From Phoenix dactylifera (Eukaryota; Streptophyta; Magnoliopsida; Arecales; Arecaceae), in assembly GCF_009389715.1 (NCBI RefSeq), contig NC_052404.1, positions 7,896,745 through 7,960,744 of the forward strand: a stretch of DNA of 64,000 nt, read 5' to 3'. The notes under the pieces are model-generated. The model saw nothing but the letters and a program-made list of their open reading frames with translations, did not search any database and was not told the DNA's origin. This document shows, one piece after another, positions 1 to 64,000 of this stretch (position 1 is its first letter; each line of letters begins with the position of its first letter). The position numbers and the translations under genes are program-made.

Positions 1-342
1 GAGCTGGACTTGGCGTGAGCCAAACCATAGCTACCCAAAACCTGCCTTATAAGAAACCTAATCCTGCCCACCCTGTTTATCGATATCTAGCTCTGTATGA
101 TTTTAGAGGTTGCAAAATCTGACTCGAACCCACTAATGTGGCTCCAAAATATCAGGTTTGGTTTGATTCCTTAACAACCTAACAAAATTCTCGAATTTTG
201 TTTTCTGATCAGGTTCGGTTTGACTCGGACCCAAACCCAACTAACTAGGCAAATGATGGAATAGAGACCAGTTGTGCATCTGAACCAATGTGCTGAAAGC
301 TAAATGAGTTCTCAAATTGTAATATTTCATGCATCGGGCAGG

Positions 343-470
343 TTATATGCTAGTTATATAATAAAGCTTTTGTGGTGGAAGTCTCGAATTATAATAATAT
401 CTCAAGTTATATGCTAGTTATATGATAAAGCTTTTTGTGGTTGATGTCTCCCTTCCAACTCCATCCACAT
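343..470. repeat. Tandem duplication, about 64-bp period
   Basis: Two adjacent diverged copies start near 343 and 407. Both contain TATATGCTAGTTATAT followed by a run reading GATAAAGCTTTTTGTGG or a close variant. Seen directly. Confidence 0.7.
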
Positions 471-1591
471 GTATAGATGAGGCAGAAATGTGACATGGTC
501 CCACCTTTCATACACAAGGGGCCCCACTGCCAACTCATGCCCAGTCTCCCCTCTATGGAAACCAGTAAGCACTAACCACCCGTTAATCACGAAACAATTA
601 AGCTAAACCATGGTTATCTGATCTGCAATCTGTCCTAAATAAGAAAACAGACCATGCTTATCCTCTCATTCACAAACCTCCGGCGTTGCCGAGACCATCT
701 CTTCCTATGCCTCAACAAACCTTACCTCCAATGTAGAGCCGAGCGAGTCCTTCCTCTGCCTCTCCTTCTCAACCTCTTATCACTCCACTTCTCTCTCCCC
801 ATTCCGTCGATTCTTGCGGCAATTCGGATATGCACGGAAATTGCACTAAATCTTAGCCAACAGCTTTCATCAAATTTTAGGGCTAGAAATCGTACTAAAT
901 CTTTTAGGGGCAATTATTATGCAAGGAAAACTGGGTTGGGCAACAGCAAGGCAACTCATTGCAAGCCTTTGCTTTTGTACCAAGTGCAAATGGCATATTG
1001 CAAAGGCAAATCCATGCCTATTTAGATAGATCTCAGCTTTTCTTTTTAGTGATGTCAATGATGATGTTTCATATTAACAAATCCATCTTTTAGTGCTTCC
1101 TTTCCATATCTGGAATTTGGGACCTGTGTACTTGATTATTTGGACATGTAATTAATTTCAGATACCTCTGGATTCATTTTGGCCAATGTGGAGAGGAAAT
1201 ATGATCAGCGAGCAGTTAGAATAACCGCGACAAGGCTTCCTGATTCCTAGAATCTATTGTCGATAAAATTAGCCACAAATCATATCCTTCCCATATATGA
1301 AAATGAAGAGAGCACTCACTTAACTACCAAGAGGTCATCATCACTATCTGCCATTTTATCTTCTTGAGGGTGAGCACCAAGGTGCATCTCGTGTGAGCAA
1401 CATGCATGGAAGCCGAGGATAGCCGAATTGAATACAAGAAAGGATAACGATGTCTATACTTAACGCAGTACAGTATTTTAGAGTCGACACTTTACGTAGG
1501 CCATCATATTCTCCAGGATGAGACTTGGAAACCATTCTCATGGTATTATCACTATAGCGGTCTTTTGAGGCTGTTATAGAAGACATCACCA

Positions 1592-1593
<2 letters not shown>

Positions 1594-1624
<31 letters not shown>
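1594..1624. repeat. (CT)n microsatellite
   Basis: An uninterrupted CT run of about 15 units. Confidence 0.95.
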
Positions 1625-1626
<2 letters not shown>

Positions 1627-2649
1627 ACAGTACCGTAGGCGTTTGCCATCCACTAGTTCCTCAACAGCCACAGAAATCATAACGAGCAGCATCTTTCTTT
1701 TATTCCTGTTCACGACTCGGCCTTGTTGCTGGTTTCTCTTTGGCTGGGCTTGACGACTTCTTCTGGGGATTCTAGCAAACACCTCCGGCCCCACTCCGAG
1801 TTGGGCTGCCTGGATCCACAAAGCCCCACCGGTCAACTTGCAGCATCCCGTGATTTGTAGCTCGCATCGTATGATTGTTTTGGTTGCGTCATTATCATGC
1901 GGGCGGTCATCTCTATGCTCCGCTTCAGCTCTTTGGGTTTTTATTTATTTGGCGGCTCAGAAGCGTTCGCCGATGCAAACTCTATTACTTGTGAATATTA
2001 TTATACAACTACTTACGAAGTTCTTTAATGCTCCAATTTTTCAGTTAATCTAAGCTTTAAGATATTTTTCAGTGAATATATTCGCCAATCCTTTTGTTCT
2101 GGAATCTTTTACAAATCAGGCACAATAGCAATCTTTTTTCTCTATTTTCATAGAGAGTTCGAGATGCATTTTCAAATAATTGAACTTTGAACCTCATGCT
2201 GATAAGAAAAAAAAAAGTTGGTCTAGTCATGTTTTGTCATATTTTTATTCTCATTTGTGTAGTTCAAATCATATCCATCACACATACAAACATACTCTTA
2301 CTTTTTACAGTTAATGGATTAGTATTACTTGAAGCAAATAGCTTGTGAGGTGATGCATGATCATGTACGTATGACCCTACGAAGATTTGACAAATGACTT
2401 TGATCGCAGCAAGCTGGAAATTTCTCAAATATTGGAATAATTTCAGTACATAATTTTAAGCCATGATCCTAATAAATGACTTGGCTTTTTTTTTGGGTAG
2501 AAATGGCTTAGCTATTTTAAAACAATGAAGAGAGAGGGTGGGTGGGCTGCTGTCCGGTGCAAGAGAGCGAAATCCCACCACCAACCACGCTGCTCAGAAA
2601 AGTAATACTAAAGATTAAAATTAGCAAAAAAAACAGATGGAGAATTTAA

Positions 2650-2659
2650 TATAAAATAA
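2650..2659 (+). promoter_or_regulatory. Candidate TATA box of the RING E3 gene
   Basis: TATAAAATAA lies about 40-60 bp before a GC-richer leader with pyrimidine patches and about 1 kb before the ATG. The leader is interrupted by an intron (see 2792-3622). No other TATA-like box sits better relative to that leader. Confidence 0.45.
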
Positions 2660-2791
2660 AATAATCGGAAAGCCGAACCCCTTGGAGGAAATTAAAGCGG
2701 GGGAGGATCGTTGAGTCGTTCTCTCCCGATACCTTCCACCCCCCCTTTGCGTCTCTTCTACCATTCAAAGCCTGCCCAAAGTTCCTCGAAG

Positions 2792-3622
2792 GTAACTTTT
2801 TTAATCCAAGATTAATGCATTTGTTCGAGAAAAGATCGAGGGAATTGATTTAAGATTGCGTTTCTGATTCTTCTTCTATGGCCGATTTCTGGTGGTTTGA
2901 GGAGATGAGATTTTTCTCGGTCCTTCTGGATTCTTCTGCTGTGGCCTCTTCTGGGTGGGGAAATTTAAATCAATGCTCACCTGTTTGGGGTTTGAATGAA
3001 TCTCCAAAATTATTGATTTTGTTGGTAGAAAAGTCCGAAAAATTCAATTTTGATCAGAGTTTTGTATGGTTTTGGCTGCGATTTTTGAGAATTTGTTCGT
3101 GGCTAAGAGGAGTCCTTTTTAGCTGGTATTTTCTGTTCTCCTCTTTCATTGAGAGAATGATTTTATTTCTGCTGGTGTTTTATTATCCGAGAGTCATGTG
3201 GGTCTTCTTTTTCTTTTTCCGGCGTTACTCTCATGGATTTGAAAGAAAGGAATATCCTTTATGAGAGATTTTTGGCTATGGTGTTGTAAAAAGAGTTTGT
3301 TTTGTTGATTTTCAATGGATTTCATGAAAAGATCTACCATTTCTCTCCCTGAAGGATCTGTTTTAAATTATCTATCCTTCGGCAAGAAGAAATATGGAAA
3401 CTAAGACTCATTTCAAGATTTCCAATTTCTTCGCCAGTCGAAGACCTGATTTTCCTATATATTTTTCTGATGGAAGAAAATAATAGATTCTTTGCATGAA
3501 GACTTGGTGGCAAGTTGAGCTGAATTTTTGCCTAAACTTTGCTTAATTTCTTGCTCCTTATAAGTTTTTTTTTTGTCCCTTTGCTTGTTGGATTCATTGC
3601 ATTTTTTGGTCTTGGAAGCCAG
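2792..3622 (+). other. Leader (5' UTR) intron of the RING E3 gene
   Basis: The sequence before 2792 ends in CTCGAAG followed by GTAACT, a good donor. A T-rich tract ending in GCCAG at 3622 is a good acceptor. The joined leader then runs 32 bases to the ATG at 3655. The 128-codon open frame at 2878-3264 inside this stretch is T-rich, has no domain, and is better explained as intron. Leader introns are common in plant E3 ligase genes. Confidence 0.6.
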
Positions 3623-3654
3623 ACAAGAAGGTTGAAGAGAAGGGCAGGAAGACG

Positions 3655-4674
3655 ATGGACGAGGCTCTGGTTGCTAGATACTGGTGCCACATGTGCTCAC
3701 AGATGGTAAATCCTGTGATGGAGGTGGAGATCAAATGCCCCCATTGTAATAATGGATTTGTAGAAGAAATGGATGGTGGGGGAGACTTGGATGCCGCCGA
3801 TCTGGGCTCTGACCGATCCCTCTCTCTTTGGGCTCCAGTCTTGCTTGGAATGATGAGCAGGGGCTCCCGACGCCGAAGGCTTCAAAGGGAAGAAGAAGAG
3901 GATGACTCTGGTCCGCATCGTTACTCAGAATCCCTTCGTCGAAGGAGGAGGAGCTTGGCCATCCTACAGCTGCTGCAAGCCCTCCGGGAAACAAACAGAT
4001 CAGAGTCTGATAATTCTGAGGGTGAGAGGGAGACGGAAAGGGTTAGAGAAAGGGAGAGGGAGCGTGTGATCCTAATCAATCCTTTCAACCAGGCTATAAT
4101 TCTCCAAGGATCCTTCGATGCAGGCGAAACTCAGAGACAGAATTCGAACAGCAACAGCTTTGGTGCTTCTTTCGAAGACTACTTTCTTGGGCCTGGCCTG
4201 GATCTTTTGTTGCAGCATTTGGCAGAGAATGATCCTAACAGATATGGATCACCGCCTGCTCAGAAAGAGGCAATTGATGCAATGCCCACTGTAAAAATTG
4301 TGGAAGCCATGAGCTGCTCCGTCTGTTTGGAAGACTTTGAAATAGGTGGAGAGGCTAGGGAGATGCCTTGTAAACATAAATTCCATTGCGGGTGTATACT
4401 ACCATGGCTGGAGCTCCACAGCTCGTGCCCAGTTTGTAGGTTTCAGATGCCAGCAGATGAGTCGAAGGATTCAAATGGAGGTGGTAACAGCAATAGGGTG
4501 GAGGGTGGTAGTGGGGATGGTGGTGATGCGGGTAATGGAGGGAATGGGAGGAGATTCTGGTTGCCAGTGCCTTGGCCTTTCAATGGGCTGTTCTCCTTAT
4601 CAGGGTCCCAGAGCAGTGGGAATTCTTCTTCGGCACCGCCGTCATCGTCCACCCCCGATAGTAACTCAGCCTAA
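3655..4674 (+). CDS. RING-H2 E3 ubiquitin ligase with N-terminal zinc ribbon (RING1/BCA2-like)
   Basis: A single-exon CDS of 339 aa. The N-terminus has a zinc ribbon (C11, C14, C28, C31) of the type found in plant RING1-like and BCA2/RNF115-like ligases. The RING-H2 domain spans about residues 221-261 with ligands C221, C224, C239, H241, H244, C247, C258 and C261, and the W251 typical of E2-binding RING domains. By family knowledge it transfers ubiquitin from an E2 to substrates, acting in cytosol or nucleus. The substrate cannot be told from sequence. Between the domains lies an acidic and basic low-complexity stretch (about 75-138) with an Arg/Glu-rich run, encoded by purine-rich DNA. The tail after residue 270 is rich in Gly, Asn and Ser. 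The ATG at 3655 begins the conserved start of the family, just before the zinc ribbon. No membrane segment is seen. Confidence 0.93.
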   Translation: MDEALVARYWCHMCSQMVNPVMEVEIKCPHCNNGFVEEMDGGGDLDAADLGSDRSLSLWAPVLLGMMSRGSRRRRLQREEEEDDSGPHRYSESLRRRRRSLAILQLLQALRETNRSESDNSEGERETERVRERERERVILINPFNQAIILQGSFDAGETQRQNSNSNSFGASFEDYFLGPGLDLLLQHLAENDPNRYGSPPAQKEAIDAMPTVKIVEAMSCSVCLEDFEIGGEAREMPCKHKFHCGCILPWLELHSSCPVCRFQMPADESKDSNGGGNSNRVEGGSGDGGDAGNGGNGRRFWLPVPWPFNGLFSLSGSQSSGNSSSAPPSSSTPDSNSA

Positions 4675-4677
4675 TAT

Positions 4678-7101
4678 GAACTGAAGATAGCTGTTTTATG
4701 CTTCTCTTGTTCTGCTTCTTTGGGTGTAATACTAGTGTAATAATGTTTCATTTACTGAATCTGGATCCTGGAAGTATAAATTCTGAGCCCCTTCTCTTCT
4801 TTGTTTTTTTTCACATTCTTTCCTTCTTGTGTCTCTGAAGAGTTTGTGTCCAATGAATTTAGCTGCATCAACTGGAATTTCTGATGTCTGCTTACCTTTT
4901 GGGGTAAATGAGTCTTTAACTTCTACCTTTCCAGAATTTATGAAGTATAAGTTGGAGAAGATAAAACCAATTTATGTTGAAGATGATGATCAATACTAAC
5001 CATCCAGACCCACTGAGATTTCTATTTCCTCATTATCTCAAAGTTTACTTTCCATTGATTTTCTTCGGAATTTGTGCTCAAGCAATGATTTCATATTTTA
5101 TCAGTACCCTGTACTATTTCATTTGCACCAAAATTTTGGTAGTCTTCTTGATTATTTGTGCAATTCTTGTAATCATTGATCAGTGGCCTACTCTCTCACC
5201 TTCACTAGGATCCGGTGGAATCTTCATTTTTCCTGTAATGCATCTTTCAAGATTCATATTGATAGTGATACTTTTGATAGTCTCTGGTAAGAGCTGGAAT
5301 ATATTTTGCTGCTCGAGTTAATCTTCTTGATTCTTGGCACAGATTTTTTGTTACATTAATTGGTAACTCAAACCTTCTTACTTGAGACCTATTAGTTGCC
5401 ACCTCTACACCATTCAACAAGGACTCAAATGGAACAGATGATTGAAGATCAATTATGATGTCTTTCTCCTGACTATAATTGGTATGGTTCTCATGAAGTG
5501 GTTGCATAATTGTGCCAGTGAAGTCTTTGTGAATCACAGTCCATTTTAGCAGGCTTTGGATTTCGCTATATTTTAGATTACAAAGTTTCTTGAACAAGGA
5601 TGCCTTTTGCTTTAATTCTGGAAATACATCCTTTGGTTGTTGAGCATGCAGAATTGTGTGCACCAAAATATGGTTTTGCTCATCTTCTGTTATACGTAAG
5701 TCGGTGGGGCAATTGATAGTGCTGTTAGGGCCATAGGTACAGTACAGCCATTGCTAGGTGAAAACAGGTAGAGGTGTGCTTCTTTATATCTGAGGACACG
5801 TTTCCTATCTGTAGCTGAGAAACAGCTGGTCTGCAAAGTCTATACATCATCATCTAAACATGAATCATATGGAGTTGGATCTACACTATAGATTCTGCTT
5901 CTAAGAACTATTTCTGAATGATAACACTTATCATTCATAGCTTTCGAATAATAGATAGTCTTTTAATGCAACATATGATCTGATCAGATTATCAATCTTC
6001 TTTTAGTCAAGCAAGCTCCTCAGTGTCCGCATGAATGCTGGTATAGACATTTGGGAGTATATGAACATTTCACTGATATGCCTAAACCATTTAGTTGCAG
6101 AAACTTTCTGCTAAATGATAATAGATGATATACTTTATTTAGTGGTGGTGAATTCAATGTCTAAAGCAAATAATTGATTTGGTGGTGCTCGATAGCACGG
6201 TGTTATTTTGCAATTGCAAAACATGATTTGCTTCATGCTTCTGATGTGCAATATGGAAGTTGGCACTTGGCTAAGATATTACCAAGACATTCTTAAACAC
6301 TTATAGTTATGTATCCCTTTGTCCTGTTTTGAATGCATAATCCTTTTATGTATATATTTCTTCTGAAGAAAAGCAAAAGCTGCATTGTTAAATTTCCTTA
6401 GGAGATGAGGATAAAACTGTTAGCACTGGCTCTCCATCTTACTTGGTATGTCCTCCATTTTCTGATCAGTCCTGAATATTAGAACTACTCATCCAAGTGC
6501 ATTGCAGTTGAATCCCTGGAAGTCCAAACCATCCGATCACCACAAATGGTTCGAGCACTTGGCCAAACGAACGCTAGAAGTTTGATAAAATAAATTGATC
6601 TCAGTGCTCTCTCTCTCTATGAAATAGCCTCTCGAGAACCAGCAAGATACTAACTTCTGTAAAATCCAGTGAGCCCGAGATTTAGCTGAAGCACCTTCGA
6701 ATCAGAATCTTAACTTGAGCTACTCAACAATTTAGTATATCGAGTTCTACAATATCTAGAGAGCACAAGATATAGATGAAGAAAATTCAGTTAATATCAT
6801 GACATAACCCACTCAACAATTGTCCTGAAATATAAACTTCAAATATATAGGCAACCAAATAAACGGAAATAACATTCTCACAATAGAACCTCCCCTAAAC
6901 CAAAATCCTTATTCGTTCATATCACCTTCATCAGGAAGAAAATCTGTATCCTAGCTAAAGCAACAAAATTTTGCAGTTCCCCCCATGCGAGGCAAAACAA
7001 CTGCAATCTCCATAGAATTAACACGAGAAAAGAAAAAACAGGAAACATGGACCCTCAAGCAAAATTGTCCCTGCAAAAGTTTCTTCTCAATTATCATTCA
7101 T
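4678..7101. other. 3' UTR of the RING gene and intergenic sequence
   Basis: AT-rich. The first 150 bases are probably the 3' UTR of the RING gene, with AATAAT-like signals near 4738. The last roughly 200 bases before 7102 are probably the 3' UTR of pyruvate kinase on the other strand. Open frames at 4974-5321 and 5247-5666 show no family resemblance, and I see no gene between. Confidence 0.6.
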
Positions 7102-10100
7102 TTACTCCTTAACTGTCAAGATCTTAATCACGGATGCAACACCAATCCGATGCAAGGCCACTACAGATTCTCCTGCTTTGCAGAGACCCATGCTCTTTGC
7201 GTGCTGAATCGCAAATTCCAATGCTTCTTCAGTGGACTCTGTGTCGGAGGCCTTTGCAGTTGCAGCACTCAATACCGGAATCAATCCTCTAAAGATCAGG
7301 CTGTGCCTTGCAGGAGCCTCATCACTGCAGGACCAATCAAAAGAATCTGTCTTCAACTCAGGAACCACGACTGACAATATCGGCATCGCGGGCCTGTACT
7401 TGGCAACCAGCTTTGCTGTGCTTCCTCCCCTGGTCAGGACCAGGATTAGTGATGCTTTAGCAGAGTTGGCTGTTTGGACTGCTGAGGATGCAAGGCTTTC
7501 TAACGGGCTCATTGGTACTGGCGCTGCTGCCATGATACCTTTGAAAACAGCCCCATGATCCAAGTATGATTCTGCTTCCAAGCAAATCTTGGCCATAGTC
7601 TGAACTGCTAATTCTGGGTAAGCCCCAGCAGCTGTCTCTCCACTAAGCATCACGCAGTCGGTGCCATCAAGAACTGCATTGGCCACATCAGTAGCTTCTG
7701 CTCGGGTAGGACGGGGAGACTTGATCATGGATTCCAACATCTGGGTTGCTGTCACAACAGGCTTCCCTTGCATGTTGCACTTGAAAATCATCACCTTTTG
7801 AGCATAGAAGATTTTCTCAATTGGAATTTCCATTCCCAAATCTCCTCGTGCCACCATGAAAGCATCCGAATTTGCAAGTATATCATCAAAATTTGCCACC
7901 CCTTCTTGATTCTCAACCTGCAAGTATTTATAGTGAATATAAAAACTCCAGACCATGCATACTATTGTATAATTTTTTCATACAATAATTTAGACAGTTT
8001 AACAAACCTTTGCCATCAGCATAATTGACTTTGCACGCTCTCCAAGCAGCTTTCTGACCTCCACAAGATCAGAACCTTTGCGTACAAAGGATAAAGCGAT
8101 CATGTCAATCTTATTAGGGATGCCCCATTGCAGGATATCTTCCTTATCCTTCTCCGTTAGTGTAGGAAGATCCACAATGACTCCTGGAAGATTGACATTT
8201 TTCCTTTCACCAAGAACAGCTGAATTCTCGCATCGACAGCGAACCACGCCTGCTTCCTTATCACAAGAAAGCACTGTAAGTGTGATCGTCCCATCAGAAC
8301 AGAGTATGACACTATCTGGCTTCAAATCCTCTGCTAACTTTTTGTAGCTCATCGATATCATGTTCTCATCACCCTTTATGCTGTAATCTGTGGAGACAGT
8401 GATCTCTTGACCCTTCTGAAGATGGATTGGCTTGCCATCTTTTAAAAATCCAGTTCGGATCTCTGGACCCTGAAATATACAGATCAGAATCTTGTAAGGA
8501 GTGGTACTAGCATTTTCTAAAGCAACAAAGACATGATGATTGAAAATCCGGTAGCTTACAACATCAATGAGCTCTTCATATCAGTGCATAAAATTGACCG
8601 AACTATAGGAATCATATGCTCGTTAAGAGGTCACCTAAAAATCAGTCAGTAATTTGATATCATATTTATCAACTGCACTTTTTTCTTTGAGTTCCAGCTA
8701 GACTTGCATCGCCCCCTTGGCAAAGTTCCTCAAGTTAATCCCTGACACTGACATCAATTTCTTCCCTCATTTTATACCCATTCCTACTACAGAAGCCAAA
8801 ACCATAACAACTTCTAGATTATGTCGTAATGTATATAACTGACACAAAGCAGAGACTCCATAAGAACTTGTTATATCTGAAATTATGTTAATGCCATCTC
8901 CTTATTTGGAACTTGTTATATCTGAAATTATCTTAGCGCCATCTCCTAATCTAGAACTGTAACTTACGACATAACCATGCTATCTAAATACAAAAACAAA
9001 CAGCATAGTGTAAACCCCGATCCGATCAGAAACTGAAAGACAGCCTTACATAAGCTATTTTGCCTAAATCCAGTTCGGTAAATATGGGCAAGTTTTTCCC
9101 CCTCAAATCAAACACACATGAACAGACGAAAATAAAGAATAAGAAGTGAACTGCATTTAGGACGATCCTATTAAGAACCAGAAGGAAATAAAAGATAGAG
9201 CATCATATCATCAACTGTAAGTTAGATGGGATGGAGTCCGGCAGGGGGGTGGTGGCGACTCATCAAAGATACACAAATCAAAGAAAGTTGTGCTATCGAC
9301 AAGTGCAATATCCTAATAAACATAAACACCAAAAAAAAATCACCTCCTAAACCAAATATAGCATACAAATAGCTGAAGGTAGTGGCACATGCAAGCCAAT
9401 CAGACAGTTGATATACAGTGGCCTCCAGAGACACCTCAGGGATCAGATGAAACCATATTTGCATGAAAATAGCAGTTAAGAAAAACCCAAAGAGTTCATA
9501 AGGAAATGAAAATCATCGATCTTGCATAGTTCATCGATAGAACAGCATGCAAGACAGCATTACTGATTCCACCGGCTACTCAAAAATAGAAATCACAAAT
9601 GCTTGATATGAATTAAATAATGGCAGAGAAACAGCAAAGATACCAAAGTAAACGCAAGGGTCACGCTACAATGATACAAGAAGAGCTGCGGGTATCATAT
9701 CTTGGCATGAAAATAAAAAGTTAACAAGAAATCAAAGTAAATGAGGGTTGATGATGAGAGAAAACTCGATGCATAACAAACTATAGCATTCCTAGGAGTA
9801 ATAAAAATTAAGTTTTGGAACCATATTAAGAAGCTTGATACGATTTTAAAACTAGAACTAATCCATTTATCAATAAATACAGAAATGAAAAACGACAAAG
9901 AAGATATAAAAGACGATACTTTAAATGAAAAAAAAAAGCATTAGAACAGTCAAAGCATATTAGCAGGGCACGATTTAGCATAAAACCCATATGAATAGTT
10001 CAAAATTATAACGCAATCAAATCTATAAATCGGAAAGCAAAAAAAATCCAAAACAGAAACAGGAAAGTTCCAAAAAAAGTTCCCGCCCCATGAGGTCCCC

Positions 10101-10368
10101 ACCCATATCGACAATCCGACACAAAGGGACGGATCAAAGGCCTTACCTTGGTGTCAAGCATGACGGCGCATGGTATACCGGTGTTTTCCATCGCAGCCCG
10201 GAGGTTATCTAGGGTTTCCTGGTGGTAGGCGTGGGATCCATGCGAGAAGTTGAAGCGGGCCACGTTCATCCCCGCCCTCAAAAGCTTCTCGATCATCGGC
10301 ACCGATCTCGACGCCGGGCCCAGCGTGCACACGATCTTCGTCTTCGGCCTCCTCCTCACCTCCGCCAT
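7102..10368 (-). CDS. Pyruvate kinase, cytosolic isozyme
   Basis: Converts phosphoenolpyruvate and ADP to pyruvate and ATP in the last step of glycolysis. Three exons: 10368-10147, 8469-8008 and 7917-7102. They join in phase to 498-499 codons, close to the roughly 510 aa of plant cytosolic forms. Residues 1-74 hold the start of the TIM barrel with TKIVCTLGP and ARFNFSHG, including the substrate-binding Arg 38. Exon 2 opens with GPEIRTG and carries the B domain and the SFVRKGSD loop with the catalytic Lys. Exon 3 holds ARGDLGME (251-258, metal and PEP binding), TATQMLESM, the SPRPTRAEATDVANAV helix and the C domain ending in GVASVIKI. There is no transit peptide, so it is cytosolic, not plastidic. 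The ATG at 10368 has a good context (G at -3, G at +4). The frame is open further upstream but begins with TTG there. All key residues look intact. Confidence 0.96.
8880..8965. repeat. Short tandem duplication in pyruvate kinase intron 1
   Basis: Two near-identical 43-bp copies, each containing AACTTGTTATATCTGAAATT. Intron 1 (8470-10146) holds nothing else recognisable. Confidence 0.75.
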
Positions 10369-10762
10369 TCCTCCCTTCGAGCAAGAAGACCGAGAAAAAC
10401 CCAAGAAATAGAGATCGATCCGGCAGAAGAAGGAGAGGAAGAGGACAAATGCGTCTCTTTTCCTCTCGCTCCCCCTCCTGTTTTCCAGCAGCGGTAGATG
10501 GGAAGAAACGCAGCCGCGAGCGACGAAAGAACCGAGGTCGCCTTTTATCGGTGGGGGTTGGGCATATGCTTCTCCGGCGGAGCAGCGTGGGGAATCATTG
10601 GATTGGGAACTGGGGCGGTGAAAACCATGGGAGCCGTGGGTTTTGGAGGAAACAGTGGATGATGGGGTGGATTTGGAGAGACGGCATTCGCTTCTGCAGC
10701 GCAGCGCGAATTAGCGGAGAGAAAGGGGGGCGAATGGAACATTCCGTGGACCGGACCGGCGG

Positions 10763-10828
10763 ATTTGCAATGCCTCTGTCCTTTTTTGCATGCCTCTGTC
10801 CTTTTTTGCATGCCTCTATCCTTTTTGC
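10763..10828. repeat. 21-bp tandem repeat, three copies
   Basis: Three copies of a unit reading TGCATGCCTCTGTCCTTTTT, the last slightly diverged, about 400 bp upstream of the pyruvate kinase ATG. Each contains GCATGC, the core of the plant RY element, but a regulatory role is only a guess. Confidence 0.75.
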
Positions 10829-10967
10829 GTCTAATTATTATAGGACTTGGCATCCTCTCTCATATCAATCACATGCGCTGTGCGCAGAAGAAATACAAGG
10901 GAGATGGGGCTATCATGACTTGAATCTTGGATTCATTGGATACCAAATGAGCTATTTAAATTTAATT

Positions 10968-10993
10968 GTGAGAGAGAGAGAGAGAGAGAGAGC
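10968..10993. repeat. (GA)n microsatellite
   Basis: A GA run of about 12 units. Confidence 0.9.
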
Positions 10994-11199
10994 GCGAGTC
11001 GGTTTGGGGCTTAGTTTTGCTTATCATTTTTCAATTGTTCTAAAGAAATATACCTTCTGTGGCACATTGCATGCCCATAGATGCCCGAGATGCATGATAC
11101 ATGCTAACATAGGAAATGGTTTGGCTTGCCAAAAATTGCAAGTACACATGCGAGGTTTGCGGAACCATTCTGAATTGTCCACTTTGGAGTGCTCTGAGT

Positions 11200-11530
11200 T
11201 GTACCGGTGGCGGATCGAGACGGTTCTACCATGGATACCGAAACGATTCGCCGGAGTAGAAGAAGAGAAAAAGAGAGAGAGTGGAGAAGGGAGGGAGAGT
11301 GAGAAGAAGCAAGAGAGGCCAGCTGGCGAAGGCCGGAGAGCCTCTGCGTCTCCCCTGCCTCCGTCGGTCGGCCTCGACCGTTCTCTCTTTCCTCCTCTTT
11401 CTCCTCCCTCGCTCTCTCTCTCTCTCTCTTTTCTTCCCTCATTCTCCCTCTTGTCCGCCATAAAAGTTGTGTCGATACGGACCCTACATGATATGATACG
11501 GGTCCATACCAACTCGTTTCACCGGATAAC
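11200..11530. mobile_element. Non-autonomous element with opposed GA and CT tracts
   Basis: A left arm with GTACCGG and a GATCGAGACGGTTCTACC motif runs into a polypurine tract (about 11261-11315). After a GC-rich centre comes a polypyrimidine tract (about 11385-11455) and then a right arm with TCGATACGGACCC and GGGTCCATACC. The same layout occurs at 20990-21735, which suggests a repeat family. No protein coding is seen. The class is unknown; I infer a MITE-like element from the mirrored layout only. Confidence 0.45.
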
Positions 11531-12299
11531 TAGTATGATGTTCGGTACTGATTTTGCAGTTCTTGGTTACACATGGACAACAAAGTGTAGAACTTGCTGC
11601 TTTAAATGTTACAAAGTGTAGAACTTTGTTAAAACTGAACTACGCAAAGTACATTGTATCTTTATTGTCCTCATATTAGCTTGATATGTGCATCTCACTA
11701 TGTATTTAATTATGCATCGTTATTTGTAAAACTTCTGTGTATTATTTGTAAAATATTGATGCAAAGACTAACATGATATGACCCATATATTTTTTTTGTA
11801 AAATTTTTATAAAATTTTCAGTCCTGATGAACCGAAAATAAGGCAGCCTGTGTTAGCCTAGCGCAAATTCCACCAAGCCTAAACCGGAGAATCTCTATGA
11901 CCCATAGAATTCTCTTCGTTTCTTTTCTTCCAAGGTAACCGGTCCACAGTTTTTAAGAGAGCGCTTGGGGATCGATTGTTTGAAATTTAGTTGTCTTCAT
12001 TCTTCGGGAATTTCTAGTTTATTTGATCAGATACTCTTTTCGAGGGAGCGGACATACTACAATCTAAAAACAAAATAAATATCATGGTCAAGTGAGATCA
12101 AGCAAAAATTATATGGGGTGTGCCATGAGGCGTGCTTCTCATTTTGCCATATTTTTTCTAGTATCCATTTTGAAGTAGAAAAACAAAAATCAAAAACTTT
12201 TTCTATTAATAAAGTTATCGGCACCAAGATTATAAAAATAGAAAAAAAAATGTGCATAGCATCTCTTTTTTCCTTGTTTATTTTCAAAATATATTGTTT

Positions 12300-12775
12300 T
12301 AATCAGTACACACTACATAGTCAGAGGATACACAGGAAGCAAATTAGTCATTTAGCAAGTCAATAAACACATATAGATAAATCAATACATAGTTTTCAGA
12401 ATATAATGTTCATCAGTACATAGTACATGATCAAGTGATGCATACTTAGCAAATTAGCCATCTAATAACTTAATACACACATTACAGTAAATCGATACAT
12501 AGTTTATAGAATCTCATGCTCACTAGTACGCACTACATAACCAGATGATATATATTCGTCAACTTCTTGATACATACTACAAGTTTCTTTGATACTGATT
12601 TAAGACACATCTTCAAGTGAATCGATATATAATTTTCAAAATATACTTCAAAGCCAAGTAATATAGACTAAGATTAAATCATCTAACGAGCCAATATATA
12701 CATTTCGGTAAATCAATATACACTTTCTAAACACACGATGTTCATCGGTACTAATACATGGTGCATAGCCTTCTA
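12300..12775. repeat. Diverged tandem repeat, about 110-bp period, four copies
   Basis: Copies start near 12304, 12415, 12524 and 12652. Shared blocks include CAGTACAnACTACATA, AAATCAATACATAG and GTTCATCAGTAC. Divergence is high, so this is an old satellite-like fragment. Confidence 0.6.
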
Positions 12776-13393
12776 GTTTTATCTAATATAAGAAATTATA
12801 TACATTTTATATTTGGTATTTGCACTAATTTTTTTCAGTAAAATAATTATTTCTCAAAATTCAAATCTTTCAAAATTTCTGCCCAAAAAAGCTTCTACCG
12901 TATAAAATATGTTGTATTAAATAAATACTGATTTGGATAATGATGACCATATCGAACCACAGTTTGTTCTTGAAATATCAATCAAGGTTTTTAGGCTATG
13001 ATGACCGAATAGTTTACAAGTTTACCTTATCACAACAGAACAATTACTATACAATAACGGCTAATGAGAATTCAGATTGATCAGCAGTACAAGTGCATGA
13101 AGATAATCTAAGTAAATTAAACTAAGAGTTGCCTTGATATTCTCTATTCTCAATCAGCATTCGTGTTGAAGGATGGCAAAAGAATTGCAACAGCAGCATG
13201 TAGTGAGCTCGGAAGCTTTTAAATATTGGAAGGTGGCTTCATGACATCCAATCAGAATGTGGTCTCCATGGGGCCGTCACAAACTTCTCCACAGTTCCAA
13301 CAGGAAAGGCTTCTCATGAACCTCTTACGCTCAAACGAGGGTGGTGGGAAGCACTTAGGAATGTTTTGTTCACTGCAAATTGTGGAAAAGATC

Positions 13394-16300
13394 TCATAGC
13401 TCGTCGTGAATGGAGGGTCGACTTGCGTTCACATCTTCAAGTTTCTCCTGCAGTTCCTGCCGCAGTTACCAGGATTCCATTATAAGATCCGAGTTACAAG
13501 AAAAGAGGCATATCACAATAATTAAAAAGTTCAAGCACGTACCTTTAACTTCTCTTCTAGACATAGGCCTGGAGTTGATAGTATAGCTACATACCTGACA
13601 TGGGCAACGTTAAACATGAGAAAAGATGATCATGAGAAGAAAGGTTAGAATGATGGAAGATTTGCGTACTCGCATCGGCTTGGTTCATCAACATCCATAA
13701 GCTCATCTTTCAGTCCACACCTAAGCCTAACCTGGACAAAATGTGAGCAATCAGAACCGCTACCTTAAGAAATCTCATACAAGGTTGATAAGGAAATTCA
13801 AACAGTACCTTTAGAGTTCTATCAGGGCCATTCCAACATCTATCTCCATTGGAAAACAGCATGACTCTGTATGACTCCTCAAATTTATCCCAGTACCTGC
13901 ATATAATAAAATGAGATAGCATCCAACCAAATCAAGTAGATATATTTTCATCTTGTTAGAATGTGGCACGAACACTACCCTGCCATACCATAATATGACC
14001 CAGCAACCACTAGCGACATTATTCCTTAAAACAGATAGAGATTCCCGGAGAGACCCATAGAGAACTAAAGTTATTCAAATACAGGTTAAGCTAGGCTCAT
14101 GAAGGTCAATTGGTAAAACAACTGTCTTTTGCCCTTTTTACTCTCCCTATCCTTAAATTAGTGTCATTGCTACAATATTCTCTTTTGATGCGATTGAAAG
14201 ATTCTAAAGTTTTTGCGATAATCAAAGAAGACTTCATTTCAAAGGTTACAAAGGTCCCAAATTAAAATTAACAGAAAAAAATTGGAAATAATGGTCGGTG
14301 GACACTACTATGTTCCTTTTAATGCTTCTACATACACAGATATGAATGATGAAATATCAGAAAACATGCAGGCCCTTGGGCCAGTATGGTGGTGTTATGT
14401 AATGAGAAACTTTCTTATAAGAGCCCCTTGTTTTTTGCCAAGGAATATTTTATCAGTGATACAAAAAATTGGGTATAACATATAATGGTCAATGGACATT
14501 ACCATATCATGCTTTTTAATGCTTCTATGTACACAGATATGAATGGTCAAATATCAGAAAACATGCAGACCCTTGGGCTAGTATGGTGTTGTTTATGTAA
14601 TGTGGAACTTCCTTATTAGAGCCCCTTGTTTTTTGCCAAGGAAGATGGGTTATCAGTGATACAATTTTTTTTAATATAAACAAAGCATCTCTAGAACTTA
14701 CCCCAATTGCGTGGTACTGTGCCCTTCAATCTGAGAGGCTTTCTTAAATGGACAGACCTTATAGACATACCTACCAACAAGAATTTCCAAAAGCCACAAA
14801 AATAGGATGAAATAACAAGAACTGTGATAATCATACTATTTTGAGCACACTTAAAAGAATGGTGTGTACAGTATACATACTTGTTCTGCTTGGTCTCAAA
14901 GCAACGATCATAGAATGAATAAAATTCTTTATCCTTGCCTAGCAAGAAAATTTCAAACTTCAGAAAACTATTGTTGTTTAACTTAAGTCATAAACATGAC
15001 CATATTCTCACACAAGCAATTAAAGAAATAAAGTAGAAACAGCGTAATTTACAAACTACTTATCTTGCACTTGCAAATTAATATAAACAATATAAGAACC
15101 ATCTGGCCTATCACCTTATAGACAACCACATGATGACAAAAAAAAGGTTTTTGTATTTGTGCTATCATCAAATATTACGGATTTATAAGAACAAAGGTGA
15201 GTTTTGCATGTGATCTAGCACCCTAATATTAAGTTTCCTACATATTGCATGCAATTTAAAAAGCACAGCCTTCCATCATGCCCTAAACATTAAAAAGAAC
15301 CAGCGGCTTGCAAGTGTGCTGGCTCTATCCACCACCAACACTTTTGAATTCCTCACCCATTACAAAGCTCGCTAGCCAACCTGCTCCTTGAAAACTAAAA
15401 GGGTACCTCTGTTCCTCCGTGTCTTTCAGACATGTCAAATCTATTGCAGTCAAAAATATGATTGCAACCATAGGATGTTTTTGGCATGCACCAATGCACA
15501 TGGTATGAAAAATCTCTGTAGCCTCACAAAAATTACAATAGCTTTGTCATGAAATTCACAGGCGATGTTAATCATATTACTTTTCGGATCAGCATACCTA
15601 TTATATATAAAGAGAGTTGCAAGATTGTTTACAGTTTGAAGTTTGTCTCCTCTATCCTTAATGCTGTCTCCTCTTTTCTTTCATTCTTGTATCATCCTTA
15701 AAACTAAAAAAGAACTTTAAATAATAGAACAGTATCCAGCTTAGTACCAAAGTACCTAATCATTGGGAGAAAAAACAAAAATGGTCATACATCAACTGCA
15801 TGGCTAAAACCCATGGAGTAATTTGGTCACCCCATGGTTTGATCAAAATCAGCCAGCAATTTACTCTCTTTCATCAATTATTATATGCTCAAACAGAAGT
15901 TTATTTTGTTAAAATGAAAAGGTTGCACTTCTGTTCAATAATCAACTTTACCTGAGCGCACTCAGTTTCTTTATAACTGCATGGTATTAGGCTGTGATAT
16001 GATCCTGTATTTGTTGTACATGTGCATTTTATCTATCTCTTGTTGGCTGTTCTGGTATGAGCAGAAGGTTGTTTATGTCATAGCTTGGACAAAGATCTAC
16101 ATTATACATGTCTTACATGTCTTGTAAGGACATGCTATAGTTGGGGGCCACAATTTTACATCTTCAAGATTAAACTTCCGGGCATCCTTGAAGGAAACTA
16201 ATAATTTCAGAAGTTACCGACCACCATAAAATCAAACAAAGCAATGTCATATGAAGTGATCTTGGTGTGGAATTTTATAATGGTGGAGGACAGTGAACTG

Positions 16301-19300
16301 GATGAGTCTGTCAAAAATTTGATCATTTCATGTATCTCTAGTTCCCTGCGTCATAACCTTGGATAAAGCCACAGCTCCATATAAACAACATCACAACAAC
16401 AAAAGGCAAAAGCCCTCCTCAAGACTGTACCAAGATTGATTATGTTGAAGAGAACATTGTGAAGGAATGAATCTATGAGCTTATGTTGAAAACATGCATG
16501 ATACGCATAGGAGAGTGTAGGCAAGACATTTAAAAAGTATAAAGTGATAAAAAAATCAGAACAAAATCTTGAAGAAACACAAATACTGCATGATAATTAT
16601 CAAAACCTTCTTCCCCCCCTTTAGATGGTAATGCAGGATAGTATAAATATGACAGAAGCATTCTATAACCTTATTATCTTCTGACTTCACAAACAGGTGC
16701 ACAAGGATGCACACATGAGAACAGATGTTCATTACCAAATCAAATTCTCATTATAATATACTTACCAAAATCATGTTTCAACTTTTCACTTAGACTGGAT
16801 ATTCTTGATTGTATTTTAGACAACTTCGAGCTTGAGTCCTCATATTTTTTTCTGACAGTATCAGCTTCTGCATAAATTACAACATAAGACTGCATGATTC
16901 TCATTCTTTGTCACTGATATGATTTTGCAAAGAAAAAGAATACCTGATATGTTTACTGGACTTTTGAAAAAGTTGATAGCTTGAAAAACATTACTGAAAG
17001 TCTGTTGAATCTTGTCCAGCCATGATGAGCTACCAGAGGAAGTTAAATCTAAAAAAATGAACAACAATTAGCGCACACATAATCAACCCCGGACATGTTT
17101 TCTAAGCACCGTAAGTATTGAGTTTATTCAATGTGATGGAAAACTTTTGTTGCCCTCACAGGAAACTACAAACAAAAACCTGAATAGTCAGTTTTGTCAT
17201 TTTCATCAGAGCTGTCGGTTCCAGCAGGCTCTTCGTGATCTCCAAATTCCATATCTGGGTCATCTTCAAAATCATCATCATCAAAGTTATGATCTTCATC
17301 ACTATATGAGTTATAACCACCATGATTTTCTTCTGGAATATCTTCATCATGTTCATGTCCTTGCTCTTTTGCAGTGTCAACTCCATCCTCTTCCTCTGCA
17401 GCATTTTCCCCTGTCCAGCGAGAAGCTACATGACGGCCCAACTCTTCTCTCGACAATCCTTCGGTACTGTCAAGAACTTGCCCCTGCTAGACTAGAACAT
17501 AGATGATTAATGCCAAAATACCAATCCATGAAAATTGACATGAATACTCTAACTAGAATTTATAAACCAGAATTCTTCTGTGTGATGTAATGAGTCAACA
17601 AAAGGTAAATAAATACAAAAATCTGAAGCAGCAATAGCACACACTTTACTAAACTGGTTTTCATATTGTTTTATAAGGTTACAAAGAAAATAATGCGATT
17701 ATTCTAGCAAGAGAAGAACCAGAATCCTTTCAACTTCATTTGTTTCTTCATTGATCTTGTTGCTAGATATCAGGTAAACTAATACTGGTTATAAATATTA
17801 TTTCAAACAATGGTTCTTTCATATGTGAGTTAATTATTTTTTTATAATAATAAAAAAAGATAGTAGAAGATTATAGATGCAACATCATGTAAATAATACA
17901 ATATAAGTTTCTTGATAGCCTGAGTTTCCTATTAAATCCAACATTGTGTTATCATTGCTTATGATGTCATATTTTAATCAAATATGGCCCTTCCTTGACT
18001 TATAGACCAAGCTTTTTTTCAAGTACAAAACTGAAAGTTGCAAATAACCACAGAAATTTAAAACTTTTCCAGATTTCATTATCCCATTTCACAAGTTACC
18101 CTAGAAACTCTACGATTATTTCTACAATTGCTTTTTGAGCATATGATATACGCCAAATAAAACATGCACTGCATGATGAGCCCATGTACTCAAAGGTTAA
18201 ATTGTGAGGATGTATACCTAAATATTTTTGCATTATAAATACAAAATGTCATGAAGTAATAACATGGCATTTGACTTAGAGTAAATATTATTCGGGATGC
18301 ACACTGGGCGAGGCCAGCCCATGGCCCACTCGACCCAGCCCACATTAGGATAAGACTGGGTCAACATTTCTATGGTTGGGCCAAAGCCTAGGTTACAAAT
18401 TTTGATACTGATTTAATAACAAGCTTAGCTTGGGCCAATGATTTATGATATCAATAGCCCAACCTGGCCTGGCCCAATAATTATATAGCATATATATATA
18501 TTTGGTTACATTACACAACTATAGTAAAAATATGATACTAAAAATTGTCTATCATATAGGTAAAAATACTAATCCTTGAAGGAATTATTCTTCGAAGTAA
18601 GGATTATATAAAATTATTAACATAGATTTGGCATTATAAAATGACTATATAAGGGGAATGAGGGTGTTCTTTCTTTCTTCAAATTTTGATTTGTTGCTAA
18701 TTTGGGCTGGCCCGATATCAACTTGAGCTCACTTGTAACATATTGGGCTGAGCTTGGTCCCATGCATGTTATGTTGCGCATAGACTGGGCTGAGCTCGGG
18801 CCAGCTGTCTAGTAACCTGCGCCAAGCGTGAGGCCACCTATGGCCTACCCCAACCTGCCTGATGTTCATCCCTAAAATTATAATTTAAGCCAAGGCATGT
18901 ATAAGAAGCATGTGCCTGAGCCTCTGCCTCTGCTTGGAATATAAATTTTTAAAACTACAAGAAGTTCAAAATACAATATGATTTACCACTGTGCAAGTGT
19001 AATGAGAACATGAAAAGACACAACTTTTGGTTTTCGCTTTATGAGCATGTTGACAAGTTTGCCATGCTTCTATTAAGAACAAATTTGATGATAGCCAAAT
19101 TCTCAATTGATCTCTCTGAAGTTTCTGGTTCTCACCCATCATGGCTTTTTGCCAACATGAGAACAGCAAATTAAACCAGTAAAAGTACCTCAAAAATATT
19201 AAAGATAGTTGAACAAATTCAACATCAACACTCATCAATGATCTGCAGAATTTTGCCTTGGGGAACACATCTAAGACACCTCATATTGTTAGAATAAGGT

Positions 19301-22300
19301 TGGAAGAACCAAATTTGATAAAATGGAAGCATCAAGAATCAGTTATTCATATTACCTGTTCCAGCACATGACTGGAAGGTGCTTCCTTACTTCTAGTATA
19401 ATCATCAGTGTCAGCTTTCAGCATAGTGCTATCTTGGTCTCCGACCAAATGCTGACACAAAAATACAAAAGAACGTGAAAAAATAACCATTTTCCATGTA
19501 AAATTACATATTCTTTGAAACAACTAGGAGCATGTTACCTGCTTTTCCACATGACTGAAAGATGATTCTTCATTTGTATCATAAGTCTCATCTCCAGACT
19601 TGGCTATTGTATCATCAGTCTCATCTCCAGACTTGGCTATAGTGTCATCATGATCATTGGCTACCTGCCTCAATAAGCAAGAAAACATATGCCAATGAGG
19701 AAGAGAAAAGCTTATCATCAAAAATCAACATATAGAACAAAAATAGCACAAGAACTTGTAAATACCTTTCCCACTGCCTGACTATCAGATATCTCAGTTT
19801 CAGCGGTATAATCACTTTTCTCTTCTATTGCAGAATCATGGTGATCTTCCATTGCATCCTGTTAATAGAGTACAAAGTCAGGCATTAGCCAAAAGGGTGT
19901 TGCATAACCATGAACCCCAGAAGAATATGCACGACGTAAAACCATTGAGCAACTGGTAGCACCTGACAGATCCTTAGAGCTTATAACAGTAACAGAGGCA
20001 AGATGATTAATTAGTTAGGCAAACGTATACCAGCAGAGCCCATCCACTGTGTAGCTGATTATGGGCCTTACAGCAGACACCAGCAGATTGGGTTAGGTCT
20101 AGCAGCTAAAACCTGTAGAATGAAGGTTCAAGGCCACAGCCTGGTCTGTCAAGACCAAACAGGCCTTTACATCTCTAGTTTCGATGCACATATTCACTTA
20201 ATTTCTTAACCTCGTGGTGTTATTAATTATAACATATCTCACCACTAGGAAATCATCTTGGTTCCTGGGCCAAGTCAAGCAGGGGCTTCTATAAAAGGGA
20301 TCTTAACTAGGTAGCAGTTTGAGACTAGTAAATAAATAAATAAAGATCAGGTTGGAATCAGGTCCTAAAATAAAATCAAAATTAGATATACAAAGTGCTG
20401 ACAACCTAAGCAGCACTGAGCTTAATAATAGGCATAAAAAAAGCAGGCACAATTTATTAATATTAACTTAAGAGTATTGTTTAAGAACAGAACAATGGCT
20501 TCTCAAAAAGAAGAAGATTAGTGCAACATCGACGATGTAGACGTTGTGCTCTGGTCCTCCTAATTTTATTATCAGGTCCGATGTCTGAAGTTTCTGGGCA
20601 ATGCCTTAATATCTTCGTCTCTTGCATTTTACCAATTCCCTTTTTCATGACAAATTTCAAATATTCATCTTGACTAACTAAACTACGGAAATCTCTAATA
20701 GTATGGTCTCAAACCTACCGACACACAAGTAGGTAGCTAAATCCTGAAACAGCAGCTTATAAGCAAATTAAGAAATGGCAAAAGAAATACCTATCTGGGA
20801 AATACCTAGCCTAGACATAATATACTAGCTATTATTGCATAGAATATTATTCACATAATTATCACCACTAGTATATTTCAAAAATTAAATTAAAAAGATT
20901 CAAAATTCTAAGTTGAGATCAAAAAGTATATTGTAGTCTATGTACAATAGTAAGGTCACTAATAGATTGTTGAAATGATCACCTCAAGGTTAGTTGTACC
21001 GATATCAGGACCCATACGGGTTGGCTGATGGTATGGTACAATATGGTAACATGTCGTTCCAGTGCGTAGCAATAAAGGAAGAACCAGAGAGGGGGGTGGG
21101 AAGGGAGAAAAAAAGAGAGGAAGAGAGAGGGAGGGAGGGAGAGGGAGAGGGAGAGGGAGAAAGGGAGGGAGAGAGGGAGAGGGAAGGGGGGAGAGAGAAA
21201 GACTGAGAGAGATGGAAGGAGGGGGTTCTGGCCTTATCGAGACAACGGTCCTTGCTTCAGTACGAAACAAGGGTTCCTTTTTTATTTTTGTCGATTTCAA
21301 ATTGAAATCGGCAACCATTGCCGACTTCAATTAACTGAAGTCGGCAAAAATAAAAAAGGATCAACTTAATTGAAGTTGGCAATAATTGAAGTCGGCAATG
21401 GTTACTAACTTTAGTTTGAAGCTGGAAAAAAATCAAAGAGAGATCAATGCAATTGAAGTTGGCAATGCTTGCCGGCTTCAGTTCGAAGCCGGCAAAAACT
21501 AAAAAAAGGGAACCCCGTTTCAAAACGAATAGGGATCATTGTCTTGATGAGGTGGGAATCCCCTTCCTCCGTCTCTCTTAGCTTATCCATATCCCCCCCC
21601 TCCTCTCCTTCTCCCTCTCTCCCTCTCTCTCCTTCTCCCTCGCACCCTCCCTCGCCCGATTTTTCGAACCGAGGGGCGGAACCATGCCTGTCCACCTCCA
21701 GCATGGTTCGGTACACCCTAAACTGGATGGTTCGGATGGTACTGCCTTCTTTGGATCACCTTTATTTGGTTCCAAGTCATGCAGTACAAAGCATGCAATG
21801 CAACATTGTGGATTCACACCTTATGCATTGAAAATCAGGAAGCTAAACTACAATACACAATTCTAACATGCTGCTTTAGAAAATTTAAATGATAGATATA
21901 TTAGCACAGCTGAGCAACTGTTGCATTTTACTAAGAGTTCCCTTACATGTCTCATGGCAGGGTTTATTGCACTTAGCTGAAGAGTTTGTACAGGAATATG
22001 TTCAAGCTGGATTTCAAGACTGGTGGTTAGGCATAAAAATCGGTGAACATAAACCGTAAGATAATAGACAAGATAATGCGCCGAAAACCAAATATAAGAC
22101 ATTGAATGAAGCAATGCAATGACTATGCAAACCTGATTAGGTAATTCTGACAATTTCTCAGGAGCCTGATCACTGCTATCATGTGAAGATTCCTCAAATG
22201 CTTTCTTTGCCTCATTAGCTTTCCTTTCAGCTTCTTTGAGCCTAATTTCTTCCTCCTTTTTTTTACGTTCTTCCTCCTCTGCCTTCTCAATTCGTTCTTT

Positions 22301-25300
22301 TTGCTCTGCATGGAAGGTCAACAAAAAGCTATTGAAAGAAAAAGGACCTGGTTCATAGATTTTACCTTGTCCAAACCTTCTTGTTCAAATTATTAATCCT
22401 TTAAATCTATCACAACATGAAGATTTGAAAGTATGTGAAATTGTGAATGCCTTATTGGATATGCCTTTCTTCTTAAAATGGTTAATTCGACAGAGTGGAA
22501 AATTTTGAATCCTACTGTCTGAAAAAATGAGAGAGATATTCTAATAGTTAATACCTAAGAATTTTTTCTAAGTGGGGGAGCCTATGATAAGCCTTAAAAC
22601 CAAAAATCATCACACTTTAGAATACTAAAGTGGGGCAGATGGAGCTAATCCAGAAACTTTATAACACAATAAGTTACGATGACCACCAAATGCTCCAAGA
22701 TGAGGTAATCCAGTGATTTCCAATTTTAAAACCAGAAGGCAGATGGAGCTATAAATTATAGAGTTAATAATAATTTTTTTTTGAGGTGAATCAATAAAAA
22801 GTTGTAGTGGCTTAAACTTTAACTCAATCTTATTAGATTATTCAACATAATATATACGTTTTTATTTTCGAAACTCTAATGGATATTTTTCACATTTCTT
22901 AGCTTCTTTTTATCTATTTTTTTGTGTGCCATTCACTTTATTAAAAAACTTAGTGTAACTTCGAGCAACATTTGCCACAAGAATATTTTAGGCCAAACCT
23001 TGAGCATTGAAACTTTTAAGTATATCCAGTTCGACAAGATAAGTAAGTTCAAAGGACTCATGGCAGCCACATCAAGCAGTGAGGGCATCTTTAGATCTGG
23101 AAGAACTTACAAGATCATAACAATAAATGAGGATAGTAGCATTCCTGCTGTTACAAGAACCCACTAAGATTATTATGTCTAATTTAACTTCACCAGAGTG
23201 TAGCAGAAGCACCACAATTACATGAACTATTGACTACTTCTATAATCGAAAAAGCTGACTGTTTGAACAAGTAATGACAAGAGAGCACCTTTAAGCTTCT
23301 GAACAATCTCTTTGAGTATCTTCTCTTCACTTTTAAGTTTTAACAATTCTGCTTCATCTTTCGCAAATGCTTGTTTTGCCTCTTCCACTTCCTGCTTTCG
23401 AATAGTAATTCCATTCTGAAACATCGCTATCTTCTTCTGCAATTTCTCCCTGGCCACTTTACCAGCCTCCCAACATGTATTTGGACAGTTCACAATGCCA
23501 TTATATTCATCGCTCCCATCACAACAATCTGCATGAGAGAACATAAGGTGAAAAAAGAGGGACCAAGATCAATAAAACTGCAGTTTTGAAGATTACAGTG
23601 GTATGTCCTTGTGAAGGGACCACAGAGTTATCAAAGTTCAAAACTAGAATTTACAAAATAGAGAATTATTCGCAACAGATTAATCCAGCATGATAAAAAA
23701 TATAAAACAATCTTGCCGTCATACAAAATCTGTCCGTGTACAACCCTATGTTAGAAATCTCTCTCTCTCATCACATACACAAATTTAGATCATCATATAT
23801 CAATCTATGAAAGGGAGGGTACAGATTAAGGAAAACACTTGGCATAATAACTTGATAGAGCATATAATGATGGCATGTAATTGCAAGTTATGGCATTTAT
23901 GGGTATGAATTTAATTGAGATAACAAATGGCCTGCAAAGACAAACATCTTTCACACTTTAGTAGCTGATCCATACTAAGTATACGGTAAACTCTGAGTTG
24001 CAAGACCTAAAGATTTCATAGGCTATAAAGTTAGTTACCCCATTATATAAGCACCAAACTTGGCTTACATAGAAGATCTAATCATTCCAATGAATCCCTG
24101 TAACTTATGAAAAAACACTCTTGGTAACCTGGATCTAACATATCTTAATGGCCATATGACTGATTGATCCAAGACTACAACATGAAGCCTTACCATGATT
24201 TTTAAGAAACTTTTGTCCACCTTGCAGAATTGGAATTTTGATCCTTTTTCAGAAATTACTTGAATTCGGGGCTAGATGTCCTGGAAGCTTCCTTACCAAT
24301 TCTTCCACATCATCTTAGGCCTTCACTTCCTTTTTGGTCCTCTGACCCAAGTGATTCCTAGCTAGGGCCTCAATAATTATAAGTTCTACGCTTCTTTGAT
24401 GCACTTATATTCACCGTTATCCTTTCTATACCAAAAATCAATTCAACATTCTTCAAATACTCATCTTTTCTGCTTGAACCCTTCCAAATTCCAATCACTG
24501 ATATTTTGGGTTCATTGTTATCTTATATTTTTTTACCTAGTCTCCAAGATGCACAGTAATCACAAAACACTTCGGAACTATCTCTGCACATTCAGCATTT
24601 TCTTTATTTGACTTTGACTTTAGTTATCAGAGTCTATACCTCAATCTTCTCATTTTGCTAAATTAAATATCACTATGATGATTAAAGTATTCTATTCTTT
24701 CAGGAAAATGACTAATGATTAAAGTCATCTATCAACCATCAAATTTAGGCCACAAACTAAAAACTATTTACAATTTCACTAAACATAGCATTTACATATA
24801 ATCTATATCTTATGACATTTAGACCACTATCCTCCAAAGTTCACTCTGAAAAATCAATTACATTTGACCCCAGGCTTCCTCTACCAAACAATACTATATA
24901 ATCTACAAATATCATAAATCATGGAACATTGTTATCTTATAATTTTTTCCCCATTCTCAGAGATGCACAGTGATCGTAAAACACTTCAGAACTATCTCTC
25001 CACATTCAACATTTTCTCTAATTTGATTTTAGTTATCAGAGTTTATATCTCCATTTTTTTTCATATTTCTAAATTAAATATCACTATAGTGATTAAAGCA
25101 TTATTTTCTTTCAGCGGAATGATTAATGATTAAGTTAACCATCAAACTTAGACCACAGCCTAGAAACTATTTACATTTTCACTAAAAGTCAGATTTACAT
25201 ATAATTTATATCTAATGACATTTAGACCACTATCCTTCAAAGTTCATTCAGAAAAATGAATTGCATTTGACCCCAGGCTTCTTCTACCAAACAATACTAT

Positions 25301-27019
25301 ATAATCTACAAATATCATAAATCATGGAACATTGTTATCTTAGAATTTTTTCCCCATTCTCAGAGATGCACAGTGATCTCAAAACACTTCAGAACTATCT
25401 CTCCACATTCAACATTTTCTCTAATTTGATTTTAGTTATCAGAGTTTATATCTCCATTTTTTTCATATTGCTAAATTAAATATCACTATAGTGATTAAAG
25501 CATTATTTTCTTTCAGCGGAATGATTAATGATTAAGTTAACCATCAAATTTAGACCACAGCCTAGAAACTATTTACATTTTCACTAAAAGTCACATTTAC
25601 ATATAATTTATATCTAATGACATTTAGGCCACTATCCTCCAAAGTTCATTCTGAAAAATCAATTGCATTTGACCAGAGTCTTCTTCTACCAATCAATACT
25701 ATATAATCTACAAATATCATAAATCATTGAACTTTCTTCTGAAAATTTGCAGCAAGTTCATCAAGAAAAGGTGCGAACAGATATGGCCTTGCATCCAACC
25801 CTTGATGTAGTTCCACCAAGATTGAATCTCACTTGTCCGATGCTATTTCTTCTAACGATTTCCTGGCCGCTTCATGCATAGCATTAACATTAGGGCCATA
25901 TTAAAAACTATGTATGATTGCTTCGGAAAAAAATATAAAACAGCACAGCATTCGGGCAATGACAAAATGCTTAAAGGCTTAGAAGCTCATGCATTGATGA
26001 TTTTCAAACTCAGGAATATGCATACTGTGTAGTGCAGCTATATGAACGAAAACAACTGAGGAAAAGTGAGACTAAGATTTTCCTTGAAATAGTGAACCTG
26101 AAAAATCCAACCATTAAATTGTATTTAGTGTTCTTTTTCCTCTTATTGTGAATTGGTGCTTTAGCAGTAACAGTAAAATTAAAATAATTGCATCAAATAA
26201 ACATCACAGTTTTCTCATATTTCTGGTTAATGGCAAAGATCGAGAAACCTTTGATGAATAATAGGCCCTACCTTAAACAATATACCATCATATTTCAGAC
26301 AGTAAAGAGCATGATCCTTACCGCATATACCATCATTCACACGGGAAGAGAAGACTGTGAGAGGAATGTGACCCGCATTCCGGCAATAGAATTTCCCTTG
26401 CGAACATGCCGATGTCCCTGCAGGATAACACAACATAACCTATCCGATCAAAGAAAAAACCATCAGAGAAAAAACAAATAAATCAAAAAGGTTCCACTTT
26501 ATACTTTTAGACCTCGCTACACATGTCCTAACCCTTGTCCGTAAAAATGCAACTAAAAATCAGGAAAAAAATCAACAATATGAAACGCACTAAAAATAAC
26601 AACTTTAAAATATATATCATTGATCTCAAGAAAGTGACAAAAAAATAAAATTAAAAAAAATACTGACCGGGTTCGTCGGTTCCATCCGGGCAGTCGCAAA
26701 ACTCGTCGTTCAGCTGTTCTTTGGTGAATTTTTTCGATCCATCCTTGCATTTGATCACATCCGATTTATAATAACTCAAATCTGATGCATCGAAGAATTA
26801 AGAAATCCGAAAAAAAAATTGGTAGGTAAAAATTCGAAAATTTGAAAAAAAAAAAAAAGTCACGTAAATGTTTATATATTTAAAAAAAAAGACACAATCG
26901 AGAGGATTACCTTGAGGAGCTATCCCCAACGATTCGCTCAACGGAATTGACGCCGACGCGGAAATCCAAATCAAGAAAAGGCACGAGATCGTTAGGAAAA
27001 TCCGGAGACGGTCTCCCAT
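13394..27019 (-). CDS. Glucosidase 2 subunit beta (PRKCSH-like)
   Basis: Regulatory beta subunit of ER glucosidase II, which trims the inner glucoses of N-glycans for calnexin-type quality control. It tethers the catalytic alpha subunit in the ER and presents glycans to it. Seventeen exons: 27019-26911, 26781-26668, 26417-26322, 23528-23289, 22305-22133, 19858-19766, 19664-19539, 19451-19356, 17483-17180, 17048-16944, 16867-16766, 14938-14881, 14770-14702, 13896-13809, 13731-13670, 13594-13543 and 13456-13394. All have GT-AG ends and the phases add up to 649 aa, close to the roughly 647 aa of the Arabidopsis protein. Residues 1-25 are a signal peptide. Two Cys-rich LDLa-like repeats with [10 protein letters not shown] and [10 protein letters not shown] follow (about 40-130). 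A charged coiled coil spans about 140-230, an acidic linker about 245-470 (with GLSREELGR), and an MRH mannose-binding domain about 530-630 with RCWNGP. The last four residues are HDEL, the ER retrieval signal. I see no defect. Confidence 0.96.
14283..14672. repeat. Tandem duplication of about 197 bp in intron 13
   Basis: Two adjacent copies start near 14286 and 14483. Shared blocks include AATGCTTCTA, ACACAGATATGAATG, ATATCAGAAAACATGCAG and CCCCTTGTTTTTTGCCAAGG. The copies differ at roughly one base in ten by eye. They lie inside the glucosidase II beta gene between exons 14 and 13. Confidence 0.85.
18293..18878. mobile_element. hAT-like non-autonomous DNA element in intron 8
   Basis: The left end reads GGGATGCACACTGGGCGAGG. 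The right end, read on the other strand, begins TTTAGGGATGAACATCAGGC. Both are close to the AGGGATG..GGGC.GG termini common in plant hAT-type elements. The interior is AT-rich with GGGCTGGGCC-like patches near both ends and no transposase. A clear 8-bp target duplication is not visible. Confidence 0.4.
19572..19645 (-). repeat. Coding tandem repeat in exon 7 of glucosidase II beta
   Basis: Exon 7 encodes [11 protein letters not shown] twice in a row, a 33-nt in-frame duplication in the acidic linker. The DNA copies are nearly identical, so the event is recent compared with the gene. Confidence 0.9.
20990..21735. mobile_element. Inverted GA/CT element with hairpin-rich core in intron 5
   Basis: The left arm carries GTACCGATATCAGGACCCAT and a GA tract (about 21090-21210). 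The right arm mirrors it with a CT tract (about 21595-21655) and GGTTCGGTACACC. Next to the tracts, GAGACAACGGTCC...AACAAGGGTTCC on the left matches, inverted, GGGAACCCC...GGGATCATTGTCTT on the right. The core (21285-21500) is a series of short palindromes built on GAAGTCGGCAA. No coding capacity. Layout matches 11200-11530. It lies within an intron of the glucosidase II beta gene. Confidence 0.55.
24200..25880 (-). mobile_element. LINE relic, RTE-type, in intron 3 of glucosidase II beta
   Basis: On the minus strand, near 25850-25740, the translation [18 protein letters not shown] resembles the RTE reverse transcriptase block GLHQGSALSPYLFALVMDEL. Just after it, FVDYIVLIG matches FADDIVLI, the catalytic motif, with the Asp pair altered. 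[12 protein letters not shown] follows, like LESKGFRLSRSK. Near 24290, RPKMMW recalls the C-terminal GRPKKTW. Stops and shifts are many, so it is a dead, old copy. The catalytic block is present three times in a row (see 24500-25735). No endonuclease part is recognisable. Confidence 0.65.
24500..25735. repeat. About 405-bp tandem repeat, three copies, within the LINE relic
   Basis: Copies begin near 24513, 24928 and 25331, each opening with ATTGTTATCTTA and containing GATGCACAGT, CACATTCA, TTTAGTTATCAGAG, TTAAATATCACTAT and CAATACTATATAATC. The second and third copies are much closer to each other than to the first. Confidence 0.88.
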
Positions 27020-27191
27020 CGATCGCTTCTATAGAGAGCCCTCGGCTCGTCCAAAGAAGAGGAAGGCAAGAGAGTACGATCTTCTTTTTTTTTTTTATTA
27101 GGCCGCCCGGAAACTGCTGCCTCGTGAGCTCCCGACTCCCGAGAGAGTGACGGACCGGCGGGCCGAGTACCGACCGAGAGACGCGATCTTT

Positions 27192-27204
27192 GCTATATGG
27201 GTGC
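27192..27204 (-). promoter_or_regulatory. Possible core promoter of glucosidase II beta
   Basis: On the minus strand CATATAGC lies just downstream of a CCAAT sequence, about 175 bp before the ATG at 27019. This is a weak TATA-like match, kept only for its position. Confidence 0.25.
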
Positions 27205-27239
27205 ATTGGATCTTCGTTAGATCCTGGGCGATTGTTCTT

Positions 27240-28799
27240 ATTGACTTCCTAAGGAAGCTGGGACAACATTGACCGTCCGTTTTAGGAGTTCTTGATGTAG
27301 GGTCAAGATTTCTTTGCCTATTATATGCATTTATTAATGTATGAAGCCTAACCTAGTTATTAATTGCTCTGTTATATATACACATGGAAGCAGTTTAGAA
27401 TGTGAAATATATAACAGAATTTAAGATTCATAAGCAGCGTCCTAAAAACTTGTCACTGCTTCTGTATCTCGGGAAAACCTGAACTGCATTCTTTGTATAG
27501 CACTTTGCTATGTATTTCTCCATGCATGCATAGATGAAGGCACCTACCTGCAACCTGAACTTCATAAACCAACACAAAGTCGAACGGTATGCACAAGTAT
27601 AGGTGTGGTACATGGTGCATTAGTTTTATCTGGTGAATGAGTTTATATGGGGTGGTACAAGAGAGCTTAATCCAATACTTTTTTTGGCTCTAGATGGATA
27701 TCCTGGGAGCTGGGATGGGTGAGCACCCATGGATCCCAACTAACCCAGAGACTACATGCAACAAACATCATTTAAAAATCAATGCCTTGATTGTAACACA
27801 AAAAAGTCACCAAATACAATTAAGCTAAGCAGGCTGCAGAATAGATTCATCCAAGGGATGACAGTAGAGTGGTAGTTCACCTTCAGGACACCGAAATGAT
27901 GGTCAATGATCAATAACACGAGTCCATCCAGACTTAATTTGATGACAGTGGGGGAACCAAATATCTTAGAAGCATCAGTGCGGCTGGCACAGCAAGGCCA
28001 CGGTGGCCAAGTCAACTAGTAGAACTTCCAAACCTAGTATTACTGAATCCAACCCGAGGTCTTCATAGACTCCCTGAGCAAAAACCTCATGAGATCCTCT
28101 TCCGGATGAGCAAACAATGTGCATAGGAAAACACATGCATCATGCAGAAGGCATCTGATCCATCATTGCAAATGTACAGCAGGTGGTTTGTTGCTTCTGC
28201 TCAAGCAATTAGCATACTCTGATGACACCATGCCATGCACAACCAATCAAAGCCCATTGGATGCCCCTTTTCAATTTAATTGCTGTTGATCAAATATATT
28301 CTTAAAATAGATACTAGTACGATGTCCCAAGTCTCACAACAAAAATGTTCCAACCATTGGCGATACAGATTACAAGCACAATGATAAACCATAGGTTGGC
28401 TCTTTGGACTCTTCCATATTAATATCAGGACATGGTTTGCAAATGGATGCCCTGTAATGAATTAATTGCAGCCACTTCGGTAAGCTGTTTCAGTTCCCAT
28501 TCCTCAACAAGCCACCTCCAAAAAAATCATTTAAATAAACTCGTAGTAATAAAATAAATGGATTTATTTAACAAGAAAACAAGATCATCTACAGAGATGA
28601 GCTCAGGGAAGAAGCAAATATGGAATACACATAAATGCGACTATCCAGTGCAACCTCGGTAATTATAGTGAACGATATTGTTCAAGGCTTCAAGCCATCC
28701 TTGGTGAAGATGAGCAGGAAAGGAAAGCTAAATTGGTGGATGCTTTTTTTTTACAAGTTCAAGACTCATTTGGGAAGCAAAAGAAAGGCGGTGACCAGT
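27240..28799. other. Intergenic, plus 3' UTR of the 28800-33145 gene
   Basis: No gene is visible. The last few hundred bases before 28800 should hold the 3' UTR of the small membrane protein gene on the minus strand. Open frames at 27428-27613 and 27779-28015 have no support. Confidence 0.55.
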
Positions 28800-31700
28800 T
28801 TACAGAGGGGAGGAGTTTCTTGTTTTGTGCATGTTATCATCCTGGGAGGAGGAATGCGCCAGGGAGGATGATGACATGGCTGCATGATATGATGAAGAGG
28901 CCAGTTGAGCGAGAGCTGGTAGAGCACCACCTGTAGAACCATGACATGCTATTATAATCTCTAAAAATGATTTGCCATTGGCATTCTAAGTATATAATAA
29001 AAAGAACTGCAGTTATTGAGATAGTTATTAAAACCTGAGATCCAGCTTATACATGTGAACACTTCAAACTTATATATAATGTCAAAAAAAAATGTAGTAG
29101 TATTTGGCAAGTGACGGCAGAAGAATAAGGGGAAAAGGAAAGCCCTTATGTTCTATAAACATATGTGAATGTGTACAGAACTTGAAACAAGCATTTAACA
29201 TAGGCAAGCATAATTATTATCAATAACTTTGGATGTCAGAAATAAACTGTCATAGGACATGAAAATTTGGCCAAAAACGGACATGGATCGGCATTGCTCG
29301 TTCTGATGGAAAGACTTCATAAAGCCAGCAGCTCTCCTTTATTTGTCATTTTGGAGCATAGCAAACGAATCAAATAATCTGTAATTTCACTGGAAATTAA
29401 AACTATGCTTGAGGAATAAGAATGCAAAAAGCCTAAGTTGAAAGAAGAACTTGACAGAACCAGTCCCACTGTATTAGAAATTAACTCAAAATAGGCAGGA
29501 AGTAACCCCACCAGCAGGGCCAAGAAGCAGGACAAACGACATTCAACCACCATGATTGTGACAGAGAGAGAGATACAGAGAGAGAGTACCAGCAAAATAT
29601 AAAAAGATGGTATTTTCTTTCTATAATAACAAGGTATAATGAATTAAAAGGCAAAAGAAAATAAAAAAGAGTACGAGATGAGGGATCCAAGGAAGATACT
29701 CCACAGAAGAAAAACAAACAGCAACAGCATTTGCATCAGGGAGATATAGCACAAGACATAATAGCTCTTATGTTCATCAACACAGAGTGCCAACAGCAAT
29801 AACATCGGAGAAGCAGCATATATCTTAAATTATGGCGATAAAACTGAAAGTTTTTGCTATAAAAGATGAGCAGTGAAGTATAGGCAGATAGAAAAATAGA
29901 TGAACAGTATGGTAAGCAACAAAGACACCACAAATGATCATGAAGCAACATTCTAATTAAATAAGTTTAAAATATTATAAGATTTATTTTTTGGGACTTA
30001 ATTGAAACTTTTTTATTTATTATCTATTAAATATCTTCTGCCAACACCTAATAGATTTTCTTAAAATGAATGCAAATGAGCGAACAATTCTAGAAATCAT
30101 GTCAAATATGAATAATGGACAAGAACTTCCTCAAGGCAAGAATTTAAAGTCGTATAATCCATTCATTCTCTTTTTGACAAGTCACTATCTTTCAGGGGCA
30201 AAAAGCAGCAACTATTATATAAAAATTTTAGAGCAATAACAAACCTGCCAATCCAGCACATGCCGAAGAGAAGACAATTACAGGTGGAGCCTGCAGAGAG
30301 AAAAACATAAAGGATCTATTTAATGTCTTTTATACCACATCAAGATATCACTCTATCCAGCAACCATGATCATAAATATCGAAAGTCAGTCATTCCAGCT
30401 TCCATATATTTGATGTCATCCGTGCAAGTTTAAGGACATGTACTACATCAAAAGATAAACCTCCCAAGCCATCACATAGTTAAAAATAAAAATGCAAATC
30501 AAATTATACAAGGTTGAATCTTCTGCCCCTCCATATATCTAGATATAAATGGTGAAACAACCAAAGAACAGGAAATGAATCAGAAGATGAAAAACGACAT
30601 TTACCATACAAGCATGTGAATATGAAATTGAGGAAAACCAAGAAAAAGCAGATGAAATTATATGAGGTTAAATCTTTTTCCCCTCCATATATCTAGATAT
30701 AAATGGTGAAACAACCAAAGAACAGGAAATAAATCAGAAGATGGAAAATGGTATTTATAGTACAAGCATGCAAATGTAAAATTGAGGAAAACCAGGTAAC
30801 GGTAGACTTGGAAAAATAAGCATCTGCAAATTTTAGGAATAACTTCTATAAAAGAGGTGCCCATTAGAAGGGAATTATGTTTTAGGTTGGCATTCAAGTT
30901 AAAAAAAAAACATACAATAGTTACGTAGAATTCAAGGAGATGAATATAATAGTAAATATGGTCTTTTATGCATGTGATTATAATGATAAAGACATCCTAA
31001 TTGTTGAACAAGACTAGTAAACATAAACTTCACAAAACACAAAATTAAAAAAATCAGGGGAGAACGGGGTGTCATGTATGGTTAAAAGCAGGCGGAAAAA
31101 AAATCATCCAAGCATAACAAGAAAGTGCAAGGCATTGAGATACTTACACCAATAAGAAAATGTATCCACATAGGCCCCTTCACCCACCTTCTGACAATAG
31201 GCATAGCTGCAATAAATATAAAAAGGATATAACCACTTGAGAGTGAAGTTCACTTTCGCACGAAATGAATACACCAAATACAATAAGAAACCCTCAAGCA
31301 AAATCAAAGCATAAATCTAGATAGAGTTTCCAAAATACATATGTTTATTGAAATTCAAAATCATAACTAATCAACGTAAATCAGAATGCAAAAGGATCTT
31401 GCATTAGATCCATATTCATTAATATAACACATGGACAAATTGATATAAAGGACAAAGAACCAGAAAAAGTTGAATATATGTACTGTATGGATATAATGAA
31501 CTACAGGCTATAATTCAGATTTGCCATGGTGCATTACATTATCCTAGACTCATCCACATTAAGTCCTGATCAACAAGAGCTGCCAATGCATCAGATGCAT
31601 AAAATAGGGAAAAATCTATTTGTATCATGAAATTAGTGACACTGTATCTCCTTACTGATGCCCAGAAAGAAAATATAAATAGCACAAATATAGATACCTC

Positions 31701-33145
31701 TGGCCAGCTAATGATGCAAAAGCAAGAGACGACAGCTCATACTGAAAGAAAATGTTTATTGACTGACTGTCAAACACAGAATACAATGCAAGCTCCAAAT
31801 AATAAGTAACTTTTACAATAGCTTTAAAAGGTGACTTAGATTTCATAATAAGCTGCATTTAGTCTTCCTTCATATAAAGAACTTATGAATGCATAAGCAC
31901 AATAATAAGGTTTTTGTGTATATATGGATACTTTGCTTTCCTTTCTTCTACATAAATCTGTCATGAATTTTTTTTTGCCAAATAATTACCTAATATGAAT
32001 AGCTTGGAACATTGGAGTACAGAAAATCCAGCCCAATATAAGCAGCATGAAGTTGATAGGCATACTTATCTCTTCTAAGGCTTTGTATGAATTAGAAATA
32101 TAGAAAAGGGAGGCACCATTGTCTAAATAGATATAAGGAAGGCTATACCCTCATACAAGAACAGCCTTTGCATTACACCCAAAATAAATTAATTATAATT
32201 CAATATTCAGCAGTCAAATTAAGGCTAATATAAAACAAATGAAACAGCCAACCAATCAAACATACTCTGAAGCCAACTAACACCGATAAATTCACATTTT
32301 CACACTAAAACAATAAGGTGGATATGGGACGGCTATTAACATACCATGATTAAATCCATAGAATGCGCTTGCTGTTCCTCCAACAGCAGAACCAATCTAA
32401 CCACAGCGACCATGCAAAAAGAGTGAAAAGAAAGGCCTTTAGATTACTATTCTCATCAATAAATTAAGCAAAAAAATATCGTTTGTAAGATACTTAAAGA
32501 ATTTCGATTACAATAGGTTCGAATAGACAAATAAACTAATGTGCTTTCATTATCTCAAATTTAGCTCATAATTATTCATTTTTGTCTTAAAAAATTGCTT
32601 ATGAAGCGTGAGACATTCAGAAGAAAAAAAAGCAACTTTAAAGGTGAAAACAACCATTGAACCAAGCAGGATCTGAAACACGAAGACCCAAATAAAATTT
32701 AAATAGAAAACTAAGCTGCCCAATCCGTGACCTCAAAATATGTTAGAAAAAAGAGTTTGGAAACTAAAACAAAACATCTGAGATCGTCATGAAGTCATCG
32801 AAAAAGAGGAATTCAAGTTGGAAATTCACCATGCAAAAGCTATCTCGGATCAGCGGCGCCACGGTCCAACTGCTCGTTTCCTTCCATCAATTCAAAACAA
32901 GTATCAGCGAATCACATATACAATAAATCACTGTTCGGAATTGACAAAATAACAATGATTGCAAAAATTTCAGAGACACAGGAAAGCAAAATTAGAGTCC
33001 GCAATCATCATAAGAGATCCCCATCACCGAGGTCGAAAGCTGGAATAAAGAATTCGAAGGAGGAGAAGAGAAGCGATACCATGTCCTTGGAGAGAGGCCC
33101 CGCGCAGTGAGGACATCTCGGGCAAGCGTGATTCGTATCCGCCAT
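28800..33145 (-). CDS. Small conserved-looking membrane protein with N-terminal CxxCxxC, function unknown
   Basis: I do not recognise a named family. Six exons join in one frame: 33145-33080, 32880-32830, 32396-32345, 31206-31148, 30290-30245 and 28930-28800. All have GT-AG ends; the phases add up to 134 aa. Residues 8-14 read CPRCPHC, a possible metal-binding or redox motif. A Gly-rich hydrophobic segment (about 40-56, GSAVGGTASAFYGF) and a longer one (about 68-101, with FLIGAPPVIVFSSACAGLAGG) suggest two membrane spans. A basic linker RRWVKG lies between them. The Ser/His-rich tail ends NSSPL. The glycine spacing of the first span recalls Tim17-type and ROMO1-type mitochondrial proteins, but that is only a hint. 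The next upstream sequence has a CT microsatellite in the leader. The gene is easily missed because no exon exceeds 131 bp. Confidence 0.8.
29562..29588. repeat. (GA)n-rich microsatellite in intron 5 of the membrane protein gene
   Basis: Interrupted GA run near 29562-29588. Confidence 0.7.
30485..30800. repeat. Tandem duplication of about 155 bp in intron 4
   Basis: Two adjacent copies share CCCCTCCATATATCTAGATA, AATGGTGAAACAACCAAAGA and TTGAGGAAAACCA. They lie between exons 5 and 4 of the small membrane protein gene. The long identical blocks imply a fairly recent duplication. Confidence 0.88.
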
Positions 33146-33179
33146 GGCCGAATCTTCCCCACTTGGTCCTTCAAACCGC

Positions 33180-33203
<24 letters not shown>
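33180..33203. repeat. (CT)n microsatellite in the leader
   Basis: A CT run of 11-12 units, 35 bp upstream of the ATG at 33145. Read in the sense of the gene it is a GA run in the probable 5' leader. Confidence 0.9.
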
Positions 33204-33210
<7 letters not shown>

Positions 33211-33342
33211 GCGTCGTGGAAAACCCTCAAGAAAACCCTCGGCTGAAAAAGCGAGGTCTGTGGATCTCTCCGCCGTTTAAAGGGATTGGCAGATCTCGGC
33301 CGTAGAAATTAGCGATGGGGATGGAGGTGGGATAAGTGGCCA

Positions 33343-33540
33343 TCGGCTGGTTAGGGATGAAAACAGGCCGGACCCGGCTGGTTAGGGATGAAAACAGGCC
33401 GGACCACGCCCAAGTTTCTTTTGACGGCCTAATCAAGCAGCCTTATTCGGCCGGCTGGTTAGGGATGCAAACAGGCCGGCCCACGCCCAAGTTTCTTTTG
33501 ACGGCCTAATCAGGCAGCCTTATTCGGCCGGCCCAATATA
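33343..33540. repeat. Nested direct repeats with hAT-end-like motif
   Basis: The motif GGCTGGTTAGGGATG followed by AAACAGGCCGG occurs three times, starting near 33346, 33379 and 33453. A longer 74-bp unit with CACGCCCAAGTTTCTTTTGA and CAGCCTTATTCGGCCGG occurs twice. AGGGATG..AACAGGCCGG resembles the termini of plant hAT-like elements. The array lies 200-400 bp upstream of the small membrane protein gene. Confidence 0.8.
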
Positions 33541-33599
33541 GGTGTGAAATTGTCGCCCTTGACCTGGCCTGTCAAGTGGCACGGTCCCATGAAGCCAAA

Positions 33600-35142
33600 A
33601 GCTCCCATGAAGTATTGGGGTTTATTGGATCTTATTCTACAAATCGACTTCCATAATGGTGTGGATCTGTATCATAGGATAATAGAGTATGATTCCAACT
33701 AAGTTTTTCTTTCTCTCACTCCACCAGGGCAGTTGGCTTTCGCGAAGCAAGAAGGAGTCAGTTCATCAATGCGCTACGCTAGTCATCACCATTGAGTGCT
33801 GGAGCAAGAATTCTATGAAAAGGGGAGTCAGAGTTTCAAAAAAACCACTGAAATCGAGTACATTGAGAGATCTTTCGAGAAAGCAAAAGAGAAGCATGCA
33901 GCAAGTCGATCAATCCAACTGTGAAAAACCTTATGGCAAGGTACTCTAATTGTCGAGACAAAAAAAGTGGGGGGAAACAGAATATCATCTAGTGGCTGAA
34001 CCCTCCTTTCCTTCTGGCTATGCTCATGATTTTGATTATTAGTTTTTTTCACTTTTACCTTCTCTTGAAGAGCCTGATGAGTGCAAATTTAGTTTTCTCC
34101 ATGGTCTTTATCCTCTTCGGCGCAATGTTGTGTGCACTAAGATTATGCATTTCATGTATTTAGACAAACCCTCATCACACAAGCAATTTTAATGTATGTA
34201 ATATTGCATCACCACACTCATTTGTAGTTTGCAAACCAATCTCGTTTTGCAAAGCCAAGCACGAGCTTAAATATTTGGATGCACAATTGAGAGAATCTAT
34301 TTGCAGAAGGGACACAAGGTCGAACAGTTTGTGACCTAACAAGTATCCATAAAACAGAGCTTTCCATGAAAACTGACCTGCTCTTGTTATCTCCCTGAAT
34401 ATAGATTGTTTAGATTTTCATGTAAGAATTAGGCTTGTTGATCCATCTAGACAGCATCTTCTAAGGGCCTACCAAAGTCCTCGTCTAAATTCCAGCATGT
34501 AGGCCTATTGATCTATAAGAAAAAAGAAAACACATAAAAATCTTGTGTTTTTTTTGTTCCTTTCCATAGGATTCAAGCTGGGGAGGTATTGGGTTGATAT
34601 GGATCATGCTTAAATTAGCTTCCCAATCTATAAATCTAACAGAAAATTCAGCCCAAAACTTGTTGGATTATCCAAACAGACCCTTAGTGAGCATAGTGTC
34701 ATCCCCTCTGAACATTAGTCTCCAACCCACTTAATTTCTAACATCTCACGCCCTAAAACCTCTCCTTATTTTAAGCAAGGTTTAATTTTTTCATATGTAG
34801 CTCAACAGTTAGACCTGTATGTTTTATCCCTTAAAAATTTTCAAATATTGGGCTTAGCCAAATATAGATAGATTCGACCAAATTAGAATCTTGATAACAT
34901 TGCTTGCGGCATTCTAGAAATTATTGTTCGAATTATTCTGTATCGTTATAGACATTATTATCTTATTAGATTGCAAAATATTTATTCAGTCAAGCATTAA
35001 CTAATACCATGACTGGCTGATCAAGCTTCAATTCTTGTAACATGTAAACTTTTTTATATGCCTAAGAAAGAAAAGAACTGAACTACCAGAAAAGAAAGGA
35101 AAGAAGAACTTAAAAGCTTATATAATAATTGAAATAGACGGT
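33600..35142. other. Intergenic region without a recognised gene
   Basis: Mostly AT-rich. The open frame at 33689-33949 is not recognised. No repeat units stand out. Confidence 0.55.
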
Positions 35143-36020
35143 GATAGAGAGAAAAACGGATCGTCCAGCCCACAACTAAAAGGCCGCCAAATTTCGGCCT
35201 AGTAAACACCAACGATAAATAACTAAATCTTTACTTCGGCCCAGAGCCAGCTCGTCGTCGGAACTCCACCTAAAGCTCCACCAACTTCGGACATTTGCCG
35301 ACTCCTCCGACTAAGTTCGGGGTGCCTCCAGACAAATGCTGACCCATCCTGACCAAGTTCAGGACGCCAACCCCAGCAATACATAGCATACGCTCTGACC
35401 CTCGAGCTCGGAGCACTCCCTCGAGTACACCTCGAAACCTGGAAAACCAAGCTACTCCCAATCTACACCAAGCCGGCCTCATTAAACGCCTGACGCGACT
35501 ACTTAACAAGCTCGGCCTCGCCAACAACCACATCCACGTGCGGGCCTATGCCCCCCTACGTGGCCGTACTCCACCACACTGCCATGTCATGTCTCCATAA
35601 CCGGCCGACAGCAGTCAGACGGCACCTTGACTACTCTGGTCATACCCTGTTGTAGCTGTCAACGCCCTACCGTTCTTAAGAACGGGTTGTGCTGCACGTC
35701 ACCAGCCTACCTGAGCTGCACGCCATCCGGCTCAGAGCCATACCCCCTCATGATGGGGAATGACAGCACCTCCGTCATCTGGGCCATCCTACTGAGGCTA
35801 TAAATAGCTTGGTCAGGTAATTCCTAAGGGGCCTTTGGCTGGACCAAATTTACCTACTTTAACTTGATCGTCGGAGGACCCTCACCGGAAAAACCAGTGA
35901 GGCTTTGTGCAGGTTCGCGGCCGTCGCGCAGGAGGTGGTTCCCGTCTTCCCCTTTCCACATCGGTAGCTCCCTTGGCTCCACCGGCGTGGTCACCCTCGG
36001 GCCAGATTTGAACCACAACA
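35143..36020 (+). mobile_element. Solo-LTR-like segment, Ty3/Gypsy type, plus orientation
   Basis: GC-rich, unlike its flanks. It has a plus-strand TATA box (CTATAAATAG at about 35799) followed by a CTTGATCGTCGGAGG motif that is shared, inverted, with the LTR at 36108-36751. A plausible end is CCACAACA at 36020. A plausible start is TGATAGAG at 35143, with imperfect flanking 5-mers GACGG and GATGG. No internal region follows, so a solo LTR is the best reading. The ends are tentative. Confidence 0.5.
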
Positions 36021-36107
36021 GATGGATAATTCGGTAAGTTTGTTGATCTAAAGTGAATTTTGAGATTCTCTTTTGCATTTTCATATTATATAAAGAGATA
36101 TACTACT

Positions 36108-36751
36108 TGTTGCTGGTGGTCCAAACCGAGAACGATTGGCACAGCGGTGTGAACGGGGTTCCGTTGGAGTTGCCTTGGTTGGTGTTGATTGCGCTCCACC
36201 TTCCACCGGAAAACCTGCAAGCAAGCCTCGCACCACCACTGGGGTAGTGGGGGCCCTCCGACGATCAAGTCAGAGGAGATTGGAGGAGAAGGAGAGATAA
36301 TAGTAGCAAGTAAGAGAATGCTCTGGAAGTTCTTGCCTACCTCCCCCCTTCTCCCCCCAGCCGCATATATACCAGGCTGGGGGGTCCTTCTGGGGGGTTG
36401 GTCATCGTGTAGCACGATGGAGCTGCCACTGACATGGCCGTTACAGGGCGTCGTGGGGCAGCGCTGGGTACGGCCATGACAGGGCGTAGTGGAGCTCCGC
36501 TTTGTACGGCTGTTACAGGGGATCGTGGAGCAGCGCCGGATACGACCGTTGCAGGGAGTAGTGGAGCAGAGGGCCGCGGCGTGCCTCTGGGGAATAGCCT
36601 GTCGTTGTCGAGAGATGTCCGACTCGGGGTCGGGCTGCGGAGCCGAAGATGTCCGACTCGGGGTCGGATTGCTGGATCAAGGGGCTGCCGTAGTCTTCCT
36701 GGGCGCGCGTGCCGGTCACATGGGGCATGGTGGCTAAGTTCCCCCGTAACA
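36108..36751 (-). repeat. LTR of the gag/protease element
   Basis: Read on the minus strand it begins TGTTACGGGG and ends CAGCAACA, about 644 bp. It carries two copies of CCGACCCCGAGTCGG, four copies of a 36-bp unit (about 36431-36575), a TATA box (GGTATATATGC, about 36365-36375) and a downstream CTTGATCGTCGGAGG block. The start is fixed by the adjacent polypurine tract; the end is set by the CA and is less sure. Confidence 0.75.
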
Positions 36752-36754
36752 GTA

Positions 36755-36768
36755 GCCCCCCACTTCCG
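36755..36768 (-). other. Polypurine tract
   Basis: GGAAGTGGGGGGC directly upstream of the LTR start on the minus strand, the usual site of plus-strand priming in LTR retroelements. Confidence 0.8.
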
Positions 36769-37050
36769 AGCCTGAAACCAGAAGGGGAACGGGTGAAGGG
36801 AGTGATGCTTCGAGATTGCCGCCATCCCTCGGAGAGGCGCGCGCGCTTCGAGCTCCCCGCCTTCTTTATGGCGTATGGCGGTTGTTGCTGACCTGGCAGT
36901 CTGAGGATTTCGGCGGACATCCTTAATGGCGTCGATTCGCCTTTGGGGCGCGAGCGATCCTTCGGCAGAAACAGAGTGTTTCTTCATTTCACTTTCGTCC
37001 TTCCTCTTTTCAACTCTTGGTAGCGTCTCGCCGACTCCTGACTCTCGAAG

Positions 37051-37648
37051 TTCTTCCGGCGCTAGGCCAGGCATCCGAGGGTTAGGCCTCAGGAGATTCT
37101 TCCGGCGCTAAGCCAGGCATCCGAGGGTTAGGCCTCAGGAAATCCTTCCGGCGCTAAGCCAGGCATCCGAGGGTTAGGCCTCAGGAAATTCGTCCGGCGC
37201 TAGGCCAGGCATCCGAGGGTTAGGCCTCAGGAAATTCTTCCGGCGCTAAGCCAGGCATCCGAGGGTTAGGCCTCAGGAAATTCGTCCGGCGCTAGGCCAG
37301 GCATCCGAGGGTTAGGCCTCAGGAAATTCTTCCGGCGCTACGCCAGGCATCCGAGGGTTAGGCCTCAGGAAATTCTTCCGGCGCTAAGCCAGGCATCCGA
37401 GGGTTAGGCCTCAGGAAATTCGTCCGGCGCTAGGCCAGGCATCCGAGGGTTAGGCCTCAGAAAATTCTTCCGGCGCTAAGCCAGGCATCCAAGGGTTAGG
37501 CCTCAGGAAATTCGTCCGGCGCTAGGCCAGGCATCCGAGGGTTAGGCCTCAGGAAATTCTTCCGGCGCTAAGCCAGGCATCCGAGGGTTAGGCCTCAGAA
37601 AATTCTTCCGGCGCTAAGCCAGGCATCCGAGGGTTAGGCCTCAGAAAA
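37051..37648. repeat. 46-bp tandem array, 13 copies
   Basis: Thirteen head-to-tail copies starting every 46 bp from 37051, each containing GCCAGGCATCCGAGGGTTAG and CTCAGG. Variants TTCTTCCGG/TTCGTCCGG and CTAAGCC/CTAGGCC alternate through much of the array, which suggests growth by pairs. It abuts the 121-bp array exactly at 37649. Confidence 0.97.
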
Positions 37649-40209
37649 TTCCGCTCGTTGGTCGGCCAAGGCTGGCGCAAGCCGAGGCGACCGGTCGGGG
37701 CTTCAGGCTAGTTTGCTCCCGGGATGATCATCGGGTTAGCCTGGCATCCGAGGGCCAAGCCTCGGGAGATTCCGCTCGTTGGTCGGCCAAGGCTGGCGCA
37801 AGCCGAGGCGACCGGTCGGGGCTTCAGGCTAGTCTGCTCCCGGGATGATCATCGGGTTAGCCTGGCATCCGAGGGCCGAGCCTCAGGAGATTCCGCTCGT
37901 TGGTCGGCCAAGGCTGGCGCAAGCCGAGGCGACCGGTCGGGGCTTCAGGCTAGTCTGCTCCCGGGATGATCATCGGGTTAGCCTGGCATCTGAGGGTTGT
38001 CAGGCCTCAGGAAATTCCGCTCGTTGGTCGGCCAAGGCTGGCGCAAGCCGAGGCGACCGGTCGGGGCTTCAGGCTAGTCTGCTCCCGGGATGATCATCGG
38101 GTTAGCCTGGCATCCGAGGGCCGAGCCTCGGGAAATTCCGCTCGTTGGTCGGCCAAGGCTGGCGCAAGCCGAGGCGACCGGTCGGGGCTTCAGGCTAGTC
38201 TGCTCCCGGGATGATCATCGGGTTAGCCTGGCATCTGAGGGTTGTCAGGCCTCAGGAAATTCCGCTCGTTGGTCGGCCAAGGCTGGCGCAAGCCGAGGCG
38301 ACCGGTCGGGGCTTCAGGCTAGTCTGCTCCCGGGATGATCATCGGGTTAGCCTGGCATCCGAGGGCCGAGCCTCGGGAAATTCCGCTCGTTGGTCGGCCA
38401 AGGCTGGCGCAAGCCGAGGCGACCGGTCGGGGCTTCAGGCTAGTCTGCTCCCGGGATGATCGTCGGGTTAGCCTGGCATCCGAGGGCCGAGCCTCGGAAA
38501 ATTCTGCTCGTTGGTCGGCCAAGGCTGGCGCAAGCCGAGGCGACCGGTCGGGGCTTCAGGCTAGTCTGCTCCCGGGATGATCATCGGGTTAGCCTGGCAT
38601 CCGAGGGCCGAGCCTCGGGAAATTCCGCTCGTTGGTCGGCCAAGGCTGGCGCAAGCCGAGGCGACCGGTCGGGGCTTCAGGCTAGTCTGCTCCCGGGATG
38701 ATCATCGGGTTAGCCTGGCATCCGAGGGCCGAGCCTCGGGAAATTCCGCTCGTTGGTCGGCCAAGGCTGGCGCAAGCCGAGGCGACCGGTCGGGGCTTCA
38801 GGCTAGTCTGCTCCCGGGATGATCATCGGGTTAGCCTGGCATCCGAGTGCCGAGCCTCGGGAAATTCCGCTCGTTGGTCGGCCAAGGCTGGCGCAAGCCG
38901 AGGCGACCGGTCGGGGCTTCAGGCTAGTCTGCTCCCGGGATGATCATCGGGTTAGCCTGGCATCCGAGGGCCGAGTCTCGGAAAATTCCGCTCGTTGGTC
39001 GGCCAAGGCTGGCGCAAGCCGAGGCGACCGGTCGGGGCTTCAGGCTAGTCTGCTCCCGGGATGATCATCGGGTTAGCCTGGCATCCGAGGGCCGAGCCTC
39101 GGAAAATTCCGCTCGTTGGTCGGCCAAGGCTGGCGCAAGCCGAGGCGACCGGTCGGGGCTTCAGGCTAGTCTGCTCCCGGGATGATCATCGGGTTAGCCT
39201 GGCATCCGAGGGCCGAGCCTCGGAAAATTCCGCTCGTTGGTCGGCCAAGGCTGGCGCAAGCCGAGGCGACCGGTCGGGGCTTCAGGCTAGTCTGCTCCCG
39301 GGATGATCATCGGGTTAGCCTGGCATCCGAGTGCCGAGCCTCGGGAAATTCCGCTCGTTGGTCGGCCAAGGCTGGCGCAAGCCGAGGCGACCGGTCGGGG
39401 CTTCAGGCTAGTCTGCTCCCGGGATGATCATCGGGTTAGCCTGGCATCCGAGGGCCGAGTCTCGGAAAATTCCGCTCGTTGGTCGGCCAAGGCTGGCGCA
39501 AGCCGAGGCGACCGGTCGGGGCTTCAGGCTAGTCTGCTCCCGGGATGATCATCGGGTTAGCCTGGCATCCGAGGGCCGAGCCTCGGGAAATTCCGCTCGT
39601 TGGTCGGCCAAGGCTGGCGCAAGCCGAGGCGACCGGTCGGGGCTTCAGGCTAGTCTGCTCCCGGGATGATCATCGGGTTAGCCTGGCATCCGAGGGCCGA
39701 GCCTCGGAAAATTCCGCTCGTTGGTCGGCCAAGGCTGGCGCAAGCCGAGGCGACCGGTCGGGGCTTCAGGCTAGTCTGCTCCCGGGATGATCATCGGGTT
39801 AGCCTGGCATCCGAGGGCCGAGCCTCGGAAAATTCCGCTCGTTGGTCGGCCAAGGCTGGCGCAAGCCGAGGCGACCGGTCGGGGCTTCAGGCTAGTCTGC
39901 TCCCGGGATGATCATCGGGTTAGCCTGGCATCCGAGGGCCGAGCCTCGGGAAATTCCGCTCGTTGGTCGGCCAAGGCTGGCGCAAGCCGAGGCGACCGGT
40001 CGGGGCTTCAGGCTAGTCTGCTCCCGGGATGATCATCGGGTTAGCCTGGCATCCGAGGGCCGAGCCTCGGAAAATTCTGCTCGTTGGTCGGCCAAGGCTG
40101 GCGCAAGCCGAGGCGACCGGTCGGGGCTTCAGGTTAGTCTGCTCCCGGGATGGTCATCGGGTTAGCCTGGCATCCGAGGGCCGAGCCTCGGGAAATTCCG
40201 CTCGTTGGC
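37649..40209. repeat. 121-bp tandem array, about 21 copies
   Basis: Near-identical units of 121 bp (two of 124 bp), each with TTGGTCGGCCAAGG, GCAAGCCGAGGCGACCGG, CCCGGGATGATCATCGGG and GGCATCCGAGGGC. About 40 bp of each unit is homologous to the 46-bp unit next door. Variant patterns repeat in blocks of two and more units. The 81-82-codon open frames that recur every 121 bp come from the unit itself and are not genes. Confidence 0.97.
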
Positions 40210-40376
40210 CACGCGCCTGTCGCTTGCCACTCGACGGGATTTCTCCGTGTCCAGCTACGATCGTGTTTCTCCTCCTCTCCAAGCGTCGCCTGGGGAGCAC
40301 CAGAAGGGCATTAAATGCTAATTGAAGCTTTACCTGGGAAATCGGACCGCCAGTTGCTGCTTGCAAGGAGTGTCAG

Positions 40377-42579
40377 TTAAGCGGCCGCGATACGCGCGTT
40401 CTTCGAGGCGGATGCGGCCTGGGCGCGAGCGGAGATACGTGGACCGAGGGATACATGCCGCCCGGAGTGTCCTGCACAAAGAATGCAATTAAGGAGAACG
40501 ACGCTTAGGGCTTCCACGGGCTCCTTCCCTTTGAGAGTCGCTAGGAAACATTGCCGTGCGGTCGGTTGGTCACCTCGGACCTCTCCGATCCCAGCCGCCG
40601 TGGGAAACCGCATGAGCAAGTGGTACGTAGAGACCACCGCACGAAGGGCGTTCAGTCCAGGTCGTCCGAGGATAGCGTTGTAGGCCGAGGGAACACGGAC
40701 GACCAAGAACCCGAGTCGCACCGTGGCTTCTGCGGGTGCAACGCCCGCAGTCACAGGCAGCTCAACGACTCCTTCGGCCGGGACAGCGTCACCAGTGAAT
40801 CCGATGAGGGGGGTGGATGTTTTGTGCAACAATTGTCTGGTCAAGCTCATTTTTTGGAAGGCCTCGTAAAACAAAATATCAGCTGAGCTTCCACTATCAA
40901 CAAGAACACGCCTTATATCATAGTTTGCCATAGTGAGGGAGATCACCATGGCGTCATCGTGGGGAGTCTGAACCCCTTTTACATCCTCATCAGAAAAGGT
41001 GATTACATTACCGACCCTCTGCCTCTTTACGATGGCCGTCCCTGACGCTTCCGCCGAGCCCCCTGCGTTCCTCACGGGCCGTGAGCAGCCCCCAGTGATA
41101 GTGTGGATCACACCCGCAACGGGTCGATTCTGCTCTCGAGGCTCCGGAGGAGCCGGGTCGGCTGGACGCGGGTCCGCGGGGGGACGTCGGTCGTTCACAT
41201 ATCGACCGAGACGCCCTCGGCAGATGAGAGCCTCGATCTCGTCCCGAAGCTGGAAGCAGTCTTCGGTGTCGTGGCCGTGGTCCCGGTGGTACTCACAGTA
41301 CGCCCGAGAGGGCCTCCTCCCAGGAATCTTCTTCATCTGTCTCGGGACCGGGAGGTCCTCCCGCCCCTTGATTTCCATGAGGATCTGGGCCCGGGGAGTC
41401 AGGAGAGGAGTGTACCGGTTGAAACGTCGGGGCGGAGAACGAGGGCGTAGGGCGCCGTGGTTCCTCGCCGGCGACAGGCTTCTGCGCCGACGTTGAGGCG
41501 TCGGGCTCCTCCTCTGGCGTGCCTCTTTTCGCCTTTTCTTCCCGAGCTTTGGAGGGATCTCGGCGGCCTCCTTGCTCCGGTGGGCGGCCGCCTCCTCGGC
41601 GTCCGCATACTGGTTCGCCCGGGACAACAGCTCCGGAAAGCTCCGCGGCAGGCGTTTGTCCAGGGAGAAGGTGAGTCTGCCCTTTCGGAAGCCACGCTTC
41701 AGGGCTGAAAGAGCCACCTCCTGGCTCAGGTTCCGGACTTCCAGCGTAGCCTTGTTGAAGCAGGTGAGATAATCCCGCAAGCTTTCTCCCTCGTTTTGCC
41801 GGCTCGTTTTGCCGGACATCAAAGAGGGAGTCGGAGACCAGTCGCCGCCGGCTACTGACGGCGAAATGGGTGATGAAGAGGCGAGTAAACTGGTCGAAGG
41901 ACTGGATTGAGTTAGCCTCCAAGCCGGCGAACCACGCCCTTGCCGGGCCACGGAGGGTTGCTGGGAAAGCCTTGCAGAGGAGAGGGTCTGATGCTCCGTG
42001 GAGGAGCATAAGGGTCCTGAAACTCTCGACGTGATCCCGCGGGTCCGCTGCCCCGTCATAGGGCTCGATCGCCGGCATCTTGAACCCCGGCGGATTCGGG
42101 GTCCGCAGGATCCTCGAGGCTAGCGCCGGCTGGGAGAAGATCTCCAAGTCGGCGAAGGGATCTTTGGAGTGGCCCTTCAGGACCTGGAGTTGTCGGTGGA
42201 GATCGTCCACCCGCCGGTCCAGGGAGCGCGACCGATGGGTGGGAGACAAGGAGCACCGAGAGGGGGACCGACTGGAGCGCGGGTTCCTTGAGGACTGGGG
42301 GGTCTGGGAACGCGCCCGGGCCCGCCTCTCGTACCCCGCGCAGCTCCGATGGGAAGGTCCCGGCAGAATGGACCGTGCTCGAGAGTCTTCCTCGCGCCGG
42401 CGCTCCTCCCCATGGGAGAGGAAGGAGCGCGGGTTGAGGAGGACAGGTGAGCGCTCAGGGAGCAACGGCTCCTGGGCCCGCTGCGGCGCCCGAGACATCA
42501 CACCCTGCAGGTTCTGCACTGCCTCTGCGAGGGTGCGAACCTGCTGGGCTAACTGGTCGAACTGAGCGGCTTCGACCAT
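40377..42579 (-). pseudogene. Retroelement gag and aspartic protease region
   Basis: Fossil coding part of the element. The order on the minus strand is: N-terminal Gln/Arg/Ser-rich part, gag core (with ARAWFAGLEA and FDQFTRLFITHF), a Cys/His block (YCEYHRDHGHDTEDC) and the protease motif LVDSGSSADIL. It reads as Ty3/Gypsy. It is not intact, with about one or a few breaks, and pol domains do not follow. Open frames on the opposite strand here are shadows. Confidence 0.85.
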
Positions 42580-42650
42580 CTGAATGGGAGGTGGAGCGGT
42601 GGAGTGTTGCTGAGAACTGAGCGGCTTCGACCATCTGTTGGCTCACTTAA

Positions 42651-45600
42651 AGGAAATTCCTGGTTTGGCCCCTGCATGCCCCTCATGACCCCTTATCTTT
42701 GTCCGTTCCAATCTCTTTCGCCTGGATACTTTAAGTGTACAAGAGAGACAAGCAAACTCAAAATTGAAGCATATTTAACACGAAACCTATAGCCATCTGT
42801 CTCAATAATTGATGAGATCATAACTATCAAATCGTTTGTACATCATAAGCTAAATGTGAGTCATAATGACTTTAGACCGTTTGAACAAGGGGTTTTCTAG
42901 TGTAAATTTTGCAGAAAACATCCATCTCATCATTGGTTTTTCATGCTTGATTTTTTTTTGTAAAATAATATATATTTAGGCTTCTCTGAATATTTTTTGT
43001 AAAACAATAATTTTATCCCTTGGTCTAAATATGAGATAGACATTAGTCTAAACAAATATGTATCGAATATTTATAATAATGTGTATCGGATGTTTAATAA
43101 ATATAGATCAAATTCTTAGTATTTGTCTCCTATCTTGTCTTTCAACTCCGAATAAAATTATTCAAAGATCTCTACATGTATATTATTTAGCAAAACCACA
43201 GAAAAATGTTCTTTTTTCGCAAAATCAATAGTTATCTGATTTTTTATGCAAAATTCATGCTTCTGGCAGCAAGATAAAGGGATCGATCTTTCCAACTTGG
43301 CTTGTTCAGAGGAGCTTATATTACAATATAGCAACAATACCCACCAAATTGTCTCAAAAGTTACTAACGGTCCAATTTTTTCTTTATTAACAACTTGTAT
43401 AATTCAGAGAAGCTTACAGTTTCTCACTTACTCATTACAAATTCGTTCAAAATTATAAATAAACAAGTAGCACTTGACCAGGATAAGGCATAGTTTTTTT
43501 AAGCTACCAACCTATCAGGCTTGAGCCTGAGCGATGGTAGCTCAAACGCTTGTGATGAGGGCTGAGAAGAATAAGCCGGAACTTTTGACTTACCAGAGGA
43601 TGCGAAAGGAGAGTGATCCAATGCTCAGAAGGAAAAAGAGAAAAAAAAAAAAACGATGTCTTGAAAGCCACGGATGCTGCTTCCTATCTTTAGAGAGGGG
43701 TCGACATTTGATTCCAATATCCCAAATTCCATGGCGCGTGGGCTGTGGATTCCACACTCCTTCTAGCCTCTCTTTAGCCCTGATGGTGGAATGAGACCCT
43801 GTTCCCTGCCTCACTTTTCTCCATGGATGTCTTCTTCTTTTAATCATATATTTGAAACTCCATCGAATTCCCAAAGCAGACGCTGCGACAATTGTTAAAT
43901 GGTTATATTGGTTCTCATCCACTTCGACTGAATTGCTGAAAAAATGAGGACATGTTTTCAAAGTCGTACATATTTACAAATGAGCTAACAACACTGCAGA
44001 TTGGATAGCGATATATATGGCTGATTATGAAAAGAAAACTCTATCAAGCACCTTCAAGAATAGGAGGCTATCTCAAACAAGCTTTAGCTACTTGCTTTAT
44101 AAAAATAAGATTAATTACTTCTTTTTTTATACATGAACAGGATTTATTACTTGTTGCTACAAAAAAAAAAAAAACAAGTAAACAACTAAACAGAGATTGA
44201 TCATATTGGTCTTGTTGCAGGCCTTGACAGCCTATCTCGGTCTGCACACACACCAATACCTCAGCTGAGATCTCAGGCGTGAAAACCATAATTGTTACCA
44301 AACAGAGATGCAGTGGCGACAGTATAACTGGCTGAATTGTAGAGCAAAGGACCCAACATAAAACTCCTTGAGGGGTCAGCCATTTTTTTTTAAACTTTTT
44401 AACAATCTAAGGCAGTGGGCGCAAATGATCTTTCCATGAAAACTATGACAGCGGTTATCAGACATTTCTGCAGAGAAATCTCAAAATTTGTATTTGTTTG
44501 TCAATTTCTGGAGCACTCCATTTCTGAGAGACATGGACTGCAAAACTTGCCCAAGATTTCTCTTCTTGCCAGCTAGTCTTCTAAGTTTCATATTTGTCTC
44601 CTCTATTGTCTAATTATCCCGGTAAGAGATCAACTAAAGTTCTTAAATACTGATAGCCAGCTCATGCCATAGATCTTTAGGCTGTTGGAGGAAAAACACA
44701 GTTCTTAAGGTACAGATTGTGCTTCCAAGCAAGCTTGCTTTTTTTTGGTGTTGAAATTATAATAGTCTATTTTAAAATTGATATCAATCTTTAAGCTTTC
44801 AAAAATAACCTATAAATATTGAAGTCTCTCAAGATATGGTCACAGATTTAGAAACCTTGGATTGGATATATATATATATATATAATTGATAGGGAACTTC
44901 TTAAGTGATGGCATATCTCTGATTCCGAAAAAAAAGGCATATCTCCCTGTCAAGATCTACAGATCAACAAGCATGAAGGAGCTATGATCATGCTTATTCT
45001 TTTCATGAGCGAGAAGGATTCTTTCAACTTTGGCATTTTCTTTAATCTTTTGGGTGGAGATGGGGTCACGATATATGCCATAATGAGTGCATTCTAAAGA
45101 AATAAGCAAAGTGATAAGAAACACTTGGTTATAGCCTCATTAAAATATAAACCCATTGCAAGCGAGATATTCTCTATCGGCCCCAAATGTGGTAATATTA
45201 TGTTGAGGAGTAGGTTTGTGCAGAATATTATGATGAGGGGTAAGTTTTGTGCAGAATCTCATACTCACAACAAGAGAATAATATCAATACCAGCAATTAA
45301 AAATTCAGGCTATGCATGAGGGCTAGTCGATCGTTACAGTTGCAGCAGAGTATTAGTGTCGTGTAGTTTTCTATCCTGTTATTTATTACCGATGTCTCAA
45401 TCTATAAGTAGAGTCTATGACTTCAACAAGCAATACTCAAAGAAAAAACAAGACCATGATATCAGTTTTCAGGGAGATTCCATTAAGAATGGTTTGAATT
45501 TTCAGGGAGATAGAGATATACAGATCACAGTCAAAAGAAACATCGATACCTCAGTAATCCATTACAGATAAGAGGTTGCTCAAGTATGCAAAAGCATTCG

Positions 45601-46980
45601 TATCTTATCTAGTGATCTGAAGTAAATTGTGCCTTAAACCGACTGTAAAACCGGGTATCTTCCATCCCAAATACACAAGACAAATAAATTTTAAACAATT
45701 CTGAAACAAACCAAAATAAAATAGCGTAACAATAAGAGAATCCATTGCTTGTGTGATAAAAAGAACTCAATCACCATAGATTGATGACTGAAAGGGGAGG
45801 ACAGCCATTGATGCACACACTGTAGAAGGATTGTCTCCAGCATGATAGAATTCAAACTCATTAATGCTACCAGCTTAGCAATCTTATAATAAAGACTGGC
45901 AAATAGATAATGTGCAATAAGGAGTTAGAGGTTGGGAAAGATTAGTTGCTATCATACACCTCTATGCATGCCCTAACATAAACCGTACATTCATACACAT
46001 CTACAGCATATGGATGCGTGTACATATGCAAGTCCAGCCTTCTTATTTATCTCGGTACCATAGCATATTAAAGACAATTATGGGTGACAAGGCAAGCCAA
46101 GTGGTTTTTAGGCCTACAGCTCTGAAGTATGATTGATATCTTTTTTTTCTTTTCTTAAAACCCACGACAAAATTTGGCATCGGAGTGTCGGCTGCTTTCC
46201 AATGGATAGCCTCTAAGTTCCCTATCTCCTTTTCTTTCCTGACATTTGAATAAGTACCAAACTTACAGAGGAGACAAAAGGGAATTGCATGCTCATTCCA
46301 TTCCTTGCTTTCAAGCAGTCCAATGGAAGCATCATTTGGGGCATAGTTTTGTGTTTGCCAAAAAAGATGTATCCAATTCTGCTTCTGGATGCATCCAGTC
46401 AAAACAGAATTTTCAAAACTTCTCCTTTCATCAACTAATACCTATATTCCTCAATCAACTCCATCTCATTGTCCTGAACTCCAAAGCTGCACCAATTGCA
46501 ATAAGTTGTATCATTCAGGCTATCTATTAGGATCTAAAAGCATCACAAACCAACAACAAACATGTCCTTTCAAGTTTCAAAATATAAAAACGTTTCCACG
46601 TGCCATGGACCCCAGAACTTAGTTCTAACATACAGCTAGGAATCTGGGAGCTTTGCAAGGTCTGAAGACATTAGATGACCGGCCTTTAGGTCAGAAAATT
46701 CTCCCAAGGAGCATAGGGTTCCTTCTTTTCCTAAAAGCGACAAATGTAACAGAAAGAATTAATTTTTATGGATTTATTCTTCTACACAAGTGATAATTGA
46801 AAGCTGCTCCAAAAAAGTTGCTAGTGCAGAATAAGAATGGAAGCGTTGGCTGCAGAATTGACAACAAAAGTTGAAGAGGGCCCACAGATACCTAAAGCAA
46901 GAAGGACAAGATCTCTTTTCGAGTTGCTGTGAGGATTGGATCGGGTTGAGTGTTTTGTTCCAATGATTCCAAATTCTCCC
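42651..46980. other. Intergenic region without a recognised gene
   Basis: AT-rich with poly-A and TA runs (for example 44869-44884). Open frames at 43534-43794, 43590-43961 and 46043-46402 have no family resemblance. Confidence 0.55.
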
Positions 46981-46990
46981 AAAATCGCCT

Positions 46991-46998
46991 TATAAGGA
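46991..46998 (+). promoter_or_regulatory. Candidate TATA box of the MYB-CC gene
   Basis: TATAAGGA lies about 90 bp before the end of a probable leader exon (donor AAG|GTACAT at 47083). The leader intron runs 47084-47290 and ends in AAGCAG immediately before the ATG. Confidence 0.45.
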
Positions 46999-47290
46999 GA
47001 GCCTTGGAGCAGCCCTTGCCATCATGAAGAGATGGAGAAGTTGAAGTTAATTTTCTGAACAACACAGGCGCTCAGCATGCAAGGTACATATGTGTTAGCT
47101 TTCTAGAAATAGCCAGCCGAAACAAATAAGTTTGTTTGAGATCTGCAGTTCTCGAATGGCTTGTAGGGCCTAAAAGGGAAAAGGCAAGAGAGGTAAGAAA
47201 TGAAAACTAAAGCAAGTTTGTTTGTTATTTGATCAGAGATGGTCTGTCTCTCTTCTTAATGATCTCAACCTGATATCATTTCATAAGCAG

Positions 47291-49613
47291 ATGTATCATC
47301 ATCAGCATCATCAAGGTCCTAGCAACCTCCTTGCTTCTAGGGTAAGCTTTCCTCCAGAGAGGCATTTGTTTTTGCAAGGTGGAAGTGTTCCTGGGGAGTC
47401 AGGACTAGTTCTATCAACTGATGCGAAGCCTAGATTGAAATGGACTCCTGAGCTCCATGAACGTTTTATAGAGGCAGTCAATCAACTCGGCGGACCAGAT
47501 AGTGAGTATTTGAAGAACGAGAGACAGAGGAAATAATGTAAACATAGTTTACAGTAAAAGCAAACAGACCCTGTCCTGTTAGCTAATTTGCGATCATCAT
47601 GTCTTGCAGAGGCTACTCCAAAAACAGTCATGAGGCTCATGGGGATTCCAGGACTAACTTTATATCACCTAAAAAGCCATCTGCAGGTACTCGTAGACTT
47701 TTTGATTCTTGTTAATTGTTCACACAGTTATTTTTTGTTTGACGTTTGTACTGGATCTGTTGATTCTTGTTTGATGTTCATACTCCATGAACTAAATAGA
47801 TCTTTTGGATTTACAGAAATACAGGCTGAGTAAAAGTCTGCAAGCTCAACCTAATACTGGGACTACCAAGAATGGTAGAAGATCTGTCCCCTAGAATTTA
47901 CCTTGGATTTCCAAAGAAGAAACAAGTTGATTACACATTTCTTGTATGACAGTTATAGGTTGCCCGCTTGCAGCAGATAGGACAGCTGAAGGTAATGGAT
48001 CACTAATGAGCAATACTACCGTTGCATCCCAGACAAACAAGTAAGAGACAGAGAAAATACTCTAGAATGTTTTCCATGAATGTTTAAGGCCTTCAAATAA
48101 TAGTTTGTCTTAATTTCAGAACCATGCAGATAAGTGAAGCACTTCAGATGCAAATTGAAGTTCAGAGAAGACTGCACGAACAACTTGAGGTAAGGGCAAG
48201 ATATCATAGTTCTACTACAAATTGATAAAAGGCAAGAAAGTCCATAATATCTTCTTTGGAATAATATATTCTAGTTTTTTTTAAAAAAAAAATCAACATA
48301 TAATCTCCTGAAACATCAAACTAGAATTAGCTAACAAGGAATTCACTATTCAGAGAGACACCCAATATTATCTATTGCAAACAGAGCAAAATCAGATCTT
48401 CATTTTCATAAAAAAAGGCATGCCTGTTTTTTTAAAAACAATTAGAGAATTCAAAGTTTCACATGAACTATTTTTCCTGATGTAACATAGAGCTGGCTTT
48501 GTTATGAAGAAGTATATACACAAGGAAATTTAGAGAGAAAGGGTTAAAGATAATAGAGACCAACAAAGAGAATTTTTGTTTCACTTTCATATCACCATAT
48601 TCCATGTAAACTATTTTGTGCTCTTTAAAACCTACTTACCAAATCACTAAAAACACATTACAATCAAACAAGTTTAGGATGGTCAATTCAAAATCCATTT
48701 GCAGGGTTCAGGAACAATAAGGGAACCCTGCCATCTACCACTACTGATACTTTTTTGCCATTTGAATAAAGAAATATGATAATTGTTGGTGCAAGCTTCT
48801 TTGTTAGCTCTCCTCTTATTCCTGACTCTATATCTTTACTGAAATTTATTTTGGATCACATAGGTGCAAAGACACTTGCAGCTTCGGATAGAGGCACAGG
48901 GGAAGTATTTACAGTCAGTGCTAGAAAAGGCCCAGGAGACTCTTGGGAAGCAGAATTTGGGTTCGGCAGGGCTGGAAGCTGCCAAAGTGCAGCTCTCTGA
49001 ACTGGTCTCCAAGGTCTCAAATGAATGTCTTAACACTACATTTCCAGGTTTGGAAGAAATTTCTGGCTTTCATACCCTGCAAGCACATGCAGCCCAATTT
49101 GCTGATTGTTCGGTCAATAGTTATTTAACCTCGTGCGAAGGATCCCAAAAGGAACAAGAAAAATATAACGTCAGTATGGGTACCTATCTTGGCAATTCCC
49201 ACCCATGCCTGCAACAATTCAGAGCAGATACTGGGCTTGAACAGGCTCAACTTGCATGGCATGGAGATTTGAATGAGCAGAAGACATTCTCTCCATCCGT
49301 TTTACAAGATTCAGAAGTGACTTTTTTCCCGGTCCAGAGGGACTCTAGAACCTTAACAATGAACATCAAGGCTGAAAGAGAGAAAGTAGACAGCAGCACT
49401 GTTTCTGATGCACGACGAAAAGAAAAAGATAGCAAGGATGCTTTCCTTGAACGAAACAGCAAGAGACCTGCAGCCCTACAAGAAAGGGGAAAGGAGTCAA
49501 ATGGGTTTGGCCTCCAAAGTGTAACAACTCAACTGGATCTAAATGCCCATGAAGAGAATGATGGTCCTCCAAATTGCAAACAGTTTGATCTAAATGGCTT
49601 CAGTTGGAGCTGA
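47291..49613 (+). CDS. MYB-CC transcription factor, MYR1/MYR2 (PHR1-like) type
   Basis: A DNA-binding regulator of the GARP/MYB-CC family, whose members include phosphate-starvation and flowering regulators. Six coding exons: 47291-47501, 47610-47686, 47817-47874, 47959-48040, 48120-48189 and 48864-49613, giving 415 aa in phase. The single MYB repeat spans about 46-103 with KPRLKWTPELHERF and the SHLQKYR signature. The CC coiled coil (about 147-191) includes LHEQLE and runs across the exon 5/6 junction. The tail holds LDLNAH and ends in FDLNGFSWS, the same ending as I recall for Arabidopsis MYR2; the DLN boxes resemble EAR repression motifs. The ATG at 47291 is the first base of its exon and gives the family's MYHHQ-type start. 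The open frame upstream of it is the leader intron. No defects seen. Which paralogue it is cannot be decided here. Confidence 0.93.
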
Positions 49614-51367
49614 GATATGGCAAGAAAGCAGCTCATGGCACAGAGAGAGATGAACCCAAGGGATAATGAGAGGTTCATATTTATAAACTCTAACATATGC
49701 CACATATATCCCAACCGCAAGCTCCATCATATCAGCCATTGCAGTCAGCAAAAAATAAGTGATGGATATTGGGATGCAGTTGAGTCACAAAATCTATTTG
49801 CCAGGCAGCAACTTGAGGGTGCATTATAAACAAGTATGAAAGAGATTGTCCTAGAGAATCAGTATGTTATCCAAGGTTTGTCAATGTCATCATTGGAATG
49901 TATTAATAAGCATTTTGGCTGAAACTGACATATTGTAGGTTATGAGAAAATAAACAGTGAATTCATATTCAAAAAACCATTCCAAAATTATTGCCATGAA
50001 AAAAAAAATTAGTGATCTTCGCACTATATAGCATGCAAGAAAATTTGAAGATAGCATAACAGACCAAGTTTTCTGTAGTGCAGTCGTCAAAGAGTGTCAA
50101 TCACTAGTTTAGTAGAACCAGCGACAATTTTCATAGTCGTCAAAGACCAAGTTTTCAAATCAGATAATAAATTTTGTACAGCTGCACCTCAAAAACAGTC
50201 CTAACACTAGTTTGAGAATTTATATTCACACTGTCAGTTTCACAACGGCTGCTGCACCACAAACAAGGTACCTATCCATTAAATAGCAGTGAAAAATATT
50301 TAATCTGAAGATAGAGAACAGTAAAATCAGATGAGCATGGCAGAATTTGCAGGCAGTCAGGAGGTAGAAATTTATACTATTCTGCATGCCAATATTGTAT
50401 TGAGTCTATGAATTATTTTTTCACTATATTTTGTAAGCAATAATAGGACATAAATGCACTCAAGGGGTGCACACAAGTTTCTTTTTTGTTGAAAGGACCA
50501 AGCATGGCACCTCTTGATCAAAGTTTGCAAGAAAACTTCGTCGTTTGTGCACACACAAGAAACAACATAGAGGACTACAATCATGATTCGTGACCTGACA
50601 GTATCAACTAACAAATCTTTGGGTAGCTCGCGAACCTGAAAGTTAAAACCTTGTTAAACAAGACCAGGTTATCATCCACCAGGTACTTTCCACCAGACCT
50701 TGGCTCATGCTTCTAAATTCAAATGATGTGTTAAATTCATTTTGCCAGCATGGATCCAGAGAAAAAGTTCGCCTACGTGGTTGGAGTCACCTAATCAATA
50801 ACATGACTCAAAATATTAGCTTATATGTAATAAGGTTCAACAAATCATCGGGTAAATCCAACGAGTTTTACAATTGTAGCTAGGTAAAAATCATCACAAG
50901 CAAATTAAGTCAGGTTAAACGCTTTGGCCTTTTTGAGCAACAATAAAATTAAAAAGATTAGAACACTCATTGAAAGATTAGAACACCAGTGCAATCCTTG
51001 TCCTGCAAAAAAGATTAGAACACTGCTTTGCGTAGATCTAAGCAGTTAATAAGGATTAACCATCATGCCCCATTCAAATGACACTGAAATTCGAAGGAAC
51101 ATGCCACCACAAATATGTAATCCATTTTCAAAAACTCTGACTTGATAATTAGGTAGAAGGTTCTAATCATCTCTCATCAGGTACAACTCTCATTTAAATC
51201 ATAACAAAAGAGGGCCAGATTCGAGCTCATATATTTGATATACTTCCATCATCTTGCGGGGAGAAACCAACAGGACAAAGGCAAGGCCATGTCCCAATAG
51301 TGTAGCATAAACAAGGATGGGCACCCTCAGACACGTTCTAAACAGTAAGAGAGCAGATCAGCCATTT
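49614..51367. other. Convergent intergenic region
   Basis: 3' UTR of the MYB-CC gene on the left and of the NIFK-like gene on the right. No gene between. Open frames at 49890-50090 and 50372-50614 are unsupported. Confidence 0.6.
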
Positions 51368-54300
51368 CTAATCCTCTTCTTCATCAAACTTGATTTTCTT
51401 CGGTGCAGATTGAATGCGACCCACCTGTGATATACAAAAATAAAAAGGAAAAGCAAGTCATAAGCAGAAAATGTTGAACCTCTACCTTGTATAACCAAGA
51501 TATGGCATCCAATTTTGAAAACATCATGTTTGCCTAAACTGTAGGTTGGCCTCCATAAAATGCTACCCTCCAGTTACATCTTGCTAGTCTTACTTGACCC
51601 GAAGTTTTATTACAATGATTGTCCAAACTAGCAAGTTGGATGTATTTAAACAGGAAAGAGAATGCAACCGTGTTAAATTAAACTTGGTCTATTTGGCAAA
51701 CTAGGCTTCCTAGTCCGCCAATTATTGTGTAAGCTTATTCCTTTAGAGGACATAGGTACCAAGTATGCTTCAAGATTCAGCTTCTGAAATCCAAAGTAAG
51801 ATGTCAAGATAAAACTCATTATGACTAAAGTCACTTGCCCATTTATGTTCGCTGATTCAAATGCTCATAGAGGGGTTACCAGTTAAATGATAGGTAATAG
51901 TATGTCATTTATGCCAAAACTTTCCTCGTTAAACTTTCCATGGTAAGACTAACTGCAACAACCGCACAATCTGGCAGACAAACAGCATACGCTTGCTGCT
52001 TGCCTACATCTATAGTAATGTTTTAATTTTGCTCGAAAACTAAATATAAACACAAATAAATTCATCGACTTCAGAACTCAAAAAGAAATAATAAAAATAT
52101 GAAATCTTTTACTTACAAAATCTGGGCATTCATAATCAATACCAGCAGCCTTTATCCGCTTGCGCCGCTTCTCGTCTCTTTTTAAAATTCCTTGCACCAT
52201 CCGCTGGTGTTCTTCTACAGTTCTTTCCTGAACAGCAGACAGGACTGGTAATACAACCACGACACAGCCGAGCAATTAGTTTCATAATCTAAAAGAATTA
52301 GTATTACCTTGTTATGCTGTTTCCGTGCAATTGCTTTCCAATCCAATGGTTTGAATATTCGGTTTACTCCCTTCCACCTACAATCGAAATTTGGAAGAAA
52401 AAGAAAAGTATAACTAACATTGAAACCTTCATAACATAGAAAAGGCTGGCATGCCAAAAATTTGTAGGAAAAAATTGTGAGAATTTACAAAAGCAAGTGA
52501 TATGACCAAAGAATTTTATTTTCAGATGATAAGGTTATGTCTTATTTCAATTTTAGCACCACCAGCTAAACAAGGCAATAATCACATGTACTATCAGTTC
52601 ATACAATACATAAAATATCGTATGTTCAAATTTATTACCACATTCACCTGTATCATAAGTATAGTGTTGTATGGGCACTATCACAAGTACAGTATTATAC
52701 AGCGCCCATATGAGCGCTATGCTATCATATTATACAGGTACATTTTCAAAGGATCTTTGAGTTTTTTGAAGCATAATCAGAACACATAAAAAAGATTTTT
52801 TTAAAAAAACAAGCTAAGCATGAACACAAAATCTTTTAACAAGAACTGTTTCAAAATAGGCAAAGGAGATAAGATTTATGATACTTTGAGGTGCGCTGCA
52901 TGGTAAGTTTCATTCAGAAAATCATTGCAACAGAATTGATTCCACACATCCTTAGGTAAATCTCAGAGATTCACATCAATATTCCTCATGTTACCAGAAA
53001 AAATTCTAAGACTTGGTCTTTCGGACAAATCTTCAATTATTATATAAAGAGTGTTTCACATCTTATCTTTCAAACCTTGCAGATTTTCTTCTCTTGTTCT
53101 TTTCAATTGGCATCAATTAATGATCAGACTGCATTAACATACTACAAAGATCCAAATAATTCAATTTTAAGGTCATTTAGAACAAACCAATAGCATCACA
53201 TCTGGCCCTAAATGACAGTTCTCATAGATCAATTTCACATAATAGCTTACAGTTTTGGATGAACACGATCTGGTGGAATAAGACTGAGTTGGAGGTTGTG
53301 CTCAAATAGTAGGTAATTGTTTATCTCATCAGCCACAACCTTGGCTACCTGCAAATTACAGCATGTATCTTGTGATATATGAATACTATAATGATATCTT
53401 TTATTGAAGACAGCATAATGATCCACTAGAGAAAAACTCTTACCTCAGGGTTTTCAAATTCAAGAAATCCATAGTGTTTTGATTTCCCTGTCTAGAGAAT
53501 AGGAAAAGAAATTGAAATGAAATAGAGAAATATTAGTACCAGTTATATATAAAGTAAGATAACTATAGGTAAGAAAATGGCTTAAGAGGCGGAAGTCCTA
53601 ATTTGGATGTTCTGACATTGGAAACCTCGGGTTGCTCTTTTCTGCATGGACTCAAGTACATGTGTCTGGTGCAGTCATGCAAATAAGAATTGGAGCTTTC
53701 CAATATCTACTAATATCTTTCTACAGACCAATACCCAAGTGCCATATCCATGTCAAAAAATGTCGTGAGAGGCAGAAGTCATAATTTGGACATTTTGACA
53801 TTGGAAACCTTGGCTTGGTCTTTCTACATGGACGCAAGTGCATGCCAGGAACAGGAATGAAAAAATCAGACCTTCTCGATACCTAAGAATATCTTTCTAC
53901 AAACCAGTACACAAGTGCCATATCCATGTATAAGTGCAAGGAATAGGTACTTAAGGCTAAACCAAAGGGTCTAGACACTAGATAGGACTTCTTGACCATA
54001 AATCACTATGCATGTTACGGAAAATAATGAACATACCTCAGATGGAAATGTAAAGAGAGATAGTTTTCACTATGATGCTTAATTTTACTCCAAAGAAAAA
54101 AAATGAAATAATGTATAAGAACTCGGCCCAGATTATAAGCTTTAACTTTTTTTTATTTAGCACAGATTCACAAAACAATGGTCAGTCAGTAAGAATCATG
54201 AGAAACAATTGTATCATAAGCATGAAAAAGGAGCAAAAGAAAAAAGCTGGACAATCTGGAAAAGATGAAAACCAGTACAAGCCTTACATGATAGTGCACA

Positions 54301-55110
54301 AATGGAGAACAAAAGGCATCACATTATGCATAGGATCAATTAAAAGCCTTAAGCCATGTTAAAAGTAGTATATCTATTTTCCTGAGAAGCCCGTAAATAG
54401 AAGGGATTCTAGTAAGATATATTCTCCATTATTTTAGTATGCATTTACATAATTAAGAAGATTAAAAGTCTGCTTAATCACTTCAGCAACATGTGGTTAT
54501 TCAAGCAAGCCACAAAAGCATTTCAATAGCCATTTAAAGTAACAATGACATATGCCGAAGAATGAACACGATCATCAACCATATATATCCAAAGAAAGCA
54601 TGCTTATGCGGCAAGGCCTTCTTAAGAATTCCTAACATCATCTAATATTTGTCTGATAAAATGACAGTGAAACATCGGTACCTTCCTGTTGCGTGCAATC
54701 CTTAGCCTCTTGATTTTCCCAAATTGCTGGAAGAATCCTGTAATGGTTGCAATTGTCAATATCCCATCCAAAAAGATCTCTGTTTTCCCGTTCGTTTCCC
54801 TACAACACAAAATATAGTACCTTGCATTTGCTCCTCGTAGAATCCATGAGGTATGTGGCCAAGATACAATACCGTCGCAGTTTCGTTCACGGGTTCTTCC
54901 GGCTCAGAAATTCTCCTCCCTGGACCCGCTTCTAAAGGCTGTAAATAATAAGGGCATCATAAATAACAGAACAGCTCCTAAAAGAACATCACACAAGAAA
55001 TTGAAGCATACCAAGAAGTCAGAAGATTCATTGGTGCGCCGAAAGATGGATAGCTGAGAGGAATTTTTATTCAGCTTCTTTTTCAAAACCTTCTTCGCTT
55101 TTGCACCCAT
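51368..55110 (-). CDS. MKI67 FHA domain-interacting nucleolar phosphoprotein-like RRM protein
   Basis: A nucleolar RNA-binding protein of the NIFK/Nop15 family, which acts in large ribosomal subunit maturation (yeast Nop15 in ITS2 processing). Eight exons: 55110-55012, 54938-54821, 54737-54682, 53491-53444, 53348-53251, 52377-52308, 52227-52117 and 51424-51368, giving 218 aa with consistent phases and GT-AG ends. A Lys-rich start (GAKAKKVLKKKLNK) is a likely nuclear/nucleolar signal. The RRM spans about 54-135 with RNP2 VLYLGHIP (56-63) and RNP1 KHYGFLEF (96-103). After it come HPKLWKG and the basic KRDEKRRKRIKAAGIDYECP block, then an acidic end EEED. Plant orthologues are of similar length; the animal protein has an extra FHA-binding tail that is absent here, as expected. 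Confidence 0.93.
53575..53945. repeat. Tandem duplication of about 181 bp in intron 3
   Basis: Two adjacent diverged copies start near 53579 and 53760, sharing GACATTGGAAACCT, CAAGTGCCATATCCATGT and ATCTTTCTACA. They lie between exons 4 and 3 of the NIFK-like gene. Confidence 0.85.
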
Positions 55111-57978
55111 CCCACTTCAAAAGATTCACCAAAGTCTGATTAACGATTCAAAAAAAAACGATTATTTTCAGTTAACATACTGCCATAAACACGAGAAGAA
55201 ATTGGGAGAAATCAAAGAAAGTGAAGCAGATGTAAATTAATGAATCGAGAAATATAACAAGATAGAACAATAACAAGAAATACATCAAGAAATCCGAAAA
55301 TAACAAGAAAATTATTACAAAACGGGGACGTCCAATTGCTAATAAAGACAAGAAATTTCGTGAATCGCCTACGCAAAGAGAAGACGAAGGGTAAACAGGA
55401 TGTGTTACTGGAAGATACGTACCGTCGTCTGAATTCGATTGCAGCGAGAGCGCGATTGGGTGGGAGAAGGGAGGTTCAGGGTTTAAAGCTAGGGCAGAGG
55501 GTTGTCGCTCGTATCCTCGTAGCGGCGGAAGAGAGGTCCCCGAGGTCCGACTTCTAAACGCTCTCGAGGGTTATCGATTTTTAGGATACGCCTGGACCCG
55601 AAACAAGCCCGGATTCTAAAGTTACGGCCTGAGCCCAGCCCGTCTCGAATCAAGCCCAAGATTCCCAGGCGGGCACCTTCGTATCTGAAAACCCAGCCCT
55701 AGAATTCTAAACTTGTTAAGTCCGGCAGGTATATATAATGTAATTTTTAATATACGTAGTTAAGTGATGGATTTGTGAGATTAAAAAAACAAGCCATTAG
55801 ATGTAATATCTTTTAGAGAAATTTTATATTTATACAATTATTTTATTTGTTTTGTTATGTCATGTGGCATATAGACTAAAAGTTATACAAAATAGTCTAT
55901 CCATAGGAAGCTCAAAATAGAGGGGCTTGGGTGAGGTAAAATAGTTCAGGGGGTTGGATGTTAGTCAGTAGTTACGCCGCTGATCGGGTCTGAATCAAGC
56001 TTTCTCGACCTATTGGTGGGTCGATTCGAGTTCGGATTTGGGTCACACCTTATAGATTTTGATTTGAGATTTCAGCTGATAGGCAGATAGCCACCCTTAA
56101 TCATACAATAGTTCTGCTGCTGCTCGAAAGAAAACAGATTTGATTGAATTCATCTGTGTTATTTCGGTACAAAGATTCCATCTCCTTCTGCACAAATTGA
56201 CAGGTGGAGTTCAGCGGTCATTTCTAAAGCATGCAAATGGGATATAAGCTGTTAGCTCAACTAAAGTGGTTTATGTATCTTAGAATACCAATCGATAAAG
56301 GTCTGATGTCCACTTAGAAAAGTTGTATCCTATCTGAGTGGTGCAACTATTGCCCGGTTCGGGTCGTATCTTTTGGGCGAGAAAATAATTGACCTTCTTT
56401 CGCAATGTCACCCATGGAATTGCACTCCACAAAAATCTCAAAGTACTCTAAACCTTCCATTCATCCATCACCTGCACAGATTTTGAAAGAGACAACCATG
56501 TTTCCTATTGCCGTTCCATTAATTTATTGGGGCCCCAAGATTTGCCAACTTTTCTCAAAGCGAACTCTAATCATGGATTGTGTCGAGGTATTTTCTCTCG
56601 TATTTTATACAAGAGTGAGATACACAACAACCCTGGTTTATGAGTAAGTTTTATATTGGATTGCATAGAGATTCAAGGGGGCAGGGACTTGATGGTGGTG
56701 AGTAACTTTGGTGTTTTAGCACAGAGTTGGTTTATTGTTTGGATGAAATCTTGTGGATATCGCTACAGGTTTTCCGCTTGATTTATTCAAGAGGATCATA
56801 AAAAGAAGCTAAGTATTTTGCTTAAGCGGAAGGGGAAGGTTATGGAGGTCCGGGGCCCTGGTTTTAGGGTCATTTTGCAGGGGAATTGTTGTGTGTAGAG
56901 CAGTAGTGTTTTTTTCTACTCTTGTTCTCATTTGTTATTTTGATGCGTTGTGGGATTGATTTTTTACTGTTCCCTAAAGAAAGATGTATGTTGGATTATA
57001 GAGAGCGAACTGAAGAATCGAAAAGTGGAATCCCCATGGTTTTTATTTTTTTTTTAGGCTAAAAGGAACGGTTTATTCCTTAGAAAATGCTGAAATTGAA
57101 TCAATGTACTCTTGTATTAAGATGACTTCACCTAACCTAATTCAAAATTCTTAGATGATCCATCCCTGCCTAGATTGAGCTGGTTTGGATCAGGTGGCCA
57201 CGTCGGAGTCGTAAGCTAGTCTCCTCTTTAATCTTTTACAATCAAAGCTCAAACTCAGCAATAGTCTTTGTTATGCAAAATTTTTGAGAGAACTTCTGTA
57301 ATGTAAATTAATTGCCAAACGGTCTAGTTTGTCCTGCACTCTTTTCAGATAGACATAAAAGAACTCCCAAGATTCTCAAGTGAATAACTTAAATCTAATG
57401 TGATAGCTTCTCTTTGTAATTGGTCTTGCAGGTTTCATAGAAGGTTCATACCCTGCCCAGAGCACTGAACCACAAAATGTCCTTGCATGGTTAACAGCAG
57501 GCCGTGAGAAGTACCTGACCCTTGAAAGACTATCTTGGATCCACAGAGCCAGCCCCAAGTAAATGGCCGAGGTATGCATGACATCACTCAGATCCACAGT
57601 AATCTCTCCAAACATCATTGGCAATAGTTAAAAGTAATGGAGGTTCCCTCTTCCACGCCTAAAGTCCTGCGTCCTCAAGTTATTTCTAGGTAATACTTCT
57701 ACTCTAGAGGAAGATGGAGAAACCTGCGGCAATCATCATCAAACCAATCCCGAGTTGGATACCTTTGGGTCCATCACTTAACAGGAGCATGAGCACTGCT
57801 TAAAAATGCTTTCGCATCGTAAGCACATCGCTGTTATAAAAACTTTCGTAGATTTTTCTCTAAGAATTAAAGGCTCTTGCGGAAGTTTAAGCATGGTGGG
57901 AAATATGATCAGTACTAATGGCTTTGAGATCATACACAATCATACAGGCATACGCTCATGCACGCGGCACAGAGATAT

Positions 57979-58019
<41 letters not shown>

Positions 58020-58209
58020 ATGGATGCTTGTCTACTCTAATCCAAGTTAATATATTATTGCAGAAACTAGTCTCATATGCTCCATAACACCATGAAATCT
58101 AAAATTACTTTAAACTATGATCACTACACTTTGCCATAGTCTTCAAGCTATGATTACAAGTACATGTAGCCCAGTTTCGCAGAAGGATCGTCTGTCGAAG
58201 TACTAGGAT
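55111..58209. other. Promoter side of the NIFK-like gene and intergenic sequence
   Basis: The first roughly 450 bases are the leader and promoter side of the NIFK-like gene, GC-rich at 55430-55560. After that the sequence is AT-rich. Minus-strand text near 57700-57780 reads like a short hydrophobic tail (GPKGIQLGIGLMMIAAGFSIFL) but no partner exon was found. Confidence 0.5.
57979..58016. repeat. (GA)n microsatellite
   Basis: A GA run of about 19 units just downstream of the PSY-like gene. Confidence 0.95.
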
Positions 58210-58741
58210 TTAGGGCCTTCCGGGAGTCCGAGGATCATGGCGGTTGTTTGCTCCAGATCCTGGGTAGTCATTGAACTCTAAGTCGATCCTTCCATTCACA
58301 AGTACTCCCTTCTCCTCAAGTGTTTCTCTGGTGATCACCTGTTCCAACAAGTATGCAAGTGAGAAGTGGAAGAAGGAACTTATGCAGTTAACTAGCCTTA
58401 TATATATATATATATATTAATAAAAAATCATGGCCTAGCTAATAGGATGAGCTTGATGGAAGCCTAATATTTTCAGAAAGTCTTGTTTGAGGCTAAACTT
58501 TGCCTAATAGTCAACAAGTTACGACGACACCCGTGACATGCAGCAGGATTCCAATCTTCATCTCTTCAGATGAAGGGGACTGTCCTTACCTACTCTTAAC
58601 AGAGAAATTAGAGCTAAGAAATGGCATAAGAACTCATACAAATCCCTGAGATATTGTTAGATAGAGCCAAGAACACTGCCATCCTCAAAACATGAGGAAC
58701 AGAAGCCCTTATTCAACCACATCGCCCTCTGTGAGTATCTG

Positions 58742-58786
<45 letters not shown>

Positions 58787-59078
58787 ACCTGGTCTGCAAC
58801 CTTTACTGCTGTTGCTCCTTGGTTCCTTAATTCAAGGCTTCCTGCGAAGCAAACCATAGCAGATAACATCAGTGCGGTCCTCAGATAAAATAACAATAAA
58901 TCATAGCAGAAGGTAATAGAACCCAATTGATTTTTTTTTTTCCTTCTCAAGAAGAAAATAGGGCATAGAATCTACGAAGAAGAACAGTACTAGATAGAGG
59001 CACTGCATCCAGAGGAAGAAGGCATAGCAAGAGGAACAACAGCGTCAAGAAGTGAATCAAAAGCTTTTTCTGATCCAT
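58210..59078 (-). CDS. PSY-like secreted peptide precursor
   Basis: A predicted 89-aa precursor of a tyrosine-sulfated growth peptide. Three exons: 59078-58991, 58841-58789 and 58338-58210, with GT-AG ends and matching phase. Residues 1-25 are a signal peptide (MDQKKLL start, then a Leu/Phe-rich core). The mature end then reads AVPLSRSLELR, like the AVPTTRSL start of related plant precursors. The C-terminus carries NDYPGSGANNRHDP followed by RTPGRP. DY with a downstream AN..HDP matches the PSY1 core DYGDPSANPKHDP, where the Tyr is sulfated and Pro residues are hydroxylated. By family knowledge such peptides are secreted and perceived by leucine-rich-repeat receptor kinases to adjust growth and stress balance. 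A TATA box lies about 100 bp upstream (59179-59186). The exons are too short to stand out, which is why it is easily missed. The exact PSY paralogue is not decided. Confidence 0.85.
58747..58787. repeat. Compound (GT)n(GA)n microsatellite at a splice donor
   Basis: GTGTGT followed by GAGAGA, ending at the GT donor of intron 2 of the PSY-like gene. On the coding strand the intron therefore starts GTTCTCTCTCTC and passes into CACACA. Confidence 0.95.
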
Positions 59079-59178
59079 TTGTTGGAAGAAACTTCCTTCC
59101 TCCTGACCCAGACAAATTATTTTAAGAAGAACCTTCGCTGGCCTGTTGTGTCAAGCGTGGTTGCTGGTGGTGTTGGGG

Positions 59179-59186
59179 TTTATATA
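59179..59186 (-). promoter_or_regulatory. TATA box of the PSY-like gene
   Basis: TATATAAA on the minus strand, in the context CTATATAAACCCC, 101 bp upstream of the ATG at 59078. Spacing fits a leader of about 70 nt. Confidence 0.75.
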
Positions 59187-59603
59187 GTGCAGAAAGACCA
59201 AGGCCACATCTTGTGGTCAACTTCCCCTTTAATTTACTTGGTGGGGTGTTCACAACTTTCTAATTTCCATAAAACCTTTTCTTCATGCCTTTTCTCCTCC
59301 TCCTACTGCCTCTCCTCTTCCTCTGTCTGAAGGCAGATGGCAAACCCCCTTCAAGTCTTGCATAGGCTTCATGACCTAACTTGTCAATGATTAAAGTCAC
59401 TCTCTAGAACAGTATATAAGTGACACTGAATTTTTCCTTTCACTAGTACTGTACCCACTACCCACTCAAGAGATGCACCAATATGCATGCTACCGATATT
59501 GAATGTTGAACTTGCATCCATATGATGCACTAACAGAAAATTTAGAGAAAAAGTTAACAGAAGTATCTGGTATTTTAGTAGCACTTTATAGGGTCGTCTG
59601 TAG
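59187..59603. other. Upstream region of the PSY-like gene
   Basis: Pyrimidine-rich on the plus strand at 59285-59325, otherwise AT-rich. No gene seen. Confidence 0.5.
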
Positions 59604-59772
59604 AGGGTAGTGGATCTTGGTGCAACGGTAAAGTTGCTCCATTATGATATGGGAGTCATAGGTTTGAAACACATAAATAATTTTCCCACATTCCTGATTA
59701 AGGCTGTGTATGTTTGACCCTCTCTGAACCAATAGTGGCAAGAGCCTCATACACTAGGTCATTCTTTTTTTA
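59604..59772 (+). mobile_element. Au-type SINE
   Basis: A tRNA-derived plant SINE. It opens GTAGTGGATCTTGGTGCAAC, containing the A box (GGTGCAACGGT), followed by the B box (GGTTTGAAAC) about 40 bp on. Then come GGCTGTGTATGTTTGACCCT and GGCAAGAGCCTCATACACT, both typical of Au SINEs, and a terminal T run. The total of about 170 bp is near full length. Target-site duplications are not clear. The B box has T for C at one position, so it may be weak. Confidence 0.88.
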
Positions 59773-61164
59773 ATATGATCTTTTGTTCTAATTTCTACCT
59801 TTAGGATCCAATTTATATGAATCCGACGATTAAAAAGTTTAAGTTCATAAGCCCTATAGTTTCCAAGTTTATCCTACATTATTCTAACAAAATGCGTGGG
59901 GATAACTGTTCCAGTCTTGGTTACTTGGAAGAGAGGTTGGTGTGGATATGGAATTGCTGGGAAGCTGCTATCAGAGTGAAATTTCAAAGATATGCTGAAG
60001 GAGATGCGCTGACCTAAGAAGAAGATTAGGTGTTATTTTTTCAACACAGTTTCTTTTTGTAGTTTTACTTTTTTTATATTAAAAAAAAAAAAAAAATCTT
60101 TTGGTAGTCTAAGTTTCCAAGAACCCATCCTTATGATCATTTTTAAGCTTCTTCCAGCAGAGTTAAACCTTGCTATAGAACAATGTTATTTTACTAATTG
60201 AGATGTCCCCTCAAGAACTTACAAATTCACTTCAGAGACCAGATTTTAAGTCACATAAATGATATTTGATAAAACAACACTCGAAGTGCCCATTCAGCCA
60301 TTTACCTTGAATTTAGCAAACGCTCAAAGTACCAACATAAGCTTTCGATGCCAAGCTTCTGTTTGACTCAAAGTACCAACATAAGCCACAGTATGAAGCC
60401 TTTAAAGGATTAAACTGGCAAGCTTGGGTGCCCAGAAAACTAATCGATGACGAGACTTACATGAAGTGGCAAAAGCTTTCGATCCCAAGTCTGGCCTAAC
60501 AACATCATCATTGAGATCCATCCATTTTCTGAACAGAAAATTTATGGAGTTTACAAGAAATATTTAGCGAAACAGCTTTTCTTTTGAAATATATATATAC
60601 ATATAGAATTTTACTGAAACAATGAATACTCTCGTCCAGAAATCCGGTCTAAGAGTCTCTCATCTCTTTATGGACACAAGGCTACAAAAACCAAAATCAT
60701 GCAGGCCTTGTCATGTAAATTGTATTGGCTTCCTTCTTTCGCTTCTTTACACATTCTGATTTCATTCGCAACAAACTGAAAATAGGCAAATGAAGTACTC
60801 TTGCATAAGTATATGCATAATTGAATGCATGCATAGGTATATATGAGCTATCACTGCCACAGGCATGCATCAGCCATATGGTTAAATGGATGCTAAAGTG
60901 AAATGCATACAATACATACATCCTAAGCATGGATATCCTAAGATTTGCTATAGACAAACGAATAAAGTTGGTTGAAGTGCACCCTCTAAGTCTACTGACT
61001 CTCAAATGCCATTCCTGCACGAGTACATAAGCATGCGATGACTTGCATGCACGTTCGAACACACATGCATTTCAGCATACGACATCATGGAAGACATGGC
61101 ATATGACGCAGAATTCAGCGTGCAAAGATCTTTTCATTGGCCATCATTATGAGGGTTGTTGGCC

Positions 61165-61380
61165 TTAAAGAGTGTCAAATGCTTGGGATGGATGCTGGTG
61201 GATGAACAGTTCATCCATATCATACGAAAAGGCGCAAGGGATGGGGTTATTGATGAAGTCTGGCCCGCCACGAGGGTTTGTGTGCTCCAGTGTCAAAAAA
61301 GCAAAGAGGAGCACCAGCGTGATAGCAACCCACCAAAGAGGGTGGCTGTTCGCATAGAAAGTCCAAGCCAAGAGACTCAA
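61165..61380 (-). CDS. Possible small secreted or membrane-anchored peptide (doubtful)
   Basis: I do not recognise it. The 71-aa open frame has a hydrophobic run (WWVAITLVLLFAFLTL, about 21-36) that could be a signal peptide or anchor, followed by HTNPRGGPDFINNP and a His/Phe-rich end. A TATATATATAG run lies on the same strand about 140 bp upstream (about 61522-61533). A longer unsupported frame on the opposite strand overlaps it. Treat it as a candidate only. Confidence 0.22.
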   Translation of the reverse strand: MSLLAWTFYANSHPLWWVAITLVLLFAFLTLEHTNPRGGPDFINNPIPCAFSYDMDELFIHQHPSQAFDTL

Positions 61381-63389
61381 CTTTCATCAACCTCCATATA
61401 TATTACTTGTTGTGAGTTGGGGTTGGTCGTGACACCTGACTTTGGTTGTCTGGTGATTAAAAGTCCTTGCGCCGCCGTCCCCTATATCTTTTCATGCTAT
61501 AGTGCATGACATGGTTCCCAACTATATATATATTAGAGACTAAACAGAGTTAATGTTTTGGAGTGGTTTGGGTGTTGGGGACCTTCTGAATGGTGCTAGA
61601 TTTTGCAAGGATGGTACTATGAACTGTATCTGTCTGATGCTGCAGTCAGTGAAGGTAAAATTTTTAGAACATGACCAAGCTATAGATCTTGCAGAAGTAT
61701 CATGAAACCCTCGCATGGATGCATGTGGAGAGATCTAATTTATAAGTGCCATGGTTTTGGATGTTGTTTTCCAATTTAATGGACTGCTATCATGGGACCA
61801 TCGATGAATAGTTTATAGTCCATCTTTAGCCAATACAGAGCACTTAGGCCGGCCATTCCATCTCTCCTAGGGTCTTCTTTATCCGGTGGGGAATTGAGAA
61901 ATGGAGAAGTATCAGTTGCTCCCACAACTCATCTGGGACTACCATCCTGTCTGCCTTTATCCCATTGACAAAGCAAATACGCATACAGAATCCCTCATTA
62001 TGATCATGCCATCCTTTGACTAATCTAAGGCTGGTTTCTTAATCGAAGAACTACTTTTTTTTGGCGACAGCTTCTCTGATGCTGCGTTTGTGTCCCCATG
62101 CTTTTCACAGCATTCTGCCCATAATCTCTTCTTTTGTCATGATTTCTTACTCAGCCAGACACCTTCCTAGGCTATTGCTTGCAAGCACTATTTAAAAAAT
62201 TCAAATAACACAGATTGTGGAAGGGTAATTTATTTCGAATGTGGTTCCATCCTTCCAAAAGATTGAGCTGAGGAACCTTTAAATTTTCAGACTTCCATAA
62301 ACTTTGTCTTTTATTCTTTCCAAAACTTGGCAGCATTGAAACTAGTTGAATTTTCTGAAGTTCACCATCCCAGTCAGCCATGGAACACTAAGATTCCACT
62401 GAAGCAATTCCGAATTGATACCTTTGATGGAGTTCTAGAGCGCGCAGAAATCAACATCAGCAAAGATTTCCCATGGCAATGCTTCCATTTAAAAGGGGAC
62501 CATTTAGATGATAGGAACATCCACTAGGAAAGCACAAGCATGTGGAACACTCAGAATTATTAGTAACTTTAAATTAAGCCAAGAGCAAACCAAGTGGGGA
62601 ATCTTCTAGTTCTGAATTCCAATTGTGCCAATGATCTCTTCAACCTTGCATGTACGTCTGAGCATGACCAATGGCATAATTTAACAACTCCTAACTCTTT
62701 CCAATGGCTGAGGAAGAATAGAAACAACATGCCAACTTTATCATAAGCCCACACTAATTATCTTTGCACTGGATATCATTCTCCAATGCCTAGTTGATGC
62801 AGCATGTATCTTATCTTGTTAGTTGTTATGGGATCCCTCATGAAAAATTAGCTGTCTTCAAATTCCATGAGAATTTGTCGAGTGAAAACAATGTAAAACC
62901 GAACACTCACCACAAGAAAGAATCCAAACACCAATAGCAATTATACCGCAAAATTAGCCAACTTAGAAAATAAGGTGCAGATACAATTCTCTCTCAGAAG
63001 AAAGGAAAGGGAAAAGGATAAAAATTGTTGTGATCCAATTATTTAGGGAAATACCACCAGAGTTTACAAACTTATCCATCCAGCATGAAACTACAATATT
63101 GTTGCAGAAATAACTCGACATGCCGCATGTCTAAATCCAATCAAATTCCATCCCCTTTCAGCTCTTCAACAAGATTCCTACCAAATATGTTTAAGTTCTA
63201 CACCAGAGGGTCCATTCCTATATACATTCTCAAGGAATCTCTAAGACAACCTTCTTCTTGAAGGAAAGTTTTCATATATATGTTATCTAAAATACTTTAC
63301 ATATGAATCCCTATCTTATGCAAAATTATATTTAAGTCTATTGTGTTAAACCTTTGTGCTTTTCACAATCTCTCAGCAACCGGCGTCCG

Positions 63390-63850
63390 GAGACTAGCTG
63401 GAATCTAATTTAGATCCTTTTACGTACATCCCCCTATATAGTATATATATTGCTTATAAGTTTGTAATGTCGGGGGTCCGAACTACTCCCGGCCCCTGGC
63501 CTGCTGTAACCAGTTAAAATACAGTCTGAAATTTTTTATCTAGCTCTCTATACAGTATAAATATTATATACCAGTATACTATGTTACAAATCTATACTTC
63601 TCTAAACAGTTGGAAATTTGAACTAGCACCGGAACTTGGGATACAGGGACTAGCTCAAATTTCATCTAGACACTAAATAACTTAATGTTATATAGTTTCT
63701 TATGTTAAATGTATATACTTCTCTATAATTTCAAAAATTTGAGATAGCCTTGGCATTTATAATACTACTGTTAGTTCAAATTTTGCTTTACCACTTTTAT
63801 TGTTTTTCATACAATTTGCTATTCGATGTAAATGTTGCATATAAGGATCT
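63390..63850. repeat. Diverged tandem-like repeats
   Basis: Blocks such as CTAGCTCAAATTT/CTAGCTGGAATCTAATTT, ATATAGT.T, and TATACTTCTCTA recur at roughly 120-190 bp spacing. Weak and old. Confidence 0.4.
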
Positions 63851-64000
63851 CATTAAGACCCCTCTAGTTTCACTTATTTTGGTTATGATGAACCCTAATT
63901 AGCTCATGTCACAATTCATCGGCTCCTCCTATGCGTCCTTCCATGAATCTAGATATGCTTGTTTTTATCATTAATAGATAATCCGTATAGATTTAACTTT

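Follow-up and report, generated by a model that had tools for sequence, protein, structure and literature searches.

The window, that is, the whole stretch of 64,000 nucleotides of date palm DNA that was analyzed (C13:7896745-7960744), contains a three-exon gene on its minus strand; all gene coordinates given below are window positions. Coding exon 1 (58991..59078) is 88 bp in length and encodes a signal-like segment (MDQKKLLIHFLTLLFLLLCLLPLDA) followed by VPLS. It is connected through intron 1 (58842..58990; 149 bp, phase 1, GT-AG) to coding exon 2 (58789..58841), which is 53 bp in length and encodes pro-region. Intron 2 (58339..58788; 450 bp, phase 0, GT-AG) is followed by coding exon 3 (58210..58338), 129 bp including the stop codon, which encodes pro-region and the PSY domain. 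As the original prediction had claimed, the three exons join in phase into one frame with a stop; the product is an 89-residue precursor, MDQKKLLIHFLTLLFLLLCLLPLDAVPLSRSLELRNQGATAVKVADQVITRETLEEKGVLVNGRIDLEFNDYPGSGANNRHDPRTPGRP. The PSY domain, DYPGSGANNRHDPRTPGRP, was placed by its motif; it covers residues 71–89 (58213..58269, minus strand) and forms the C-terminal end, reaching the stop. Residues 1–25 (59004..59078, minus strand) form a putative signal peptide with a basic start and a strongly hydrophobic core (hydropathy mean 3.12 over 10 residues), and cleavage would take place after A25. In seven other modelled loci of the same genome, the 10-residue mean of this segment is 2.52–3.15. 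The TATA box that had been predicted, TATATAAA, was found at 59179..59186 on the minus strand; it begins at 59186, 108 bp upstream of the ATG.

The T content is 41 and 34% in the two introns and 13 and 18% in exons 2 and 3, respectively; it is 39% in exon 1. The donor of intron 2 (GTTCTC), which we take to be off the usual consensus, is identical across four copies of the gene. It abuts CT and CA microsatellites (58746-58786), and the closest copy of the gene, located on C3, also has the CT run next to this donor. In the repeat search, the surroundings of the gene yielded nothing beyond direct repeats of microsatellite type and weak inverted pairs. On the minus strand, the longest frame within the gene that starts with ATG is of 70 residues (58869-58657); this frame, 104 codons from stop to stop, passes through intron 2, so the earlier remark on open reading frames is correct within the gene. 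The description of the gene as hidden holds in that no long single frame is present; that it is unusually hidden was overstated. Plant genome annotation does not depend on single open frames. PSY genes with introns are known from tobacco (PMC12153210) and wheat (PMC11641228), at least in the portions of these sources available to us, and a PSY gene split by introns is therefore nothing special.

With the ATG and the motif in the last exon fixed, 504 three-exon models with GT-AG introns are formally open; the gene model thus rests on conservation, not on uniqueness. A six-frame scan of the window gives a single instance of the motif DYxxxx[AP]NxxHxP, represented here by DYPGSGANNRHDP (residues 71–83 of 89), against 0.0007 expected from residue frequencies. 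None was present in 60 Markov sequences as long as the window; without the [AP] requirement, one occurrence was observed among the same 60 sequences. Searches of Pfam and PDB with the product gave no match. One NCBIfam model, NF038382 (RaxX family RiPP), matched residues 71–87 weakly (E 0.049), with a score of 14 bits where the cut-off is 40. The window protein is no member of the RaxX family; the weak match agrees with the mimicry of PSY by RaxX of Xanthomonas described in the accessible part of PMC10519359. Elsewhere in the window, an open frame of 375 codons at 3547-4674 gave matches of the RING zinc-finger and zinc-ribbon types, and a block of high G+C content (up to 0.66, in 2-kb steps) with a minus-strand retrotransposon gag match is located at 36001-42642; the tRNA scan found none.

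According to the available text of PMC7913133 and PMC11641228, PSY precursors are recognized by the motif, an Asp-Tyr start, a length of 60–200 residues, a motif position within the second half, and similarity to PSY1 by BLAST. The window protein, 89 residues in length, carries the motif in its second half, beginning with Asp-Tyr. The strings DYPGSGANN and GANNRHDP both occur in published literature. As far as the consulted part of PMC11534595 goes, DYPGSGANNRH is contained in Arabidopsis PSY6 (At1g74458) and PSY8 (At3g47510), and it is the same in the window gene. The precursors are similar in size, 94 residues for AtPSY6 and 85 for AtPSY8. Compared over the mature domain only, the proteins differ behind this core, which is followed by TPH in AtPSY6, LPR in AtPSY8 and DPRTPGRP in the window protein. 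Among the published mature peptides compared, within the source excerpts at hand, the nearest is soybean GmPSY-XSP2 (DYPGTGANNRHDPKTPGGP), which was detected in xylem sap carrying a sulfate on Tyr2 and hydroxyproline at position 16 (PMC9369194, in part). Sixteen of 19 residues are identical between GmPSY-XSP2a/b and the window domain; both are 19 residues in length, start with DY, and have P16 and a terminal P. The window domain has S5 in place of T, R14 in place of K and R18 in place of G, and the evidence for sulfation is that of the soybean peptide. Tomato xylem exudate contains DyPGSGANNRHTp, sulfated and hydroxylated (PMC9028419, in the section available). This peptide, of Solyc03g115950, shares DYPGSGANNRH with the window domain and then continues with TP; it is shorter and has T at position 12, where the window domain has D. 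Taken together, the family motif, the near-identical MS peptides of soybean and tomato, the AtPSY6/8 core and the duplicates of the same structure described below bear out the prediction of a PSY-like hormone precursor. Among the papers searched, none dealt with a date palm peptide hormone with sulfated tyrosine, a result that says nothing on database annotation; for sulfated PSY peptide hormones in Elaeis, the search listed one general review.

The 773-Mb assembly (2391 contigs) was searched with single proteins, and the counts are lower bounds. The first search gave at least 11 matching places, three within the gene itself and eight in seven other loci (L009-L015). For all seven, a three-exon reading with phases 1 and 0 was possible; because resemblance to the window protein was one of the criteria for choosing the models, the agreement in structure in part follows from the method, and the direct alignment of L009 is the more independent evidence. 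For L012, L013 and L014, the automatic 80-bp pick for exon 2 was replaced by a 59-bp exon resembling that of L011. In the models of L009, L010 and L015, exon 2 is 53 bp in length, as in the window gene, and the GT and AG ends of intron 1 are also present. A TATA box is located at -106 in L009, at -100 in L010 and L015, and at -71 in L012-L014; L011 has no TATA box within 200 bp of the ATG. Three further loci, found with other queries and read around the motif only, are located on C15 (DYPVPGPNGRHTP), C48 (DYDDGGANPKHDP) and C11 (DYDYAGPNSRHDP). DY, N, H and P are kept in all ten other loci, seven modelled and three motif-only; as the queries contained the motif, this retention is not an unbiased figure, and copies that lost the motif could be missed. 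The AtPSY1 mature peptide gave no match in the genome; with 18 residues, this query is weakly informative.

Including the window gene, the genome holds at least 11 PSY loci, perhaps nine genes if the three similar copies on C6 and C1966 represent a single gene. These three copies (C6, at about 5.07 and 6.07 Mb, and contig C1966) are nearly identical; two of them are mirrored, each with a MYB-CC neighbour, about 1 Mb apart. They could represent a recent inverted duplication or a duplication in the assembly. L013 and L014 have identical coding sequences and could be a single gene that was assembled twice.

The window gene shares its neighbourhood with several of these copies. The window contains a MYB-CC match at 48864-49613, and the order pyruvate kinase (minus), MYB-CC (plus), PSY (minus) is found on C13 and on C3 near 6.4 Mb and near 17.8 Mb; at the last place, there is a second pyruvate kinase match on the opposite strand. 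On C12, MYB-CC and PSY are present, with no pyruvate kinase among the matches listed on C12. Weaker MYB-CC matches lie within about 13 kb of PSY at two places on C6 and on C15, in a different relative orientation. In total, MYB-CC is found within about 25 kb of PSY at seven places (C13, two on C3, C12, two on C6, and C15), which are seven of the 13 matches listed. For the PSY loci on C8 and on the 35-kb contig C1966, there is no MYB-CC nearby among the matches listed. These shared neighbourhoods are probably old duplicated blocks that retained the hormone gene, with a change of orientation on C6 and C15.

The closest copy, L009 (C3:6479900-6483000, near 6.48 Mb), aligns to the window gene with 80% identity over 1356 bp. 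It retains the TATA box (within CACTATATAAA), the start and stop codons and all four splice sites. The exons contain one indel, which is of 3 bp; the introns contain eleven, nine of which are not multiples of 3. The identity is 90.9% (80/88) in exon 1, 86.8% in exon 2 and 80.6% (104/129) in exon 3, compared to 79.9 and 81.5% in the introns and 82.1 and 80.2% in the flanks; exon 3 is thus no better conserved between the two copies than introns or flanks. The L009 mature peptide, DYRESGPNRSHDPRIPAGP, keeps 11 of the 19 residues, including the family anchors (DY, N, H and P). Counted at sites on which the two outgroup copies agree, the window gene has no change in its mature domain and L009 has seven; in the rest of the precursor, each has four. 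The binomial p for 0 versus 7 is 0.016 and the Fisher p against the rest is 0.077, in a relative-rate count made after seeing the alignment. The count, noticed after the fact, suggests that the mature domain diverged on the side of the C3 copy and that the window hormone resembles that of the older copies.

Ka/Ks was calculated for 11 pairs. The ratio is 0.74 for the window gene versus L009 (bootstrap 0.39–1.55, an interval that includes 1), 0.32 versus L010 (0.15–0.61) and 0.37 versus L015 (0.20–0.72); for L010 versus L015, it is 0.32 (0.17–0.59). Calculated without bootstrap, it is 0.41 for L009 versus L010, 0.55 for L009 versus L015, 0.25 for L011 versus L012, and 0.31 for L012 versus L013, the last with two changes in all. 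Of the remaining pairs, two are saturated at silent sites and one is without change. Judged by these ratios, purifying selection is visible against the older copies L010 and L015, but not against L009.

A ratio indistinguishable from 1 against the closest copy is what a decaying duplicate would give, i.e. a former PSY gene that is now a pseudogene or unexpressed. We consider this very unlikely, because the window gene has no stop or frameshift, its TATA box and splice sites are common to L009, the seven changes counted in the mature domain, at the sites of outgroup agreement, are all on the side of L009, and both ratios against the older copies are low. Still less likely is that the gene is right and one junction is different. 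For example, use of the next in-frame exon 1 donor (exon of 103 bp, five extra residues) gives a model that is formally open and ranked second; however, the chosen donor is preceded by CTA (L009, L010) or ATA (L015), giving first exons of 88 or 91 bp, and all three copies also have the exon 2 ends of the chosen model. A chance open arrangement of three exons about a chance motif has negligible probability: the many open models make an open model weak by itself, but the motif is hardly expected by chance, and the paralogues have the same exon ends and synteny.

We conclude that the locus is almost certainly a real, intact three-exon gene of the known PSY hormone family, as far as its DNA can tell. 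The basis of the PSY reading is the coding structure, the family motif and conservation in duplicates of the same genome. By analogy with the family, the mRNA would be spliced at both introns and the precursor would enter the ER; the Tyr of DY is the residue that TPST would sulfate, and P16 of the domain, a proline close to the C-terminus, would be hydroxylated. Maturation of PSY includes trimming by subtilases, and an RXLX-type site is cut by SBT6.1 in RGF6 (both in the part of PMC7913133 at hand). RSLE (residues 30–33) is of the RXLX kind and straddles the junction of exons 1 and 2; it is a possible early cut site only. Subtilases would finally release a peptide of about 19 residues, with the predicted modified form DY(SO3)PGSGANNRHDPRTPGRP and Hyp at position 16. 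In the available text of PMC10519359, which covers Arabidopsis PSY5 and PSY6, receptors of the PSYR1-3 type drive stress responses when unliganded and allow growth once a ligand is bound. The date palm peptide would likewise bind LRR receptor kinases of the PSYR type, which would signal stress when empty and let growth proceed when occupied.

The gene is an ordinary one, not new in kind, as the same genome holds several other PSY copies. It is conceivable, if rather doubtful, that since the latest duplication the ancestral hormone was preserved in the window gene and altered in the C3 copy, the two forming a ligand pair heading toward separate receptor preferences. The analysis adds a well-supported PSY gene and its syntenic duplicates from a palm to a family that tunes growth against stress, and these duplicates offer a natural test, on a small scale, of which hormone positions are free to change.
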